Positions 1 to 64,000 of a stretch of DNA of 64,000 bases are shown piece after piece. Source of the DNA: Catenuloplanes niger (GTDB lineage: Bacteria; Actinomycetota; Actinomycetes; Mycobacteriales; Micromonosporaceae); NCBI RefSeq assembly GCF_031458255.1, contig NZ_JAVDYC010000001.1, positions 2,427,001-2,491,000 on the forward strand. The letters run 5' to 3'. Below the pieces are notes generated by a model. The model worked only from the letters and a program-made list of their open reading frames with translations, was not told where the DNA came from and ran no database searches. The position numbers and the translations under genes were made by a program. Each line of letters begins with the position of its first letter. Position 1 is the stretch's first letter.

Positions 1-104
1 GGCAGCTGATCGGCCGTACCCGGGAGACGCTCTTCGATCTGGAGAACGACCCACCCGCGCTGCTCACCCCGGGCACGATCGTCCGTTTTGCCGAGGAGAC
101 ATGA
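1..104 (+). CDS. pxpB: 5-oxoprolinase subunit B (PxpB/KipI family), C-terminal end only
   Basis: Only the last 33 codons are in the window; the gene starts upstream. The visible tail contains QLIGRTRETLFDL and PPALLTPGTIVRF, the typical ending of KipI/PxpB proteins. PxpB works with PxpA and PxpC to open 5-oxoproline to glutamate using ATP. The stop codon overlaps the ATG of the next gene (ATGA), so the two are translationally coupled, and that partner is PxpC. Identification rests on the short tail plus this neighbour. Confidence 0.85.
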   Translation, partial: QLIGRTRETLFDLENDPPALLTPGTIVRFAEET

Positions 105-1003
105 GCCTGGAGATCATCAAGGCGGGGGTACGGACGACCGTGCAGGATCTCGGGCGGCCCGGCCTCGCGCACCTCGGCGTGCCCCGGTCCGGCGCGCTGG
201 ACGCGGGCGCGCTGCGCCTCGCGAACCGGCTGGCCGGCAACCCACCGGACGCGGCCGGCCTGGAGATCACGCTCGGCGGGCTGCGGGCCCGCGCGAACCG
301 GGCGATGACGCTCGCGGTCACCGGCGCGCCCGGCCCGGTCACGATCGGCCGCCGGCCGGCCGACCCGGAGCTGCCGCTGGCGGTCCCCGCCGGTGCGGTG
401 ATCGACATCGGTCGCCCCACCGCCGGCCTGCGCGTCTATCTGGCCGTGGGCGGCGGCATCGCGGTGCCACCGGTGCTGGGCAGCCGGTCCACGGACACGC
501 TCTCCGGTCTCGGCCCCGGCCCGGTGCGCGACGGCGACGTGCTGCCGGTCGGCCCGCCCACCGCGCTGCCGCCGGGCGTCGACGTGGCACTCCGCCGGCA
601 GCCGCCCGCCGCGCTGCGCCTGCGCGTCTGGCCCGGGCCGCGCGACGACTGGTTCACCGCGGACGCGTGGCGCACGCTGCTCGGCGCGGACTACCGGGTG
701 TCGCCGCAGACCGACCGGATCGGCGCCCGGCTGACCGGCCCGGCGCTGACCCGCGCGATCGACGGCGAGCTGCCCAGCGAGGGCGTGGTGCTCGGCGCGA
801 TCCAGGTGCCGGCGGACGGCCAGCCGCTGATCTTCCTCGCCGACCACCCCACCACCGGCGGTTACCCGGTGATCGGCGTGGTGGACCCGTCCGACGTGGA
901 CCGGCTCGCCCAGGCCCGCCCCGGCACGGCCATCCGCTTCACCCGGGCCCCGGCCACCCGGGACCGGCGCACGGCCACCCGGGACCAGAGCACGGCACCC
1001 TGA
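101..1003 (+). CDS. pxpC: 5-oxoprolinase subunit C (biotin-dependent carboxyltransferase / KipA family)
   Basis: A 300-residue protein of the usual length for PxpC. The N-terminus (IIKAGVRTTVQDLGRPGLAH) is the family signature, followed by VPRSGALD and LEITLGG; the carboxyltransferase-like fold continues to the FLADHPTTGGYPVIG region near residue 250. With PxpB and PxpA it forms the ATP-dependent 5-oxoprolinase, a cytoplasmic enzyme that recycles pyroglutamate. The start codon overlaps the pxpB stop. No PxpA gene is visible, so it probably lies upstream of the window. The last 15 or so residues contain a short direct repeat (ATRDRRTATRD). Confidence 0.92.
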   Translation: MSLEIIKAGVRTTVQDLGRPGLAHLGVPRSGALDAGALRLANRLAGNPPDAAGLEITLGGLRARANRAMTLAVTGAPGPVTIGRRPADPELPLAVPAGAVIDIGRPTAGLRVYLAVGGGIAVPPVLGSRSTDTLSGLGPGPVRDGDVLPVGPPTALPPGVDVALRRQPPAALRLRVWPGPRDDWFTADAWRTLLGADYRVSPQTDRIGARLTGPALTRAIDGELPSEGVVLGAIQVPADGQPLIFLADHPTTGGYPVIGVVDPSDVDRLAQARPGTAIRFTRAPATRDRRTATRDQSTAP

Positions 1004-1034
1004 GCCGCAGCGCCCCGAGCAGTCCCGAACAACG

Positions 1035-1052
1035 GCCGCCCCGAAGGGCGGC
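1035..1052. terminator. Hairpin between convergent genes pxpC and the AraC regulator
   Basis: A perfect 7-bp GC stem (GCCGCCC / GGGCGGC) with a CGAA loop lies between two convergent stop codons. It has no T tract, as is common in high-GC actinomycetes, so a terminator role is inferred from position and stem. Confidence 0.5.
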
Positions 1053-1127
1053 GCCCGAGCGGCGGTGGCCTGAACGGCTGTAACCAAGGCGGCGGCCAGG
1101 GCGGCGCCTCGGTCCGCCCCAGCCGGC

Positions 1128-2033
1128 CTAGCCGGCCTGGCGGAGCAGGAGCGGCTCGGTGAGGGTGCGGAAGCGGCCGGGCGGCATGCCGAACTCGCGG
1201 CGGAACGCGCCGGCGAACGCGAACTCGGTGGCGTAGCCGACGCGGCGGGCGATCGCGGCCAGCGGCGCGTCCGTCTCGCGGAGCAGCTGGGCGCCCTGGT
1301 GCAGGCGGCGGCCGATCAGGTACGTCATCGGCGGCGCGCCGACCAGCGCGGTGAACCGCCGGGTGAACGCGGTCCGCGACATCCCGGCCGTACGGCTGAG
1401 CCGCTCCACGGTCCACGGCGCCTCCGGGCTGGCGTGGATCTCGCGCAGCGCGGCCGCGATGCCCGGGTCGGCGAGCGCGTCCCAGGCCGGGGCCGTCTCC
1501 CGGTGCTCCGCGTGCCAGAGCCGCAGCGCGTGCACGAGCACCAGGTCGACCAGCGCGCGGTGGGTGACGAGCATGCCGTCCCGCGGCTTGTCCAGGTCGT
1601 CGGTGAGCAGCTCGGACAGCGCGCCCAGCCGGCCGTCGGACGCGATCAGCAGCACGTCCGGCAGCGAGCGGAGGAACGGGTGGATGCTGCCGCCGCGCTC
1701 CAGCCGGTAGATGCCGCAGATCATGTCCACCGGCGTCGGCGTGGTCGGCGCGGCCTGCAGGCCCATCGGCGCGGGCGGCAGCTCGGCCAGCGTGCACGGC
1801 CGCGGGCCGAACCCGTGCGCGGCGCCGTGCGGGATCACCGCGACGTCACCGGCGCGCATGCGCGCCGGTGCGGCCGACTCGGAGATCAGCCAGCCCTCGC
1901 CGCGCAGCAGCACGTGGAACCCGACGCCCTCGCACGCGTCGAACCGGCCGGCGAACGTGGCCGGCACCTCGGCCCGGCGCCCGTAGACCTGCCCGATCCG
2001 CAGATCCTCGACCGCCTCGCTGATCACGTCCAT
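1128..2033 (-). CDS. AraC-family transcriptional regulator with N-terminal cupin domain
   Basis: A 301-residue protein. Residues about 7-180 form a cupin sensor of the Cupin_6 type (FHVLLRGEGWLI, AGDVAVIPHG). Residues about 195-290 hold the double helix-turn-helix of AraC proteins (LSRTAGMSRTAFTRRFTALV, then AIARRVGYATEFAFAGAFRR, then GMPPGRFR). I chose the ATG at 2033; the reading frame stays open far upstream but that part is antisense to the next gene. It is divergent from the acyl-CoA-dehydrogenase-like gene with 87 nt between the starts, so that gene is its most likely target. The ligand is unknown. Confidence 0.88.
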   Translation of the reverse strand: MDVISEAVEDLRIGQVYGRRAEVPATFAGRFDACEGVGFHVLLRGEGWLISESAAPARMRAGDVAVIPHGAAHGFGPRPCTLAELPPAPMGLQAAPTTPTPVDMICGIYRLERGGSIHPFLRSLPDVLLIASDGRLGALSELLTDDLDKPRDGMLVTHRALVDLVLVHALRLWHAEHRETAPAWDALADPGIAAALREIHASPEAPWTVERLSRTAGMSRTAFTRRFTALVGAPPMTYLIGRRLHQGAQLLRETDAPLAAIARRVGYATEFAFAGAFRREFGMPPGRFRTLTEPLLLRQAG

Positions 2034-2120
2034 GCCGCGAGCGTATCCGGTGCACAGACGCGTATCCCGCGGGTCCGATCGCGCATGGCCGGACCGTACC
2101 GTCGCTGATTGGCTGGGATC

Positions 2121-3155
2121 GTGAGCAACGAACGCATTGCCGCGCAGGCGGCGGACAGTGAGGCACGGGACCGGCTGACCCAGGAGGCGATCGGGGCGCT
2201 GCGCGCGAACGGCGACTTCGCGCTCGCGGTGCCGGCCGAGTACGGCGGGCAGGAGGCGAGCGCGGAGACGCTCCTGGGCCGGCTGATCGAGATCGGCCGG
2301 GAGGACCCGTCCGCGGCCTGGGTGACCGGCGTGAGCGCGACCAGCAAGACGCTGGCGAAGCGGATGTCGAGCGAGACGATGCGCAAGGAGCTGTTCGCCG
2401 ACCCGGACGCGATCTTCTGCGGCTCGGGCCGGCCGGACTGCGGCACCGGCACCCGCGACGGGGACACGGTGACGATCACCGGCGCCTGGCCGAACGTCTC
2501 CGGCTGCGAGGACGCGGCCTGGGTCGGCGTGACGCTGATGATCGACGGCGTGCCGCACTTCGCGCACGTGCGGCGCGCCGACGTGCGGATCGACCGGACC
2601 TGGCGGGTGGCCGGCATGCGCGCGACCGGCAGCCACACCGTGGTCGCGGACGCGGTGGTCGTCCCGGACGGGCAGGTGTTCCCGTTCCGGCCGTTCGCGG
2701 TGAACGACATGCTGTTCTTCGGGCTGTGCGTGCTCGGCCCGGTGATCGGCGGGGCGCGCGGCGCGCTGGACACGGTGCGCGCCATGTTCGCGTCCGGCCG
2801 CAAACCGTTCATGACCGGGTACGCGTCGATGGGCGAGTCGCCCGGCGCCCGGCACTGGCTGGCGGACGCCACCCACCTGATCGAGCGGGCCGAGCGCACC
2901 GCGCTCGAGGTCGCGGCCGCGTCGGACGGCCCCGAGGTGGAGCACGCGGACCTGCCGCGTCTGCACATGGCGGAGGCGTCCGCCGCACGCGACTGCCGGG
3001 CCGCCGTGGACCTGCTGCTCGACCTGCACGGTGCGAGCGGCTTCGGCACGGCGAACCCGTTGCAGCGCTTCTGGCGCGACGTCGCGGTCGGCAGCCGGCA
3101 CCCGCACCTCAACCCGTACCTGGCGGTCGAGAATCTGGGCAAGGCGCTGGTCTAG
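2121..3155 (+). CDS. Acyl-CoA-dehydrogenase-like flavoprotein (possible flavin-dependent monooxygenase)
   Basis: About 344 residues with the acyl-CoA dehydrogenase superfamily layout: an N-terminal helical domain (FALAVPAEYGGQEAS), a beta domain (GAWPNVSGCEDAAWVGV, then RATGSHTVVADAVVVP) and a C-terminal helical bundle (DLHGASGF, LQRFWRDVAVGSRH). The RDVAVGSRH ending resembles HsaA-type group D flavin monooxygenases, which oxygenate aromatic substrates using reduced flavin. It is shorter than the usual 380-400 residues. GTG at 2121 is preferred over TTG at 2109. The substrate cannot be read from sequence. Its stop overlaps the convergent downstream gene by 4 nt. Confidence 0.75.
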   Translation: MSNERIAAQAADSEARDRLTQEAIGALRANGDFALAVPAEYGGQEASAETLLGRLIEIGREDPSAAWVTGVSATSKTLAKRMSSETMRKELFADPDAIFCGSGRPDCGTGTRDGDTVTITGAWPNVSGCEDAAWVGVTLMIDGVPHFAHVRRADVRIDRTWRVAGMRATGSHTVVADAVVVPDGQVFPFRPFAVNDMLFFGLCVLGPVIGGARGALDTVRAMFASGRKPFMTGYASMGESPGARHWLADATHLIERAERTALEVAAASDGPEVEHADLPRLHMAEASAARDCRAAVDLLLDLHGASGFGTANPLQRFWRDVAVGSRHPHLNPYLAVENLGKALV

Positions 3156-3568
3156 CGGAGGTCCTTCTCGTCGTCGGCGACCGGGCCGCCGAGCTCGCCG
3201 GTGCCGTACCCGTCGAGGATGCCGGTGACCCGCTTGCCCCACCGCTCGTGCGCGGCCTGCCGGCTGGTGCCGGCCACCTTGGCGATCATCTCCCAGGTGA
3301 CGCCCCAGCGGCGCAGGCCCATCACGACGAACAGCGGATCGAGGTTCGCCGCCAGGCTCAACCGCAGCTGGAGGAGCTGGTTGGCGACCTCCCACTCGGC
3401 CTCGGCGTCGCTGCCGGACCACTGCTCCCAGCCGGGATCGCCGGGGACCTTGCGGCCGCCGAGCAGCGCGTCGGCCTGGCGGGAGACCTCGAGGACGGCG
3501 GCCGAGCTGACGGCCGCGGTCGCCGCCGTCAGGTCGACGGCCAGCGCCATGTCGGGTGCGTTCTTCAT
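3152..3568 (-). CDS. Small helix-turn-helix protein of unknown role
   Basis: About 138 residues from ATG 3568; a GTG at 3595 would add nine residues. The C-terminal half carries an HTH-like stretch (WGVTWEMIAKVAGTSRQAAHERWG, residues about 95-118) of the kind seen in small actinobacterial DNA-binding proteins. The N-terminal half is helical (LTAATAAVSSAAVLEVSRQA). Two palindromes directly upstream suggest autoregulation. It follows the TIGR03089 gene on the same strand. Family function is not known to me. Confidence 0.7.
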   Translation of the reverse strand: MKNAPDMALAVDLTAATAAVSSAAVLEVSRQADALLGGRKVPGDPGWEQWSGSDAEAEWEVANQLLQLRLSLAANLDPLFVVMGLRRWGVTWEMIAKVAGTSRQAAHERWGKRVTGILDGYGTGELGGPVADDEKDLR

Positions 3569-3571
3569 GCT

Positions 3572-3617
3572 GTCAAGGATGCCTTGACGCCCCACTCGGC
3601 GTCAAGGCTGCCTTTAC
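3572..3617. promoter_or_regulatory. Twin palindromes GTCAAGG-N3-CCTTGAC upstream of the HTH gene
   Basis: Copy 1 (3572-3588) is a perfect 7-bp inverted repeat around ATG. Copy 2 (3601-3617) is the same with one mismatch (CCTTTAC). Their centres are 29 bp apart. Copy 1 ends 4 nt before the ATG of the small HTH gene and copy 2 overlaps the stop codon of the TIGR03089 gene. Position and symmetry fit an autoregulatory operator; binding by the adjacent HTH protein is inference. Confidence 0.6.
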
Positions 3618-4360
3618 AGAACCTTCGTGACCCGCTCCGACTCCGCGCGCGCGGCCAGCTTCCCCTGGTCCGCGTTCGCCACCAGCACGATCGACGCCCC
3701 GGCGGCCAGCGGTGCCAGCAGCCACTGCACCGGCTGCTCGTACCGGCTCGCGTCGATCAGCACCCGATCACCCGGCGTCAGGCCCAGCTCGGCCGCGATG
3801 TGCCCGGCGATCGCGCCCCACTCGCCGAACGTGGTGCCGTCCGTGGTCGCCAGCGTGTCCGGCGCGGGCAGCGCGGACGGGCGGAACACGTCGCCGAACA
3901 CCCGCACCTCCGCGTTGAAGTCGCGGTAGCCGTCCGGCACCTCGCGCATCGGCATCGCGAACGGGTGCAGGCTCAGCACGAACCGCTCGTCCGCGGCCGG
4001 CACGTCCTCCAGCATGCTGCGCACCCGCTCCTGCGAGGCGAAAACCACGTCCGGGTCGCCGGTTTCCGCGGTCAGACCCGCGGTCGACCAGGGCCGGTAC
4101 GCCACCGTCAGACCCGCGGACCAGGACGCCAGCAGGATCGCGGCGGTCTGCCAGTGCGTCGGCAGCAGCAGGTCCGCGCGGTCGCCCGGGCCCAGCCCGA
4201 GGCCGTCCACCAGCAGGTTCGCGGTCTTGGACACCCAGTTGCCGAGCGTCACGCCGGACAGCTCGGTGCGCTCCCCGGTCGCGTCGTCGTAGAAGGTCAG
4301 CAGCGGGCGGGCCGGATCGGCCGCCACCGCCGCGGCGAAGATCGCTGGAACGTCGGACAC
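3614..4360 (-). CDS. TIGR03089 family protein (AMP-binding-enzyme-like)
   Basis: A 248-residue protein that resembles only the N-terminal part of adenylate-forming enzymes (RPLLTFYDDATGERTELSG, then LGPGDRADLLLPTHW). It is the length typical of the actinobacterial TIGR03089 family, which lacks the full catalytic C-terminal domain. The biochemical role is unknown; in other actinomycetes it often lies near cell-envelope genes. The GTG at 4360 is preceded by an AGGGAGA ribosome site. It is followed by the small HTH gene and preceded by a GntR regulator on the same strand. Confidence 0.8.
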   Translation of the reverse strand: MSDVPAIFAAAVAADPARPLLTFYDDATGERTELSGVTLGNWVSKTANLLVDGLGLGPGDRADLLLPTHWQTAAILLASWSAGLTVAYRPWSTAGLTAETGDPDVVFASQERVRSMLEDVPAADERFVLSLHPFAMPMREVPDGYRDFNAEVRVFGDVFRPSALPAPDTLATTDGTTFGEWGAIAGHIAAELGLTPGDRVLIDASRYEQPVQWLLAPLAAGASIVLVANADQGKLAARAESERVTKVL

Positions 4361-4400
4361 GAGTCTCCCTCTCTGCGGTTTCCGGGTCAGCCTCCCACCC

Positions 4401-5090
4401 TCAGCGAGCGGCCGCCGCGTAGGCCTCCAGCAGCTGCTTCTCCGCGTCGTCGAAGTACCGCTGCAGCGCCTCCTCGGCCGTCCGCAGGTCGCCGGCGGCC
4501 AGCAGCTCGTAGAGCGCACGGTTGCCCGCCACGTACGGCTCGTGCAGCGCCCGCGGGTCTGCCACCACCAGGAACACCAGACGCAGCTCGGCCAGCAGCG
4601 CACGGACCGACTCGGCCACCCGGCGACTGCCGGACAGGTCCGCGATCGCCTGGTGGAAGCGCATGTTCGCGGTGCCGACCGCGCCCCAGTCGCCGCGTTC
4701 CGCCGCCGCGTCCGCGGTCTCGATCGCGGCCCGGAGCCGGTCGGCCGCCTCCACCGGCAGCGCGTCCAGGTTGCGCAGCGCGCCGCACTCCAGGATCCGC
4801 CGTATCGCGTACAGGTCCCGGATGTCCGCGCTGGTCAGCAACCGCACGAAGACGCCGCGGTTGAGCTGGTGCTCGAGCAGTCCCTCGTGCGCCAGCAGCC
4901 GGAACGCCTCGCGCAGCGTGTTCCGGGAGACGCCCAGCGCCTCGCGCAGGCTCTCCTCGCTCAGCCGGGTCCCGGGCGTGAACACGCCCTCGGTGATCCG
5001 GTCCCGCAGGATGTCCGCCACGCGTTCCGCGGTGCTCCCGCGATCGAGCAGCGCCCGATCGCCGGCCAGCCGCGTACCCCACTCCTCCAC
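4401..5090 (-). CDS. GntR-family regulator, FCD subfamily
   Basis: About 229 residues from GTG 5090 (a TTG at 5108 is an alternative). Residues about 18-80 are a winged HTH (TAERVADILRDRITEGVF, LSEESLREALGVSRNTLREA, LNRGVFVR). The rest is an FCD ligand domain with its metal-binding-type residues (ECGALRNLD, NMRFHQAIADLSGS, AGNRALYELL). FCD regulators usually sense organic acids or sugar acids and control nearby catabolic genes. The target here is unclear because the flanking genes are not catabolic. Confidence 0.88.
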   Translation of the reverse strand: MEEWGTRLAGDRALLDRGSTAERVADILRDRITEGVFTPGTRLSEESLREALGVSRNTLREAFRLLAHEGLLEHQLNRGVFVRLLTSADIRDLYAIRRILECGALRNLDALPVEAADRLRAAIETADAAAERGDWGAVGTANMRFHQAIADLSGSRRVAESVRALLAELRLVFLVVADPRALHEPYVAGNRALYELLAAGDLRTAEEALQRYFDDAEKQLLEAYAAAAR

Positions 5091-5149
5091 GACGAAATCG
5101 TAGAACAATCTGTCGGCAGGACCGGCTCCGGCGTGGCGGGCGGCCCGCC

Positions 5150-5341
5150 CTACGGGTTCTCGATCTCCGCGTGCCGGGCGCGGAGCCGGTCCTTGATCTC
5201 GTCGGGCGTGTAGGCGCGGCGACGACGCTCCGCGCGGGCGACGACGATGCCGGTCGCGGCCACGCCGACGACACCGGCCACGCCGAGGAGCTTCCAGAAG
5301 GGGAGAGCCTTGCCGGTCTGCCGCACCTTTGACCACTGCAT
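5150..5341 (-). CDS. Small single-pass membrane protein
   Basis: A 63-residue protein from ATG 5341 (an ATG two codons upstream at 5347 is possible). It has one hydrophobic segment (FWKLLGVAGVVGVAATGIVV, residues about 16-35) followed by a basic RRRR patch and a charged cytoplasmic tail (TPDEIKDRLRARHAEIE). Only about 17 nt separate it from the divergent YiiX-like gene, and the start at 5341 fits a leaderless transcript from the shared -10 element. Function unknown. Confidence 0.65.
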   Translation of the reverse strand: MQWSKVRQTGKALPFWKLLGVAGVVGVAATGIVVARAERRRRAYTPDEIKDRLRARHAEIENP

Positions 5342-5359
5342 CCACATAGAGTAGTTCGA
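5341..5359. promoter_or_regulatory. Overlapping divergent -10 elements (bidirectional, leaderless)
   Basis: Plus strand: TAGAGT at 5347-5352 lies 7 nt before the ATG at 5359. Minus strand: TACTCT at 5353-5348 lies 7 nt before the ATG at 5341. The two hexamers share five base pairs, so one symmetric -10 could fire in both directions and place both start codons at the transcript ends. No clear -35 is seen on either side. Confidence 0.5.
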
Positions 5360-6021
5360 TGGCCGAAGGGACGAGCATCACCCTGGACGAAGCAGTCGAT
5401 CTCGCTCGTACGGGTGACATGTGGGTGTTTCGCGGACGGAGCGCGGCGGACCGTGCCATCCAGACGCTGACCAACAGCCCGGTGAACCACGTGGGCATGT
5501 GCGTGGTCATCGACGACATGCCGCCCCTGATGTGGCACGCCGAGCTGGGCCGGTCGCTGCCCGACCTGTGGAGCGGCACCCACCAGCGCGGCGTGCAGCT
5601 GCACGACATGCGGCAGGCGGTCACGGTCTGGGGCATGCGGTACGGCCAGCGCGGCTGGCTGCGGCAGCTGGAGCCGGGCGTGACGCGGCAGATGGAGGAC
5701 GCGGTGCTGCGGACGATCGCGCGCCTGGACGGCACGCCGTTCCCGTCGACCGCGCAGCTGGCCTGGCGGTGGGCGAAGGGCCGGGTGCCCAACATCCGGT
5801 TCCGCAAGGAGGAGGCGCAGGAGAACGAGCTGGAGAAGGCGTACTGCGCCGAGGTCGTGGCCGTCACCTACGAGGAGATGGGTCTGCTCCCGCCCGGCAA
5901 GCGCCCCAACTGGTATGACCCGGGCAGCTTCTGGTCCGGCGACGACCTCGAGCTGCGGCTCGGCTACCGGCTCGGCAAGGAGATCGCGGTCAGCATCCCC
6001 GGCGCCGAGGACGAGGACTGA
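5359..6021 (+). CDS. YiiX-like permuted NlpC/P60 (papain-fold) hydrolase
   Basis: A 220-residue cytoplasmic protein without a signal peptide. It has the layout of the YiiX/YebB permuted papain-like fold: a catalytic His motif (NSPVNHVGM, His about residue 48) comes first and the catalytic Cys motif (KAYCAEVVAVTYEEMGLL, Cys about residue 162) second, the reverse of classical NlpC/P60. Relatives cleave amide or lipid-ester bonds; the substrate here is unknown. The start follows a putative leaderless promoter shared with the divergent small membrane protein. Confidence 0.7.
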   Translation: MAEGTSITLDEAVDLARTGDMWVFRGRSAADRAIQTLTNSPVNHVGMCVVIDDMPPLMWHAELGRSLPDLWSGTHQRGVQLHDMRQAVTVWGMRYGQRGWLRQLEPGVTRQMEDAVLRTIARLDGTPFPSTAQLAWRWAKGRVPNIRFRKEEAQENELEKAYCAEVVAVTYEEMGLLPPGKRPNWYDPGSFWSGDDLELRLGYRLGKEIAVSIPGAEDED

Positions 6022-6052
6022 CCTCGGGGCGGCCGCGCCGGTGATCGCCCGG

Positions 6053-6102
6053 GTTCGAGGCGTCGTCCACATCGCGTGAACGACGTGGACGACGCCTCGA
6101 AC
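6053..6102. terminator. Perfect 18-bp inverted repeat between convergent genes
   Basis: Arms at 6053-6070 and 6085-6102 are exactly complementary over 18 bp with a 14-nt loop. They lie between the stops of the YiiX-like gene (+) and the GH74 gene (-), so a bidirectional terminator is the likeliest role. Confidence 0.75.
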
Positions 6103-6118
6103 ACGAGCCGGGCGACGG

Positions 6119-8833
6119 TCAGGCGCGGGCGCAGGTGAGCGCGGCCGGGACCGCGTTGGTGCCGGTCCAGGAGCCGAGGAAGCCGGCCGTGGCCGACGCG
6201 CCGGGGGCCAGCGCGCCGTTCCAGGTCGCGTTCCGCACGGACACGGCCGCGCCGCTCTGCGTGGCGGTGCCGCCCCAGGCCTGGCTGATCGTCTGACCGT
6301 TGGCGAAGGTCCAGTTCACCGACCAGCCGGTGGTGGCCGTACCGCCGGTGTTCGTCACCGTGACCTCGCCCTGGAAGCCACCGGTCCACTGCCCGGTGAC
6401 GGTGTAGACCGCCGAGCACCCGGCCGGCGCGGGGCTGCCCGTGGGACCGGTCGTGGGACTGCCCGTGGGACCGGCGGTCGGGCCGGTCGTCGGGCTCGCG
6501 GACGCGGTCGGGGACGACGTCGGCGTGACCGTGGCGGTCGGCGTCGTGGTCGGGGCACGGTCCGCGTAGAGGATGCCGCGGCCGTTCGTGCCCAGGTAGA
6601 CGCGGCCGAAGACGCGCGGGTCGCCGGTCAGCGCGTCGCCCATGTTCCCGTACTGGTGCGCGTCGTCGTTGATCCGCACCCAGGCGCCGCCCGCGTTGTC
6701 CGAGCGGAACACGCCGGTCACGCCGTCGACCGTGCCGACCAGGTAGACCGCCTGGTACGACGCGCCCGGCGCGGCCTTGCCGAAGCCCACGTTGACCGCC
6801 GACGTGACCGTGGCGACCCGGGTGAACGTGGCGCCCGCGTCCGTGGACCGGAACAGTCTCTCGTCCCCGGTGATCCAGACGTGGCCCTCGGCGCCGGCCA
6901 CCGCCTTCAGGTTGACCCGCCCGGTCGCCGGCACCGTGGCGGACGACGCCGTGAACGTGGCGCCGCCGTCCGTGCTGACGTAGAACCGGCCGGCCGACCA
7001 GCCGTAGAACGTGCCCGGGTCGACCCGGTCGGCCTCGACCTTCGCGCCGGCCGGGATGCCGGCCGACGGCGACCACGAGCTGCCGCGCGTGGTCGAGTGG
7101 TGCACGGCCGTGCCGTCCGGCGCCCACACCACCGAGCCGGCGTCCGCGCTGATCGCCACCTTGCCGCCGTTCGTCACGCCGGCCGGCTCCTGACCCTGGT
7201 ACCAGGTGCGGCCGCCGTCCGTGGAGATGCCGATCCGGTTGACGTTCGGGTAGTCGGTGCGGTTGACGTTGCCGACCCGGACCATCACGGACGGGTTCAG
7301 CTCCGCGAAGTCCAGCCCGGTGTTGCTGCCCAGCGTGGGCGACAGGTGCATGGCGGCCGGCACCGCGTCCAGGTTCGCGTGGTGGAAGCCGCCGATGTCG
7401 CCGAGCGCGGAGACCAACGGCGCGCCGGTCGGCGGGCTGACCAGGTCGAGGACCGCGGTCTCCTCCAGTCCCTCGACGAACGGCGTGATGGTGAACGGCG
7501 TGCCGGTGTCCCAGTTCGTCAGCTGGGTGGTGCCGTAGACGGTGGCGCCGGTGCCGTACAGCATGCGGTCGGAGTCGAACGGGTCGATCTCGATGGACTC
7601 GTTCATCCAGCCGAGCTTCGGTGTCTGGGCCGGCGCGGTCGGATTCTCGCCGAAGTCCAGCCACGGCACGGACGAGATGTCCATCGTGTACTTGTTGACC
7701 CGGTTCGGGTAGCCGGCGTAGTCCCAGATCCGGCTCCAGGTCGCGCCCGCGTCCGTGGAGCGCCAGAAGATCGCGTCCGGCCACCAGGAGATCTGCGAGC
7801 CGACGATCAGCGTGTCCGGGTCCTGCCGGTCGACCGTCAGGCCGGAGTAGCCGAAGTACTGGTCCGCGGAGGTGACCGGGACCGGGGAGATGTCGGTCCA
7901 GGTGCCGGTCGCGGTGCCGTACTTCCAGACCTGGCCGTGCCCGCCGTCGTACGGTCCGCCGGTGTCGCTGGTCGCCAGGTAGAGCTGGTCGTTCACGGTG
8001 TCCAGCACGCCCTTGTGCGCGAGGTAGCCGGTCGGCGCGCCGGGCAGGCGTTCCCAGCTCGTACCCCCGTCGGTGGATCGGTAGACGGGGTTGTCCTTGT
8101 CCGCGACGCCGACGTAGATCACCTGCGTCCGGTTGCCGCGGGTGCCGGTGCCCTCGTCGAACGTGACCCAGGTGACGCCCTGGTTGTGGTTGAGGTAGCC
8201 GTTCGGGTCCGCCGGGTCCTGCGCGTAGTTGCCCGCGTTCGGGAAGCTGGTGACCTCGGCCCAGGTGACGCCCCGGTCGGTGGAGCGCCAGAGGCCGTTG
8301 CCGTCCTCCGCGCCGAAGTAGAGCACCCGGTTGTCGTTGGGGTCGATCGCCAGGCGCTCGCCCTGGCCGCGGCCGGGCATGTTGCCGCCCACCTTGAACG
8401 GCAGCGGCGTGACCTGCCAGGTGGCGCCGCGGTCGGCCGAGCGGATGATCGCGCCGTTGTTCGGGTCCCAGGAGTTCGTGTACATGCCGACGGCCGCGTA
8501 GACGCGGTTCGGGTCGACCGCGTCGGTGGCGATGCTGAGCACGCCGTTCCAGCCCCAGTTGTGCTGGCCGACCCAGTCCAGCAGCGGCACCCAGCGCCGC
8601 CCGGCCTCGTTCCACCGGTACGCGCCGCCGATGTCCGTACGCGCGTAGATCAGGTTTCGTTCCGTGCGGTTGAAGACGATGCCGGGCACGAACCCACCGC
8701 CGTCGATCCGGACGTTCTTCCAGGTGTACGGCTCGGTGACGGCCGCGTTCGCGGTGCCGGTGACCGGCATGACCACGGTCATCGTGCCGGCGGTGAGCAG
8801 GGCGGCGAGTGCGCCGGCGAGTTTCCTGCGCAT
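6119..8833 (-). CDS. Secreted GH74 xyloglucanase with C-terminal CBM2
   Basis: A 904-residue secreted enzyme. Residues 1-31 are a signal peptide (MRRKLAGALAALL, cleaved after ANA). A GH74 seven-bladed double propeller spans about 35-740, with repeated Asp-box-type motifs (RSTDGG, RSTDRG, STDGGATF). The likely catalytic acids are Asp67 (TDIGGAYRW) and the Asp of the internal LGDIGGFHH. A Thr/Pro/Ser linker and a cellulose-binding CBM2 (CSAVYTVTGQWTGGF to the end) follow. GH74 enzymes cut the beta-1,4 backbone of xyloglucan, so this is a plant cell-wall degrader. It is monocistronic, with a terminator downstream. Confidence 0.93.
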   Translation of the reverse strand: MRRKLAGALAALLTAGTMTVVMPVTGTANAAVTEPYTWKNVRIDGGGFVPGIVFNRTERNLIYARTDIGGAYRWNEAGRRWVPLLDWVGQHNWGWNGVLSIATDAVDPNRVYAAVGMYTNSWDPNNGAIIRSADRGATWQVTPLPFKVGGNMPGRGQGERLAIDPNDNRVLYFGAEDGNGLWRSTDRGVTWAEVTSFPNAGNYAQDPADPNGYLNHNQGVTWVTFDEGTGTRGNRTQVIYVGVADKDNPVYRSTDGGTSWERLPGAPTGYLAHKGVLDTVNDQLYLATSDTGGPYDGGHGQVWKYGTATGTWTDISPVPVTSADQYFGYSGLTVDRQDPDTLIVGSQISWWPDAIFWRSTDAGATWSRIWDYAGYPNRVNKYTMDISSVPWLDFGENPTAPAQTPKLGWMNESIEIDPFDSDRMLYGTGATVYGTTQLTNWDTGTPFTITPFVEGLEETAVLDLVSPPTGAPLVSALGDIGGFHHANLDAVPAAMHLSPTLGSNTGLDFAELNPSVMVRVGNVNRTDYPNVNRIGISTDGGRTWYQGQEPAGVTNGGKVAISADAGSVVWAPDGTAVHHSTTRGSSWSPSAGIPAGAKVEADRVDPGTFYGWSAGRFYVSTDGGATFTASSATVPATGRVNLKAVAGAEGHVWITGDERLFRSTDAGATFTRVATVTSAVNVGFGKAAPGASYQAVYLVGTVDGVTGVFRSDNAGGAWVRINDDAHQYGNMGDALTGDPRVFGRVYLGTNGRGILYADRAPTTTPTATVTPTSSPTASASPTTGPTAGPTGSPTTGPTGSPAPAGCSAVYTVTGQWTGGFQGEVTVTNTGGTATTGWSVNWTFANGQTISQAWGGTATQSGAAVSVRNATWNGALAPGASATAGFLGSWTGTNAVPAALTCARA

Positions 8834-9031
8834 GGATGGGGTCCTCCCTCACCCGCACCGCGGGTGACTGACGGTTGCGTGAGCACGGGGAAGGCGCGGT
8901 GGGCCTTGCCCGGGCCCGCACCGCACCGGCTGCGATGGCTCCCGCACCGGTCAGAAGGAGAGGTTCACACGCGCCTGAAACGCGTGTCAATAGTTTGCCG
9001 AGTCAACAAAACCGTTCGACGGCGTTTCGAC

Positions 9032-9454
9032 TCAGGCGTCGGCCGGCACGTCCTCGCTCGGCTCGGCGGACACCGACGGCGTGGTGGTGTGCTCGACCGG
9101 TGGGCTGGACGGCGGCGGCGTCACGGCCTTCGACGGCCCCGGCGTGATCAGCGGCTTCCTCGTGGCCGGCGGCGTCGGCGACCCGCTCGGCGTGGCCGAG
9201 GCGGTCGCGGACGGTGACGCGGACGGCACGACGGCCGGCGGCACCCACGCGTCGGCGATCTCCAGCATCGCCGGCTCGTCGGACGGCTCGACCGCGACGT
9301 AGACCGTGCTGACCGACACGGACGGGACGGGCCGCGGGGACTCGCCGGGCACCGCGTCGGCCTCGGCGGTCGCGAACGTGCCGCCGATCCAGACAGCCGG
9401 ACCCAGCCCGAAGGCCACGATGGCTCCGAAGAACATTGCCGGGCCGCGCCTCAT
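9032..9454 (-). CDS. Secreted or membrane-anchored Pro/Ser/Thr-rich protein
   Basis: A 140-residue protein with an N-terminal hydrophobic signal or anchor segment (AMFFGAIVAFGLGPAVWIGG, residues about 6-25) and a low-complexity Ser/Pro/Thr/Ala tail (SASPSATASATPSGSPTPP). No catalytic domain is visible. It is divergent from hrpA. It may be a cell-wall spacer protein; no family was recognised. Confidence 0.6.
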   Translation of the reverse strand: MRRGPAMFFGAIVAFGLGPAVWIGGTFATAEADAVPGESPRPVPSVSVSTVYVAVEPSDEPAMLEIADAWVPPAVVPSASPSATASATPSGSPTPPATRKPLITPGPSKAVTPPPSSPPVEHTTTPSVSAEPSEDVPADA

Positions 9455-9630
9455 GACCCCTCCCCAACGGTGATCTTCACCAGCCTATGTACCGCGTGCC
9501 ACGCTCGGCGAAGCATTTTTCAGTGATCTCCGGCTGTGACGCGCGTCGCGGTCTCTCTCCTGTGACACGCACCGCACGTCTCCCCGGTTCGCCCGGCCGT
9601 AAACGAGTCGGGAAAACGCGGCCCGCGGCC

Positions 9631-9647
9631 TATCCTTGACGGCGGTA
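9631..9647 (+). promoter_or_regulatory. Putative leaderless promoter of hrpA
   Basis: A TATCCT hexamer (9631-9636) fits a -10 element and ends 10 nt before the ATG at 9647, so transcription would start at or very near the start codon. No ribosome-binding site precedes the ATG, which agrees with leaderless expression. Confidence 0.4.
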
Positions 9648-12600
9648 TGCAGACGAATCCCGCCGCCGCACTTCAGCAGCGCCTCCCCCACCTGATGCTC
9701 CGCGACGAGCGGCGGCTGCGCCGTCGGCTCGACGGCGTCCGCAAGGTCCGCGACCCGGAGTCCCGGGCGAAGGTCCTGGCGAACATCACCGCGGAGGTCG
9801 AGACCGCGGAGGCGCGGATCGCCGCGCGCGCGGACAGCCGCCCGGAGATCACCTATCCGGAGCAACTGCCGGTCAGCGCGCTGCGCGACGAGATCCGCGA
9901 CGCGATCCGGGACCACCAGGTGGTGATCGTGGCCGGCGAGACCGGCTCCGGCAAGACCACCCAGCTGCCGAAGATCTGCATGGAGCTCGGCCGGGGCGTG
10001 CGCGGCCTGATCGGCCACACCCAGCCGCGCCGGCTCGCGGCACGGACCGTGGCGGAGCGGATCGCGGAGGAGCTGAAGACCGGGCTCGGGCAGACCGTCG
10101 GCTTCAAGGTCCGGTTCAGCGACCAGGTCAGCGACGCCTCGATGGTGAAGCTGATGACGGACGGCATCCTGCTGGCCGAGATCCAGAACGACCGGAACCT
10201 GACGCAGTACGACACGCTGATCATCGACGAGGCGCACGAGCGCAGCCTCAACATCGACTTCATCCTGGGCTACCTTCGCCAGCTCCTGCCCCGGCGCCCC
10301 GACCTCAAGGTCGTGATCACGTCGGCGACGATCGACCCGGAGCGGTTCGCCACGCACTTCTCCGACGCCTCCGGCACACCCGCGCCGATCATCGAGGTGT
10401 CCGGCCGGACCTATCCGGTCGAGGTGCGGTACCGGCCGGTGGTCGACCCGGACGACGAGAACTCCGACCCGGACCGCGACCAGACCACGGCGATCATCGA
10501 CGCGGTGCGCGAGCTGCAGGGCGAGGGGCCGGGCGACGTCCTGGTCTTCCTCAGCGGCGAACGGGAGATCCGGGACACCGCGGACGCGCTCACCAAGGCC
10601 GACTTCAAGAACACCGAGATCCTGCCGCTGTACGCCCGGCTCTCCGTCGCCGAACAGCACCGCGTCTTCGCACCGCACCCGGGCCGCCGCGTGGTGCTCG
10701 CCACGAACGTCGCCGAGACCTCGCTGACCGTGCCCGGCATCAAGTACGTGGTCGACCCCGGCACCGCGCGCATCTCCCGGTACAGCCACCGGCTCAAGGT
10801 GCAGCGGCTGCCGATCGAGCCGGTGTCACAGGCCAGCGCGAACCAGCGCAAGGGCCGCTGCGGCCGCGTCTCCGAGGGCATCTGCATCCGGCTCTACACC
10901 GAGGAGGACTTCCTCTCCCGGCCGGAGTTCACCGACCCGGAGATCCTGCGCACCAACCTGGCCTCGGTCATCCTGCAGATGACCGCGCTCGGGCTCGGCG
11001 ACCTGGCCGCGTTCCCGTTCGTCGAGCCGCCGGACAAGCGGAACGTCAAGGACGGCATCAACCTGCTGGAGGAGCTGGGCGCGCTCGACCCGGTCGCGTT
11101 CGACCCGGCGAAACGCCTCACGCCGCTCGGCCGCCGGCTCGCCGCGCTGCCGGTCGACCCGCGGCTGGCCCGGATGGTGCTGGAGGCGGAGAAGAACGGC
11201 GTCGTCCACGAGGTCATGGTGATCGCGGCCGCACTGTCCATCCAGGACCCGCGGGAACGCCCGCAGGACGCGCAGCAGCAGGCCCAGCAGCAGCACGCCC
11301 GGTTCACCGACAAGGACTCCGACTTCCTGACGTACTGGAACCTGTGGCGCTACCTGCGGGACAAGCAGAAGGAGCTGTCCAGCAGCGCGTTCCGCCGGAT
11401 GTGCAAGAAGGAGTACCTGAACTACCTGCGGGTGCGCGAGTGGCAGGACATCTACGCGCAGCTGCGGGAGGCGATGGGCGTACCGCGCGGGGCCTTCGAC
11501 AGCGAGGGACTCGACTCGCAGAAGGTGCACGCGTCGCTGCTGACCGGCCTGCTGTCGCAGATCGGGCTCAAGGACGTGGAGAAGCCGCAGGAGTACGTCG
11601 GCGCGCGCAACGCCCGGTTCGTGCTCTCCCCCGGCTCCGCGCTGTTCAAGAAGTCGCCGCGCTGGGTGATGGCCGCGGAACTGGTCGAGACGAACCGGCT
11701 CTGGGCCCGCGTCGCCGCCAAGATCGAACCGGAGTGGGTCGAGCCGCTGGCCGCGCACCTGGTCAAGCGCTCCTACAGCGAGCCGCACTGGGAGAAGAAG
11801 CAGGGCGCCGTGATGGCGATGGAGAAGGTCACGCTGTACGGCGTGCCGCTCGTCGCGCAGCGGAAGGTCAACTACGGCCGGATCGACCCGGAGCTGAGCC
11901 GCGAGTTGTTCATCCGGCACGCGCTGGTCGAAGGTGACTGGCAGACGCACCACAAGTTCTTCCACGCGAACCGGCGACTGATCGAGGACGTCGAGGAACT
12001 CGAGCAGAAGACCCGGCGCCGGGACATCGTGGTCGACGACGAGACGCTGTTCTCGCTCTACGACGCGCGCATCCCGGCCGACGTGGTCTCCGGCCGGCAC
12101 TTCGACTCCTGGTGGAAGACGGAATCGCGGACCAACCCGTCCCTGCTGACCTTCGACCGGCAGATGCTGATCAACGCGGGCGCCGGCGGCGTGGACGAGG
12201 CCGACTACCCGGACGAGTGGGAGGTCGAAGGGCTCACGCTGCCGCTCACCTACCAGTTCGAGCCGGGCACCGAGGCGGACGGCGTGACCGTACGCATCCC
12301 GCTGCCGGTGCTCAACCAGGTGCCGGTGGACGCGTTCGACTGGCAGGTGCCGGGACTGCGCGAGGAACTGGTGACCGCGCTGATCCGCGGCCTGCCGAAG
12401 AACCTGCGCCGCAACTTCGTACCCGTGCCGGATCATGCCCGGGCCGTGCTGGAACGCGTCGGTCCCGCCGACGGCCCACTGCTGGAGACGCTGGAACGCG
12501 AGCTGCGCCGGATCACCGGCGTGCTGGTGCCACCGGACGCGTGGGAGGTCGGCAAGCTCCCCGACCACCTGCGGATGACGTTCCGGATCGTGGACGAGAA

Positions 12601-13588
12601 GGGCAAGGTCGTCCGCGAGGGCAAGGACCTGCTCGCACTGCGCACCGCGCTGCGCCCCCAGACCCGGCAGGTGCTCGCGGCCTCCGCGTCCACCATCGAG
12701 CGCACCGGCCTGACCACCTGGGACGTCGGCACGGTGCCGAAAACCTTCCAGAAGGAGTCGCGCGGGTACGTCGTGCGCGCGTTCCCGGCCCTGGCGGACG
12801 ACGGCGGCACGGTCGGCCTGCGGTTGTTCGACACCGAGGCGGAACAGGCCCGTGCGATGCGGGCCGGCAACCGGCGGCTGCTGCTGCTCGCACTCCCCGC
12901 ACCCGCGAAGTTCGTCGCCGACATGCCGAACTCGACGAAGCTCGCGCTGGCCCGCAGCCCGCACGGCAGCTTCGCCGCGCTGCTCGACGACATCATGGCC
13001 TGCGCGGTCGACAAGGCGATGACCGACTTCGGCGGCCCGGCCTGGGACGCCGCCGCGTTCGCCACGCTGCTCACCAAGGTCCGCCAGGCCGTCGGCGACG
13101 TACTGGCCGACACGATCTCCTGGGTGCAGCGCATCCTGGGCGCGGCCTACGCAGCCGAGCAACGGATAGCCGCGACCGGCAAGGCCGCGTCCGGCGGCGG
13201 CATGGCCGCGATGGCCGTGGTCCCGGCACTCAACGACGTCCGCGCGCAACTGGCCGGGCTGATCCACAAGGGTTTCGTCACCGAGACCGGCTGGCAGCGC
13301 CTGCCCGACCTGGTGCGCTACCTGCAGGGCATCGAGAAGCGGCTGGAGAAGCTGCCCGCGGGCGCGCAGCGCGACGGCCAGATGCTCAAGCAGCTGGCCG
13401 AGGTGCAGAAGGAATACCAGTGGCTGCTGGCCAACCAGCGCCCGGGCCGCCCCGCCGCGGCGGAGATCGCCGAGATCCGCTGGATGATCGAGGAACTCCG
13501 CATCAACTACTTCGCCCCCTCGCTCGGCACCCCCGCCCCGGTCTCCGACGTCCGCATCTTCCGCGCCATGGACGCCATCCAACCCTGA
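9647..13588 (+). CDS. hrpA: ATP-dependent RNA helicase HrpA (DEAH box)
   Basis: A 1313-residue protein, the normal length for actinobacterial HrpA. The two RecA domains come first: motif I GETGSGKTTQLPK (about residue 104), motif II DEAH (IIDEAHERS, about 195), motif III TSATID, then motifs V and VI (TNVAETSLTVPGI, QRKGRCGR). The HA2 winged-helix region, OB-fold domain and long HrpA-specific C-terminal extension (DUF3418-type, from about residue 680) follow. HrpA unwinds RNA and, in E. coli, helps resolve stalled ribosomes. No operon partners are visible. Confidence 0.96.
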   Translation: MQTNPAAALQQRLPHLMLRDERRLRRRLDGVRKVRDPESRAKVLANITAEVETAEARIAARADSRPEITYPEQLPVSALRDEIRDAIRDHQVVIVAGETGSGKTTQLPKICMELGRGVRGLIGHTQPRRLAARTVAERIAEELKTGLGQTVGFKVRFSDQVSDASMVKLMTDGILLAEIQNDRNLTQYDTLIIDEAHERSLNIDFILGYLRQLLPRRPDLKVVITSATIDPERFATHFSDASGTPAPIIEVSGRTYPVEVRYRPVVDPDDENSDPDRDQTTAIIDAVRELQGEGPGDVLVFLSGEREIRDTADALTKADFKNTEILPLYARLSVAEQHRVFAPHPGRRVVLATNVAETSLTVPGIKYVVDPGTARISRYSHRLKVQRLPIEPVSQASANQRKGRCGRVSEGICIRLYTEEDFLSRPEFTDPEILRTNLASVILQMTALGLGDLAAFPFVEPPDKRNVKDGINLLEELGALDPVAFDPAKRLTPLGRRLAALPVDPRLARMVLEAEKNGVVHEVMVIAAALSIQDPRERPQDAQQQAQQQHARFTDKDSDFLTYWNLWRYLRDKQKELSSSAFRRMCKKEYLNYLRVREWQDIYAQLREAMGVPRGAFDSEGLDSQKVHASLLTGLLSQIGLKDVEKPQEYVGARNARFVLSPGSALFKKSPRWVMAAELVETNRLWARVAAKIEPEWVEPLAAHLVKRSYSEPHWEKKQGAVMAMEKVTLYGVPLVAQRKVNYGRIDPELSRELFIRHALVEGDWQTHHKFFHANRRLIEDVEELEQKTRRRDIVVDDETLFSLYDARIPADVVSGRHFDSWWKTESRTNPSLLTFDRQMLINAGAGGVDEADYPDEWEVEGLTLPLTYQFEPGTEADGVTVRIPLPVLNQVPVDAFDWQVPGLREELVTALIRGLPKNLRRNFVPVPDHARAVLERVGPADGPLLETLERELRRITGVLVPPDAWEVGKLPDHLRMTFRIVDEKGKVVREGKDLLALRTALRPQTRQVLAASASTIERTGLTTWDVGTVPKTFQKESRGYVVRAFPALADDGGTVGLRLFDTEAEQARAMRAGNRRLLLLALPAPAKFVADMPNSTKLALARSPHGSFAALLDDIMACAVDKAMTDFGGPAWDAAAFATLLTKVRQAVGDVLADTISWVQRILGAAYAAEQRIAATGKAASGGGMAAMAVVPALNDVRAQLAGLIHKGFVTETGWQRLPDLVRYLQGIEKRLEKLPAGAQRDGQMLKQLAEVQKEYQWLLANQRPGRPAAAEIAEIRWMIEELRINYFAPSLGTPAPVSDVRIFRAMDAIQP

Positions 13589-13639
13589 CCCCCTCCACCC
13601 CACAGCCCCCGCTCCTCAGCCCTCCCGCTCCCAGCAGCC

Positions 13640-13860
13640 CCGCGCTGCGGCGGCCCAGCGGGCCAGCGGGCCAGCACGCGGCGCTCCAGCGGCCCGGTGG
13701 GCCGGGTGGGTCGGCGCCCCAGCGGCCCGGTGACCCGGTGACCCGGTGGGCCGACGCCCCAGCGCCCCGGCGGCCCGGTGGGCCGACGCCCCAGCGGCCC
13801 GGTGGGGCGGTGGGCCGACGCCCCAGCGGGCCAGCGGGCCAGCGGGCCAGTGCCGCGGCG
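13640..13860. repeat. GC-rich minisatellite, unit about 24 bp
   Basis: Imperfect tandem copies of a unit resembling GGCCCGGTGGGCCGACGCC plus CCAGC run for about 220 bp just after hrpA. Copies differ by substitutions and short duplications (GGTGACCC twice, GCGGGCCA three times). No coding role is seen. Confidence 0.8.
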
Positions 13861-13905
13861 CCCGGCAGCTGGCTGAGTCTGTGAACCGAGTGGGGCGAGC
13901 AGGCC

Positions 13906-13937
13906 GGGCACTTCGTGCCCGAAATTTCGCCATAAAG
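13906..13937 (+). repeat. Dispersed CCCGAAATTTCG element, copy 1
   Basis: A 6-bp hairpin (GGGCAC-TTC-GTGCCC, 13906-13920) runs into CCCGAAATTTCGCCAT (13918-13933) and ATAAAG. The 16-bp segment recurs in inverted orientation at 14135-14150, and the whole element recurs, slightly diverged, at 52518-52548. Confidence 0.75.
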
Positions 13938-14001
13938 TAGGTGGCTCACTCCTCAGACGCTAAGAGGTGACCGCCAGGGTCGGCCGCATCCGGACCCGGC
14001 G

Positions 14002-14086
14002 CCCTGAGTGATCAATCAGGTGAGCAAAAAGTAGATCCAATGACGAAGTTGACCTGTCTTTTGCTCACCTGATTGATCACTCAGGG
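14002..14086. repeat. Perfect 28-bp inverted repeat with 29-nt loop
   Basis: Arms 14002-14029 and 14059-14086 are exact reverse complements over 28 bp (outer end CCCTGAGTGATCAATCAGG). The arms are noticeably AT-richer than the surroundings. They sit inside the outer 16-bp pair at 13918-13933 and 14135-14150. No gene is contained. It could be a strong terminator-like hairpin, a protein-binding cruciform or a MITE remnant. Confidence 0.85.
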
Positions 14087-14134
14087 GCCGTGAGGTGGCG
14101 TTCCGCAGAGGCGGCGGTCGAGCGCGGGCGAGAT

Positions 14135-14150
14135 ATGGCGAAATTTCGGG
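14135..14150 (-). repeat. Dispersed CCCGAAATTTCG element, copy 2 (inverted, short)
   Basis: ATGGCGAAATTTCGGG is the exact reverse complement of 13918-13933. Together they form an outer inverted repeat around the 28-bp pair. The hairpin part of copy 1 is not present here. Confidence 0.75.
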
Positions 14151-14186
14151 CGGGGAGCGCCCGATCACTACTCGAGCCAAGGGCGC

Positions 14187-14534
14187 CGGCGGCACCGGCC
14201 GACTCGGGACCCACCGGCGGCGCCGGTCAGCCCGGGACCCACCAGCGGCACCGGCCGGCTCGGCACCCACCAGCGGCACCGGTCAGCCCGGGACCCACCC
14301 GCGGCACCGGCCGGCTCACGACCCACCAGCGGCACCGGTCAGCTCACGACCCACCAGCGGCACCGGTCAGCTCACGACCCACCAGCGGCACCGGCCGGCT
14401 CACGACCCACCAGCGGCACCGGTCAGCTCGGGACCCGCCGGCGGCGCCGGCCGGCTCGGGACCCACCAGCGGCGCCGGTCAGCTCGGGACCCGCCGGCGG
14501 CGCCGGCCGGCTTGGGATTCGCCGGCGGTGGCGC
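14187..14534. repeat. 28-bp minisatellite, about 12 copies
   Basis: A 28-bp unit (GGCACCGGTCAGCTC followed by AYGACCCACCAGC) is repeated head to tail about 12 times with scattered substitutions that alternate GGCCGG and GGTCAG. There are no spacers, so it is not a CRISPR array. All frames are open through it because the unit lacks stops in some frames, but the predicted peptides are pure repeats. Confidence 0.85.
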
Positions 14535-14733
14535 CGGTGGATCCGAGTCTTGCCCGCGGCGTCAGCCAGCCAGGCAAGGTCGAGTTGCGATGTCAACCGC
14601 TGGGCCTGGCCTGTCCTGCGCTTCGCCGCCGGTGTCAGCGGTGTCGGCGGTGTGGTGCGGAAACGGGGTCGCCTACGCACTGGGGTGGGGCGGCGTGGCC
14701 GGTGCGCCGGTGTGCGCTGGGTGGTGAAGGCGG

Positions 14734-14991
14734 TCAGGGGTGACGGATGGGCTGGCCGCACTCGGAGCAGTGGTGGGCGTGGGACGGGCGGGAGCGGTGA
14801 CGACGGGCCCAGATGAGGATGAACGAGACGATCGCGAACGGGACCAGGCTGAGCAGCACCATGCTCATGAAGTGCACCATGAAGTCGTACGGGATGGTGG
14901 CGCTCAGCAGGACGGTCCAGAGTGCGATCAGCGGCAGGCCGACGCCCGCGCCGACCGCCAGCCGACGTGCGTTGAACTGCTCGAACACCAC
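14734..14991 (-). CDS. Small two-pass membrane protein with C-terminal Cys/His motif
   Basis: About 85 residues from GTG 14991 (a second GTG follows directly). Two hydrophobic segments (AVGAGVGLPLIALWTVLL; MVHFMSMVLLSLVPFAIVSF) are followed by a basic loop and a tail HAHHCSECGQPIRHP, whose CxxC and flanking His residues could bind zinc. A GGGGGCA stretch precedes the start. It lies just downstream of the adenylosuccinate-synthetase-like gene, 32 nt away, and may belong to that operon. Function unknown. Confidence 0.6.
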   Translation of the reverse strand: MVFEQFNARRLAVGAGVGLPLIALWTVLLSATIPYDFMVHFMSMVLLSLVPFAIVSFILIWARRHRSRPSHAHHCSECGQPIRHP

Positions 14992-15023
14992 GCTGCCCCC
15001 TGTTTCGCGAGACCACCGCCAGG

Positions 15024-16502
15024 CTACGGCACCGGTACCCGGCCCCGATCTTCGCGGGTAGACGAAAAGTCCATTGTGGGCGGATGTTTGTCGCCCGATC
15101 GGGGTCCCCAGGACGTCACCGCGACCGGGACGCCGAGCTCGTCGGTGAGCAGTGCGGGCCAGGAGCGGGCGGGAGCGACGAGTTCCGGGGTGGCGGCGAG
15201 CGCGAGATCGGTCAGGCGCCGCTGGTGGGTCAGGTCGGTGAACGGGCCGGGGCGGAGGCGGGTGATCCGGGTGCCACCGGCCCGCCAGGCGGTGGCCACC
15301 TTCAGGCGGTCGCCCGCGGTGGCGGCGGTGTCCAGGTGCGTGACCGCGAGCGCGTCGGCGCCGCCGCAGACCGCCACCGCGTAGCGCAGCAGCACCAGGT
15401 CGAGGTGGCCGACGCGGAACGCTCCCTGCCAGCGTCCGGTGCCGTTGTGCGGTTCGGCGAGCAGCGGCGCCAGCGACGGGTCCTCGGACGGGAACGGCCC
15501 GGCGCCGTGCCGGGTGGCGTAGGTGCGGGTGACGCCGAGCCGGCACACGTCACCGGCGTCCACGCCGGCCTCGGCCAGCAACTCCAGCGCGTTCGCGAAC
15601 GTGGTGGTGGACCAGGTGGTGTGCGGGTCGAAGCCGCGCCACTCGTCGAGCAGCACGCCCTGCGCACCCTCGAACACCAGACGCCCGGCGGCGGCCAGGC
15701 GGGCGACCTCTCCGTCGCCGGTGAGCCGGATCCGGCGAGCGAACGCCCGGTATGCCCGGATCAGCTCCTCGACGTCGGGCAGCGCCTCGGCACCGCCGGC
15801 AGCGGCCGGCAGACCGGCACGCTGCCGGCCGGCCAGCCGCTCACCACCGCGGGAACCGGCGTGCGGACCTGCGATATCGCGGCCGGCCAGCCACTCACCC
15901 TGGGGTGGGGTGGCGGTGAGGGCGTGGATCGTGGTGGTGGCCCAGTCGTGCAGGGCGAGGAGGCGGCGGCGCAGGCGGGCGGGGGATTCGGTGTCGCCGG
16001 CGCGCAGGGCCAGGTCGGGGTGGGCGAGTGCGTAGGCCACGGTCTCGCCGATGCCGATTCCGCAGCTGCCGTGCGCGGCGCCGCCGCGGGCCGCCTCGCG
16101 GGCGCGGTTGACGGCCGCGTGCAGCGGTGTGGTGATCAGCGCGCCGCGGTCGACGGAGATCAGGTCCAACGGGTCCGGGACGCCGAGCGCGGCCAGCGCG
16201 GCCGCCTCGCGGGCCAGCGCCAGCGGGTCGACCAGCGCGTGCCGGGTGAGCAGCGTCGGTACGCCGGCGAACGTGCCGGCGCCGAACTGCGCGAACGTGT
16301 GCGACCGCCCGTCCGCCCGGACCACCGTGTGCGCGGCCTGCGCTCCCCCGTTGAAGCGCAGAACGGCGGCGGTACGGGCGGCCGGGCGCGCTGTTGCCGC
16401 AACGCGCCCGGTGAGCCAGTCGACGATCGTGCCCTTGCCCGCGTCACCGAAGCCCAGGTCGGCCACGATCACGTGGCGCGCCTCCGCGAGCGTGCGGTCC
16501 AT
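15024..16502 (-). CDS. Divergent adenylosuccinate synthetase-like protein
   Basis: About 492 residues from ATG 16502, coupled by TGATG to the vWA gene stop (a GTG at 16511 is an alternative). The N-terminus LGFGDAGKGTIVDWL matches the PurA P-loop (GDEGKG) with Glu14 changed to Ala but the catalytic Asp kept. FNGGAQAAHTVV matches GGHNAGHT; the residue equal to His41 is kept while His37 and Asn38 are lost. Later blocks (GSCGIGIGETVAYAL, FEGAQGVLLDEWRGF, CRLGVTRTYATRHGAGPFPSE) are clearly PurA-like. A Gly/Ala/Arg-rich insertion lies near residues 215-240. It is a paralogue in a vWA/Nudix operon, not the housekeeping purA, so the substrate may differ. Confidence 0.8.
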   Translation of the reverse strand: MDRTLAEARHVIVADLGFGDAGKGTIVDWLTGRVAATARPAARTAAVLRFNGGAQAAHTVVRADGRSHTFAQFGAGTFAGVPTLLTRHALVDPLALAREAAALAALGVPDPLDLISVDRGALITTPLHAAVNRAREAARGGAAHGSCGIGIGETVAYALAHPDLALRAGDTESPARLRRRLLALHDWATTTIHALTATPPQGEWLAGRDIAGPHAGSRGGERLAGRQRAGLPAAAGGAEALPDVEELIRAYRAFARRIRLTGDGEVARLAAAGRLVFEGAQGVLLDEWRGFDPHTTWSTTTFANALELLAEAGVDAGDVCRLGVTRTYATRHGAGPFPSEDPSLAPLLAEPHNGTGRWQGAFRVGHLDLVLLRYAVAVCGGADALAVTHLDTAATAGDRLKVATAWRAGGTRITRLRPGPFTDLTHQRRLTDLALAATPELVAPARSWPALLTDELGVPVAVTSWGPRSGDKHPPTMDFSSTREDRGRVPVP

Positions 16503-17638
16503 CAGACCCACCGCGCCCCGCGCGTGTCCCTGCGGCGCGTCACGCTACGACGCGCGACCGGCACCCGGCCGCCACGGTCGCCGCCCCGGCCGTCGCGGGA
16601 GGCGACGCGGTCACCGGACGCGGCGCGGTCGTGGGGAGCAGCGCGGTCGCCGGACGCGGCGCGGTCGCGGGGAGCGGGGTGGGCGAGCGTGGCGAGGGCG
16701 CGCTCCACGGAGCGGCCGGCCGTGGAGCCCTGTTGCCGGAGGTCGGCGAGGCCGTCGTCGAGGCCGATGGTGCCCTCGCCGATGCCGACGGTGAGCGCGA
16801 TCGTCTCGCTGACCGCGTCCAGGTCGTCGAGTTCGATGACGTTCTGCCCGAGCAGGCCGCGCCAGTGGTCGAGGACCTGGCGATCACCGGCGTACGACGT
16901 ACCGGACGGCAGGATGTAGTAGGTGTCGTACATCTCGCGCAGCTCCGCGTAGATGTCCCGGGTGTCGATGTCGTCCTGGAGGCGGTCGCCGATCACCTCG
17001 GCGACGCCCCGGCGGCCACCCCGGTCGTAGCCGGTGACCGGCGCGTTCGCGCCCCGGGCGTAGACCCGCGGGTAGTTGAGCTCGTCGCCGATGATGAACA
17101 GGTAGCCACGCTTGCCCCGCTTCTCCCAGCAGTCGATCGAGGTGTGCCGGGCCATGAAGTACGCCGCGAGCTCGTAGCTCTCCGTCTTCTGCCCGCCGCC
17201 ACCGCCCTCCAGCAGGATCCGGCCGAGCTGCTCGTCCATCCGGTTGTCGGACTCGAACTGGCCGATCTGCAGCGGGACCCGGTCGCAGGTGGCGTCGCCG
17301 ATCGCGCCGAACAGCAGCTGCGGGTGCGCGACGTAGCCGCGGTCGAGCAGCAGGTCGAACAGCTGGGGCAGCTTCTCCTGGAGGCGGCGGGGCACGTAGC
17401 CCATCGAGCCGGTCACGTCGAACAGCACCGCGACGGCCAGGCTCTCCGGGTGTTCGGCGGAGTCGCGCGACTCGCGGACGTCCACGCCGTACGGGTCGAG
17501 GTCGGGGTGTGCGGTCCAGTCCTGCCGGCGGCGCGAGGCGCGGATGCCGGCGTCGTAGTCGAAGGCGTCCCGCCCGGTGCGGGCCCGGTAGGCCGCGGCG
17601 GCGTCGTAGGCGTCGTGCGACCAGCGTCCACTTCCCAT
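16502..17638 (-). CDS. von Willebrand factor A domain protein
   Basis: A 378-residue cytoplasmic protein. The central vWA domain carries a MIDAS-like motif (VAVLFDVTGSMGYVPRRL, D-x-T-G-S instead of D-x-S-x-S, about residue 90). LLEGGGGGQKTESYELAAYF and GYLFIIGDELNYPRV are strongly conserved-looking. The last 60 residues are a low-complexity Arg/Asp/Ala repeat (ASGDRAAPHDRAASGDR). It starts 13 nt after the Nudix-HTH stop with an AAGGGG site and overlaps the synthetase-like gene, forming a three-gene operon. Its role is unknown. Confidence 0.8.
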   Translation of the reverse strand: MGSGRWSHDAYDAAAAYRARTGRDAFDYDAGIRASRRRQDWTAHPDLDPYGVDVRESRDSAEHPESLAVAVLFDVTGSMGYVPRRLQEKLPQLFDLLLDRGYVAHPQLLFGAIGDATCDRVPLQIGQFESDNRMDEQLGRILLEGGGGGQKTESYELAAYFMARHTSIDCWEKRGKRGYLFIIGDELNYPRVYARGANAPVTGYDRGGRRGVAEVIGDRLQDDIDTRDIYAELREMYDTYYILPSGTSYAGDRQVLDHWRGLLGQNVIELDDLDAVSETIALTVGIGEGTIGLDDGLADLRQQGSTAGRSVERALATLAHPAPRDRAASGDRAAPHDRAASGDRVASRDGRGGDRGGRVPVARRSVTRRRDTRGARWV

Positions 17639-17651
17639 GATGCGTACCCCT

Positions 17652-18485
17652 TCAGCGAATTTGTTCTTCGGTGACGGTCCGGAGCAGCGCCGGGTGCAGC
17701 AACGTCGCGTCACCGGCGCGGTAGAGCTGGGATCGGGGGCCACCGCGGGCGCCACCACGCTCGGTGGTGGCGCCGACGGACTCGACGAAGCCGGGAACCG
17801 ACAGGATCTTGCGGCGGAAGTTCGGCCCGTGCAGCTGCTCGCCCCAGACCGTCTCGTAGACCGCGCGCAGCTCCGCGATGGTGAACGTCTCGCCGACGAA
17901 CGCGGTTGCGAGCGCCGTGTACTCGAGCTTGCCGCGGGCCCGTTCCAGTCCGTCGAAGAGGATCTGCGCGTGGTCGAACGCGAGCCGGCGGCTGGTGCCG
18001 GGCCGCTGTGACACGGTGCGGCCGGGGATCGCGTCCGGCCCCTCGGGCAGGCCGAGTTCCGCGACCGGCACCCAGGCGGCGGCGCGCGCGTCCGACCCGG
18101 GTTGCGGGTCCGGCATCTGCGGGCCGAACCCGAGGTAGGCGACGCTGATCACGCGCATGCGCGGGTCCCGGCCCGGGTCGCCGTAGCTGCCGAGCTGCTC
18201 CAGGTGCACCCGGTCGAGGCGTTCCGCGTCCAGGCCGGTCTCCTCGGCCAGCTCGCGGCCGGCCGCCTCCTCCAGCGTCTCGGCCCACGGCTCGCCCGCG
18301 TCGGTCTCCTGCTTGAGGAAGCCGCCGGGGAGGCTCCAGAAGCCCTCGAACGGCGGTGCGGCGCGCTCCACCAGCAGCACACAGAGCCGGTCGTCCCGGA
18401 TGGTCAGCGCCACCACGTCGACGGTCACCGCGACGGCGGGGTAGTCCCGGGGGTCGTACGCGGCGAGGAACTCGGCCTCCGACAT
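17652..18485 (-). CDS. Nudix-domain transcriptional regulator, NrtR-like
   Basis: A 277-residue protein. Residues about 15-170 are a Nudix domain (LPGGFLKQE, then the box core AAGRELAEETGLDAE with Arg and Glu-Glu retained but a longer loop between Gly and the first Glu). Residues about 180-275 form the winged-helix C-terminal part of NrtR regulators (KLEYTALATAFVGETFTIAEL, GPNFRRKILSVPGFVES). NrtR proteins repress NAD-metabolism genes and sense ADP-ribose. Here the regulator heads an operon with vWA and PurA-like genes, so it probably controls those. Retained Nudix residues mean hydrolase activity is possible. Confidence 0.82.
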   Translation of the reverse strand: MSEAEFLAAYDPRDYPAVAVTVDVVALTIRDDRLCVLLVERAAPPFEGFWSLPGGFLKQETDAGEPWAETLEEAAGRELAEETGLDAERLDRVHLEQLGSYGDPGRDPRMRVISVAYLGFGPQMPDPQPGSDARAAAWVPVAELGLPEGPDAIPGRTVSQRPGTSRRLAFDHAQILFDGLERARGKLEYTALATAFVGETFTIAELRAVYETVWGEQLHGPNFRRKILSVPGFVESVGATTERGGARGGPRSQLYRAGDATLLHPALLRTVTEEQIR

Positions 18486-18497
18486 CCCACACTCCAA

Positions 18498-18510
18498 ACT
18501 CGGATTGAGT
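18498..18510. promoter_or_regulatory. Possible operator of the Nudix-HTH operon
   Basis: ACTC-GGATT-GAGT is a 4-bp inverted repeat 13 nt upstream of the NrtR-like ATG, in a locally AT-richer stretch that extends to TATCTCGTTCTGAG. Autoregulation is inferred from position only; the half-sites are short. Confidence 0.25.
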
Positions 18511-18644
18511 CTATCTCGTTCTGAGCACAACCATAGCCGCCCGCATGCCGGCACGCAACGCCGATCACACGGCGATGTCCTCAAAGCCCGCGCCGCCGCG
18601 TCGATACGGAATCCAACGACCGGGCTGCGACAGGAGGAGGCCGC

Positions 18645-20963
18645 GTGCGCCAGGCCCCCGCCGTCACACCGTGGCGCGACCCCGTGCTGCTGGGCATGGC
18701 CGGGCTCGTGCTGCTGGCGACGATCGGCTTCTACGCGCTCGCCGGGCACGTGGACGCGCAGGTGCAGGTCTTCTGGCTGGCCCAGGTGCCGCTGGACGCC
18801 GCGCTCGGCTACTACGCGTACCGGATGTTCCGGGTCACCGCCGCGCCGCGCCGCCGGTTCTGGGCCGTGCTCGCGTTCGCCGGATCGCTGTTCACGGTGG
18901 CGGACTCGATCCAGTCCACGTTCAGCGCGCTCGACCCGCACGCCCGCACGCTCAACGGCAGCCCGGTGCAGAGCGCGATGTTCGCGGTCGGCCTGGGCTG
19001 CGTGGTGATCGCGATGCTGATCCATCCGCAGAACACCCGCACCCACAAGGAACGGCTGGCGCTGTGGCTGGACTCCGCGACCGTGCTGGTCGCCGGCGCG
19101 GTCCTGACCTGGTGCTTCGTGATCAATCCGGACGCGCCGGTGGACACCGCCATGATCGCGGTGATCGTGGCCGCCAGCGTCGTGATGGTCTCCGCGTTCG
19201 CGGCCGTGAAGCTGATCCTCAGCGGCGGCCGGCCGATGAGCAAGCTGGCCGCGTGGCCGATGGCGTTCGCGGGCGTCTGCCAGGCGCTCGGCATCATGAT
19301 CACGCCGGAGACGCTGACCCCGGAGACCAACCCGGGCCTGCTGGTGCTGCGGCTGCTGCCGTCGCTGCTGATCGCGACCGGCCCGCGCATCCAGGAGCTG
19401 CAGACCCGGCACAACCCGGACGTGAACACGCCGCGCCGCCGCAAGCCCTACAGCCTGCTGCCGTACGGGATGGTCGGGCTGACGTTCGGCATCCTGGTCA
19501 CGGTGCTGCCGGCCGGCGCGGACCACCAGCTCTGGGGCGCGGTCGCCGGCGTCGCGATGATCACCGTACTGGTGGCCGCGCGACAGCTGATCACGTTCCA
19601 CGACAACGCGACGCTGATCAACCGGCTGGACACCACGCTGGGCGAGCTGCGCCGGCACGAGTCCCGGCTGCGCGAGGCCGCGTCCGTGGACGGCCTGACC
19701 CAGCTGGCGAACCGCACCTACTTCGGCGACCAGGTGACCGAGACGCTGCGGACCACGGCCGACCCGGGCAGCGTGGCGCTGCTGCTGATCGACCTGGACG
19801 ACTTCAAGACGATCAACGACACGCTCGGCCACCCGGCCGGCGACGCGCTGCTGGTCAGCGTGGCGGACCGGCTGCGCGCCGCGGTACGCGAGCGGGACCT
19901 GGTGGCGCGGCTCGGCGGCGACGAGTTCGCGGTGCTGCTGCGGGACGCCGGGCCGGACGACGCGGGGCAGACCGCGCAGCGCATCCTCACGCTGCTCGGC
20001 CGCCCGGTCCGGGTGCAGGACAACGACCTGATCGTGCGCGCCAGCATCGGCCTGGCCACCGCGGACGCCGAGGACGACCTGGACTCGCTGCTGCGCGACG
20101 CGGACATCGCGATGTACGCGGCGAAGGACCGTGGCAAGAGCAACTGGGTCGCGTACACCCGGGAGATGGGCGTGCGCATCCGGGACGGCGCGGAGCTGGC
20201 CAGCCAGCTGCGCGAGGCGATCGACGAGGGCCAGCTGCAGCTGGTCTACCAGCCGGTGGTGCGGCTGGGGACCGGTGAGATCGCCGGCTGCGAGGCGCTG
20301 GTCCGCTGGCGGCACCCGGTCCGCGGCCAGGTGCAGCCCAACGACTTCATCCCGATCGCGGAGTCGAGCGGGCTGATCGTGCCGCTCGGCCGGTTCGTGC
20401 TGCGCGAGTCGGTCCGGCAGGCCGCGCGCTGGCGGAAGCACGGCCTGCGGATGAACGTGAACGTGGCCGGCCGCCAGCTGCGCGAGCCCGGCTTCGTGAA
20501 CGAGGTCGCGGCCGTGCTGGCCAGCTCGCAGTACCCGCCGGAGCTGCTCACCATCGAGGTGACCGAGACCGCGGTGCTCTCCGACGACGAGGCCATCGAG
20601 GCGCTGCACGGGCTGCGCGCGATCGGCGTGAAGCTGGCGCTGGACGACTTCGGCACCGCCGCGTCCTCGCTCGGACTGCTGCTCACCTGCCCGATGACCA
20701 CGCTCAAGCTGGACCGGTCGTTCGTCGAGGGCGTCACCACGGTCACCCGGCAGGCCGCGGTCGCCACCGCGGTCGCGCAGATGGCGAACGCGCTGGACCT
20801 GAACGCGGTCGCGGAGGGCATCGAGAAGCCGGACCAGGCGCGGCTGCTGCGCGGCCTCGGCTACGAGTTCGGGCAGGGGTTCCTGTTCTCCCGCCCGCTC
20901 ACACCGGCCGACTTCGAGGAGTTGCTGCTCAACGGCGTACCCGGTGAATTGATCTTTTCCTGA
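18645..20963 (+). CDS. Membrane GGDEF-EAL protein (cyclic-di-GMP turnover)
   Basis: A 772-residue protein starting at GTG 18645 after an AGGAGG site. About nine hydrophobic segments fill residues 15-325. A GGDEF domain (about 345-500) keeps the GGDEF active site (LGGDEFAVLL, near residue 424) and LDDFKTINDTLGH. An EAL domain (about 515-765) keeps CEALVRW (near 550), the Glu of IEVTET, LALDDFGT and LKLDRSF. Both active sites look intact, so it could both make and break cyclic di-GMP. In EAL loop 6 DDFGTG reads DDFGTA. The membrane region may sense an envelope signal. Confidence 0.92.
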   Translation: MRQAPAVTPWRDPVLLGMAGLVLLATIGFYALAGHVDAQVQVFWLAQVPLDAALGYYAYRMFRVTAAPRRRFWAVLAFAGSLFTVADSIQSTFSALDPHARTLNGSPVQSAMFAVGLGCVVIAMLIHPQNTRTHKERLALWLDSATVLVAGAVLTWCFVINPDAPVDTAMIAVIVAASVVMVSAFAAVKLILSGGRPMSKLAAWPMAFAGVCQALGIMITPETLTPETNPGLLVLRLLPSLLIATGPRIQELQTRHNPDVNTPRRRKPYSLLPYGMVGLTFGILVTVLPAGADHQLWGAVAGVAMITVLVAARQLITFHDNATLINRLDTTLGELRRHESRLREAASVDGLTQLANRTYFGDQVTETLRTTADPGSVALLLIDLDDFKTINDTLGHPAGDALLVSVADRLRAAVRERDLVARLGGDEFAVLLRDAGPDDAGQTAQRILTLLGRPVRVQDNDLIVRASIGLATADAEDDLDSLLRDADIAMYAAKDRGKSNWVAYTREMGVRIRDGAELASQLREAIDEGQLQLVYQPVVRLGTGEIAGCEALVRWRHPVRGQVQPNDFIPIAESSGLIVPLGRFVLRESVRQAARWRKHGLRMNVNVAGRQLREPGFVNEVAAVLASSQYPPELLTIEVTETAVLSDDEAIEALHGLRAIGVKLALDDFGTAASSLGLLLTCPMTTLKLDRSFVEGVTTVTRQAAVATAVAQMANALDLNAVAEGIEKPDQARLLRGLGYEFGQGFLFSRPLTPADFEELLLNGVPGELIFS

Positions 20964-21005
20964 GGTTCTTGCCATCGACGTGCGTACGCGGCAAGACTCG
21001 GCGGC

Positions 21006-22748
<1,743 letters not shown>

Positions 22749-22757
22749 CACCCGGGG

Positions 22758-22789
22758 CCGTCCGTTCCCCCGGCCAGGGGAACGGACGG
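22758..22789 (+). terminator. Strong hairpin terminator after the 5'-nucleotidase gene
   Basis: A perfect 13-bp stem (CCGTCCGTTCCCC at 22758-22770 with GGGGAACGGACGG at 22777-22789) and a 6-nt loop begin 9 nt after the stop. There is no U tract. Confidence 0.75.
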
Positions 22790-22875
22790 TATCCAACGAA
22801 TTACCCGTCCTTTCCCGACATCTCGCTGAAAAGTTACCGTGGCGCGGCCGTCGACCCCCGAGCGTGAAGGACGCC

Positions 22876-23949
22876 ATGGCCCGCGAGCGCTACTTCGACC
22901 TGCTGCGAGCGATCGCGATCGTCCGCGTCGTCACGTACCACATGTTCCCGCTCACCGCGCTGGAGCTGCTCTTCCCGGCGATGGGCGTGATGTTCGCGCT
23001 TGGCGGCTCGCTGATGGCCCGCTCGCTGAGCCGGCCGGCGCCGGGGGTGATCTACCAGCGGTTGTGGCGGCTGCTGCCCGCGCTCTGGGTACTCGGCGCG
23101 ATCGCGGTCCCGGCCATGCTGTTGCACGGCTGGGCCGATCCGCCGTGGGCGGCCCTGCTGCTCTGGGTGCTGCCGATCGCGGACCCGCCGTCGAACGAGT
23201 TCGGCGCGGAGGCGGCCGGCCCGCTCTGGTACCTGGTGACGTACCTCTGGCTGGTCGTGCTCTCCCCCGCGCTGCTGTGGGCCTATCGCCGGGCCCGGCT
23301 CGTCACCGTGCTCGCCCCGGCGGCGCTGCTCGCGGTGCTGCTGGGCACGCCGACGCCGCTGCCGGAACTACCGGCGCGCGTGCTGGCCGGCGTGCTCGCG
23401 TTCGCGACCTGCTGGGTGCTCGGCTTCGCGCACCGCGACGGCGACCTGCGGCGGGTGCCCGGGCCGGCCGTGATCGCGCTCGCGTCGGCCTGCGTGGCCG
23501 GCGCGCTCGCCTGGTGGTGGGCGTTCCCGGGCGACGGGGGCGGTGGCATCAGCGATCTGCCGCTCGTCTACGCGGTCTTCTCGGCCGGGTTCACGCTGGC
23601 GCTGCTGCGTTGGACGCCGCCGACCGGCTGGCTGGCCCGCACGCCGTTGCTGGACGGGCTGGTCACGGTGATCAACGCGCGGGCCGTGACGATCTACCTG
23701 TGGCACAACGTGGCGATCACGGCGGCGCTGGCCGCGAACGAGGTGCTGGAACTGTGGGACTACGGCACGGTCGTCGAGGAGGCCGGCACGTTCGCGATCG
23801 CGCTGGTGCTGCTGGCCGGCGTGGTGCTCGCGCTGGGCTGGGTCGAGGACGTCGCCGCGCGCCGCCCGCCCCGCGCGCTGCCCTGGCCGGCACCGGCGAA
23901 GCGGGTCGAGGAGCAGCCCGCCCGGGATCTCACCCCGATGCGGCGCTGA
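22876..23949 (+). CDS. Acyltransferase family 3 (OafA-like) integral membrane protein
   Basis: A 357-residue protein from ATG 22876, with a GAAGGA ribosome site; a GTG at 22864 is possible. It has about ten hydrophobic segments and the family opening YFDLLRAIAIVRVVTYH, whose RxxxxxRVxxYH-type pattern and His are typical of acyltransferase 3 proteins that O-acetylate or O-acylate carbohydrates at the cell surface. ARAVTIYLWHNVAIT near residue 270 is another family block. The substrate is not predictable. Confidence 0.85.
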   Translation: MARERYFDLLRAIAIVRVVTYHMFPLTALELLFPAMGVMFALGGSLMARSLSRPAPGVIYQRLWRLLPALWVLGAIAVPAMLLHGWADPPWAALLLWVLPIADPPSNEFGAEAAGPLWYLVTYLWLVVLSPALLWAYRRARLVTVLAPAALLAVLLGTPTPLPELPARVLAGVLAFATCWVLGFAHRDGDLRRVPGPAVIALASACVAGALAWWWAFPGDGGGGISDLPLVYAVFSAGFTLALLRWTPPTGWLARTPLLDGLVTVINARAVTIYLWHNVAITAALAANEVLELWDYGTVVEEAGTFAIALVLLAGVVLALGWVEDVAARRPPRALPWPAPAKRVEEQPARDLTPMRR

Positions 23950-23954
23950 GCGCC

Positions 23955-23972
23955 GGCCCACGGCGGTGGGCC
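23955..23972. terminator. Hairpin between convergent genes
   Basis: A 7-bp stem (GGCCCAC / GTGGGCC) with a GGCG loop lies between the acyltransferase stop (+) and the sigma-GH128 stop (-). Confidence 0.55.
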
Positions 23973-23994
23973 GTCGCTCAGCGCGAACGATCGG

Positions 23995-26115
23995 TCAGCC
24001 GGCCTCGGCGTAGGCGCGTCCGCCGTCCGTGAGCGACTTCGTGTTCGGGTCGTAGAGGCCGTTGCCGAAGTCGGCCTCGACCGGCAGCGAGAACCAGGCG
24101 TACCTCTCGACGTACGGCAGGCTCTCCATCATCGCGGTGGATCCGTCGATGAACGCGGCCTGCTGCGCGCCGCTCGGGAACTTCGGCGAGCCGGAGAAGT
24201 TGATCAGGCCGTACTCGGTGACCCAGATCGGCAGCTTGTACCGGTTGTAGACCGCCTTGATGTAGCCCTCCAGGTGACCGACCGCGGCCGGGCTGAAGTC
24301 CGATCCGTACCAGTGCAGCGCGATGAAGTCGACCTTGTAGCCCTTCGCCTTCGCACCGGCCATGAAGCGGTCCAGCCACCCACCGGCGGTGTCGCCGCCG
24401 TAGGCCACGGCCGGGCTGCCCAGCCGCATGCCGGTGGCCTGCAGCTGCGGCCACAGCTCCAGCGCCTGCTCCACCGTCATGTTCGCCTGCTCGCCGAGGT
24501 CCGGCTCGTTGAAGCCGAGCAGCGTCCGGCCGTTCGCCCTGGCCTGCGCGAGCGTGCCCGAGTTGACGGAGTCCCGGCCCCAGATCATCGGTACGAACTC
24601 GACGCCGGACGGCGCCTTCACCTGGTCCGGCCCGGATCCCCAGGTGTAGTACCAGGACGCGCCGACCGCGGTCATCCCCGGCCCGACGCCGGGCACCTGC
24701 CAGGTGCTGACGCCCTTCTTCGACGACGCCTCCACCACCGCGGGCGCGGCCGGCTTCGGCGCGGCCGAGGTCGCGGCCGGTGTCGGGCTCGCGCTGGGCG
24801 ACGGTGACGGACTCGGTGACGCGGACGGCGAGGGGGACGGACTCGCGCTCTCCGACGCGACCGGCAGCACCGCGGCGGGCGGCGGTTCCTGCGCGGCCGG
24901 CACCGGGTCCTCGCCGCCGGTGAGCGCGAACACGCCGCCTGCGGTGATCACCGCGGCGGTCGCGATCGCCGCGGCGATCGGCTTCAGACCCAGCAGACCA
25001 CCGAAAGCGGCCTTCGCGGGTACGGCCTGCGCGCCGGTCTGCCCGGCGGCGGCGAACTCGGGGCGGGCCAGCACGTGGGTGGCGGTGCCGCCCGGATCGA
25101 CGCCGACCGCGTCGAGGTGCGCGGTCGGCTCGCCGGATGGCGGCGCGTCGTAGTGGTGCCGCACGGTGTCGTACCCCGGCGCGGAGTCGTAACCGTGCGG
25201 GGTGTCGTAGGCCTGGGCGGAGTCGTAGCCCTGCGGGGTGTCGTAGCCCTGGGCGGTGTCGTAACCGTGCGCCGCGTCGTAACCGTGCGCGGCCTCGTGC
25301 GCCGCGGCCGCGCTGTGCAGCGCCGGCTCCAGCAGGTAGCCGGGGATCGGCACCAGCGCGAGCCCGGCCAGCAGCTTCTCCGCGTCGACCATCTCGTGCC
25401 AGGCGCGGGCGCACTGCTCGCACTCGCGCGTGTGCCGGGCGAACCGCTTGCGCCACACCGGCTCCGGGCGGCCGTCCCAGCCGATCGCCAGCAGCGTCAG
25501 GTCCGGGCAGGCCGGGTGCGCCCGGAACGCGCGGACCACCACGCGCGCCGCCTCCAGCTGCGCCTTCATCCGCTGCACGCGAACCGCGGTGTGCTGCTTG
25601 GTGAGCCCGAGCGCGGCCGAGACCTCGTCGCGGTCCAGCTCACCGGCGGCCTCCAGCCACCAGAGCGAGAGCAGCTCGCGGTCGTCCGGGTCGAGCCAGC
25701 GGGTGGCCTGCGCGACCTCCTGCCGCTGGCCGGAGAGGCCGAGCCGGACGATGGTCAGGTCGACGAAGTCGGCGCCCGGATCGGCCACGTCGTCCGGCGT
25801 GGCGTCCGCCGGGTAGCCGCGGGTGAGGTCGCGGTGCCGGTCGCGGACCAGCCGCATCGCGATCGCCACCACCCAGGACCGGAACGCGGCCGGGTCGCGC
25901 AGCTCCGGCAGGTTGTGCACGACGCGCAGCATCGTCTCCTGCACCACGTCGTCGACGTCGGCGTGCCCCTGCAGCGCCCGGCCGACGATGTTGTAGACGA
26001 GCGGCAGGTAGGCCGCGACGACACGGTCGAGCGCCGCCGCGTTTCCCGCCCGGGCCGCGTGCACGGTCGCCGGGTCGACGCCGCCCACGGGGCCCCTACC
26101 GTCTGGAGTCCACAT
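23995..26115 (-). CDS. Fusion of ECF sigma factor, zinc anti-sigma motif, membrane segment and GH128 hydrolase
   Basis: A 706-residue protein from ATG 26115 behind an AGGAGAGGG site. Residues 25-95 are sigma region 2 (DVDDVVQETMLRV, FRSWVVAIAMRLVRD) and 138-195 are region 4 (LDPDDRELLSLWWLEA, VSAALGLTKQHTAVRVQRMK). His228-x3-Cys232-x2-Cys235 is the zinc anti-sigma (HC2) motif. Residues 275-318 carry about seven GYDxxx repeats. A single membrane helix lies near 377-398, then a Ser/Pro linker (420-455). Residues 465-706 are a GH128-type catalytic core (LLGFNEPDLG with Glu537; WVTEYGLINF), a fold known from beta-1,3-glucanases. This suggests a membrane-tethered sigma factor with an extracellular glucan-acting or glucan-sensing domain. 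The frame is continuous. Confidence 0.85.
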   Translation of the reverse strand: MWTPDGRGPVGGVDPATVHAARAGNAAALDRVVAAYLPLVYNIVGRALQGHADVDDVVQETMLRVVHNLPELRDPAAFRSWVVAIAMRLVRDRHRDLTRGYPADATPDDVADPGADFVDLTIVRLGLSGQRQEVAQATRWLDPDDRELLSLWWLEAAGELDRDEVSAALGLTKQHTAVRVQRMKAQLEAARVVVRAFRAHPACPDLTLLAIGWDGRPEPVWRKRFARHTRECEQCARAWHEMVDAEKLLAGLALVPIPGYLLEPALHSAAAAHEAAHGYDAAHGYDTAQGYDTPQGYDSAQAYDTPHGYDSAPGYDTVRHHYDAPPSGEPTAHLDAVGVDPGGTATHVLARPEFAAAGQTGAQAVPAKAAFGGLLGLKPIAAAIATAAVITAGGVFALTGGEDPVPAAQEPPPAAVLPVASESASPSPSPSASPSPSPSPSASPTPAATSAAPKPAAPAVVEASSKKGVSTWQVPGVGPGMTAVGASWYYTWGSGPDQVKAPSGVEFVPMIWGRDSVNSGTLAQARANGRTLLGFNEPDLGEQANMTVEQALELWPQLQATGMRLGSPAVAYGGDTAGGWLDRFMAGAKAKGYKVDFIALHWYGSDFSPAAVGHLEGYIKAVYNRYKLPIWVTEYGLINFSGSPKFPSGAQQAAFIDGSTAMMESLPYVERYAWFSLPVEADFGNGLYDPNTKSLTDGGRAYAEAG

Positions 26116-26284
26116 CCCGCACCCTCTCCTCGGTTGGCCATCCTGACGCAACCCGACGGGTCTGACCAGGGCCGCGCAGACAGGAGACGGGTCACCCGGG
26201 CACCGATAACAGGAAACTGCCCGAGATTTTCCCGCGAAGGCCGCCCCCGAGCCCAGGGGCGGCCTCCGACCTGCGGGTTTTCCC

Positions 26285-28120
26285 TTACTTCCAGGACTCG
26301 CTGCGGATGGTCGCGCCACCCGCGCCGGTGGTGAACGTCCGGTTGCCGCCGGACTCCCACGTGACGGTCCCGTTCGCGTCCTTCTTGAGGTACTTGTACT
26401 CGATCGCGGTGTTCGGCGGCAGCGTCACGGTGCCGGACCAGACCGGGTAGCCGGCCGAGGACAGCGGCACCGCCGAGGCCGGGTTCCACCCGCCGAGCGC
26501 GGGCACGTTGCCGGCCACGAACACGTTCGTGCCCCAGGTGGTGGTCACGGTCGCGTTGAACGTCACCGCGACGTTCCCGGTCGGGTTCGGCGTCGGCGTG
26601 CCGGTGCCACCGCCGGACCGCGAGCCGGCGTGGATGGCGAACGCCCCGTTCGCCGGGATGGTCACGGTCGCGCTGCCGCCGGAGACGGTCACCGACGAGC
26701 CGGTGCAGCCACTGCCCGTCGCCCCGCCGGTGATCACGTCGCAGTAGACGCCGTCCGGCAGCCCGGTGCGGTAGGTCGCGGTCGACGCGCCGCCGGACGC
26801 GTTCAGCCCGAACCAGCCGAGCGCGCCGCGCCGGAACCCGATCACGTTGCTCGCGGTCGCGGTGAAGTCGGAGACCGTGGTGGCGGCCGCGGTCGCGTTG
26901 CGCCAGCCGACCATGCCCTTCACTCCGGTGGACCGGTGCAGGCACTGCCACTGACCGGTGCCGCAGTTCGCGTCCGTGACGAAGCCGTTTCCGTCCGCGG
27001 GCGGCGACGCGCCGGTGTTCGACGTGCTGAACGCGAACCCGTCGTAGACGAACGGCTGGCCGTACGGGTACGCCAGCAGGAAGTAGTTCGCCAGCGTGTA
27101 CCGCGCGCCGTCCTGGTAGCGCAGCGTCGTACCGTCCCGCTCCAGGTCGTGGTTGGTGATCATCGCGGCGGTTTGGTCGCTCGTCGCGTCCAGGCTCCAC
27201 GACGGGATGCCGGCCAGGTTGCTCAGCGTGCCGTTGACGAACTGGGTGCGCAGCCCCTGCGCGTAGGAGAAGCCGAGCACGTCGCCGTTCGAGGTGAACG
27301 CGGCCGGTTGCAGCTCCGGGTTGGTCGAGCCGGTGAAGATCTCCTGCGCGATGTACGGCGCCCGCCCCTCCGCCGTGGTCGGGTTCAGCAGCCCGCGGAT
27401 CGCGGTGAAGTCGGCGCGCGCGACGTGCTTGGCCGCGTCCACCCGGAAGCCGTCCACGCCCAGCCCGATCAGGTCGTTCAGGTAGGCGGCGATCTTCGAC
27501 CGTACCGTCGTGCTCTGGGTCTTCAGGTCCGAGAGCGACAGCAGCATGCAGTTCTGCACCTCGGCGACGTTGTTCCAGTCGTCGATCACCGCGTCCGCGT
27601 CCGCGCAGTAGCCGTCGTTCGCGTGGTGGAAGTCGTCGTAGCCGTACGGCACCGCCGGGTACGAGTAGCCGGACGGGTTGACCGTGGATCCGCCGTACGT
27701 GGTGGTCAGCGTGTTGTTCGCGCCGGCCGTGTGGTTGATGACCGCGTCCACGTAGACGCGCACGCCCGCGGTGTGGCAGGCGGTGACCATGGCGGCGAAC
27801 TCCGCGCGGGTGCCGAGCCGGCTGGTCAGCTTGTACGAGACCGGCTGGTACACCTCCCACCACGGGTGTGCGCCGCTGTCGCTGGTGGCCAGGCTGATCG
27901 ACTCGGCCGGCGGCGCGACCTGGACCGCGCCGTAGCCGGCCGGGCCGAGGTGGTCGCGGCAGGCGGCGCCGATCGAGCGCCAGTTCCACTCCCAGAGGTT
28001 CGCGGTGACGTCGCCGGTGTTCAGGGGGACGGCGGCGGCGCGGGCGTCGACCGTCACCCCGGCGAGGCCGGCCGCGGCCACCGCGACCGGTACGAGTGCT
28101 CGTGCGATGAGTTTCTTCAT
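26285..28120 (-). CDS. Secreted GH13 alpha-amylase with C-terminal starch-binding CBM20
   Basis: A 611-residue secreted enzyme. Residues 1-29 are a signal peptide (MKKLIARALVPVAVAAAG). The GH13 barrel shows region I DAVINH (125-130), region II GFRVDAAKH with nucleophile Asp228, the acid/base Glu260 (IAQEIF) and region IV TNHD (322-325). A beta-sandwich C domain ends near 500, followed by a short Gly/Thr/Pro linker and CBM20 (about 520-611, VTFNATVTTTWGTNVFVAGN). It resembles Streptomyces alpha-amylases of subfamily GH13_32. CTTGCAG-type boxes upstream suggest control by a MalR/Reg1-type repressor. Confidence 0.95.
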   Translation of the reverse strand: MKKLIARALVPVAVAAAGLAGVTVDARAAAVPLNTGDVTANLWEWNWRSIGAACRDHLGPAGYGAVQVAPPAESISLATSDSGAHPWWEVYQPVSYKLTSRLGTRAEFAAMVTACHTAGVRVYVDAVINHTAGANNTLTTTYGGSTVNPSGYSYPAVPYGYDDFHHANDGYCADADAVIDDWNNVAEVQNCMLLSLSDLKTQSTTVRSKIAAYLNDLIGLGVDGFRVDAAKHVARADFTAIRGLLNPTTAEGRAPYIAQEIFTGSTNPELQPAAFTSNGDVLGFSYAQGLRTQFVNGTLSNLAGIPSWSLDATSDQTAAMITNHDLERDGTTLRYQDGARYTLANYFLLAYPYGQPFVYDGFAFSTSNTGASPPADGNGFVTDANCGTGQWQCLHRSTGVKGMVGWRNATAAATTVSDFTATASNVIGFRRGALGWFGLNASGGASTATYRTGLPDGVYCDVITGGATGSGCTGSSVTVSGGSATVTIPANGAFAIHAGSRSGGGTGTPTPNPTGNVAVTFNATVTTTWGTNVFVAGNVPALGGWNPASAVPLSSAGYPVWSGTVTLPPNTAIEYKYLKKDANGTVTWESGGNRTFTTGAGGATIRSESWK

Positions 28121-28155
28121 GTCAGGACTTCCTGTCCACGAGACCGTTGAAACTT

Positions 28156-28187
28156 CTTGCAGCACCTTGCAAGGGGTTTCAGCAAGG
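28156..28187. promoter_or_regulatory. MalR/Reg1-type operator cluster upstream of the alpha-amylase
   Basis: CTTGCAG (28156-28162), CTTGCAAG (28166-28173) and the related AGCAAGG (28181-28187) lie 36-67 nt upstream of the amylase ATG. Directly repeated CTTGCAG motifs mark maltose and amylase promoters in Streptomyces, where the LacI-type protein MalR (Reg1) represses. No malR gene lies in the window, so the regulator would act from elsewhere. Confidence 0.6.
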
Positions 28188-28228
28188 TATCAAGCTGTTA
28201 CCGGCTCGTAAAGATGTCCATCCATACG

Positions 28229-28260
28229 AAAGGCCCCGCCGTGGGGACGGCGGGGCCTTT
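28229..28260. terminator. Strong terminator of the PTS operon
   Basis: A perfect 13-bp stem (AAAGGCCCCGCCG / CGGCGGGGCCTTT) with a 6-nt loop lies 14 nt after the ptsI stop, and the stem ends in TTT on both strands. It would stop PTS transcripts and shield the amylase promoter. Confidence 0.85.
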
Positions 28261-28274
28261 CTGGGGGGGTGGTG

Positions 28275-29915
28275 CTAGGAGACGAGCTTTCGGGCCTGAG
28301 CCGGGTCCTCCGCGTCGAGCACGGCGGCGGCCAGCCGCTCACACTCGGCCAGCGTGTGCGCGGCCAGCGACGCGCGGACCGCGGGCAGCGCACGGGCGGA
28401 CATGCTCAGGCTGGTGATCCCGAGACCGGCCAGCACCGGCGCGAGCGCCGGGTCGGACGCGGCCTCACCGCAGACGCCGACGGACTTGCCGGTCGCCTTG
28501 CCCGCGGCGCCACAGGCCGCGATGAGCTGCAGCAGCGCGGGCTGCCACGGGTCGAGCAGCTCGGCGAGCGTGCCGACCTGCCGGTCCGCGGCGAACGTGT
28601 ACTGGCTCAGGTCGTTGGTGCCGATGCTGAGGAAGTCGACCACGCCGAGCAGCTTCTCGGCCCGCAGCGCCGCGGCCGGCACCTCGATCATCACGCCGGC
28701 CTTGGGCAGCCCGGCCGCGTGCACCGCGGCCGCGAACTCCGCGGCCTCGGCGACGGTGGAGACCATCGGGGCCATCACCCACACGTCCGCGTCCGTCTGG
28801 ATCGCGGCCTGGGCGATCGCGGCCAGCTGCGTGGTGAGCACGTCCGGGCGCTGGCGGGCGATGCGCAGGCCGCGCACGCCGAGCGCCGGGTTCGGCTCGC
28901 CGTCCTGGTGCAGGAACGGCAGCGGCTTGTCCGCGCCCGCGTCCAGCGTGCGGATCACCACGCGGCGGCCCGCCATCGCGGCGAAGACCTCGCGGTACGC
29001 CGCGACCTGCTCGTCCAGGCCGGGCTCGCGGGTGCGGTCCAGGAACAGCAGCTCGGTGCGGAACAGCCCGACGCCCTCGGCATCGGCGGAGGCCGCGGCC
29101 GTGGCGTCCTTACCGCTGCCCACGTTCGCGAGCAGCGCGACCGCGTGGCCGTCGGAGGTCCGGCCCGGTCCCGACGAGTCCGCGATCGCCTTCGCGGCCT
29201 CGGACGCCTTCGCCCGGACGGCGTCGACCGCCTCGGCGGAGACCCCGGTCTCGACGACGCCGGTGGTGCCGTCCAGCGTGACCAGCGTGCCGTCCTCGAC
29301 GTCCAGGATGCCCTTGCAGGACACCACGGCCGGGAGCCCCAGCGCGCGGGCCAGGATCGCGGTGTGGCTGGTCGGGCCGCCGTCCGCGGTGATCAGGCCG
29401 ACGACCTGCTGCGGATCGAGATCCGCGGTGTCGGCCGGGGCCAGGTCGCGGGCGGCCAGCACGTACGGGTGGCCCGGCTGCGGCACGCCCGGCATCGGCC
29501 GGCCGAGGCAGACCGCGACCGCGCGGTTCCGCAGGTCGTCCAGGTCCGCGACGCGCTCGGCGAGGTAGCCGCCGGCCGCCTCGAACGCGGCCCGGTGGGT
29601 GGCGAACGCGGCGTCGATCGCGTGCACCGCGTCCGTACCGCCCTCGATGCCCTCCTGCACGGCCTCGCGCAGCATCGGGTCGTCCGCCATCATCGCCTCG
29701 GCGCGCAGCACCTCCGCGACCGTGGCGTCGGTGGCCCGGTCGGCCCGCCGGCCGAGGTCGGCGACGACCTCGGCCAGCGCGGCGAACGCCTTCTCCACCT
29801 CGGCCGCGGTGTCCGCGACCGGGGCCGGCTCGGGCAGCGCCGGTACGGCGGCGATCCGCAGCAGCGGACCGCCCGCCAGGCCCGCGCTGACCCCGATGCC
29901 GGTCAGCTCAGCCAT
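28275..29915 (-). CDS. ptsI: Phosphotransferase system enzyme I
   Basis: A 546-residue cytoplasmic protein, close to the usual length. It has the EI N-terminal domain, the active-site His motif GGPTSHTAILAR (phosphorylated by PEP), the PEP-utilising barrel with GVGLFRTELLFLDR, MIEVPAA and SIGTNDLSQYTFA, and the C-terminal Cys motif (SVGVCGEAASDP). It passes phosphate from PEP to HPr. Its ATG overlaps the end of ptsH by 8 nt, so EI and HPr are made together. It is the last gene of the mannitol-type PTS operon. Confidence 0.95.
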   Translation of the reverse strand: MAELTGIGVSAGLAGGPLLRIAAVPALPEPAPVADTAAEVEKAFAALAEVVADLGRRADRATDATVAEVLRAEAMMADDPMLREAVQEGIEGGTDAVHAIDAAFATHRAAFEAAGGYLAERVADLDDLRNRAVAVCLGRPMPGVPQPGHPYVLAARDLAPADTADLDPQQVVGLITADGGPTSHTAILARALGLPAVVSCKGILDVEDGTLVTLDGTTGVVETGVSAEAVDAVRAKASEAAKAIADSSGPGRTSDGHAVALLANVGSGKDATAAASADAEGVGLFRTELLFLDRTREPGLDEQVAAYREVFAAMAGRRVVIRTLDAGADKPLPFLHQDGEPNPALGVRGLRIARQRPDVLTTQLAAIAQAAIQTDADVWVMAPMVSTVAEAAEFAAAVHAAGLPKAGVMIEVPAAALRAEKLLGVVDFLSIGTNDLSQYTFAADRQVGTLAELLDPWQPALLQLIAACGAAGKATGKSVGVCGEAASDPALAPVLAGLGITSLSMSARALPAVRASLAAHTLAECERLAAAVLDAEDPAQARKLVS

Positions 29916-30192
29916 TGGCCGGCTCCTCGGCGTCGAGGTCGCGGGCGAGCAGGTCGGCGAGGCTGTCCAGCGCCTCGTCGGCCCCGTCGCCCTCGGCCGC
30001 GAGGACCACCTCGGTGCCCTTCTTGGCACCGAGCGAGAGGACGGAGAGCATGCTGTTCGCCGGGACGGCGCGCTTCTCCCCCACCTGGATCGTCACCTTG
30101 ACCGGCGCCGCGGCGGCGGCCTGGACGAAGAGCGCGGCCGGACGGGCGTGCAGGCCGCTCGCGGATCCGACGGTAACGGTGCGAGTAGGCAT
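29908..30192 (-). CDS. ptsH: Phosphocarrier protein HPr
   Basis: A 94-residue protein. The phosphorylated His15 lies in ASGLHARPA, and the HPr regulatory-serine region is ANSMLSVLSLGAKKG. It relays phosphate from enzyme I to EIIA. It lies 33 nt after the dehydrogenase gene and overlaps ptsI. The C-terminal tail is slightly longer than in E. coli HPr. Confidence 0.95.
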   Translation of the reverse strand: MPTRTVTVGSASGLHARPAALFVQAAAAAPVKVTIQVGEKRAVPANSMLSVLSLGAKKGTEVVLAAEGDGADEALDSLADLLARDLDAEEPANG

Positions 30193-30225
30193 CGGTGCCT
30201 CCTGTATGTCTAAGAAGTCAGCTGG

Positions 30226-31266
30226 TCAGGGCTCGATCGTGACCTTGATGGCCTCGCCGCGGGCGACGATGCCGAACGCGTCGATCGCGCCGTCCAGCGG
30301 CAACCGGTGCGTGATCAGGTCGGCGACCGGGACCGCGCCGGTGGCGATCAGGCGCAGCGCCTCCGCGTTGTGCGCCGGGCTGGAGCCGTTCGCGCCGACG
30401 ATGGTCAGCTCGCGGTAGTGCACCAGGTTGGAGTCGACCGTGACGGTGGGCTTGTCCTTCGGCAGACCGCCGAAGAAGCTGACCCGGCCCTGGCGGGCGA
30501 CCATCTGCAGCGCCTGCTCCTGGGCGGCGCCGGAGGCGGCGGCCGTGATGATCACGTCGGCGCCGCGGCCGTCCGTGGCGTCCAGCACCGCCTGGACCAC
30601 GTCGACCTCCTCGCCGGCGATCGCCAGGTCCGGCTTCACCAGGTCGGCGGCCATGTCCAGGCGGGCGCGGTTCAGGTCGACCAGGAAGACGCGGTTCGCG
30701 CCGCGCGCCTTGGCCAGGCGGACGTGCAGGCAGCCGATCGGGCCGGAGCCGACGACCACCACGTCGTCGCCCTCGCCCACCCGGGCCAGCTCCTGGCCGT
30801 TGAGCACGCAGGCCAGCGGCTCGGCCACGGACGCCTCGGCGAAGCTGACGCCCTCCGGGATGCGGTTGAGGCCGTTGACGGCCAGGACCTTCGCCGGTAC
30901 GACCATGAACTGCGCGAAGCCACCCTCGTAGTGGTAGCCCATCGACTCCTGGTTCGGGCAGATCGTCATCCGGCCGCGCTTGCACTCGTCGCACTTCCCG
31001 CACGGGATGGCGGCGATGACCTGCACCCGGTCGCCCTCGGCCCAGCCCTCGACGCCGTCACCCAGCGCGACGATCTCACCGGCGATCTCGTGGCCCATCA
31101 CCCGCGGCGGGTGGATGTGGTGGTGGCCGAACTTGGAGATCTTGACGTCGGTACCGCAGGTGGAACAGTTGCGCACCCGGATCTTGACCTCGCCCGGGCC
31201 GGCCTCCGGCTCCGGCATGTCCTCGAAGCGGACGTCACCGGGGGCGTGGAAACGCACGACCTTCAT
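30226..31266 (-). CDS. Zinc-dependent medium-chain dehydrogenase, probably polyol-phosphate oxidising
   Basis: A 346-residue MDR enzyme. The catalytic zinc site includes the Cys of NCSTCGTD and GHEIAGE; the structural zinc loop is CGKCDECKRGRMTIC with four Cys. The Rossmann motif is VVVGSGPIGCLHVRLA and the cofactor-selecting acidic residue is in VFLVDLNRARLD, pointing to NAD. It starts one base into the EIIA stop (TAATG). By context it should oxidise the incoming sugar-alcohol phosphate (for example mannitol 1-phosphate to fructose 6-phosphate), a job usually done by the unrelated MtlD, which is absent here. Confidence 0.85.
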   Translation of the reverse strand: MKVVRFHAPGDVRFEDMPEPEAGPGEVKIRVRNCSTCGTDVKISKFGHHHIHPPRVMGHEIAGEIVALGDGVEGWAEGDRVQVIAAIPCGKCDECKRGRMTICPNQESMGYHYEGGFAQFMVVPAKVLAVNGLNRIPEGVSFAEASVAEPLACVLNGQELARVGEGDDVVVVGSGPIGCLHVRLAKARGANRVFLVDLNRARLDMAADLVKPDLAIAGEEVDVVQAVLDATDGRGADVIITAAASGAAQEQALQMVARQGRVSFFGGLPKDKPTVTVDSNLVHYRELTIVGANGSSPAHNAEALRLIATGAVPVADLITHRLPLDGAIDAFGIVARGEAIKVTIEP

Positions 31267-31706
31267 TACTGGTCCCCTCCAACCGGCTTCAGCAGCCGGA
31301 GTACATCGTCGATTTCGGTGGCCTCGCGGAGTGCGCGGGCCTGGTCCGGGTCGAGAAGGATCTCGGCCAGCGCGGAGAGCAGCTCGACGTGCCCGTCGCC
31401 CTTGGCCGCGATCGCCACGCAGACGGAGACGGGGTTGCCGTCCCAGTCCACGGCCTCCGGGAAGCGCAGCACGGCCAGCGCGTCCCGGTTCACCAGTTCC
31501 TTGCCGCCGAGCGTGCCGTGCGGGATCGCCACACCCTCGCCGACGTACGTGGAGACGGACTGCTCACGGGCCAGCATCGTGTCGATGTAACCGGCCTCGG
31601 CCGCGCCGATCGCGACCAGCGTCTCGCCGCACAGGCGGATCGCCGCGTCCCGGTCGGCCGCGACCGCGTCGAGCCGGATGGCCCGCTCCTCCAGCAGCTC
31701 AGACAT
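31266..31706 (-). CDS. mtlF: PTS EIIA component, mannitol/fructose type
   Basis: A 146-residue protein from ATG 31706, where GGTGAGGA gives a ribosome site; a GTG at 31718 would extend it by four residues. The phosphorylated His63 lies in GVAIPHGT, typical of EIIA-Mtl/Fru, and VCVAIAAKGDGHVELLSAL is a family block. It receives phosphate from HPr and passes it to EIIB. It overlaps the EIIB gene by 8 nt and is coupled to the dehydrogenase. Confidence 0.92.
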   Translation of the reverse strand: MSELLEERAIRLDAVAADRDAAIRLCGETLVAIGAAEAGYIDTMLAREQSVSTYVGEGVAIPHGTLGGKELVNRDALAVLRFPEAVDWDGNPVSVCVAIAAKGDGHVELLSALAEILLDPDQARALREATEIDDVLRLLKPVGGDQ

Positions 31707-32007
31707 TGATGTCCTCACCGGTCTGGATCGCCTTGACGACCTTGGTGACGGCCGGGTCGCCCAGGAAGACCTGGAACGGCACGACCGGCTTGCCGGGCGC
31801 GCTGGCCCGCGCGCGGGCGGCCAGACCGCTGTGGCAGACCACCAGGTCGGCGTCGGCGGGGATCGAGTTCACCGGGGTGTGCTCGACGGTCACGCCGTTC
31901 TTCACCAGCTGCTTGCGCAGCGTGCTGGCGAGCATGACGCTGCTGCCCATGCCCGCGTCGCAGGCGACGACGAGCTTCTTGATGTCACTGCCGTTGATGG
32001 TTGCCAT
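31699..32007 (-). CDS. PTS EIIB component, mannitol type
   Basis: A 102-residue protein. The phosphorylated Cys16 lies in VVACDAGMGSSVM, the mannitol EIIB signature. In E. coli this domain is fused to EIIC in MtlA; here it is a separate gene. It follows EIIC after a 93-nt gap holding a strong hairpin, which could set the EIIB:EIIC ratio. Confidence 0.92.
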   Translation of the reverse strand: MATINGSDIKKLVVACDAGMGSSVMLASTLRKQLVKNGVTVEHTPVNSIPADADLVVCHSGLAARARASAPGKPVVPFQVFLGDPAVTKVVKAIQTGEDINV

Positions 32008-32039
32008 CGGTCAAGCCTTCCGATCGAAGTTCGTGGGAG

Positions 32040-32091
32040 CCACCGGCCCGCTCCCCGCTTCAATGCTCCGTCGCGGGGAGCGGGCCGGTGG
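32040..32091 (-). terminator. Perfect 19-bp intercistronic hairpin between EIIC and EIIB genes
   Basis: Arms 32040-32058 and 32073-32091 are exact complements over 19 bp with a 14-nt loop and lie between the EIIC stop and the EIIB start on the transcribed strand. Because the operon continues, it is more likely an attenuator, processing site or 3'-end stabiliser than a full stop. Confidence 0.7.
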
Positions 32092-32100
32092 TGTGAGCTG

Positions 32101-33267
32101 TCAGGCAGTGCCGGGCTCGGCGTTGCGGGCCACGGCCGGGTTGCCCGCCTTGACCGAGTCGTCCGCGGTGTCGGCGCCCAGCGCCTCGGCCGAGGCGTCG
32201 TCGACCTCCTGGTCCTCCTTCAGCCGGCCGAAGCCGAGCAGCAGGGAGGCGACCGCGAAGGAGACGGCGGCGGCGATCAGGACACCGGCGATCATGCCGA
32301 TCCAGTTACCGACACCGCGCGGGGTCATCGCGGCGTAGGCGAAGATGCTGCCCGGCGACGGCGAGGCGGTCAGACCGGCACCCGTGATCATGAAGGTGGT
32401 GACGCCGGCCGCGCCGCCCGCGATCATGGCCAGGATCAGCCGCGGCTTCATCAGCACGTACGGGAAGTAGATCTCGTGGATGCCGCCGAAGAAGTGGATG
32501 ATCATCGCGGCCGGGGTGGACGGGCGCAGCAGCTTCGGGCCGAAGAAGAAGTAGGCCAGCAGCAGACCCAGACCCGGGCCGGGGTTCGACTCGATCATGT
32601 ACATGATCGACTTGCCGTTCTCGGCGACCTGCTGGACGCCGAGCGGGGTGAACACGCCGTGGTTGATGGCGTTGTTCAGGAACAGCACCTTGGCCGGCTC
32701 GACCAGGACCGAGACGACGGGCAGCAGGCTGTGGTCGACCAGCCAGTCGACGCCGTTGCCGAGCAGGGTCATCACGCGCTCGACGACCGGGCCGACGGAC
32801 ACCTTCGCGAGCAGCGCGAACGCGCCGCCGACGATACCGGCCGAGAAGTTGTCGACCAGCATCTCGAAGCCGGGGCGGATCTTGCCCTCGATCGCCTTGT
32901 CGAACAGCTTGATGACGAACGCGGCCAGCGGGCCGATGATCATCGCGCCGAGGAACATCGGGATCTCGGCACCGACGATGACGCCCATGGTGGCGACCGC
33001 GCCGACGACCGCGCCACGCTGACCGTGGACGATCCGGCCACCTGTGTAACCGATCAGGATCGGCAGCAGGTACTTGATCATCGGGTCGACGAGCTGGGCG
33101 AGACCCTCGTTCGGGATCCAGCCGGTCGGGATGAACAGCGCGGTGATCAGACCCCACGCGATGAACGCGCCGATGTTGGGCATGACCATGCCGGCCAGGT
33201 GGCCGCCGATTCGCTGGACCCAGGCCCGGAAGCCTGAGCCCTGAACCTCAGGGGTGTATGTGCTCAT
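32101..33267 (-). CDS. PTS EIIC component, mannitol permease type
   Basis: A 388-residue membrane protein with about eight to ten hydrophobic segments. Family blocks include RIGGHLAGMVMPNIGAFIAWG, LEPAKVLFLNNAINHGVF-like text (VEPAKVLFLNNAINHGVF) and HFFGGIHEIYFPYVLMKP, characteristic of MtlA-type EIIC. The C-terminal 45 residues are an acidic tail (EDQEVDDASAEALG) where EIIB would be fused in MtlA. It imports and phosphorylates a sugar alcohol, most likely mannitol. Confidence 0.93.
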   Translation of the reverse strand: MSTYTPEVQGSGFRAWVQRIGGHLAGMVMPNIGAFIAWGLITALFIPTGWIPNEGLAQLVDPMIKYLLPILIGYTGGRIVHGQRGAVVGAVATMGVIVGAEIPMFLGAMIIGPLAAFVIKLFDKAIEGKIRPGFEMLVDNFSAGIVGGAFALLAKVSVGPVVERVMTLLGNGVDWLVDHSLLPVVSVLVEPAKVLFLNNAINHGVFTPLGVQQVAENGKSIMYMIESNPGPGLGLLLAYFFFGPKLLRPSTPAAMIIHFFGGIHEIYFPYVLMKPRLILAMIAGGAAGVTTFMITGAGLTASPSPGSIFAYAAMTPRGVGNWIGMIAGVLIAAAVSFAVASLLLGFGRLKEDQEVDDASAEALGADTADDSVKAGNPAVARNAEPGTA

Positions 33268-33384
33268 TGGGAGGGGGACTCCGTTCTGGAGGGGCCGCGC
33301 GGTGCCGCGCGGGTTGATGCGATATGCGATTCCCCGTGATGAAGTTGTGTGTGGTGCGGCTGGGGCTGGGTGATGCCTTGGGGG

Positions 33385-34329
33385 TCAGCCCCGGGGGTGA
33401 AGCCGCCGGCCCAGGTCGGGCCGGGGGTCGAGGTGAACGGTCTCCCGTTCCATGTCGGCCGGGCCGGGCATGCGGCTGCCGGGCTGGCGGACCGCCGCCG
33501 CGCCCCAGGCCAGGCCCTCCGCCAGCGCGGCCTCGCCGGTCGCGCCCGCGGACAGGAACCCGGCCAGCAGCGCGTCACCGGCACCGACCGTGCTCCGCGG
33601 CGCGCTCACCGGCGACTTGCCGGTGGTCACGCCTGAGTCCTCGATCAGGACCGCGCCGTCCGCACCGAGGCTGGCCAGGACCGTACCAGCGCCGGCCTTA
33701 CGCAGTGCATTGGCCGCTTCGACAACATCGCCGAGCGTGTGGAGCTCGGCGCCGGCGGCCTCGGCCAGTTCCTCACGGTTCGGCTTGACCAGCGCGGCAC
33801 CGGCCGCGGCCGCGACGCCGAGCGCCGGGCCGCTGGTGTCCACCGCGAGCCGGGCACCGGCCGCCACGAGCCGGGCACAGAGCTCGCCGAAGGCCTCGAC
33901 GGACGGGCCGGGCGGGAGGCTGCCGCAGAGCACCACCCAGTCCGCGGTGCGCGCGGCGTCCAGCACGGCGTCGATGACCGCGGCGAACTCCGCCGGCGCG
34001 AGGACCGGGCCGGTCTCGTTTATCTTCGTGACCGTGCCGTCCGGCTCGGCGATCGTGATGTTGGAGCGGGTGCGGCCGGCGATCGGCACCGCGACCATCG
34101 CGACGCCCTCCGCCTCCAGCATCCGCACCAGCTGCGCGCCCTCCTCGCCGCCGCACGGCACCACGGCCGTGGAGGCGACGCCGTTGGCCAGCAGCGCGCG
34201 GGAGACGTTGACGCCCTTGCCGCCCGGGTCGATGTGCGCGTTCGTCGCGCGCAGCACCTCGCCGCGGGTGAGCGTGTCGATCTCCACGGCCCGGTCCAGG
34301 CTCGGGTTCAGCGTGACCGTGAGGATCAT
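33385..34329 (-). CDS. fruK: PfkB-family sugar-phosphate kinase, 1-phosphofructokinase type
   Basis: A 314-residue kinase. It opens with ILTVTLNPSLDRAVEI and GGKGVNVSRAL, typical of FruK, and ends with the PfkB signature STVGAGDALLAGFL carrying the catalytic Asp. It would phosphorylate fructose 1-phosphate, or fructose 6-phosphate made by the downstream dehydrogenase, to fructose 1,6-bisphosphate. It overlaps the regulator gene by 4 nt (ATGA). The 117-nt gap to EIIC may hold a second promoter. Confidence 0.9.
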   Translation of the reverse strand: MILTVTLNPSLDRAVEIDTLTRGEVLRATNAHIDPGGKGVNVSRALLANGVASTAVVPCGGEEGAQLVRMLEAEGVAMVAVPIAGRTRSNITIAEPDGTVTKINETGPVLAPAEFAAVIDAVLDAARTADWVVLCGSLPPGPSVEAFGELCARLVAAGARLAVDTSGPALGVAAAAGAALVKPNREELAEAAGAELHTLGDVVEAANALRKAGAGTVLASLGADGAVLIEDSGVTTGKSPVSAPRSTVGAGDALLAGFLSAGATGEAALAEGLAWGAAAVRQPGSRMPGPADMERETVHLDPRPDLGRRLHPRG

Positions 34330-35087
34330 GCCCGCACCACCCGGACGCCCGCGGCCTCGACCTCGTCGGCCAGGTCCGCGTCGAGCCCGTTGTCCGTGAT
34401 CAGCAGGTCGAGGTCGGACATCGACCCGAACCGGGCCAGGTAGTCGTTGCCGACCTTGGTGTGGTCGGCGAGCAGCACCACCCGGCGGGACGCGTTGATC
34501 ATCGCGCGCTTGACCGCGGCCTCGGCCGGGTCGGGTGTCGTCATTCCGCGCTCCGTGGAGAGCCCGTTTGTACCCATGAAGGCGACGTCCACGTACATCT
34601 CCTCGAGAGGACGTAGCGCCCAGTCGTCGACGGTCGCCAGGGTCTTGCCCCGGAGACGACCGCCGAGCAGCAGCACGCTGAGGTTGGACTTGAGGCCGAT
34701 CGAAGCGGCGATGACCGGGGAGTTGACCACGACGGTCAGCTCCCGGTCGGACGGCAGCAGCTGAGCGAGTCGCGCCGTGGTGGTGCCGGCGTCGAGGATG
34801 ATCGCCCCCTCGGCGGGCACCTCCGCGAGCGCCGCCTTCGCGATCCGCTCCTTCTCACTGATCAGGACGGAGTCGCGGGTGGCCAGCGCCGGCTCGAAAC
34901 CGATCCGCTCGACCGGGATCGCCCCGCCGTGCACCCGGCGCAGCACGCCGGCCCGCTCCAGGACCGTGAGGTCGCGCCGGATCGTCTCAGCCGTTACGTT
35001 GAGCGCGTCGGCGAGCGCCATGACATCGACGCGCCCGTTGGCGCGTGCGAGCCGCAGGATCTCCTGCTGGCGCTCTTCGGGGTACAT
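34326..35087 (-). CDS. DeoR-family repressor of the PTS operon
   Basis: A 253-residue protein with a DeoR N-terminal HTH (RQQEILRLARANGRVDVMALA, then NVTAETIRRDLTVLERAG) and a C-terminal sugar-phosphate sensor domain (ILDAGTTTARLAQLL, LLGGRLRGKT, FMGTNGLS). It is the first gene of the operon, so it is probably autoregulated and relieved by a sugar phosphate such as fructose 1-phosphate. It is coupled to fruK. Confidence 0.92.
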   Translation of the reverse strand: MYPEERQQEILRLARANGRVDVMALADALNVTAETIRRDLTVLERAGVLRRVHGGAIPVERIGFEPALATRDSVLISEKERIAKAALAEVPAEGAIILDAGTTTARLAQLLPSDRELTVVVNSPVIAASIGLKSNLSVLLLGGRLRGKTLATVDDWALRPLEEMYVDVAFMGTNGLSTERGMTTPDPAEAAVKRAMINASRRVVLLADHTKVGNDYLARFGSMSDLDLLITDNGLDADLADEVEAAGVRVVRA

Positions 35088-35106
35088 CTCGTTACCACCG
35101 CCCCGC

Positions 35107-35133
35107 TTCGTTTTGGCTTTGCTTTTGTTTACG
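35107..35133. promoter_or_regulatory. Probable DeoR/FruR operator upstream of the PTS operon
   Basis: An unusually T-rich 27-bp stretch contains repeated TTTG half-sites (GTTTTGG, CTTTGC, TTTTGTTTAC) starting 20 nt upstream of the DeoR ATG. Such tandem TTTG/CAAA repeats are typical of DeoR-family fructose operators. Binding is inferred. Confidence 0.5.
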
Positions 35134-35292
35134 CCCGACTGTGTGGGAAGTCAACACCGCTACGTAACTTCTCTGACATCTACGGGTTGCAGGGCCAGTG
35201 ATCTCGGACATATTGGTCACGTCCCACCAGCGTGAATCCACATCGGGTGGCCGGACTCACGCCGTACCCGCAAATTTTTGAGTCTGTGGTTT

Positions 35293-36591
35293 TCAGGTCT
35301 GCGCGAGGCAGGCCCGCAGCATCTCCGCCCGGTCCGCGATCTTCGCCCGGGCCCGGCCCTGAGCGCGGCCCCGGGCGATCTCCAGAGCATCCAGCCGGCA
35401 CCACTGCGGATAGGTGACGAACCGGACGCCGCGGCGCCCGAGCAGCGCCGGCACGCGCCCCGGGTCCGGCTCGGCCGCGAACGGCAGCGCGGGCAGGTCG
35501 GCCAGCATCGTCCGGACGATCCGGGCCGCGTCCACCTTGGTGTCCCCGATCACCCCGGACGGGCCGCGCCCGATCCAGCCGGCCACGTAGAAACCGGGCT
35601 CGCCGGCCACCCGGCCCTCGTCGTTCGGCACGATCGCGCGCTCCGCGTCGAAGGGCAGCCCCGGCACGGGTACGCCGCGGAAGCCCACCGCGTGGAACAC
35701 CGCGTCGACCGGCAGCGTCACCTCATCACCCGCGCGCACGGTCGAGGCCAGCCGCACCGCCTCGACCCGGTCCCGGCCGAGGATCTCCGCCGGCCGCCGG
35801 TGGAACCGGAACCACACCCGGCGCGGCGCACCGGCCGGCGCCCGCCCGGACCACTCGCGCAGGATGTCGACCGCGCTCGCCCGCACGGCCGCGCCCGCGC
35901 CGGTGCCCGCCGGGTCCGCCACGTCGGCCGGGTCCACCAGCAGGTCCACGTCCGCGAGCCGGCCGAGATGGCGCAGCTCCGGCGGGGTGAACCGGACCGC
36001 CTCCGGGCCGCGGCGGACCACCACGTGGACGTCGGTGACCCGGCGCGCCCGCAGCACCGGGACGACGTCGTCCGGCACGTCCGTGCGTACCAGTTCCGGC
36101 ACGCTCTTGACCAGCATGCGCACCACGTCCAGCGCCACGTTGCCGGCGCCGATCACCGCGACCCGCGGCCCACCGAGGTCCATCGCCGGCGGCCGGTCCG
36201 GATGCCCGTTGTACCAGGCGACGAAGTCACCCGCGGGCCGGCTGCCGGGCAGGTCCGCGCCCGGGACGTCGAGCCGCCGGCTCGCCGGCGCACCCGTGGT
36301 GACCAGCACCGCGTCGTAGTGACGGCGCAGCTCCGGCACGGTCAGGTGCACGCCGACCGTCACGTTGCCGAGGAACCGGACCGCCGGCCGCTCCAGCGTC
36401 CGGCCGAGCACCGCGGCCACCGACTTGATCTTCTGGTCCGGGGCGACGCCGTAGCGCACCAGCCCGAACGGCGCCGGCAGCGCGTCCAGCACGTCGATCG
36501 ACAATTCCGCACCGGTACGGCACAGCGCCTCCGCCGCGTAGATGCCGGCCGGGCCCGCGCCCACGATCGCGATGCGTCGCACGTCATTCAT
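35293..36591 (-). CDS. fprA: Ferredoxin/adrenodoxin-type NADP reductase (FprA-like)
   Basis: A 432-residue flavoprotein. The FAD-binding motif is at the very start (RIAIVGAGPAGIYAAEAL), followed by PAPFGLVRYGVAPDQKIKSV, a hallmark of FprA/adrenodoxin reductases. The NADP-binding motif is VAVIGAGNVALDVVRML near residue 150, then VVRRGPEAVRFTPPEL, and the C-terminal FAD block is GWIGRGPSGVIGDTKVDA. It transfers electrons between NADPH and ferredoxin, often feeding P450s. It is divergent from the Eis-like gene. Confidence 0.92.
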   Translation of the reverse strand: MNDVRRIAIVGAGPAGIYAAEALCRTGAELSIDVLDALPAPFGLVRYGVAPDQKIKSVAAVLGRTLERPAVRFLGNVTVGVHLTVPELRRHYDAVLVTTGAPASRRLDVPGADLPGSRPAGDFVAWYNGHPDRPPAMDLGGPRVAVIGAGNVALDVVRMLVKSVPELVRTDVPDDVVPVLRARRVTDVHVVVRRGPEAVRFTPPELRHLGRLADVDLLVDPADVADPAGTGAGAAVRASAVDILREWSGRAPAGAPRRVWFRFHRRPAEILGRDRVEAVRLASTVRAGDEVTLPVDAVFHAVGFRGVPVPGLPFDAERAIVPNDEGRVAGEPGFYVAGWIGRGPSGVIGDTKVDAARIVRTMLADLPALPFAAEPDPGRVPALLGRRGVRFVTYPQWCRLDALEIARGRAQGRARAKIADRAEMLRACLAQT

Positions 36592-36668
36592 GGACGAGTC
36601 TCCATACGCAGGACGGTAGACCCGATAACGGATGGCGGCGACGGCCCGCGCGGGGTGGGATGTGGCCC

Positions 36669-37850
36669 ATGGAGATTCGCCAGATCACCGCGGACGAGAC
36701 CGCGCGCGTCCTGCCGGTCCGGGCCTACGCGTTCGAGGCCACGCCGCTCGCCCCGCAGCGGGTCGAGGAGCTCACCCGGTTCATGAGCTTCCGCTCGCAG
36801 AACACCACGCTGGTCGCGGAGGCGGACGGCGAGGTGCTGGCCAGCGTCTCCGGCATCCCGATGCGGCAGAACGTGCGCGGCGTCGTGCACCCGATGCTCG
36901 GCGTGGCCGGCGTGGTCAGCAACCCGCTCGCCCGGCGGCGCGGGCACGTCCGCACGCTCATGCTCGACCTGCTGCGCCGCGGCCGGGAGGACGGCCGGCC
37001 GGTCAGCGTGCTGCACCCGTTCCGGGCCGGGTTCTACGCCCGCCTCGGATACGTGGGGCTGTCCGCGCCGAAGACCGTGACGACGCGGCCCGAGGCGCTG
37101 TCCTCGCTGCTCACGCTGGACCTACCCGGCGAGGTGCGGATGCGCCGGATCGCGGACAGCTGGGACGACGTGCTCGCGCTCCAGGAGCGGTTGATCGGCG
37201 CGCGGCACGGGTTCACCGAGTTCCCGGAGTACCGGCGGCACCAGCCCCGGGAGGACAATGAGCAGTGGCTGGTCACCGCGCACCGCGACGGCCGGGTGCT
37301 CGCCGCGCTCCCCTACCGGATCACCGACTACGGCGGCGAGCTGATCGGCGGCGTGCTGCTGCACGACGACGCGGTCGGGCGCGCGCTGATCCTGCGGTTC
37401 CTGGCCGGGCACGCGGACCAGGTCCAGACGATCACGCTGGTCGCCGCGCCCGCGGACCGCCCGGAGCTGTGGAGCACCGACTTCGCCGGCACGGTCACCA
37501 GCACGGTGGCGGTGCCGCACCCGGCACCGCCGATGGCCCGGGTGGTCGACCTGCCCGCGCTGACCGGGCTGCCGGCCGGCGAGGCGCGGGTGGCGATCAC
37601 CGTGCCCGACGATCCGTTCGTCGGCGGCGGCTGGGAGCTCGACGGCGCGGGCGGCGCGCTGACCGTCACGCCCGGCTCGTCGACCGCCGACGTACGGCTG
37701 ACCGCGGCCGGCCTGTCCGCGCTGGTCTACGGCGTGCTCGGGCCGGACGGGATCGAGGCGCGTGGGCTCGGCACGGTACCGGCCGCCGCCCGGGACGTGC
37801 TCGGCACGCTGTTCCCGCCCGCGGACCCGTGGGTGTACCTGGACTTCTGA
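36669..37850 (+). CDS. eis: Eis-like GNAT acetyltransferase
   Basis: A 393-residue protein with two GNAT lobes (acetyl-CoA loop near GVVSNPLARRRGHVRTLML, residues 75-100) and a C-terminal sterol-carrier-like lobe. It ends in Phe (DPWVYLDF); in Mycobacterium Eis the terminal Phe carboxylate is catalytic. The Tyr of GFYARLGYVG matches the second catalytic residue area. Eis proteins acetylate amines of aminoglycosides, peptides or polyamines. The true substrate here is unknown. Its last 124 nt overlap the opposing gene. Confidence 0.85.
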   Translation: MEIRQITADETARVLPVRAYAFEATPLAPQRVEELTRFMSFRSQNTTLVAEADGEVLASVSGIPMRQNVRGVVHPMLGVAGVVSNPLARRRGHVRTLMLDLLRRGREDGRPVSVLHPFRAGFYARLGYVGLSAPKTVTTRPEALSSLLTLDLPGEVRMRRIADSWDDVLALQERLIGARHGFTEFPEYRRHQPREDNEQWLVTAHRDGRVLAALPYRITDYGGELIGGVLLHDDAVGRALILRFLAGHADQVQTITLVAAPADRPELWSTDFAGTVTSTVAVPHPAPPMARVVDLPALTGLPAGEARVAITVPDDPFVGGGWELDGAGGALTVTPGSSTADVRLTAAGLSALVYGVLGPDGIEARGLGTVPAAARDVLGTLFPPADPWVYLDF

Positions 37851-38770
37851 GCGTCGAGCAGCGCCCGCATCGACCGGATCGTCGAGCGGATCTCCTGCAG
37901 GTACCGGTCGGGCGCGGTCGGCCCGACCGGTGGCAGCGCGGTCGACCGGGTGACGTCGAACCCGACGGTGTCGATCCGGCAGCCGAGCATCCGGATCGCC
38001 TCGCAGTGCTGGAACGGCACGTAGATCGGCGAGGTCACGATCAGGACCCGGTCGTCCGCGCGCAGGCTCACCCGGCCGGCCCAGAACCGGTACGTGTCCG
38101 CCGTGTTCGCCCGGCGCCGCTCCGGCTCGCTCGACGGCGCGGCGAGCACGTGCAGCCCGCGACCGGCGGCGGCGTAGTGGTGGACGGCGCCGGCCGGGAC
38201 GTCCTCCGGCGCGAACGCGGTCACGCCGAACGCGCGCCGGACACCGGCGTGCATGGCCGCCAGCTCGTCGTGCGCGTCGCCCAGGCCGGGCAGCGCCCGC
38301 TCCGCCGCGGTCAGCGGCCGGAAACTGCCGAGCGCGGTCACCTCGGGCGCGGTCACGCCGCACTCACGCAGGAGGAACGCGGCATAGTGGGTGCGTTGCA
38401 GGCAGGCGCGACCGAGCCCGCCCGGGATGAGCACGTGGTCGTACCCGGGCAGCACCGGCGGCACCGGCGTCACCAGCCGCAGCGCCGTGGCCGCGTCCAT
38501 GATCAGGCCGGCCGTCGCGTCGTCGAACGTGGGCGGCGGCACCTCGTACCGCTCCACCCGGCCGCGCCGGTAGTCCCAGTGCGCGCCGGAGAACGCGTCC
38601 AGCCAGTCGAGCAGCTCACCGACCGGGCCGTCCGGCAGCCGCCCGCCGAACGCCGCGACCAGCGCCCGCATCGGCTCCGACGACACCCAGCCGGCCGTCT
38701 CCGCCGCGATCCTGCGCGGCCGGAGACCGTCGTGACATCGGGGCACCGGGACCGGCGCGAAGCGGGCCAT
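37727..38770 (-). CDS. Uncharacterised protein, weakly DUF218/YdcF-like
   Basis: A 347-residue protein. GYDHVLIPGGLGRACLQRTHYAAFL and DDRVLIVTSPIYVPFQHCEAIRM resemble the two conserved parts of the DUF218 (YdcF/ElyC) fold, but catalytic residues cannot be assigned. The last 40 residues, a Ser/Pro/Arg-rich tail, are encoded antisense to the end of the Eis-like gene, because no stop occurs earlier. The real domain probably ends near ALLDAQ. Function unknown. Confidence 0.55.
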   Translation of the reverse strand: MARFAPVPVPRCHDGLRPRRIAAETAGWVSSEPMRALVAAFGGRLPDGPVGELLDWLDAFSGAHWDYRRGRVERYEVPPPTFDDATAGLIMDAATALRLVTPVPPVLPGYDHVLIPGGLGRACLQRTHYAAFLLRECGVTAPEVTALGSFRPLTAAERALPGLGDAHDELAAMHAGVRRAFGVTAFAPEDVPAGAVHHYAAAGRGLHVLAAPSSEPERRRANTADTYRFWAGRVSLRADDRVLIVTSPIYVPFQHCEAIRMLGCRIDTVGFDVTRSTALPPVGPTAPDRYLQEIRSTIRSMRALLDAQKSRYTHGSAGGNSVPSTSRAAAGTVPSPRASIPSGPSTP

Positions 38771-38836
38771 GCGTTCCCTCCACAGTGGTCAGGAGCCGCC
38801 ACCCAGTCTAATGCCTGTCGATGTCCTCGAGGTCCG

Positions 38837-39454
38837 TCAGATGTGCGCGGCCGCCAGCGTGAACGGGACGTCCCCGGTTTCCGCAGCCAGCCGCTCCCGG
38901 TCCGCCGCCCACGCCGGGACCGCACCCGAGACGTCCACCACGCGCGCGACCGTCAGCGTCAGCCCGCCCGCCGTGATCACCGTCGGGTCACCGTCCCGCA
39001 CGGCCGGACGCGCGTGCACCACCGGCGCCTGACTCGCCGTGCCGGTCCCCCGGGCCCGGCAGTCCGACGGGCGCCGCACGCCGTCCACGATCTCGTCCGC
39101 CTGGCCGGCCCCGGTCAGGATCGCGTGCGCCAGCGCGGTCGCATAGACCGGATCCCCGGCCGCGTCGTAGATCCACCGGGTGCCGAGCACCGAGTGCTCC
39201 ATCGTGCCCAGCAGATGCTCGTCGGCCCCGGCCAGCGGCGCGCCCCGGTAGGTCAGCGGCACGTGGTACACCTCGCGGTGCCGCACCAGCATCGTCTCGA
39301 CGCCCACCGCCCCCGCCGGATCGTCGAACCGGAACGCCGCCACCCGCTCCACCGCCGCATCCGGCTGCCCGGCGAACCAGGACCGCCCCGGCAGCCACGC
39401 CGCCAGCAGTTCGAGCTTCGTCGGTACGAGTCGCGCCTTGTGAAGGATCGCCAT
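38837..39454 (-). CDS. Maltokinase N-terminal-cap-like protein
   Basis: A 205-residue protein. The opening ILHKARLVPTKLELLAAWLP, GRSWFAG and the block LTYRGAPLAGADEHLLGTMEH match the N-terminal cap domain of actinobacterial maltokinases (Mak/Pep2). The kinase domain is absent. Such stand-alone cap proteins are common in actinomycetes and are often labelled as branching-enzyme related. Role unknown. It is on the same strand as the HEAT-repeat gene just upstream. Confidence 0.7.
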   Translation of the reverse strand: MAILHKARLVPTKLELLAAWLPGRSWFAGQPDAAVERVAAFRFDDPAGAVGVETMLVRHREVYHVPLTYRGAPLAGADEHLLGTMEHSVLGTRWIYDAAGDPVYATALAHAILTGAGQADEIVDGVRRPSDCRARGTGTASQAPVVHARPAVRDGDPTVITAGGLTLTVARVVDVSGAVPAWAADRERLAAETGDVPFTLAAAHI

Positions 39455-39456
39455 AC

Positions 39457-40961
39457 CTAGACCCTAGAGAGAATCGCGTCGCGCGCCACGACCGCGTCGG
39501 TGACCAGCGCCTCGTCCGCGAGCGCCCGCCCCGGACCAGAGCCGATCCGATGTGCGTACCCCGCGTCGCCGGTGTGCGGGCCGATCAGCCGGACCGGCCG
39601 GGCCAGGATCTTCTCCAGCGCGGGCCGGGCGGCCGGTGCCGCGATCCGGCCGAGATGGTGGATCGCCGCGTTCCCGGCGTCGGACCACCGGCCGGCCAGG
39701 ATCGGGCGGAGCGCGTCGAGCAGCACCGGCACGGCCGGCTCCGGGTCACCGGTCAGCCGCCACCGGGCAGCAGCACATCCGCGTGTGCGCGCAGCGGCCC
39801 GAGCGTGGTGATCGCCTGTGTCCGGCCCAGCGGGCCCGTCCCGGTCAGCGGCCGCTCCCGCAGCACGGGCAGCACCCGCGGATCGTCGAGCCGGGCCAGC
39901 GCGACCACCGCGTCGTCCACGCCGTGTGCGAGCGCCCGCGCCAGCGCGTCGGCGTGCGGCCGGGCCGCCTCCCCCGCCACCGCGAGCAGACCGGCCGCGT
40001 ACGGGCGGACGAACTGATTGGTGTGCTCCACCGTGCCGGCCGCCAACGCCCAGAGCCGGTCCCAGGACGCACGCGGCATCACGATCGGTCCGCCGGGCCG
40101 GGGCAACCGGTAGCGACGCACGACCGTCGCCGCCGCGATCATCGCGGCCGGATCCGTCTCCGGGGTTCCCGCCTGCCGTGCCGCGGACGCGAACCGCACG
40201 GCCCGTTCCGGGCTCCGCCCCAGCCGGACAGCGAGCCAGTCGAGCCGGCCGTTCCGGGGTGACGCGAAGCGCGGCGAATCCGGCAGCCGCGACAGGCCGG
40301 GAACCCCGAGCAGACCGGCGGCGACGTCTCCGGCCACGTCGGGCTCTCGCGCGTCGTCCGCCGCAGGCGGCACGGCATCGGCGAGCGGGTCGTCCTCGCC
40401 GGACGAGTCCGCCGGGCCGGAGTGGCGGGCGAGGGCCGCGACCGCGGCGAGCCGGACCACCGGCTCGGGGTGGGACAGCCAGGCGTGGAACCAGGCGGGC
40501 GGGGCGGTGGCCAGGTCGTCCAGCGCGTGCAGCAGGTCGGCCAGCGCGGCCGGGTCGTGTTCGGAGCGGGTGCGGGCGAGCAGCGCCGCCGCCACGCCGG
40601 GCTCCGTGGGTCCTACCGCGACCAGCGTCCGCGTGACGTGCTGGCGGACCGCCGGATCGGGATCGCCGAGCAGCCCGAGCAGTTCCGGAACCGCGGTCGC
40701 CAGCGTCGCACGGGCCGTGCCCTTCGCGGCCGGCGGCCACGCCCGGTCGATGTGCCGGACGCCGTCGGCCAGCAGATCCGCGATCGCGGCCCGGTGCGGA
40801 TCATGGGGAGTGAGGTGTTCCCGCAGGCCGGCGATCAGGTCGTGGAGCACCGGTTGCGGCACCAGCCACCACAGGTGCCGGCCGATCCGGGCGAGGGCGG
40901 CCGGGCCGTCGTGGTCGTGCCTCAGCGCTTCGAGTAGCGCCGCCACCGTCGCGGGAGTCAC
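39457..40961 (-). pseudogene. HEAT-repeat protein gene with an apparent frameshift
   Basis: The first frame runs from GTG 40961 to a stop at 39753 and encodes 402 residues of HEAT-like helical repeats (PELLGLLGDPDPAVRQHVTR, LSHPEPVVRLAAVAALARH). It ends abruptly in LLPGGG. The frame one base back continues the same repeat pattern (ARWRLTGDPEPAVPVLLDAL, then HHLGRIAAPAARPALEKIL) to a stop at 39457. A single-base shift near 39765-39775 joins them into one protein of about 500 residues. It is either a real inactivating indel, a sequencing error, or less likely programmed frameshifting. A short acidic insertion (SGEDDPLADAVPPAADD) interrupts the repeats. Confidence 0.7.
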
Positions 40962-41084
40962 GGTCGCTCACGCTACCGCCACCGGGATCATGGCCGGCGC
41001 CGGCCGAGGAGCGCGCGGCCCGGGACGCGGGCCCGTGCGGCGACAGTCCAGGCCGGACACGGCGGGGGTCCTTGCGCCACGCGA

Positions 41085-41156
41085 CCGGCAGGGAGGAGCC
41101 CCAGCGACGACCGGTGCCCGCGGGAGCATGCGGACTGGAGCCGCCGGAAGCGGGAA
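41085..41156 (-). repeat. Dispersed 3'-end repeat, copy A
   Basis: A 72-bp element related to copies at 51951-52024 and 53075-53148. Read on the minus strand it starts TTCCCGCTTCCGGCG and ends CTCCTCCCTGCCGG. It begins 18 nt after the stop of the LacI gene, in that gene's direction. The middle part differs from the other copies and is 2 bp shorter. Confidence 0.8.
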
Positions 41157-41174
41157 GATCCGCTTCTGAAGGGT

Positions 41175-42188
41175 TTACGCGGACTCGCGGACGATCAGTT
41201 CGGTGGGGAGCAGGACCGCGGGGCTGACCGGCTCGCCGGCCAGGATGATGAGCATCTGGCGGGCCAGCTGGCGGCCGAGGTCGACGATCGGCTGGCGGAC
41301 GGTGGTCAGCGGTGGGTCGGTGAACTGGGCGATCTCGATGTCGTCGAAGCCGACCACGGCGACGTCGTCGGGGACGCGGCGGCCGGAGGCGCGCAGCGTG
41401 CGGAGCGCGCCGTGGGCCATCAGGTCGGAGGCGATGAAGACGGCGTCGAGGTCGGGGTCGGCGTCGAGCAGCGTGCGCATGGCGGCGGCGCCGGACTCGC
41501 GGGTGAAGTCGCCGTAGGCGACCCGCGGGAGCTGGCCGTCGGCCTCGACGGCGTCGCGGTACGCGGTGAGCCGGTCGACGCCGGCGATCATGTCCTGCGG
41601 GCCGGCGATGGTGGCGATCCGCCGGCGGCCGGCGGCGAGCAGGTGGCGCATGGCCGAGGAGACGCCGGCGATGTGGTCGACGTCGACATACGGCACGCCG
41701 CCGTGGTTCTGCATGGGACGGCCGCTGCACACGACCGGGATGCCGAGCCCGGACAACGCGGCCGGGAGCGGGTCGGCGCCGTGCATCGAGGCGAACATGA
41801 CGCCGTCGACGTGGCCGGCCATCGCGTAGCGCTCGACGCGGCTGTGGCCGGCGGTGGAGCCGGCCAGCATCAGCACCAGCTGACGGTCCGCGGCCTCCAG
41901 CTCCTGGCTGACGCCGCGGATGATGCCGGGGAAGAACTGGTCGTCGGAGAAGACGCGGTTGGGCATCTCCGGCAGGATCAGCGCGATCGAGTCGGTGCGC
42001 TGGGTGACCAGGCTGCGGGCCGCCTGGTTGGGCACGTAACCCATCTCCCGGACGGCGATCCTGACCTTCTCCTGGATGTCCTCGGCGACCGTGGTGGAAC
42101 CGTTGACGACCCGGGACACGGTGGCCCTCGACACGCCCGCCCGCCGGGCCACGGCCTCCAACGTGGGACGCTCCCGAGCCGCCGTCAC
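41175..42188 (-). CDS. LacI-family regulator beside the GH81 glucanase
   Basis: A 337-residue protein from GTG 42188. The N-terminal LacI HTH and hinge are intact (PTLEAVARRAGVSRATVSRV, VAEDIQEKVRIAVREMGYVP), followed by a periplasmic-binding-like sensor domain (IALILPEMPNRVFSDDQFFP, GRPMQNHGGVPYVDVDHIAG, VAVVGFDDIEIAQFTDPPLT). It lies downstream of and on the same strand as the GH81 gene. LacI-type palindromes occur in front of both, so it probably represses the glucanase until a glucan oligosaccharide is present. Confidence 0.92.
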   Translation of the reverse strand: MTAARERPTLEAVARRAGVSRATVSRVVNGSTTVAEDIQEKVRIAVREMGYVPNQAARSLVTQRTDSIALILPEMPNRVFSDDQFFPGIIRGVSQELEAADRQLVLMLAGSTAGHSRVERYAMAGHVDGVMFASMHGADPLPAALSGLGIPVVCSGRPMQNHGGVPYVDVDHIAGVSSAMRHLLAAGRRRIATIAGPQDMIAGVDRLTAYRDAVEADGQLPRVAYGDFTRESGAAAMRTLLDADPDLDAVFIASDLMAHGALRTLRASGRRVPDDVAVVGFDDIEIAQFTDPPLTTVRQPIVDLGRQLARQMLIILAGEPVSPAVLLPTELIVRESA

Positions 42189-42211
42189 GTGCGCACCCGC
42201 TCTCTGGGAAA

Positions 42212-42223
42212 GGAATCGTTTCC
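42212..42223. promoter_or_regulatory. LacI-type operator upstream of the LacI gene
   Basis: GGAATCGTTTCC, an imperfect palindrome with the central CG typical of LacI-family operators, lies 24 nt upstream of the GTG. Autoregulation is inferred. Confidence 0.5.
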
Positions 42224-42303
42224 GCGCTGCCCGTGCAGCCTACCGGCCCGGCGCTCGCGCGGAGGTCCCGCCGGGGCGCGCCCGGCGGGACCTCGGGACA
42301 ACC

Positions 42304-45192
42304 TCAGGACAGCGGCAACCGGATGATCGACTGGTTGCCGACGCCGAGCGTGGTGGCGCCGTTGCCGATCGCGTTCCACACCTCGACCCTGATCGTGCCG
42401 TTGCGCAGGTTGCCGAGCGTGCCGGCGGACGACGCCAGGCCGGCCGCCTGCGTGTAGTGCTCGTATCCGCCGACCGGGTCGGTGGCGAAGTACCGGTAGG
42501 TCTCCACCCGGTCGAACGAGCCGTCGCCGGTGAGGTCGTAGGAGACCCGCACCTGCGTGCCGTTGCCGACGTTCGGGCCGGCGTCCACGAACAGATCGAA
42601 AGCGGTGCTGCCGCCGGTGTACGTATTGGTGACGCCGGTCGCGGTGAACGTGACCGGGTTCCGCGGCGTGCCGTCGTAGTTGCCGCCGCCGGCCGAGCCG
42701 ACCGACACCGTGCCGGTGCCCGCGGCGGTGCCGCTGAGCCCACCGCCGGAGATCAGGTACCGGTTGGCCGCGCCCGCGGGCGGCGGCGTGGTCGGCGGCG
42801 GCGTGGTCGGGCCGCCGGTGGTCGGCTGCGGGGTGCCGCCCCCGCCGCTGCCACCGGTCCACGACCAGGCGCCGGTGGTCACGGTCCGCCCGGCCGGCAC
42901 CGTGATCGTCGTACCGGTGGAGAAGGTGACCGTGATCGGGCTGGAGTTGATGTTCGACGCCACGTACGTGCGCGCCCCGTTCTTGACGAACGTCGCGGTC
43001 AGCGGGTGGTTCGCGGAGACGGACGTGTCCACCGTGCCGAGCGCGGACAGGCTGCGCAGCCAGTGGAACGTGTGCGCCTTGCTCTCCCCCTCCTCCGACG
43101 TGAAGCCGCTGTTCGCCCGGAAGTTCGCCAGTGCCGTGTCCGGGCTGCCGAGCGCCTGGAACTCCCAGAGGATGTCCTGCCACACGGTCGGCGGGCCGCC
43201 GTTGTTGCGGACCAGCTCCGCGTAGTTGGTGTTCACGTAGGACGGCTGGTAGCCCAGGTAGAGGTGCCCACCGGTGATCGGCAGCATGTTGATGCCCTGG
43301 ATCATCTCCGGCTCCGCGCTGAACCAGGTGGCGTACGCGCCGCCGCTGCCCCAGACCATGCCGACCGTGCTGTGCCCGAACGCGGCCGGGAAGTTCGTGT
43401 CCGACGAGTCGAACCAGTACTCCTGGATCGCGGCCGCCTGCGTGGTGTAGAGGAACACGCCCGCGTCGCGGACCGCGGTGTTGCCGGTGACCTGACCCCA
43501 CTGGATCAGCGCGCCGGCGAAGTTCATGCCCTCGGAGCTGGACTCCTGGTTGTTGCCGGAGCCGAACGAGCCGTGCCCGGACGCCCAGTCGTGCCCCGCG
43601 TAGATGTCGAAGTCGCGCAGGTACGGGAAGCGGGTGTCGTTCCGGTCGTAGTTGTTCGCGTCCCGGATCAACAGGTCGATCATGCCGCCGTACTGGCCGG
43701 AGGACGCCCACGCCGGCTCGAACCGGGCGAGCGTCGCCGCAGCCGCGACGTAGTACCCGTAGTGGAAGTGGTGGTCGTTGAGCTCCTGGTCGGAGCCGTA
43801 CGACGCGGGGTAGCCGATCAGCGTGCCCCAGTTCGCGTTGTAGTAGAACAGCGACTGGCTCTCGCCGGACGACGCGGTCAGCCAGTTGGTCAGCCGGGAC
43901 TTGATCGCGGCGAGCGCGCTGTTGCGCACCGCCGTGTTGCCCACCTGGTCCGCGATCTCCGCGATCCGGGCCGCGCGGCCGAGGCCCTTGCCGGTCCAGT
44001 ACGTGTCCGGCCCGCGGTTGTCCTCCGGGTTCGCCTGCGTTGCGGCGAGGTAGCTGTTCAGCGTGGTCAGGTCCGCACCGGAGTTCGCCACGCCGGGCAC
44101 CTCGGGCAGGACGCCGCGGAACGTCATCGCGGTCCGGAAGCTCGCCGCGCCGGTGAGCACCTTCATCGCGCCGCGCGCGGAGACGTAGGTGTCCGTGATC
44201 GGCGTCGACCCACTCAGGTACTTCCACTGGTGCGGGTAGAGCGCGACCACGGTCCCGCTCGCGCTGCCCTCCCGCGCCGTGGTGGTGAACGCGTACGTGG
44301 TGCTCAGCGCGTTGTTGCCGCCCGGGTTGTAACTGTACGAGATCCGGGTGCCGGTCACGTGCGCGTGCGCGTAGGTGCCGTAGCCGCTCGCCAGCGACTG
44401 CTTCGCGGCGGTGGACGTGGACGACGTGGTCGGCAGCACCGCCACCGAGAAGTAGCCGCGGCCGGCCAGCGACGACGTGATCGACGTGCCGCTCACCGTC
44501 CAGGTCGCGCCGGACGGCGCGTACGCCACGTAGTCGCTGCCACCGGCCGTGAAGCCGAGGACGTTACCGCCGTTCGACCACACGCTCGGCGTGCCGGCCG
44601 TGGTCAGCTGCGCGTTGCCGCCGGTGACCTGGAAGTACGCGAACGGCAGCCCGTGCCCGATGGTGGCCTTGAGCGTGCGCGCGCCGTCGCTCCAGTACGG
44701 GGTGACGGTCCAGTCGCTCCAGCCGTCCACCTTGACGTCCGGCGAGTTCAGCCCGGCCACCCCGACCTGCAGGTCCTGCTGGTAGTGGTAGTGGTACTCG
44801 CCCACGCCGGTCGCGGTGCCGCTGATCGACGGCGTGGTGGTGTAGGACATGCCGAGCCCGCCGGAGAACGTGTCGAACGAGAGCGGGTGTGCGTGCAGCG
44901 GCTCGCTGTAGGCGCAGTCGGTGCGCTTGAACAGCAGCGACGACCACCAGTCGTTGGTGGGCACGGCCCCGGACGGCGCGTTGCCGGTCACGTACTGCCG
45001 GGGGTTCGTGGTGAGCGAGCCGCAGCCGTTCGGCAGCGCCGCGCCGGCCGGGGGCGTCTCGGTGTAGCTGCCGGCGCCGACCACCGCGGCGTCCGCGTTC
45101 GTGGCGACCACGAACGTGAGCATGCCGGACATGAGCGCGAGGGCGGCACCGGCGGCTATCGACCGCCGGCCGGGTCTCTTCTGGACGGGCAT
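42304..45192 (-). CDS. Secreted GH81 endo-beta-1,3-glucanase with C-terminal carbohydrate-binding domain
   Basis: A 962-residue secreted enzyme from ATG 45192 (AGGAAGAGG site); the signal peptide ends near residue 37 (ATNADAA). GH81 motifs are clear: PTNDWWSSLLFK, YNANWGTLIGYP, ELNDHHFHYGYYV (catalytic Asp candidate) and NQESSSEGMNFAGAL (Glu pair). A short beta domain and a Pro/Thr linker follow, then a C-terminal module (RYLISGGGLSGTAAG to the end, about residues 825-962) like the CBM56-type glucan-binding domains of GH81 enzymes. It would attack fungal-wall beta-1,3-glucan. LacI-type operators lie upstream. Confidence 0.93.
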   Translation of the reverse strand: MPVQKRPGRRSIAAGAALALMSGMLTFVVATNADAAVVGAGSYTETPPAGAALPNGCGSLTTNPRQYVTGNAPSGAVPTNDWWSSLLFKRTDCAYSEPLHAHPLSFDTFSGGLGMSYTTTPSISGTATGVGEYHYHYQQDLQVGVAGLNSPDVKVDGWSDWTVTPYWSDGARTLKATIGHGLPFAYFQVTGGNAQLTTAGTPSVWSNGGNVLGFTAGGSDYVAYAPSGATWTVSGTSITSSLAGRGYFSVAVLPTTSSTSTAAKQSLASGYGTYAHAHVTGTRISYSYNPGGNNALSTTYAFTTTAREGSASGTVVALYPHQWKYLSGSTPITDTYVSARGAMKVLTGAASFRTAMTFRGVLPEVPGVANSGADLTTLNSYLAATQANPEDNRGPDTYWTGKGLGRAARIAEIADQVGNTAVRNSALAAIKSRLTNWLTASSGESQSLFYYNANWGTLIGYPASYGSDQELNDHHFHYGYYVAAAATLARFEPAWASSGQYGGMIDLLIRDANNYDRNDTRFPYLRDFDIYAGHDWASGHGSFGSGNNQESSSEGMNFAGALIQWGQVTGNTAVRDAGVFLYTTQAAAIQEYWFDSSDTNFPAAFGHSTVGMVWGSGGAYATWFSAEPEMIQGINMLPITGGHLYLGYQPSYVNTNYAELVRNNGGPPTVWQDILWEFQALGSPDTALANFRANSGFTSEEGESKAHTFHWLRSLSALGTVDTSVSANHPLTATFVKNGARTYVASNINSSPITVTFSTGTTITVPAGRTVTTGAWSWTGGSGGGGTPQPTTGGPTTPPPTTPPPAGAANRYLISGGGLSGTAAGTGTVSVGSAGGGNYDGTPRNPVTFTATGVTNTYTGGSTAFDLFVDAGPNVGNGTQVRVSYDLTGDGSFDRVETYRYFATDPVGGYEHYTQAAGLASSAGTLGNLRNGTIRVEVWNAIGNGATTLGVGNQSIIRLPLS

Positions 45193-45243
45193 GGTGCACC
45201 TCTTCCTGGGCGGGCGACCGGGGAGCGCCGGTGCCACGCTCTC

Positions 45244-45257
45244 TGAGAGCGCTTTCA
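45244..45257. promoter_or_regulatory. LacI-type operator upstream of GH81 gene, site 1
   Basis: TGAGAGCGCTTTCA matches the AGCGCT-centred palindromes bound by CebR-like LacI regulators of polysaccharide genes (Streptomyces CebR box TGGGAGCGCTCCCA). It lies 52 nt before the GH81 ATG. Confidence 0.6.
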
Positions 45258-45299
45258 CGGGGTGCGCACAAGAGTGACGGTCATCGCTGCCTCTGTCAA

Positions 45300-45311
45300 G
45301 AGAGCGCTCTC
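45300..45311. promoter_or_regulatory. LacI-type operator, site 2 (between GH81 and lipoprotein genes)
   Basis: GAGAGCGCTCTC is a perfect 12-bp palindrome with the same AGCGCT core as site 1. It is about 55 bp from site 1 (centre to centre), and 56 nt upstream of the lipoprotein GTG, so it could affect both divergent genes. Confidence 0.6.
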
Positions 45312-45366
45312 AACGTTGTGCATCGCCAAACTTCGATATGGTGGACGCCGTCGAAAGGGGGCGCGC

Positions 45367-46137
45367 GTGCGCAGCCGTACCGTCGCGGGTCTTGCTCTGG
45401 CCCTTGTCCTGTCCGGATGTTCCGGCGAGCCGGATCCCGCCGCCACCGAGGACCCCGCCCGGCAGGCCGCGCTGACCGCGCTCGCCCGCTCCGACGACCA
45501 CCTGCAGACCGAGAGCTTCACGGTGGAGGTGACGTCCGGCGACGCGATGCGCACCACGAGCCGGATGGACGTGCCGAACCGGCGCGCGGAGTCCGCGCTG
45601 CGCCAGGCGACCGGCGAGGAGCAGTCGATGACGGTACGCACGCGGCTGCTCGGCGACGCGGTCTTCATGCAGATCGACGGCGTGCCGATCCCGGGCGTGG
45701 ACGCCGCCCGCTGGATGCGCATCGACCCGGCGCGGATCCCGCCTGGCCGGGAGGTCAGCTTCGCACCCGGCCGCAACGACGCGGGCGGCGCCGACCGGGT
45801 GCTCGCCGCGATCACGGACGCGAACCGGCTGCCGGACGGCCGCTACAAGGGCACGCTCGACCTCGCCCAGGTCGGCACCGGCACCGGCCTGTCGTTCAGC
45901 ACCTCGGACATCGCCGGCCTCGGCGACGCGGCCCGCGCGGTGCCGTTCCTGGCCACGCTGGACGAGCGCGGCCGCCTCACTCACCTGCAGATCGACCTGC
46001 CCGCGATCACCGCCGGCAAGGCCCCGATGGTGGAGACCCGCTACTCCGCCTTCGGTGAGCCGTTCGAGGTGGCCACGCCCCCGGCCGGCCAGACGGTCAC
46101 GCCACCGGACTCGGTCTATCAGTACTTCGGGCGATGA
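45367..46137 (+). CDS. Lipoprotein of the LppX/LprG-like fold
   Basis: A 256-residue lipoprotein from GTG 45367 after GAAAGGGGG. The signal peptide ends in a lipobox (LVLSGC, Cys18). The mature part has the pattern of actinobacterial LppX_LprAFG-like or related proteins (TESFTVEVTSGDAMRTTSRM, FMQIDGVPIPGVDAARWMRI, APMVETRYSAFGEP). Related proteins carry lipids or act as envelope lipoproteins. It is divergent from the GH81 gene and shares its operator region. Confidence 0.75.
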   Translation: MRSRTVAGLALALVLSGCSGEPDPAATEDPARQAALTALARSDDHLQTESFTVEVTSGDAMRTTSRMDVPNRRAESALRQATGEEQSMTVRTRLLGDAVFMQIDGVPIPGVDAARWMRIDPARIPPGREVSFAPGRNDAGGADRVLAAITDANRLPDGRYKGTLDLAQVGTGTGLSFSTSDIAGLGDAARAVPFLATLDERGRLTHLQIDLPAITAGKAPMVETRYSAFGEPFEVATPPAGQTVTPPDSVYQYFGR

Positions 46138-46235
46138 CCGGTCACCCACCCGGGCGACCAGCTTGAACGGCATCGGACTCGGCTCGAACACTGGACGTGA
46201 GTGAACCGGTGAGGGCGTGAGTGAGGGGTGCGGTC

Positions 46236-46325
46236 ATGGGATATGACGTGCCGGGCTGGCTGGGCTGGGTGATCGCGGGCGTGGGCCTGCTGGTGCTGAC
46301 GGCGAGCGCAATATTGCTCGCGTGA
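46236..46325 (+). CDS. 29-residue membrane microprotein
   Basis: A short ORF starting with ATG behind GAGGGG encodes MGYDVPGWLGWV, a continuous hydrophobic stretch (IAGVGLLVLTASAILL) and a final Ala before TGA. It is one predicted membrane helix with almost no tails. It sits in the 216-nt gap between the lipoprotein and the DUF gene, all on the plus strand. Good codon third positions and a ribosome site support it, but nothing confirms translation. Confidence 0.5.
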   Translation: MGYDVPGWLGWVIAGVGLLVLTASAILLA

Positions 46326-46353
46326 GGTTGCGGCCGTGGGTCATCATCATCGG

Positions 46354-47088
46354 GTGACCACGCTCAGCCAGATCATCGCGATCACCAAGGGAGTCAAGGC
46401 GCAGAGCCTGCGCGACTTCACCGACGCGCACCGCAACACGCAGAAGGCACCGCTGCTGTCCGGCATCTCCCGGAAGTACCGGCCGAAGGACGAGGAGGGC
46501 GAGCAGCTGCCGCCCGAGTCGACCCGCGTGCAGCTCTCCGCGGAGGACGTGCTGGCCGACACCGCGAAGACGCTGACCCGGCTCTTCGATCTGGTGCTGA
46601 CGCAGGACACGGCGAACACGGTGGCCAAGGCGGACGTGGTGGTCGACGGGCGCACGCTGCTGCGCGACGTGCCGGTGACCTACCTGCTCTTCCTGGAGAA
46701 GCAGCTGGCCGACCTGCACACGTTCGTGGACAAGCTGCCCGTGCTGGACCCGGCGGAGAGCTGGTCGTTCAGCCCGGAGATCGGGGCGTACGCGTCCGAC
46801 CCGGTGGAGACGGTGCGCAGCCGCAAGGTGATGCGCAACCACGTCAAGGCCGAGGCGACCAAGGAGCACCCGGCGCAGGTCGAGGTGTACACGGAGGACC
46901 AGCCGGTCGGCTACTGGACGACCGTGAAGCTCTCCGGCGCGCTGCCCGCGACCCGGGTCAAGGAGCTGCGCGAGCGCGTGCAGCGGTTGCAGCAGGCGGT
47001 CAAGTTCGCCCGCGAGCAGGCCAACACGTTCGAGGTGACCGACGTGAAGGCCGGGGAGGCCGTCTTCGGCTACCTGTTCGCACGGTAG
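46354..47088 (+). CDS. Conserved actinobacterial protein of unknown function (DUF7873-like)
   Basis: About 244 residues from GTG 46354; another GTG at 46336 is possible but gives a His-rich extension. The N-terminus TTLSQIIAITKGVKAQSLRDF and the central block LLRDVPVTYLLFLEKQL followed by FVDKLPVLDPAESW are typical of a widespread actinobacterial family. It is helical with charged segments and no membrane or catalytic motif. It is followed by terminator-like hairpins and the tRNA-like region. Function unknown. Confidence 0.75.
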   Translation: MTTLSQIIAITKGVKAQSLRDFTDAHRNTQKAPLLSGISRKYRPKDEEGEQLPPESTRVQLSAEDVLADTAKTLTRLFDLVLTQDTANTVAKADVVVDGRTLLRDVPVTYLLFLEKQLADLHTFVDKLPVLDPAESWSFSPEIGAYASDPVETVRSRKVMRNHVKAEATKEHPAQVEVYTEDQPVGYWTTVKLSGALPATRVKELRERVQRLQQAVKFAREQANTFEVTDVKAGEAVFGYLFAR

Positions 47089-47100
47089 ATTCCAGGGACT

Positions 47101-47143
47101 CCCCGCTGTGGAGCGGCGGGGTGGGGTGCCCAGAGCGGCACCC
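47101..47143 (+). terminator. Two hairpins after the DUF gene
   Basis: CCCCGC...GCGGGG-type pairing at 47101-47121 is followed by a perfect 7-bp hairpin, GGGTGCC-CAGAGC-GGCACCC (47124-47143). They start 12 nt after the stop. They may terminate the upstream gene or form the 5' cap of the structured RNA that follows. Confidence 0.45.
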
Positions 47144-47148
47144 AGCAA

Positions 47149-47297
47149 GCTGAGACTGAACGGATCAGGCTGAAACGCTGCGACGGTGACAGTGAAGGTT
47201 CGACTCCTTCCCCCGCGACAGACCACCGCGGGGTAGCCCAACTGGTAGAGGCAGCCCGAGGGCAACGTCAAGCTCAGACTCTTGCTCCAGGCTCAGC
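47149..47297 (+). tRNA. Permuted tRNA-like element 1 (3' half before 5' half)
   Basis: A complete T arm GAAGG-TTCGACT-CCTTC (47194-47210) is followed by acceptor strand CCCCGCG (47211-47217) and A-CA, then a 6-nt linker, then CGCGGGG (47227-47233), which pairs 7/7 with it. Directly after come TA and a D arm (GCC-CAACTGGTAGA-GGC, 47236-47252). So the 3' half precedes the 5' half. The flanks close it: 47149-47158 pairs with 47288-47297 (9 of 10), 47167-47173 with 47274-47280 (6 of 7) and 47182-47185 with 47266-47269. The anticodon cannot be assigned securely; CTCAGAC at 47273-47279 would suggest CAG (Leu). It may be a functional permuted tRNA, a pseudo-tRNA or a regulatory mimic. Confidence 0.6.
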
Positions 47298-47327
47298 ATT
47301 CGCCACCGATCGCCAGATCGAACGGTC

Positions 47328-47426
47328 GCGGAGTGACGCCACGTGATACCGGTTCGAGTCCGGTTCGCGCCTCCAACACGGCGCGGTAGCTCAATGGCAG
47401 AGCGCGATGGCTTTAGCCTCATCCGC
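47328..47426 (+). tRNA. Permuted tRNA-like element 2 (3' half before 5' half, CCA encoded)
   Basis: T arm ACCGG-TTCGAGT-CCGGT (47348-47364), acceptor strand TCGCGCC (47365-47371), discriminator T and CCA (47373-47375), a 4-nt linker ACAC, then acceptor strand GGCGCGG (47380-47386; 6 Watson-Crick pairs and one G-U), TA and D arm GCTC-AATGGCA-GAGC (47389-47403). TGGC (47408-47411) pairs with GCCA (47338-47341) as anticodon stem; the following TTTAG would make anticodon UAG (Leu) if joined to AC at 47336-47337. Outside it, 47328-47336 pairs with 47419-47426 (8 bp, one bulge). Two extra bases lie between the D arm and anticodon stem. A local hairpin GATG...CATC is an alternative. Confidence 0.65.
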
Positions 47427-47472
47427 GGCCTTAAACGCCACTGGCGTGCGCAATTGGGTGGTCAACGTGGGG

Positions 47473-47496
47473 GCCCCGGGTAGGGTAACCCGGGGC
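47473..47496. terminator. Hairpin between the tRNA-like region and the cutinase gene
   Basis: A perfect 9-bp stem (GCCCCGGGT / ACCCGGGGC) with a 6-nt loop lies 10 nt beyond the cutinase stop. It can end both the plus-strand RNA and the minus-strand cutinase transcript. Confidence 0.75.
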
Positions 47497-47506
47497 TCCG
47501 CCATCT

Positions 47507-48166
47507 CTACAGCTGTCCGGCGGTGAAGCCGACCGCGTCGTCCCGGAAGCCGGCGTAGTTGATGTGCGCGGCCAGGCTGGTCCCCGACTGGCAGAACCGG
47601 TCGTTGCGGTTGCAGTACGACTGGATCCGGTCGGCGAACCCGTCCAGCGCGCCGGCGCCGCGCGGGAAGACGCCCTGCCGGGCGCCGTCCGTGACGTTGA
47701 AGTCCTCGCCGCGGGTGAACGTGGGATCGCCGAAGAGCAGCACAGACGCGACGTTGCCGGCCAGGTCGCCGTCGAGCCGGGTCAGCGTGTCGCCGACCAC
47801 GTCCGCACCCTGGGAGTAGCCCATCAGCACGATCCGCGTCTCCGGGCACTCGGCCGCGGTGGCCGCGATGTCCTCCTGGAGCTGCGTCACACCGGCCCGC
47901 ACGCTCGCCGCGTAGTTGAAGTTCGCGGGGTAGTCGAGCGCGGTGGTGCGTACCGTCTGGGGAAGTTCGCGGGTCATCTGCTGCGCCAGCGGCGTCAGGA
48001 CGACGCCGAGACCGGGGCGTTCCGTGGTGCCGCGCGCGCCGATGATCTCGACGTCGGCGCAGTCGTTCGCCGGTGCGGTCGCCGCGAACGCCATCGGTGC
48101 CGCGATCACTCCACCGCCGACGGCCAGCGCGCCCGCGAGGACCACGGCCAGCTTCTTGCCCTTCAT
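47507..48166 (-). CDS. Secreted cutinase-family esterase
   Basis: A 219-residue secreted serine esterase from ATG 48166. The signal peptide is residues 1-29 (KLAVVLAGALAVGG, cleaved near AFAA). The nucleophile Ser118 lies in VLMGYSQGADV. The later DRIQSYCNRNDRFC and SLAAHINYAGF supply the Asp and His region and the conserved Cys pair. Cutinases and their actinobacterial relatives cleave cutin or lipid esters. It is monocistronic, convergent with the tRNA-like region. Confidence 0.9.
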   Translation of the reverse strand: MKGKKLAVVLAGALAVGGGVIAAPMAFAATAPANDCADVEIIGARGTTERPGLGVVLTPLAQQMTRELPQTVRTTALDYPANFNYAASVRAGVTQLQEDIAATAAECPETRIVLMGYSQGADVVGDTLTRLDGDLAGNVASVLLFGDPTFTRGEDFNVTDGARQGVFPRGAGALDGFADRIQSYCNRNDRFCQSGTSLAAHINYAGFRDDAVGFTAGQL

Positions 48167-48334
48167 CCTGATCTCCCATCCACCGGAAGTTATGTGAGCG
48201 CCGGTGCACAAAGATTTACGGAGCGAGAGCAGGGCGAGGTTCACTCCGAACGGGTGATACTGCGGTTTTCCGCAGGTCGACTGGGCGGCCCACCCCATTC
48301 TGCGCGGGCTCCCGAATTCCTACGGTTAGTCACC

Positions 48335-48991
48335 ATGGCCATAACCAACGAACCGCCGATGGACGGGATCGCCGGCTGGGCGGTCTCGATCATGGAGACG
48401 CTCGGCGCACCCGGCGCCGGCCTCCTCATCGCGCTGGAGAACCTCTTCCCGCCGCTGCCCAGCGAGGTGATCCTGCCGCTCGCCGGGTTCGCCGCGTCGC
48501 GCGGCGACCTCAGCCTCGCCGCGGCGCTGTTCTGGACCACCGCCGGCTCCGTGATCGGCGCCGTGATCCTCTACTGGATCGGCGCGGCGATCGGGCGGGA
48601 CCGGCTCCGGGCCGTCGCCGACCGGCTCCCGCTGATCAAGCTCTCGGACATCGACCGGACCGAGGCGTGGTTCGCCAAGCACGGCGGCAAGGCGGTGTTC
48701 TTCGGGCGCATGATCCCGATCTTCCGCAGCCTGATCTCGGTGCCGGCCGGCGTACAGAAGATGAGCTTCGGCCTGTTCCTGCTCTACACCTCGCTGGGCA
48801 GCGCGATCTGGAACACCGTGTTCGTGGTCGCCGGCTACGTGCTGGGCGAGAACTGGCAGGTCGTCGAGGAGACCGTCGGCGTCTACTCCAAGGGCGTGCT
48901 GGCGGTGTGCGCGGTGATCGCGGTGGTGTTCGTGCTCTACCGCATCCGCAAGCACTACACCACCAGGACCCCTACTCGCCCAGGTATCTGA
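48335..48991 (+). CDS. DedA-family membrane protein
   Basis: A 218-residue membrane protein with about five hydrophobic segments. DedA hallmarks are ENLFPPLPSEVILPLAGF (about residues 34-51), GSVIGAVILYWIGAAIGRD, and FFGRMIPIFRSLISVPAGV with its conserved Arg residues. DedA proteins act as flippase-type or proton-coupled transporters in membrane-lipid homeostasis. Its end overlaps the opposing response-regulator gene by 20 nt. Confidence 0.93.
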   Translation: MAITNEPPMDGIAGWAVSIMETLGAPGAGLLIALENLFPPLPSEVILPLAGFAASRGDLSLAAALFWTTAGSVIGAVILYWIGAAIGRDRLRAVADRLPLIKLSDIDRTEAWFAKHGGKAVFFGRMIPIFRSLISVPAGVQKMSFGLFLLYTSLGSAIWNTVFVVAGYVLGENWQVVEETVGVYSKGVLAVCAVIAVVFVLYRIRKHYTTRTPTRPGI

Positions 48992-49616
48992 GGACGGCCA
49001 GGACGCGGCGGCTGTAACCCTCCGCGTCCGCCAGGCCGAGCTTGTCGAAGATCGACCGGACGTGCTTCTCCACCGCGCTCTGCGACACGTGCAGGCGCGC
49101 CGCGATGGACGCGTTGTTGTGCCCCTGCGCCATCGCGTCCAGCACGTCCTTCTCCCGCCCGGTCAGCCGGGTCAGCGGGTCCGAGTGCGTGGTCCGGCGC
49201 AGCAGCTGCCGGACCACCTCCGGATCGAACGCGGTGCCGCCCGCACCCACCCGGGCCAGCGCCTCCAGGAACTCCCCCACGTCCGCGACCCGGTCCTTGA
49301 GCAGGTAACCGACCCGGGTCCCGTGGCCGGTGAGCAGGTCGACGGCGTAGCGCTGCTCGACGTACTGGGACAGCATCAGCACGCCGATCGACGGCCAGCG
49401 CCGACGGATCTCCACGGCCGCGCGCAGCCCCTCGTCCGAGTGCGTGGGCGGCATGCGGACGTCCGCCACCACCAGGTCCGGCAGGTGCCGGGAGACGGAC
49501 TCGACCAGCGTGGCACCGTCGCCGACCGCGTCCACCACGGTGTAGCCCTCGTCGACCAGCAGCCGGCGCAGGCCGTCCCGGAGCAGTGCGGAGTCCTCCG
49601 CGATGATCACGCGCAC
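48972..49616 (-). CDS. LuxR/NarL-type response regulator
   Basis: A 214-residue protein. The receiver domain holds the phosphorylated Asp52 (LVVADVRMPP) with acidic Glu7/Asp8 (IIAEDSAL). A LuxR HTH occupies the C-terminus (LTGREKDVLDAMAQGHNNAS, then LHVSQSAVEKHVRSIFDKLG). It forms a two-component system with the histidine kinase just upstream, whose stop overlaps this ATG by 10 nt. The target genes are not evident. Confidence 0.94.
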   Translation of the reverse strand: MRVIIAEDSALLRDGLRRLLVDEGYTVVDAVGDGATLVESVSRHLPDLVVADVRMPPTHSDEGLRAAVEIRRRWPSIGVLMLSQYVEQRYAVDLLTGHGTRVGYLLKDRVADVGEFLEALARVGAGGTAFDPEVVRQLLRRTTHSDPLTRLTGREKDVLDAMAQGHNNASIAARLHVSQSAVEKHVRSIFDKLGLADAEGYSRRVLAVLRYLGE

Positions 49617-50785
49617 GGGAGCACCACCCGCACCTCGGTCGGGCCGCCGACCGGGCTGATCACCGCGAACCGGCCGTCCAGCGCGGCCACCCGCCGGGCC
49701 AGGCCGGTCAGCCCCGCACCGGCCGGATCCGCGCCACCGCCGCCGTCGTCCGACACCCGGACCGTCATGGTCTTCCTCTCCCTCGTCACCACGATCTCGA
49801 TGCGGGACGCGGACGCGTGCTTCACCGCGTTCGTCACCGCCTCGGACACCACGAAGTAGGCCGCGGTCACCACCGGCGCGGGCGGCGCGTCCGGCACGTC
49901 GTAGCGCACCGTCACCGGGATCGGCGCACGCTCCGCCACGCCGGCCAGCGCGTCCTTCAGGCCCAGCGTGTCCAGCGCGGCCGGGTAGACGCGCCAGGCG
50001 ACCTCGCGCAGCTCGTCCAGGATCTCCCGGGACTCCGCGTGCGCCTGGGCCAGCAGGTCCGCGGACTTCGCCTCGTCACCGGCCGCGCCGCTGCGCCGGG
50101 CCCGGCCGAGCAGCATGCCGAGCGCGACCAGGCGCTGCTGGACACCGTCGTGCAGGTCCCGCTCGATCCGGCGGCGCTCCGCGTCCACCGCGGCGACCAC
50201 GTCCGCCCGGGTCGCGGAGAGCTGCTCGATGCGCACGCGCAGCAGGTCGGCCGGGGTCGGGCCGAGGAAGCGGCGGGCGACGTTGCGCTCCAGCCGGACC
50301 ACGCCGATCAGCCCCTGCACGCCGAGGAACAGCGCGAATCCACAGGCGACGGCGAGGTACGTGATGATCCACGGACTGGGCGGGATGTTGTCCGGGTAGC
50401 GGCCGGTCAGCCAGTACCAGACGAAGAACACGATCGTGCCGGCGCCGTAGACGAACAGCAGCAGGATGCCGCCGCCGAGCAGGCCGACCGGCCAGCGCAC
50501 GCCGAGGTAGGCGAGCGCGCGCTCCGGACCGTACCCCCGGTAGGTCTTCGCCTCGGCGTCGCCGAACAGGCGATAGAGCCGGTGCCGCTCGAACTCGGCC
50601 AGCCACAGCACGGTGCGGGCCAGCCGGTGCATCGACGCCTCCCGCGCGGACGGCCAGGCCAGCGCCGGCGCCAGCACGATCCCCCCGGCGGCCAGCCCGG
50701 CCAGCGTGGCGACCGCGGTCAGCGCACCGACCGCCAGGCCCCAGACCAGACGCGCACTCGCGACGACCGCGCCCCAGATCCGCAC
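49607..50785 (-). CDS. Membrane sensor histidine kinase, NarL-partner (HisKA_3) type
   Basis: A 392-residue kinase. About four hydrophobic segments occur in residues 5-175. The HisKA_3 phosphorylation motif is RRRIERDLHDGVQQRLVAL (His near 225), and the HATPase block is VSEAVTNAVKHASASRIEI and VRVSDDGGGGADPAGAGLTG. No large extracellular sensor is present, so the signal is probably perceived in the membrane. It is coupled to the response regulator. Its start is 32 nt from the MarR stop, so the three genes may be co-transcribed. Confidence 0.92.
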   Translation of the reverse strand: MRIWGAVVASARLVWGLAVGALTAVATLAGLAAGGIVLAPALAWPSAREASMHRLARTVLWLAEFERHRLYRLFGDAEAKTYRGYGPERALAYLGVRWPVGLLGGGILLLFVYGAGTIVFFVWYWLTGRYPDNIPPSPWIITYLAVACGFALFLGVQGLIGVVRLERNVARRFLGPTPADLLRVRIEQLSATRADVVAAVDAERRRIERDLHDGVQQRLVALGMLLGRARRSGAAGDEAKSADLLAQAHAESREILDELREVAWRVYPAALDTLGLKDALAGVAERAPIPVTVRYDVPDAPPAPVVTAAYFVVSEAVTNAVKHASASRIEIVVTRERKTMTVRVSDDGGGGADPAGAGLTGLARRVAALDGRFAVISPVGGPTEVRVVLPCA

Positions 50786-50817
50786 TCATACAGGCTAATG
50801 GGTGCGGTTTTCCGCAG

Positions 50818-51363
50818 TCAGCGCTTCTTGCCCTCGACGCTGGGCAGGTCACCGAGCGCCAACAGCACCTCGCGCAGCGCGTCGGCCGCGGCGCGGGCCG
50901 CCTCCGGGCTGACCCGGGCCAGCACGGCGTGCTGCGCCTCGGCCTGCGCGCGCACCGCGGCCTCGGCGGTCGCCATGCCCTGCTCGGTGAGCCGGACCCA
51001 GGTGGAGCGGGCGTCGCGATCATCCGCCTCCTTGACCACCAGCCCGTCCTCCACCAGGCGGCGGAGCAGGTTGCTGGTGCCGCCGGAGGAGAAGCGCAGC
51101 CGGTCGATCAGGTCGACGGGCCGCAACCGATACGGCTCGCCGGCGGCCCGGAGCACGGACAGCACCTCGTGCTCCGCCTTGGTGAGCCCGAGCGCGGCCA
51201 GGCTCGCATTGGTCGCCTCGTGGATCAGGATGCTGAGCCGGGAGGCGCGCTTGCACAGCTCCAGCTCGACGCCGGCGAATGTGGGCAGGTCCGCCCGCCA
51301 CGCCTCGACGAGCGCGTCGACGGCGTCCCGGCGTGCGGTGGCCTCGTTCACGAGGTCCAGCAT
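50818..51363 (-). CDS. MarR-family regulator
   Basis: A 181-residue winged-HTH protein (LGLTKAEHEVLSVLRAAGEP, LRFSSGGTSNLLRRLVEDGL, then the wing VKEADDRDARSTWVRLTEQG). MarR proteins are usually ligand-released repressors of a divergent gene. The divergent gene here is the shortened amidohydrolase, and AAAGCTTT palindromes lie between them. The target could also be the regulator itself plus the kinase-regulator pair downstream. Confidence 0.92.
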   Translation of the reverse strand: MLDLVNEATARRDAVDALVEAWRADLPTFAGVELELCKRASRLSILIHEATNASLAALGLTKAEHEVLSVLRAAGEPYRLRPVDLIDRLRFSSGGTSNLLRRLVEDGLVVKEADDRDARSTWVRLTEQGMATAEAAVRAQAEAQHAVLARVSPEAARAAADALREVLLALGDLPSVEGKKR

Positions 51364-51383
51364 ACATTTCCTCTTGCATCGCG

Positions 51384-51413
51384 AAAGCTTTGCGGATAGC
51401 TTTTTGAAAAGCT
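51384..51413. promoter_or_regulatory. MarR-type operator between divergent genes
   Basis: AAAGCTTT (51384-51391, perfect 8-bp palindrome) and AGCTTTT-TG-AAAAGCT (51398-51413, perfect 7-bp arms) lie 21-50 nt upstream of the MarR start, in a distinctly AT-rich island. The shared AGCTTT half-sites suggest a paired operator. Binding by the adjacent MarR protein is inferred. Confidence 0.65.
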
Positions 51414-51443
51414 TTCCGGGTTCACCTGAGGGAGGGGTAGCAC

Positions 51444-51926
51444 ATGATCGTCCTCCGCAACGGCCACGTCATCACCATGGATCCGCAGCTCGGCGAGCTG
51501 CCCGCGACCGACGTGCTCATCTCCGGCGGCCGGATCGAGGCCATCGGCCCCGAGCTCCCCGCCGAGGGCGCCACCGAGATCGACGTCCGCGGCGAAGTGG
51601 TGCTGCCCGGCTTCACCGCCGGTCCGGACACGTTCCGCCGCCTGCGCGCCGCCCTGCGCACCGAGCGCGCCGCCTGCGCCCCCGCCGCCGGCACCGCCCC
51701 GGTCACCGAGGCCGCCACCGAGACGCTGCGCACGGCCACATCCGGCTCGCTGAGCGTGGGCCAACGCGCCGACATCGTCACGCTCGGCGGCCTCGAGCAC
51801 GTCATGGACCTCTCCCGCCTCGCCGGCGCGGTCATCACGTCCCTCGGCCCCGACGACGTCCGCACGGTGCTGATCGGCGGCCGCGTCGTCCGCGGCGGCC
51901 CGGCCCTCGCGACCACGGCCGCCTGA
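51444..51926 (+). pseudogene. Amidohydrolase remnant with catalytic barrel deleted
   Basis: A 160-residue ORF that joins the two ends of an amidohydrolase. The first 60 residues are the N-terminal beta-sandwich strand set (VLRNGHVITMDPQLGELPA, then VLPGF, normally followed by a metal-binding HxH). The last 75 are the usual C-terminal part (LRTATSGSLSVGQRADIVTL, VLIGGRVVRGG). The whole metal-binding TIM barrel, about 300 residues, is missing, and where VLPGFVDTHxH is expected the text reads VLPGFTAGPDTF. The frame is still open, so it may be expressed under the MarR operator, but it cannot be a normal hydrolase. Confidence 0.75.
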
Positions 51927-51950
51927 GGACCCAACGGATCAAAGCCCTTC

Positions 51951-52024
51951 TTCCCGCTTCCGGCGTGGTCGCTCCGGGCTTGCTCCCGCGGGCACCGGTC
52001 GTCGCTGGCGCTCCTCCCTGCCGG
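51951..52024 (+). repeat. Dispersed 3'-end repeat, copy B
   Basis: A 74-bp element, 68 of 74 bases identical to copy C by eye. It starts TTCCCGCTTCCGGCGTGGTC and ends GCTCCTCCCTGCCGG. It begins 24 nt after the stop of the amidohydrolase remnant and has that gene's orientation. Confidence 0.85.
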
Positions 52025-52129
52025 CTCCGCCGTGCTCACCTCAACCCCACACCCGGCCACACCACCGGCAGCCGCATCCGGCGCCACAGCGGCGACCGCA
52101 CCGGCATCGCGGACGACAGTCGCTCCGAT

Positions 52130-52330
52130 TACCACAGGCGGCGGCCGCATCGGGCATCGCAGGCGGCAACCGCACCGGCGGCCACAGGCGGCAGCCACAC
52201 CGGGCAACCACACACCGGGCGTCGCGGACGGCAACCGCTCTGGCGACCACAGGCGGCAACCTCGCCGGGCATCGCAGGCGGCAACCGCAACCGGTAACCG
52301 CAGGTGGCGGCCATTCGGCATGGCCGGGTA
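52130..52330. repeat. Imperfect short tandem repeats (GGCGGCAACCGCACCGG-like)
   Basis: About ten imperfect copies of an 18-22 bp motif alternating GGCGGCAACCG and CACCGGGC/GCATCGCAGG. Probably a decayed minisatellite. Confidence 0.6.
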
Positions 52331-52517
52331 GCGGTGAAGTTCGCATGGCCGGGCAGCGGCCGGCGCCGATCGCCACGGATGCCGCCGCCGGCGGCTGAAG
52401 ATACCGGCTACTGCCGCGCGCTGCGGATCGTTGCCTTGCCGGACGCTCCTCGCCCTCCGCGGGCGAGCCAACCCGCAGGGCTCGGTGATGATCCAGGGGG
52501 AACGTTTCAGCAGCCGC

Positions 52518-52548
52518 GGGACTTCGTGCCCGAAATTTCCGCATAAAG
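52518..52548 (+). repeat. Dispersed CCCGAAATTTCG element, copy 3
   Basis: GGGACTTCGTGCCCGAAATT continuing to TCCGCATAAAG closely matches 13906-13937, with one base missing in the hairpin and a CG/GC swap near the end. It is also next to tandem repeats and outside genes. Confidence 0.75.
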
Positions 52549-52639
52549 GCGCCAGATAGGTGCTTGCCGCGCCGGATGATGCCGCTGTGCCGCCTGGTCG
52601 TCGCCACGACGGAACCGGTCACGCCTGTCGCCGCGACGG

Positions 52640-52795
52640 GATGGACCGGCTCGACGTGCAGCCGACCGACGGCGATCCATCACGTCCACCGGCGCAACAG
52701 GACCGACCGGCTCCACGCGCAGCCGACCGGCCGCGATCCATCACGCCCACCGGCGCAACAGGACCGACCGGCTCCACGCCCAGCCGACCAGCTGT
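52640..52795. repeat. 61-bp tandem repeat, about 2.5 copies
   Basis: The unit contains GCGATCCATCACG, CCACCGGCGCAACAGGACC and GACCGGCTCCACG. Copies starting at 52672 and 52733 are nearly identical, with partial copies on each side. Confidence 0.8.
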
Positions 52796-53074
52796 GATCG
52801 ATCGTGCCCGCCGTCACGGCGCAACCGCTGGCTCGATGCGCGTCCCGGCGACGGCGCTCGACCGTATCCGGTGCCGCGGCGGGACCGGCCGTGTCCGGTG
52901 CCATGTCCGGGGTGATCGGCTCGGGGGGGCGGGCCGGCCGGTGGTGGGCCGGGGTCGTCGGGTCAGGTGCGGAGAGCATCTCGGTGGGGGTGGCCAGCAG
53001 GTGTCGCGCGTCGTGATCCGGGTCGGGCCGAGGCGGGGTGGGGTGTGGGCGGTCTGGACGGGCCGGCCACGGAA

Positions 53075-53148
53075 CCGGCAGGGAGGAGCGCCGGCGACGA
53101 CCGGTGCCCGCGGGAGCAAGCCCACCGTGACCACGCCGGAAGTGGGAA
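53075..53148 (-). repeat. Dispersed 3'-end repeat, copy C
   Basis: A 74-bp element in minus orientation, near-identical to copy B. It begins 12 nt after the stop of the SWIM gene, in that gene's direction. Confidence 0.85.
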
Positions 53149-53160
53149 ATCGTCTTCGGT

Positions 53161-53712
53161 CTAGGAGTTTTTGATCGTGCGGGCGGTGGGCAGGCCGGCG
53201 GCGGTGAGCAGCGCGGATTCCAGCCGGGGGTCGACGGCGGCGTGCTGGGCGAGCAGGTGGGCCAGCGTGGCCGGCGGGAGGGTGGCGGCCACGCCGGCGA
53301 GGCGGCGGATCGTGGACTCCGGCGACTCGGGCTGCCGGGCCGGGGCCTCGCCGGGCGCGGTGGTGCCGGGTGTGGTGTCGGTGGCGGGATCGTCCAGGGT
53401 GTCCGGCAGGGTCGCGTCGGGCGACCAGGGGAAGGCCTCGTTGAGCGCGGCGACCACGACGGCGACCAGGTGCACGCAGAAGTTCTCCGGGCCGGCCGCG
53501 ACCGTGCCGCACTCGCAGCGGCCGGTCAGCGTGCCGTCGACGAAGCCGGCCCAGGCCCGCTGCGGGGCCGGGCTGTCCTGGCCGACGGTGCCGAGCGCGC
53601 CGCCGGAGTGCGGGCGCAGGTCGTCCAGGTCCTCCGCGACCGCGTAGGCCACGTCGAGGATCTCCGGGGCCACGTCGGCATGCAGGGAGTCAAAGTCGAT
53701 CAAGACCACCAT
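53161..53712 (-). CDS. SWIM zinc-finger protein
   Basis: A 183-residue protein from ATG 53712 (a TTG at 53721 would add three residues). The SWIM motif CxCx(n)CxH is clear (GRCECGTVAAGPENFCVHLVAV, near residues 65-85). The C-terminal part is Pro/Thr-rich then helical (STIRRLAGVAATLPPATLAH). SWIM domains bind nucleic acid or proteins and occur with helicases and transposases. The gene starts 30 nt after jetC, in the place where jetD would be expected, and may be the last gene of that operon. Confidence 0.75.
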   Translation of the reverse strand: MVVLIDFDSLHADVAPEILDVAYAVAEDLDDLRPHSGGALGTVGQDSPAPQRAWAGFVDGTLTGRCECGTVAAGPENFCVHLVAVVVAALNEAFPWSPDATLPDTLDDPATDTTPGTTAPGEAPARQPESPESTIRRLAGVAATLPPATLAHLLAQHAAVDPRLESALLTAAGLPTARTIKNS

Positions 53713-53742
53713 GTGGCCCAACGTACCCGCTCAAACTTGTGT

Positions 53743-56700
53743 CTATTGCGTCCTGGGCTCGTCGGCGGGCAGGAAGTCCTGGCCGGTCCAGACGAAACGG
53801 GCGGTGGTGACCGCCTCGTCGCCGTCCACGTCGCCCGCGATCAGCTGGTGGATGGCGATGCCGTCGACCTCGGAGTACGTGCACCACTCCTGGTCGGAGG
53901 TGAGCATCAGGTCCAGGTCCAGGCCGGTCAGCACCTCCATCAGCTGGCCGCGGTTCATCTGGTCGACGCCGACGAACACCTCGTCCAGCAGGATCAGCCG
54001 TGGCGCCTCCGGTGCGGCCCGGTAGTGCGCGGCCGCAGCCGCGAACAGCGGCAGGTGCAGCACGATCGCCTTCTCGCCGCCGGACTTCGCACCGTGCTGC
54101 TTGCGGGTGACCGGCGCCCACTCCTCGCCACCGGAGCGCATCTGCACCACGAACCGGTGCCAGCGGCGGTAGTCGAGCACCTCGCTGAGCTGCTGGTCCC
54201 AGCCGGTCGCGGCGCCGGTGGTACGCAGCTCGTCGATCCGGGCGCGGAAGAAGTCGTGCAGCACCGTGCGCTCGTCGTCGGAGAGCGTGGACGGATCGGC
54301 CATCAGCAGGTCGCGGGCCTGCTTGAGGCCGGGGCCCAGCTCGGGGTTGACCTCCCAGACCAGGCGCACGCCCAGGCCGGAGACCGTGCGCACCTGCTCC
54401 AGCTGCGCGCTGACCTGGCGGACCAGGCCGGTCGCCTGCCGGATCCGCTCGGCCACGTGCCGCCGGGTGTCGCCGATCAGCGTGCGGTCGAAGAGCGTGG
54501 CCTCCTCCTCGCCGAGGCGGGCGCGGGTCTCGTCGCGTTCCGCCGTGACCCGCGCGGCCAGCTGCCCGGGGCTGATCCGCAGGCCGTCCACGGTGGCCGA
54601 GACCACCTGCACGTCGCACTGCTCGTCGGCCTCCATCGCGAGGTCGGCGTAGCCGGTCAGCGACTCGCGGATGGTGTGCAGCACGTCGGCCAGCGCGCTC
54701 TCGTCCTGGCGCAGGTGCCGCGGGCCGTGCGGCAGCCGGCCGCACTCCTCCGCGATCGCGCGCGCGGCCTGCAGCGTGGCGGTGACCGCGCCCAGCCCGG
54801 TCAGCCGCGTCTCCAGGCCAGCGTCCGGGCCGAGCAGCCCGGCCAGCCGGGCCAGCCGGGCGACCGCCTCGTCGCGGTCGGCCGTGGCGGCGTCCCGGGT
54901 GCGCTCCGCGGCCTCGGCGCGCGCGTTCAGGTCGCTGATCCGGCTGATCAGCTCGTCGTGGCGGGGGCGCAGCGCGCGCTCGTCCCGGCGCAGCGTCTCG
55001 GCCCGCGACCGCAGCACGTCCACCTGGTCGAGGACCGCGCCGAAGTCGCTGCCGACCGCGCCCTCCACCGACTCCAGGCGGGTCTGCGCGGCCTCGGCCT
55101 TCTCGCGCGCGGCCGCCAACGTCTCCTCGGCCTCGGCCGCGGCGGCCGTGGACCGGGTCGCCGCCTCCTCCGCGTCGGCCAGCCGGTCGGCCGCGGCGTC
55201 CCGGCGGGCGCGGTCGGCCAGCCATCCCTCGCCGGCCTGGCGCAGTGCACGCAGCGCGTCCGCGAGCTGGTCCAGGTCACCGGCCGTGGTCGGCAGGCTC
55301 TGCCGGGAGCCGGTCAGCGTGAGCTCGCGCAGCGTGGCGCGGGCCGTCTCGTCCGCCGCGGCCAGGTCCGACTCCGCCTCGGTGAGCTGGTCCTGCAGCG
55401 CGGCCAGCCGCAGCTCCGCGCGCTGCACCACCTCGAGCGCGCGGGCGCCGTCGGCCAGGGACGGGCGGGCGGCCGCCTCCGCGTCCAGCGTGGCGCGTTC
55501 GGTGCGCAGGCCGGCGATCGCCATCGCGACCTTCTCCCGGGCCGCGTCCAGCGTGGCCAGTTCGCCGGCCAGCTCGGCCAGGCGGCGCTGGCGGGCCCGC
55601 TCGCGCGCGTCCGCGCCGAGGAACTCGGCCTCCGGCTTGGCCCAGCTGCCGTACGCCGGGCCGAGCCGCCAGGTGCCGTCCGCGCCGACGCCGGCGCCGA
55701 GCCGGGGCGCGGTCTCGCCGTAGCCGATCGCGTTCAGGATCTGCCGGACCACGGTGGGCGCGACCGGGGCCGCCTCGCCGCGCTCGACCGGCGCCACGTC
55801 CAGCACGGACAGCAGCGAGTCGCCGGCCGCCGGGACCGCGCCCATCGACGCGACGAACGAGTCGTGGCCGTCCGCGGCCAGCCCGATCGAGCCGTCCGGC
55901 CGGATCCACGCGTCCAGCAGGCCGGACGCCTGCAGCGCGGCCTCCACCGCGGCCTGGGTGGCCGGCGGCACGCCGTCGTGCCAGGCGACCACGCGCCAGA
56001 GCGGCGCGCCGGGACGGTTCGCGTCGCGGGCCGCGGTGCGCTGCGGCGGCGCGGCCGGGTCGCCGGGCGGGCGGCGGGTCAGTGCGGCGTACTCCGCGGA
56101 GAGCGGCGTGCGCTTGGCCAGCAGTTCACGGTCGCGGGCCATGCCGGCGGTGTGGTCGGCCGCGATCCGCTCCCGGACCTCCGCGATCACGTCACCCATC
56201 AGCGCGGCCAGCGCGACCTCGTCCGCGCCCAGGTCGGCCAGGACCGGGGCGACCGGCGCGACCGGAAGCACGGTGCAGGCGGACGCCCAGGCGGCGATGC
56301 CCTCCCGGTGGGTGGCGACGCGTTCCTCGTACGCCTGACGGGCCGCGGCGAGCGTGGCCTGCACGTCGTCCCGGTCGGCCGCGCGGGCCTCCCGGCGGGC
56401 CGCGGCGCGTTCCCGCTCGGCGGCGGCCCGGGCGTGCGCCACGATCGCGGCGCGGACCTCCTCGACCTGGCCCTCGCGGCCGAGCAGCACGCCGCGCAGC
56501 AGCGCCCGCGCCTGGTCGATCGGCTCGTCCGCGAGCGGCTCGACCAGGCCGGCCAGGCCAGCGCGCCGGGCCAGCGCGCTGGTCTCGTGCCAGGACCGTT
56601 CGACGGCCGCGGACGCGGACGCCAGCTCGGTGCGGCGGGTCTCGGCGCGCTCCGCGTCGCCGGTCGCGTCCGCGCGCCGGGCCGCGCCGGACGCCTCGGC

Positions 56701-57849
56701 CGCGGTCGCCGCCCGTTTCGCCTCGCGCAGCGCGGCCCGGAACCCGTCCAGCTGCTGACCGTCGCGGTAGGCGGCGCTGTCACGCAGGCCGCCGATCGCC
56801 TCCTCGGTCAGTGCGACGTCGCGCTCCAGCTCCTCGCGCCGCGCGGTCACCTCGGCCAGCTCCGCGACCGCGGCCGCGTGCGCGTCCCGCTGCCGGGCCG
56901 CCTCGCCCGTGACCTCGTCCAGTTCCGCGTCCGCGTTGATCAGGTCGGCGGCGCCGCGGCGCAGCGCGCGGCGCGCGTACTGCTGCTGGCGCTCGGCCAG
57001 CCGGGTGGCCGCGTCGACCTCGGCGTCCAGCGCGCTGAGCCGTTCCCGGCTGCGGTCCAGCCGCTCGAAGCCCTCGGCGATCTCGGCGAGCCCGGCCGGG
57101 TCGAGCGGCGGCAGCGCGCGGGAGAGCACCTCGGAGAGCGCGTCCGGGTTGAGGTGCTCGGAGAGCTTCGGCGTCCGCAGCTGCAGCAGCGTGGCGATCA
57201 GCGCCTCGTACTGCGAGTCGGACAGGCCGCGGAAGACCGCCTCGCGAACCGCGCGCCGGTACGGCTCGGCGCCGGGGTGCACCGCGCCGTGCCCGTCCAG
57301 CGCCGCCGCCAGGTCGGCCTTGGTCAGCGGCACGTTGCCGGCCTTGACCAGCGAGAACCCGCCGGGCACACCGACCCGGGAGCCGGTGGTGAAGAACGTC
57401 GCGTCGACGGTACGGGTGTTCGACGACGCCGCGAGCCGGGCGCCGCAGGTGAACCACTCGGCCGCGCCGTCCGGCCCGGTGCGGCCGAACTCCAGCCACA
57501 CGTAGCCGACCCGGGTGGTGTGCGGGTAGCCGTCACCCATCAGGTTCCAGTGCATGGTGCGCTCGGAACCGCCGAACGTGGACAGCCGGGACGGGCGCAG
57601 CGACGCGTCGAACAGGAACGGCAGCAGCAGCTCCAGCGCCTTGGACTTGCCGGTGCCGTTCGGCCCGCGCAGCAGCAGCCGCCCGTGGTGGAATGTGAAG
57701 ACCTCGTCGAAGTAGCGCCACACGTTGAGCACGCCGGCCCGGGTCGGCGCCCAGCGGTCCGAGCGCAGCTGGCCGGCCAACTGCCGCGCGACCGCGACCG
57801 CGAACGGGTCGTCGGACGGCTGCTGCTGGGGCAGGGTCAGCAGGGTCAT
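53743..57849 (-). CDS. jetC: Wadjet type II JetC, SMC/MukB-like ATPase (TIGR02680)
   Basis: A 1368-residue SMC-like protein from ATG 57849, normal for TIGR02680. Walker A is RGPNGTGKSKALELLLPF (residues 61-78). Long coiled coils fill about 270-620 and 780-1150. The signature-like AKSGGEKAIVLHL and Walker B LILLDEVFVGVD lie in the last 120 residues. JetC, with JetA and JetB, forms a MukBEF-like loop extruder that recognises plasmids; the JetD nuclease then cuts them. It overlaps jetB by 4 nt (ATGA). No jetD follows. Confidence 0.92.
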   Translation of the reverse strand: MTLLTLPQQQPSDDPFAVAVARQLAGQLRSDRWAPTRAGVLNVWRYFDEVFTFHHGRLLLRGPNGTGKSKALELLLPFLFDASLRPSRLSTFGGSERTMHWNLMGDGYPHTTRVGYVWLEFGRTGPDGAAEWFTCGARLAASSNTRTVDATFFTTGSRVGVPGGFSLVKAGNVPLTKADLAAALDGHGAVHPGAEPYRRAVREAVFRGLSDSQYEALIATLLQLRTPKLSEHLNPDALSEVLSRALPPLDPAGLAEIAEGFERLDRSRERLSALDAEVDAATRLAERQQQYARRALRRGAADLINADAELDEVTGEAARQRDAHAAAVAELAEVTARREELERDVALTEEAIGGLRDSAAYRDGQQLDGFRAALREAKRAATAAEASGAARRADATGDAERAETRRTELASASAAVERSWHETSALARRAGLAGLVEPLADEPIDQARALLRGVLLGREGQVEEVRAAIVAHARAAAERERAAARREARAADRDDVQATLAAARQAYEERVATHREGIAAWASACTVLPVAPVAPVLADLGADEVALAALMGDVIAEVRERIAADHTAGMARDRELLAKRTPLSAEYAALTRRPPGDPAAPPQRTAARDANRPGAPLWRVVAWHDGVPPATQAAVEAALQASGLLDAWIRPDGSIGLAADGHDSFVASMGAVPAAGDSLLSVLDVAPVERGEAAPVAPTVVRQILNAIGYGETAPRLGAGVGADGTWRLGPAYGSWAKPEAEFLGADARERARQRRLAELAGELATLDAAREKVAMAIAGLRTERATLDAEAAARPSLADGARALEVVQRAELRLAALQDQLTEAESDLAAADETARATLRELTLTGSRQSLPTTAGDLDQLADALRALRQAGEGWLADRARRDAAADRLADAEEAATRSTAAAAEAEETLAAAREKAEAAQTRLESVEGAVGSDFGAVLDQVDVLRSRAETLRRDERALRPRHDELISRISDLNARAEAAERTRDAATADRDEAVARLARLAGLLGPDAGLETRLTGLGAVTATLQAARAIAEECGRLPHGPRHLRQDESALADVLHTIRESLTGYADLAMEADEQCDVQVVSATVDGLRISPGQLAARVTAERDETRARLGEEEATLFDRTLIGDTRRHVAERIRQATGLVRQVSAQLEQVRTVSGLGVRLVWEVNPELGPGLKQARDLLMADPSTLSDDERTVLHDFFRARIDELRTTGAATGWDQQLSEVLDYRRWHRFVVQMRSGGEEWAPVTRKQHGAKSGGEKAIVLHLPLFAAAAAHYRAAPEAPRLILLDEVFVGVDQMNRGQLMEVLTGLDLDLMLTSDQEWCTYSEVDGIAIHQLIAGDVDGDEAVTTARFVWTGQDFLPADEPRTQ

Positions 57850-59033
57850 CGCGCCCTCCGGGGCCTCGGGGTCTTCGCGCCGGCGGCCGGCGCGGCGGCG
57901 TATCGGGCGGCGGCCGGGCGGGCACCGATCCCGTTCTCTGACCGAGCGATCAGGTTGAAGCGCTCCAGCACGGCCAGCGCCTCCGCGAGCAGGCGCTGCG
58001 CGCCGCCGTCGGAGCGGTAGGTGCGCGCCCACCCGGGCAGCTCCGCGAACCGGGCGGCGATCTGCTCGGCCAGCGCCGCGTGCGGCACCGGCTCCGGGTG
58101 CGCGGCCAGGACCGAGTCGAGCAGCAGCAGCGCGGTCTGGCCGGGCACGCTGTTCTCCGCCGGGAAGCGCTCGTCGGTGGCGACCGCGTCCGGGTCTATC
58201 GCGAGCATGCCCTCGGCGCGCTCCTCCAGCTGGAGCCCGGCCTCCTCGACCGCGGCCCGGACCGCGCGGCGGCCGGGGGCACCGGTCGCGTACGCCCGCT
58301 CCGCCTCGGGCAGCTCGTCGAAGTAGACCACCGGGTCGTCGAGCAGGCGGCGGACCAGCGAGTGCCGCAGCCGGTCCGCGTCGTCGTCGTAGCGGTCCTC
58401 GCGGACCAGCGCGGGCAGGTCCGGGCCGGGCAGCCGGGACGGGGACTGCGGCGCCGCGAGCAGCCGGGCCAGCCGGGTCGGGTCCACCCGGTAGAGCACC
58501 TTCGCGTCCGCGTGCTCCAGGTAGGCGTCGGTGCTGCCGTCGGTCGCGGTGAGCACGCCGAACCGTTCCAGCAGCAGCAGCGCGTCCACGTAGGCGCGCC
58601 GGTCCTCGCGGCTGGCGCTGTCGAACGTGGGTATCGCCGGCTCGACCGCGGTGGCCTGGGCCAGCCGCCCGGCCAGGATGCCGATCGTGGTGACCTGGCC
58701 GGTCAGCAGCTCGGCGGCGAGCACGCTGAACAACGCGTACCGCCGGCGGTCGAACGGGTCCTGGTTGCCGCGCAGGCGGCGGGCCGGCCGGGTGCCGTCC
58801 GGGCGTGCGGAGACCTTCGCCAGCCGGGCGTAGCCCTGCCGGGCCTCCACGGACAGCCGCCAGCCGGTGTGCTCGTCGAACCACGGCACCAGCTCGGCCG
58901 CGTGCCGGGCGACCAGGAAGAAGTCGTCCGGGTCGGCGGCGCGGGTGAGCAGCGGCCGGGCCAGCAGCGCGCGGATCGCCTGGGCCCGCTCGGTGCCGCG
59001 CTGCCGGTCGAGCTCCGATCGCAGATCGGTCAC
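57846..59033 (-). CDS. jetB: Wadjet type II JetB (TIGR02678, MukE-like)
   Basis: A 395-residue protein from GTG 59033, coupled by GTGA to jetA. Family features are RALLARPLLTRAADPDDFFL, RRLRGNQDPFDRRRYALFSV and VYFDELPEAERAYATG, followed by a winged-helix C-terminal part. It is predicted to be the MukE-like subunit linking JetA and JetC. The last 25 residues are an Ala/Arg/Pro tail overlapping the jetC start. Confidence 0.88.
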   Translation of the reverse strand: MTDLRSELDRQRGTERAQAIRALLARPLLTRAADPDDFFLVARHAAELVPWFDEHTGWRLSVEARQGYARLAKVSARPDGTRPARRLRGNQDPFDRRRYALFSVLAAELLTGQVTTIGILAGRLAQATAVEPAIPTFDSASREDRRAYVDALLLLERFGVLTATDGSTDAYLEHADAKVLYRVDPTRLARLLAAPQSPSRLPGPDLPALVREDRYDDDADRLRHSLVRRLLDDPVVYFDELPEAERAYATGAPGRRAVRAAVEEAGLQLEERAEGMLAIDPDAVATDERFPAENSVPGQTALLLLDSVLAAHPEPVPHAALAEQIAARFAELPGWARTYRSDGGAQRLLAEALAVLERFNLIARSENGIGARPAAARYAAAPAAGAKTPRPRRAR

Positions 59034-60610
59034 GCCGTCGCCTCGCGGCGGAAGTCGGTGCGCAGCGGGACCGGCGCGGCCTGACCGGGGCGGGACTCGC
59101 TGATCGAGACGATGAAGTCCGGCGCGACCAGCACGCCGCGCGCGGTGCGCAGGTAGGCCAGGTGGTGGTCGGGCGGCGGGAGCAGCACCACGACCAGGCG
59201 GCCGTCCGCGGTGGACGCGCGCCGCTCGCCGTCCCGGGCCGGCACGGTCAGCGCGCGGGCCAGCAGCTCCAGCAGGCGGGAGAAGCTGCCCTGGTCGAGC
59301 CGGGCGAACGCGGACAGCCGCACCGGGCCGGGCGTGGCCAGCCTCGACCACGCCTCCTCCAGTTCCAGCCGCTCGCGCAGCGCACGCTGCCGGCGCTGCT
59401 CGCGGATCTCCGTGGTGTCCCGCACCCGCGCGGTACGCGAGACCCGGTCGGACTGCCCGTGCGTGCGCAGCAGCGGCGAGACGTGCACGCCGGGCGCGCG
59501 GAACCAGGACGTGCCCGGCCCGACCGCGGTCGGGTCGTCCGGCGCCAGGTGGGTGTGCCGGGCGGACCACAGCCCGGTCGCGGCCGCCCACAGCTCGTGC
59601 GCGGCCTCGTCCGTCTCCGCGGCGGAGAACCAGCGGGCCAGCGCGCGGAAGTCCGCGGCCGGGCTGGACCCGCGCCGGCGGCTGTCGCTGAAGCGTTCCA
59701 GCGCCCGCATCAGCGACACGATCGCGCCGCGGGCGGTGTCGGACAGGTCCTCGACCCGGGCGCGCCCGCCGTCGGCCGGCCGGAACCAGTCACGCAGCCC
59801 GGCCCACCGGGTGGCGCGCCGCTCCAGGAAGCGCGGCGCCGGGTCGGCCTGGCCGGGCAGTACCGGCAGGTCCGCGCCGCGCAGCGCCCGCGCGTGCAGC
59901 GCCTCGACGCCGTGCTCCTCGACCCGGGCCACGGCCTCGGCCACGGTGAGCCGGCGGGTGTCCAGGTCGGTCACGAACTCCGTCAGGTACGCGATCGTGG
60001 CCTGCTTCAGCTCCTGGAACACGGCCGGGTCGGTGCCCTCGTCGCGCAGCAGGCGCTGCAGCCGGCCGGTGAACCGGACCACGCCGGACCGCAGCTCGGT
60101 GAGGTGGCCCTCCAGCTCGGCGAGCGCGGTGTGGATCCGCCGGTCGTCCGCGCCCTCGTCGCCGAGCAGCGCGTCCAGCTCGCCGAGCCGGGCCGCGATC
60201 GCGTCGAGCACCGAGGTCTGCAGCGCGCCGGAGCCGTCCAGCAGGTCGAGCGCGTGCAGCAGGCCCTGGTACGCCGCCTCGCCCTTGCGGCTCAGGGAGT
60301 AGTGCAGGTTGCGCCGCTCGTACTCCGCGGCGGAGGCGTAGTGCGCGGCGTGGTTCTGCGCGCGGTCGACCAGCCCGTGCTTGTGCAGCGCGCCGAGCGT
60401 GTACTCCAGGGACTCGTCGGAGACCGGCTCGTACCACCCGATCTCGGGCAGGCCGGCCAGGACCTCGTCGAACGTCAGCGCCGCGCGGAGCCGCTCGGCG
60501 GCCTCGCCGAACACCTGCATGACCGCGGTGTGCAGGTCGGACCGCTCGGTGGTGGTGAAGGCGAACATGTCCGCCGGCACGCGCCGGAAGGCAGGGCGTG
60601 CGTCGCTCAC
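59030..60610 (-). CDS. jetA: Wadjet type II JetA (TIGR02677, MukF-like kleisin)
   Basis: A 526-residue protein from GTG 60610 behind GGAGGAGGGG. Family blocks include FAFTTTERSDLHTAVMQVFG, an N-terminal winged helix (YTLGALHKHGLVDRAQNH), a helical middle and STADGRLVVVLLPPPDHHLA near the C-terminus. It should act as the kleisin subunit. It is the first gene of the operon, 207 nt downstream of the helicase gene on the same strand; the gap could hold its promoter. Confidence 0.88.
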   Translation of the reverse strand: MSDARPAFRRVPADMFAFTTTERSDLHTAVMQVFGEAAERLRAALTFDEVLAGLPEIGWYEPVSDESLEYTLGALHKHGLVDRAQNHAAHYASAAEYERRNLHYSLSRKGEAAYQGLLHALDLLDGSGALQTSVLDAIAARLGELDALLGDEGADDRRIHTALAELEGHLTELRSGVVRFTGRLQRLLRDEGTDPAVFQELKQATIAYLTEFVTDLDTRRLTVAEAVARVEEHGVEALHARALRGADLPVLPGQADPAPRFLERRATRWAGLRDWFRPADGGRARVEDLSDTARGAIVSLMRALERFSDSRRRGSSPAADFRALARWFSAAETDEAAHELWAAATGLWSARHTHLAPDDPTAVGPGTSWFRAPGVHVSPLLRTHGQSDRVSRTARVRDTTEIREQRRQRALRERLELEEAWSRLATPGPVRLSAFARLDQGSFSRLLELLARALTVPARDGERRASTADGRLVVVLLPPPDHHLAYLRTARGVLVAPDFIVSISESRPGQAAPVPLRTDFRREATA

Positions 60611-60817
60611 CCGCGTCCCCTCCTCCGCCGGTGCCTAAAAGTGTGCCGGGACCGATCGCGGACCCCATGGCAGGCTACAGGCCCGGCCCGGCTCGCGCTT
60701 TTCCCCGTATGCCCCTAAACCCGGACATTTCCGGCTTTTCCCAGGAGCCCGGAACGGAGAAACATCCACGACCACGACTTGACCCGCGACGCACACTCTG
60801 TGACGCCGGTCATAGGG

Positions 60818-62137
60818 TCAGCGCGGTGCGATCACCCGGTGCGCGGTGAGGTGGGCCAGGATGGAGTGGTTGGCCTCCCAGCCGTCCGGGAACTTGACCG
60901 GGACGTTGAGGTGCACCGGATCGGTCGACGGGTGCGCGTCCAGCAGGTCCGGGATGCCGGCCCGGGCCACCACGATGCAGGCGTGCCGATGCCGGGACGT
61001 GAGCACGCACAACCGGCCGGACTCCAGGTGGAACGCGGTGGCGTCGCGGCGGCCGGAGAGCGGGTGCAGCACCACCGTCACGTCGTACTCGCGGCCCTGC
61101 AGGCGGTTCGCGGTGTCCACAGTGATCGTCTCGCCGGGCGTGCCGCGCAGCAGGTTGCGGATGACCGCGGCCTGGTCGCGATGCGCGGTGCCGATCGCGA
61201 TCCGGCTCGCGTCGACCGGCGCGCCGTCCCGGGAGCGTTCGGAGACCGCGATCGCACCGGCCTCCAGCACCCGCAGCGCGAGCGCGGCACACGCGGCCGC
61301 GGCCTCCCCGTCGGTGCGCAGCGTGTGCCGGGCCGGCAGCTCGTAGAGCGCCCAGCCGGTCGCGGCGGCCTGCGCCACGGCCGCGCCGACCGGATCCGCG
61401 CCGGACCCGGTGTCCAGCACCAGCGAACGGTCGCCCGGTGACGTGCCCGCGCGGAAGCCGGTGAACGGGTAGAACGCGGGCGCGACCACCTCGGCCGCGG
61501 ACGGGGGCAGCCGCCAGGAGACCGGCAGCCGGTGGACCGGCAGGTCCGGGTTGTGGCGGAGCAGCACGGACACCGCGCTGAGCATCGGGTCCCAGGTCAG
61601 GCCGGTCCAGCGAGCGGACTCCACGGTGGAGAACGGGTCGAGCTGGCCGGGGTCGCCGACGAACAGCGCGCGGGAGAACCTGGACGCCACGCGCAGCAGC
61701 GCGTCCGAGCGCATCTGGTAGGCCTCGTCCACGATCGCCCAGGCCCAGGAGCCGTCGCCGACCGTGGCCCACTTCGCGGCCGTGGCGATGATCACCGAGC
61801 CCTGGCCGACATCGCCGATCTTGGCACCGACCGTGACCGACCGGTGCTGCGCGACGCGCTCGGACGCCCGGTAGTCACCGGCCGACAGGCGCCCGATCGG
61901 CAGCTCCGGCGCGGCGGTGGCGAGCCGGTCGATCAGGTCGTCGACCTGCTCGTTCGTCTGCGCGATGACGATCAGCTGCTCGCCCGCCGCGGCCAGCACC
62001 TGGGCGGCCCGGACCACCAGCGTGGACTTGCCGGCGCCGGGCGGTGAGTCCACCACCACGCCGCGGTGCGCACCGGTGCCGAGATCGGCCAGGACCGCGT
62101 CGACGACCGCGTTGGCCGCCGTTCCCGGTGACGTCAC
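60818..62137 (-). CDS. SF1 (Upf1-like) helicase/ATPase
   Basis: A 439-residue protein from GTG 62137 (GTGA overlap with the upstream gene). Motif I is DSPPGAGKSTLV (residues 30-41), Ia VIAQTNEQVDDLID, motif II AIVDEAYQM (DE-A-Y), III FVGDPGQLDPF, IV to VI include VSWRLPPSAAEVV, IGTAHRDQAAVIRNLL, VDTANRLQGREYDVTVV and VLTSRHRHACIVV. This is a compact AAA_11/AAA_12 core without accessory domains. It is the last of at least three coupled genes, directly upstream of the Wadjet genes. Confidence 0.85.
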   Translation of the reverse strand: MTSPGTAANAVVDAVLADLGTGAHRGVVVDSPPGAGKSTLVVRAAQVLAAAGEQLIVIAQTNEQVDDLIDRLATAAPELPIGRLSAGDYRASERVAQHRSVTVGAKIGDVGQGSVIIATAAKWATVGDGSWAWAIVDEAYQMRSDALLRVASRFSRALFVGDPGQLDPFSTVESARWTGLTWDPMLSAVSVLLRHNPDLPVHRLPVSWRLPPSAAEVVAPAFYPFTGFRAGTSPGDRSLVLDTGSGADPVGAAVAQAAATGWALYELPARHTLRTDGEAAAACAALALRVLEAGAIAVSERSRDGAPVDASRIAIGTAHRDQAAVIRNLLRGTPGETITVDTANRLQGREYDVTVVLHPLSGRRDATAFHLESGRLCVLTSRHRHACIVVARAGIPDLLDAHPSTDPVHLNVPVKFPDGWEANHSILAHLTAHRVIAPR

Positions 62138-63663
62138 GACCAGTCCTCCGCGGCCGCGTGGTCGCCCTGGTCGAGCGGGTCGTCCGCGATCGAGTACTGC
62201 GGCGGGCCGCCGTGCGTCCACGGCGTCTCCTCGCGGGACGGGAACGTGCCGGGCGGCGCGTAGCCGAGGCTGAGGCTGGTGTAGCAGATCCGCTCGCCCA
62301 CCTCGGGCACGCTGCCGGGCGGCGCGGTGAGCCCGCGGCCCATGCCGCCGGACAGCTCCAGCACCACCTCGGTCTTGTCGCCCTCCTCGACCGGCGTCAC
62401 GAAGATCACCCGCGCCCGCTGCGCCTGACGGGACGGCGAGACCAGCGTGGTGCCCTCGGTGAACAGCACCGGGTCCGTGGTGACGACCTGGATGCGCGGG
62501 CGCAGCACCGGGCGCTTGCCGGTGTCGTCGACCCGGGTCGGCGCGGAGAGCGTCACCTCGCCGACGAACGCCTCGCCGCCGAGCCGGTGCTCCGCCATGA
62601 TCAGCGGGTCGTCGAACGCGCGCTCGATCGCGTAGGACTGACCGGCGCGCTCCAGCTTGTGCAGCCGGGTGGCGGCCGCGACCGCGCCGTCCCGCCGGGC
62701 CTGCGGCGCGCCGCCGCCCTGGACGTAGAGCGAGAAGTCGCTGAACACGTCGCGGTCCTGCGCCCAGCGGCCGTCCACCGACGCGCCCGGCGGCATCGCC
62801 CGCATCACCCGCAGGCCGCGCCACATCAGTTCCCAGGTCGGCGCCAGCTGGCCGTGCAGCAGCTCCGTCAACTGCCGGTACGCCGCGCGCTCCGCCTCCG
62901 GGTCGTCCGCCTCGGTCGCGGCCCGGTAGACGTCCATCGCGGGACCGAGCACGTCGTTGTCGAAGCCGGGGTCAGTGGCCGGGCCGGCCGGCGGGCACAC
63001 CTCCGGGTCCTCGGCGAGCCGGGCGGCCGCGGCGCCGGTGGTGCCGGGCGGGGGCGCGATCCAGTTGACCAGCGAGCCCAGGTGCGCGTCCTCGTGGCCG
63101 CTCTGGCCCGTGGCCCAGTGCGCGGCGAGCAGGTCGGTCAGCGACAGCAGCATCGACGACCCGGGCTGCTCGGCCCGGTCCGCGAAGAACGTCAGCCACC
63201 GGCCCAGCAGCGGTACGTTCGGGTGCACCGGATAGTCGCCGTCCGTGCGCCGGAACCGGGTGGACCGGCCGAACAGCCGGATGAAGCCGATGCCGGCCGG
63301 TGCGGGCACGATGATCTGCGGCGCCTCCAGGTAGCGGTAGCGCACGTCCCGCTTGCGGTCGGTGGGCACCGCCTCGGTCGCGCCGCAGAAGCCCTCCACG
63401 TAGGGCAGCAGGATGTCGGCGAGCCGGGCCGCGAAGTCGAAGCGCTGCCCACGGTCCCGCGGCTGCGGCACGATCAGCAGCTCCGGCCGGTCCTCCTCGG
63501 TGCCGACCATGGCGGCCAGCGGCGCGTTCGCCTCACCGGCCATGGTCAGCGGGATGAACACCAGCGGCAGGTCGGAGAGGTACGCGTGCCGTACCGTGGC
63601 GATCGGTTGTGCTCGGCCCGCCGCGACCGCCTGCGCCTTGGCCAGCGCGGTGAGCGTGCTCAC
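62134..63663 (-). CDS. Uncharacterised protein coupled to SF1 helicase
   Basis: A 509-residue cytoplasmic protein from GTG 63663, overlapping by 4 nt at both ends with its neighbours. It has no motif I recognise. Notable blocks are YRYLEAPQIIVPAPAGIGF, NVPLLGRWLTFFADRAEQPG, LTELLHGQLAPTWELMWRGL and the C-terminal TPVEEGDKTEVVLELSGGMG, GERICYTSLSLGY. The tight coupling implies a stable complex or shared pathway with the helicase and the Cys-cluster protein. Confidence 0.75.
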   Translation of the reverse strand: MSTLTALAKAQAVAAGRAQPIATVRHAYLSDLPLVFIPLTMAGEANAPLAAMVGTEEDRPELLIVPQPRDRGQRFDFAARLADILLPYVEGFCGATEAVPTDRKRDVRYRYLEAPQIIVPAPAGIGFIRLFGRSTRFRRTDGDYPVHPNVPLLGRWLTFFADRAEQPGSSMLLSLTDLLAAHWATGQSGHEDAHLGSLVNWIAPPPGTTGAAAARLAEDPEVCPPAGPATDPGFDNDVLGPAMDVYRAATEADDPEAERAAYRQLTELLHGQLAPTWELMWRGLRVMRAMPPGASVDGRWAQDRDVFSDFSLYVQGGGAPQARRDGAVAAATRLHKLERAGQSYAIERAFDDPLIMAEHRLGGEAFVGEVTLSAPTRVDDTGKRPVLRPRIQVVTTDPVLFTEGTTLVSPSRQAQRARVIFVTPVEEGDKTEVVLELSGGMGRGLTAPPGSVPEVGERICYTSLSLGYAPPGTFPSREETPWTHGGPPQYSIADDPLDQGDHAAAEDWS

Positions 63664-64000
63664 GGCACGAGCTCCGCGCGGAGCCGATAGGCGGCCTGGA
63701 GCATCGCGGCGGCCTCGGCCTGCTCCGGCTCCGGCTCGATCCGGCCGCTGGCCAGCGCCAGCACGGTCTGCACGTCCTCGATGCCGCCCAGTTCCTCGCG
63801 CACCGACCGGCCCAGCACCGCGGTGGACGTGCGCGCCTCGCTGCGGCAGAAGAAGGACAGCTCGCAGGTGGCCAGGCAGTCCGGCGCGTACCGGGCGGGC
63901 ACGGCCGCGACGTCCGCGGCCAGGGCGGCCGGGTCGCGGGCGGGCTCACCGTCGTCGCCGGCCGCCAGGTCGAACGAGATGCCGTCCGGCAGCGTGTCCA
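63660..64000 (-). CDS. C-terminal end of a Cys-cluster protein, possibly nuclease-related (partial)
   Basis: Only the last 113 codons are visible; the start lies beyond the window. APDCLATCELSFFCRSEA carries a C-x3-C-x5-C cluster that resembles the C-terminal Fe-S cysteines of RecB/AddB/Cas4-type nucleases, but the nuclease core is not visible, so this is weak. A helical tail (GGIEDVQTVLALASG, AAAMLQAAYRLRAELVP) follows. It is coupled by GTGA to the next gene. Confidence 0.6.
   Translation of the reverse strand, partial: DTLPDGISFDLAAGDDGEPARDPAALAADVAAVPARYAPDCLATCELSFFCRSEARTSTAVLGRSVREELGGIEDVQTVLALASGRIEPEPEQAEAAAMLQAAYRLRAELVP

Follow-up and report, generated by a model that had tools for sequence, protein, structure and literature searches.

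Tandem permuted tRNA-like units beside a DUF7873 gene in Catenuloplanes niger suggest a Ro-independent tRNA-mimic RNA

What does a bacterial chromosome encode when the arms of a tRNA appear in the wrong order? In the window analyzed here (the whole stretch of 64,000 nucleotides of Catenuloplanes niger DNA), a short element carries, from 5' to 3', a T arm, the 3' strand of an acceptor stem, a linker, the 5' strand of the acceptor stem and a D arm (47348-47403). A sequence-only reading had proposed a circularly permuted tRNA gene and, as a fallback, a tRNA mimic; our results support the fallback. We assign a probability of roughly 0.7 to the reading that the element forms the second of two tRNA-mimicking heads on a Ro-independent ribonucleoprotein that includes the DUF7873 protein. 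On comparative evidence, the structure of the RNA and its linkage to the DUF7873 gene are established, and the pair looks like an apparently undescribed cousin of the tRNA-mimicking Y RNAs. In a literature search that mostly excluded subscription papers, we found no paper naming "DUF7873" and, in titles and abstract openings, no description of such an RNA.

The element, which we call unit B, has a T arm at 47348-47364 (identified by our detector of tRNA-like units and by the alifold consensus; helix 11 of our covariation count), an acceptor stem at 47365-47386 (helix 12) and a D arm at 47389-47403 (helix 13, with 98.9% of alignment cells paired). These and all other features of the RNA and its gene lie on the plus strand. 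The 3' acceptor strand (47365-47371) and the 5' acceptor strand (47380-47386) flank the linker TCCAACAC (47372-47379), which consists of a discriminator T, CCA and ACAC, and the dinucleotide TA separates the 5' acceptor strand from the D arm. The permuted arm order is therefore present where it had been reported, as is the encoded CCA within a circularly permuted tRNA-like domain. The acceptor strands pair in 7 of 7 positions with one G-U, according to both the detector and the alifold consensus, and all seven pairs show two-sided change among relatives, with 99.7% of cells paired.

Helices below this top extend it considerably. An anticodon-stem-like helix pairs 47338-47344 with 47405-47411 (helix 10: two-sided change in 5 of 7 pairs, 80.3% of cells paired) and contains the GCCA/TGGC helix that had been noticed previously (47338-47341 with 47408-47411). 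What the sequence-only reading took as an outer helix, at about 47326-47333 with 47420-47428, is an inner helix of unit B, formed by 47324-47333 and 47420-47430 (helix 9: two-sided change in 9 of 9 pairs). Both helices exist and covary in relatives. A basal stem follows, pairing 47302-47320 with 47436-47462 (alifold consensus; helices 6-8 of the covariation count). The 3' strands of these helices and a conserved CTTAAACG segment together occupy 47405-47462, as determined from sequence conservation and the alifold consensus.

When both strands of the window were scanned, the detector gave scores of 17 at 47348 and 16 at 47194, both on the plus strand, and 14-15 for its three remaining hits. The arrangement is thus not due to chance, and the element is the second of two tandem units. 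The twin, the basal stems, a 3' hairpin and the DUF7873 gene had been omitted from the sequence-only reading. Unit A has the same permuted order at 47194-47252. Its T arm (47194-47210; detector and consensus, helix 3) is paired in 99.6% of cells, and its acceptor stem (47211-47233, helix 4; 3' strand 47211-47217, linker 47218-47226, 5' strand 47227-47233) shows two-sided change in 7 of 7 pairs with 100% of cells paired. The D arm (47236-47252; consensus, helix 5) never varies and so provides no covariation evidence. The basal stem of unit A pairs 47149-47173 with 47274-47297 in the alifold consensus of 36 actinobacterial sequences (helices 1-2; 95.6% and 91.3% of cells paired), and is weakly proven because its pairs are mostly invariant or changed on one side. 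A weak anticodon-stem-like helix (47183-47186 with 47256-47259) is paired in from 20 of 33 to 32 of 36 sequences, and is poorly paired in all congeners compared.

A conserved core, CTCAGACTCTTGCTCCAGGCTCAGC (47273-47297), includes the 3' strand of the unit A basal stem; it was identified by conservation and in the consensus, and supplied the pattern for an RNA-first search. The RNA terminates in a hairpin with a covarying stem and a conserved loop, here AGGGTA (47470-47499). In 56 of 70 non-redundant sequences, obtained by k-mer thinning of the 95 two-unit loci described below, GGNYA lies inside the best tail hairpin. This hairpin is possibly a terminator, a third functional element or both; we infer that its loop varies less than one would expect if the hairpin were simply a terminator. 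Loop variants seen in phages and hosts are CGGATAT, TGGATAT, AGGCTAC and AGGGTA. The whole structured RNA is predicted to span about 47126-47500, or ~350 nucleotides with approximate ends, based on the covarying consensus structure and the right boundary of homology. Between the DUF7873 stop codon and the RNA is another hairpin, CTCCCCGC...GCGGGG (47099-47121), and a similar CTCCCC...GGGG hairpin is found at several actinobacterial loci.

Conservation and compensatory change, both named as checks in the sequence-only reading, were found in relatives. In an alignment (A2) of 45 of the 95 two-unit loci, RNAalifold predicts 49 pairs, 37 of which exhibit two-sided change. For a 74-pair structure, 95.8% of cells in 45 relatives are paired, and 385 cells are changed on both sides, versus 93.4 in shuffled alignments and 58-82 with partners slid, a comparison in which the structure is favored over the slid versions because it was derived from the same alignments. 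Pairs with two-sided change number 47, versus 29.0 in shuffles, and on each of the five measures all 500 shuffles fall below the observed value. Leaders are shortened in nine viral rows of A2, so that helix 1 is assessed on 36-37 of the 45 rows; helix 2 is assessed on 44, with 18 for one of its pairs. The structure model in window coordinates is the consensus of the 36 actinobacterial sequences. Folding of the single sequence is modestly better than that of its shuffles (z -2.54) and recovers part of the consensus structure: both T arms, both acceptor stems, the 3' hairpin and the D arm of unit B.

The DUF7873 (PF25283) gene lies directly upstream of the RNA, at 46336-47088 (250 amino acids in its longest reading; Pfam 366.9 bits with a cut-off of 27, E 7.2e-110). 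Its true start may be the GTG at 46354, because homology most often begins near there. To assess the linkage, we assembled 152 protein-first loci: 80 from genomes (the best 80 of at least 528 DUF7873 relatives), 71 viral loci and the window. With the strict detector, 95 of the 152 loci have two units within 700 nucleotides of the DUF7873 stop codon, 49 have one and 8 have none. A covariance model, R1, comprises unit B with its stems and was trained on 29 of the 95 two-unit loci (alignment A3); it matches 150 of the 152. R1 scores 149.4 bits at the window and matches all 94 other two-unit loci, including 28 training sequences (weakest match 48.4 bits, E 7.4e-11), as well as 55 of the 57 remaining loci (E 8e-8 or better). 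At one of the last two, L133, a contig end cuts the RNA (E 0.015); at the other, from a Chloroflexi metagenome-assembled genome (L078, 3007-3738), DUF7873 is 65% identical and R1 detects no RNA nearby. The placement by R1 is sometimes unusual: the RNA precedes the gene at L121, is on the opposite strand at L115 and is some 0.8-1 kb downstream at L085 and L147. The pair at L117 was kept in these counts and is doubtful, because its second strict unit is not where R1 places the RNA.

Searches that start from the RNA lead back to the gene. The core pattern retrieved eight viral stretches (five on new contigs, three on contigs already in the protein-first set), and in all eight a DUF7873 gene ends 112-481 nucleotides upstream. 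A detector requiring 7 of 7 acceptor pairs finds two units at five of these stretches, one at two and none at one (L216). A second RNA pattern retrieved three stretches, all on contigs of protein-first loci (L082, L090 and L091). The left edge of pairwise DNA homology most commonly falls in the bin at -730 from the DUF7873 stop codon, near the gene start (1329 of 3240 pairs), and the right edge falls +320 to +580 past the stop codon in 2948 of 3240 pairs. These edges imply that the gene and the RNA form a unit common to different loci. Among ORFs of at least 90 amino acids in the fetched flanks of the 80 genome loci, no family beyond DUF7873 and frames overlapping it is common to more than 8. 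In the window, Pfam recognizes a LacI-type regulator, a GH81 enzyme, a cutinase and two-component genes among the neighbors.

DUF7873 was detected in seven of 396 genomes from the phylum, and exactly those seven have full-length R1 matches of at least 68 bits, the next score being 58.0, in a scan that used stricter filters and scored a few candidates per genome. At E 0.001, R1 has some match in 102 of the 396 genomes. We considered whether the weaker matches are further copies and rejected this idea, as seven of nine loci scanned for tRNAs are tandem tRNA-Asn or tRNA-Gly pairs. The other two are L184 and L185, and the latter has a TROVE match at a distance of about 0.4 kb.

Because adjacent identical tRNA genes can mimic the permuted order in this way, the RNA could in principle be a functionless remnant of two tandem tRNA genes that lack their outer halves. 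We regard this explanation as extremely improbable. It was already disfavored by the count of compensatory changes, which include changes in basal helices that are foreign to tRNA genes, and the RNA is conserved across phage and host lineages.

A more substantial alternative is suggested by Rfam. At gathering cut-offs no family matches the window. Under permissive settings, 47326-47431 matches positions 1-114 of the 114 in RF02553 (YrlA) with 38.9 bits (E 9.2e-7; cut-off 69); a second, weak match to the family covers 47166-47284 (22.9 bits, E 0.041). A passage of PMC8394870 describes YrlA as an RNA of 90-150 nucleotides with a tRNA-like domain and an Rsr-binding stem, and calls of yrlA in mycobacteria appear in part of PMC9569102. 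The RNA could therefore be a drifted Ro-type Y RNA that serves, or once served, a Ro/TROVE protein. As in YrlA with Ro60/Rsr, a top made of T arm, acceptor and D arm stands on a basal stem; YrlA too sometimes has two units, and a protein gene nearby. Moreover, among 16 actinobacterial genomes, eight that bear TROVE have an R1 match about 0.4-1.2 kb from it, with two units in four of the eight, so tRNA-like Y RNAs, also paired ones, exist in the phylum. Those matches, at the TROVE loci L190-L199, are presumably true YrlA RNAs of one or two units. A second TROVE match in genome G023 has no R1 match near it. The share of genomes with TROVE does not represent a random sample, because the 16 were picked for DUF7873 or R1 matches.

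Several observations make this origin distinctly improbable. The one-contig 9.74-Mb genome that contains the window, which is 99.97% complete, has no match to TROVE (PF05731) at E 0.001, and TROVE was likewise not found in two others of the seven DUF7873 genomes. In the remaining four, TROVE is located elsewhere and has its own R1 match. The two systems can thus coexist, and neither needs the other. The score is below the 69-bit family cut-off, and the linkage is with DUF7873 rather than Ro/TROVE. In addition, two heads reside in one RNA of ~350 nucleotides, instead of the 90-150 nucleotides per RNA given for YrlA (PMC8394870), and this RNA, unlike YrlA, is frequent near phage tRNA genes. Among 14 control genomes, that of Deinobacterium chartae has both TROVE and DUF7873 matches.

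How closely the heads resemble tRNA must be judged from features that the detector does not impose. A hit needed at least 6 of 7 acceptor pairs, a T loop reading TTCRA and a D loop with GG (a run on phage records also allowed a few other T loops), and the constancy of these features is consequently not evidence. Features free of this requirement are U8, A14, position 48, G1, NCCA and the basal helices. In the 70 non-redundant sequences, U8 is present in 69 (unit A) and 68 (unit B), A14 in 66 and 63, a pyrimidine at position 48 in 68 and 69, and G1 in 60 and 63. NCCA follows the 3' acceptor strand in 29 of 70 unit A and 20 of 70 unit B sequences, with a CCA background of 0.016 per position.

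Retention of these core nucleotides, and often of CCA, is what a pair of permuted tRNA genes would exhibit if their ends were joined into decoding tRNAs. Permuted tRNA genes of algae and archaea share the arm order and the 7-bp acceptor stem with a linker. ARAGORN calls no tRNA or tmRNA in the unrotated window, and it does call a tRNA in rotated versions. However, arbitrary joins are also called: 723 of 1024 outer-end joins of unit B and 435 of 1890 joins of unit A. The join behind the proposed anticodon UAG (Leu) is not singled out, and among 20 printed unit B joins the anticodons differ or are undefined. Since most unit B joins pass, joining the ends is uninformative about any anticodon, and the proposal of a leucine tRNA gene finds no support on this count. 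Unlike in permuted tRNA genes, there is no defined anticodon loop, and the arm runs on into conserved basal helices. The 70 sequences have 35 (unit A) and 47 (unit B) distinct acceptor stems, in which no stable amino-acid identity is visible. Decoding tRNAs are therefore a very improbable product. The accompanying statement that bacteria have no accepted permuted case overlooked the YrlA Y RNAs, whose Rfam model has the same arm order, and the permuted gene for two-piece tmRNA, as described in a section of PMC3985003.

The last of these raises another possibility, namely that RNase P and a 3' nuclease cut a permuted precursor at both heads; the three resulting strands, kept together by base pairing, would bear two free CCA ends, as in a two-piece tmRNA in duplicate. 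In two-piece tmRNA the 3' acceptor piece precedes the 5' acceptor and D side, with an intervening linker and CCA, and a G3-U70 pair is the alanine identity mark of tmRNA. The frequent NCCA agrees with such cleavage, as do the prevalent G1 and a U at position -1 in 48 of 70 unit B sequences (29 in unit A). Positions 73 and -1 are pairable less often than expected overall (22 of 70 versus 29.5 in unit A; 19 of 70 versus 24.5 in unit B), and acceptor linkers are 4-33 nucleotides long, the doubtful L117 unit being left out. The -1 nucleotide, the low pairing overall and the linker lengths would be compatible with RNase P cleavage and 3' processing; they do not prove it. The permuted two-piece tmRNA is itself probably processed by RNase P and a 3' nuclease, according to the relevant part of PMC3985003. 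On the other side, CCA is not universal, and the depletion of 73:-1 pairs is missing in two of four subsets (actinobacterial unit A, 12 versus 11.4; viral unit B, 14 versus 13.9). G3-U70 is rare (2 of 70 in unit A and 4 of 70 in unit B), no tmRNA family matches 46800-48000 in Rfam up to E 10, and the RNA differs from two-piece tmRNA in having two tRNA-like heads and canonical D arms. We consider a three-stranded product fairly unlikely.

DUF7873 is a Pfam family of unknown function, and its representative here has no match in PHROGs, PADLOC or NCBIfam. An AlphaFold2 model based on 62 relatives is of high confidence (pLDDT 96.4, pTM 0.84). Foldseek searches of PDB and BFVD with this model returned no match at E 0.001 or better and no confident RNA-binding fold; the viral match with the best TM-score seen, 0.60 relative to target length, was to A0A7M1RW91 (E 0.014). 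When PDB sequences were searched with a profile, two weak matches appeared, to DYNA_1b7 and DA7_2 (E 0.06-0.07), and none to the sequences of solved Ro structures. With a pI of 7.2 here and a median of 6.3 among the 62, the protein is not basic, a mild argument against RNA binding by simple electrostatics. FLEKQ (119-123), W143, Q181 and N230 are among the invariant residues.

As judged from these sequences, the protein-RNA pair recurs in soil bacteria and large phages. DUF7873 occurs in 73 phage records, ten of which provide the arrangement described here. The detector finds both units in Racecar, GodonK, NiceHouse, Pseudanabaena phage Pam2 and Klebsiella phage KpLz-2_45. The RNA of Keelan was found by R1, those of two Rhizobium phages by both methods with one strict unit each, and that of Vibrio phage D472 as one unit by the detector with no R1 match; in a Microcoleus phage record the RNA is doubtful. 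The cassette is within annotated tRNA arrays in GodonK, NiceHouse and Rhizobium phage TM21B, and at the end of an array in Racecar, while the other records have at most two annotated tRNAs in the stretch. More generally, 43 of 71 viral loci have tRNA genes in their fetched flanks versus 6 of 80 genome loci, with 419 ARAGORN calls in 711 kb versus 6 in 517 kb; 13 calls (10 viral, 3 genome) overlap the 420 nucleotides after the gene and are perhaps misread parts of the RNA. GOLLD and ROOL RNAs are also structured RNAs in or near phage tRNA arrays, as a portion of PMC12286853 describes, whereas the RNA reported here matches neither in Rfam, is smaller and is tied to one protein gene.

The non-coding RNA comprises two tandem units and, after them, the conserved-loop hairpin; in each unit a basal stem bears a permuted top that resembles tRNA, with an acceptor, a T arm, a D arm and the beginning of an anticodon stem. 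If the reading of a Ro-independent tRNA-mimic ribonucleoprotein is correct, this RNA would be transcribed and DUF7873 would bind it, using the stems as a platform, and the tRNA-shaped heads would engage enzymes that recognize tRNA by shape. Candidate targets are RNase P, tRNA-modifying or CCA-adding enzymes, PNPase and tRNA-cutting toxins. The particle would then work like Ro-YrlA, with another protein in the place of Ro. Its most plausible role would be that of a decoy or tether, shielding or steering tRNA when tRNA comes under attack in the cell. The decoy step taken alone is tentative and somewhat doubtful. It extrapolates from part of PMC7790460, where, in connection with the rsr-yrlBA-rtcBA arrangement, YrlA is suggested to be a competitive inhibitor of a tRNA-cutting nuclease, and the rarity of chromosomal copies near tRNA genes counts against it. 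A more elaborate version, which we think rather unlikely, would have the RNase P and the 3' tRNA nuclease of the host cut both linkers of a ribonucleoprotein mobile between phages and bacteria; the resulting three-stranded particle on DUF7873, with two CCA ends, would be used by phages with tRNA arrays to occupy or disarm tRNA-acting enzymes.

A second permuted-mimic system that is independent of Ro would mean that mounting a tRNA mimic on a stem is a recurring solution rather than a peculiarity of Ro. For the widespread DUF7873 family, a candidate RNA partner would also open the way to a direct test. Proximity to phage tRNA genes bears on how phages defend or manage their tRNAs, and some YrlA calls below the cut-off in genomes that lack Ro could belong to this class.

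Comparison within the genus provides one natural deletion. The locus is stable in the genus: in five genomes, the flanking cutinase is present in all, as is DUF7873, which is truncated in one. In that congener (G398), only DUF7873 profile positions 210-243 remain, and the aligned DNA breaks off at 46326 and picks up again at 46988. The RNA of G398 retains 91.8% identity, but in unit A T54 is changed to C and one basal pair is broken. Congeners L202 and L203 retain T54 and the basal pair; the intact congener L204 retains both, yet has other broken pairs, one of them in the unit B acceptor stem. As a single case, G398 is weak evidence that the RNA depends on DUF7873.

Burroughs and Aravind reportedly described in 2016 a novel tRNA-like molecule associated with SPFH/Band-7 proteins. 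The Rhodococcus phage NiceHouse has a Band-7-like gene (L165:4377-5249) soon downstream of DUF7873, and given this neighbor, an overlap between the two RNAs is possible. At L163, L166 and several viral loci, some of them in remote phages, the D arm of unit A is TGGCGGAATTGGTAGACGC, which we take to resemble that of leucine tRNA; the likeness in remote phages suggests exchange with real tRNAs. At L085, an ORF of 186 amino acids (5857-6417) lies inside the RNA, where it separates the first part of unit A from unit B; by eye its product resembles an HNH endonuclease, as though a homing gene had inserted itself there.
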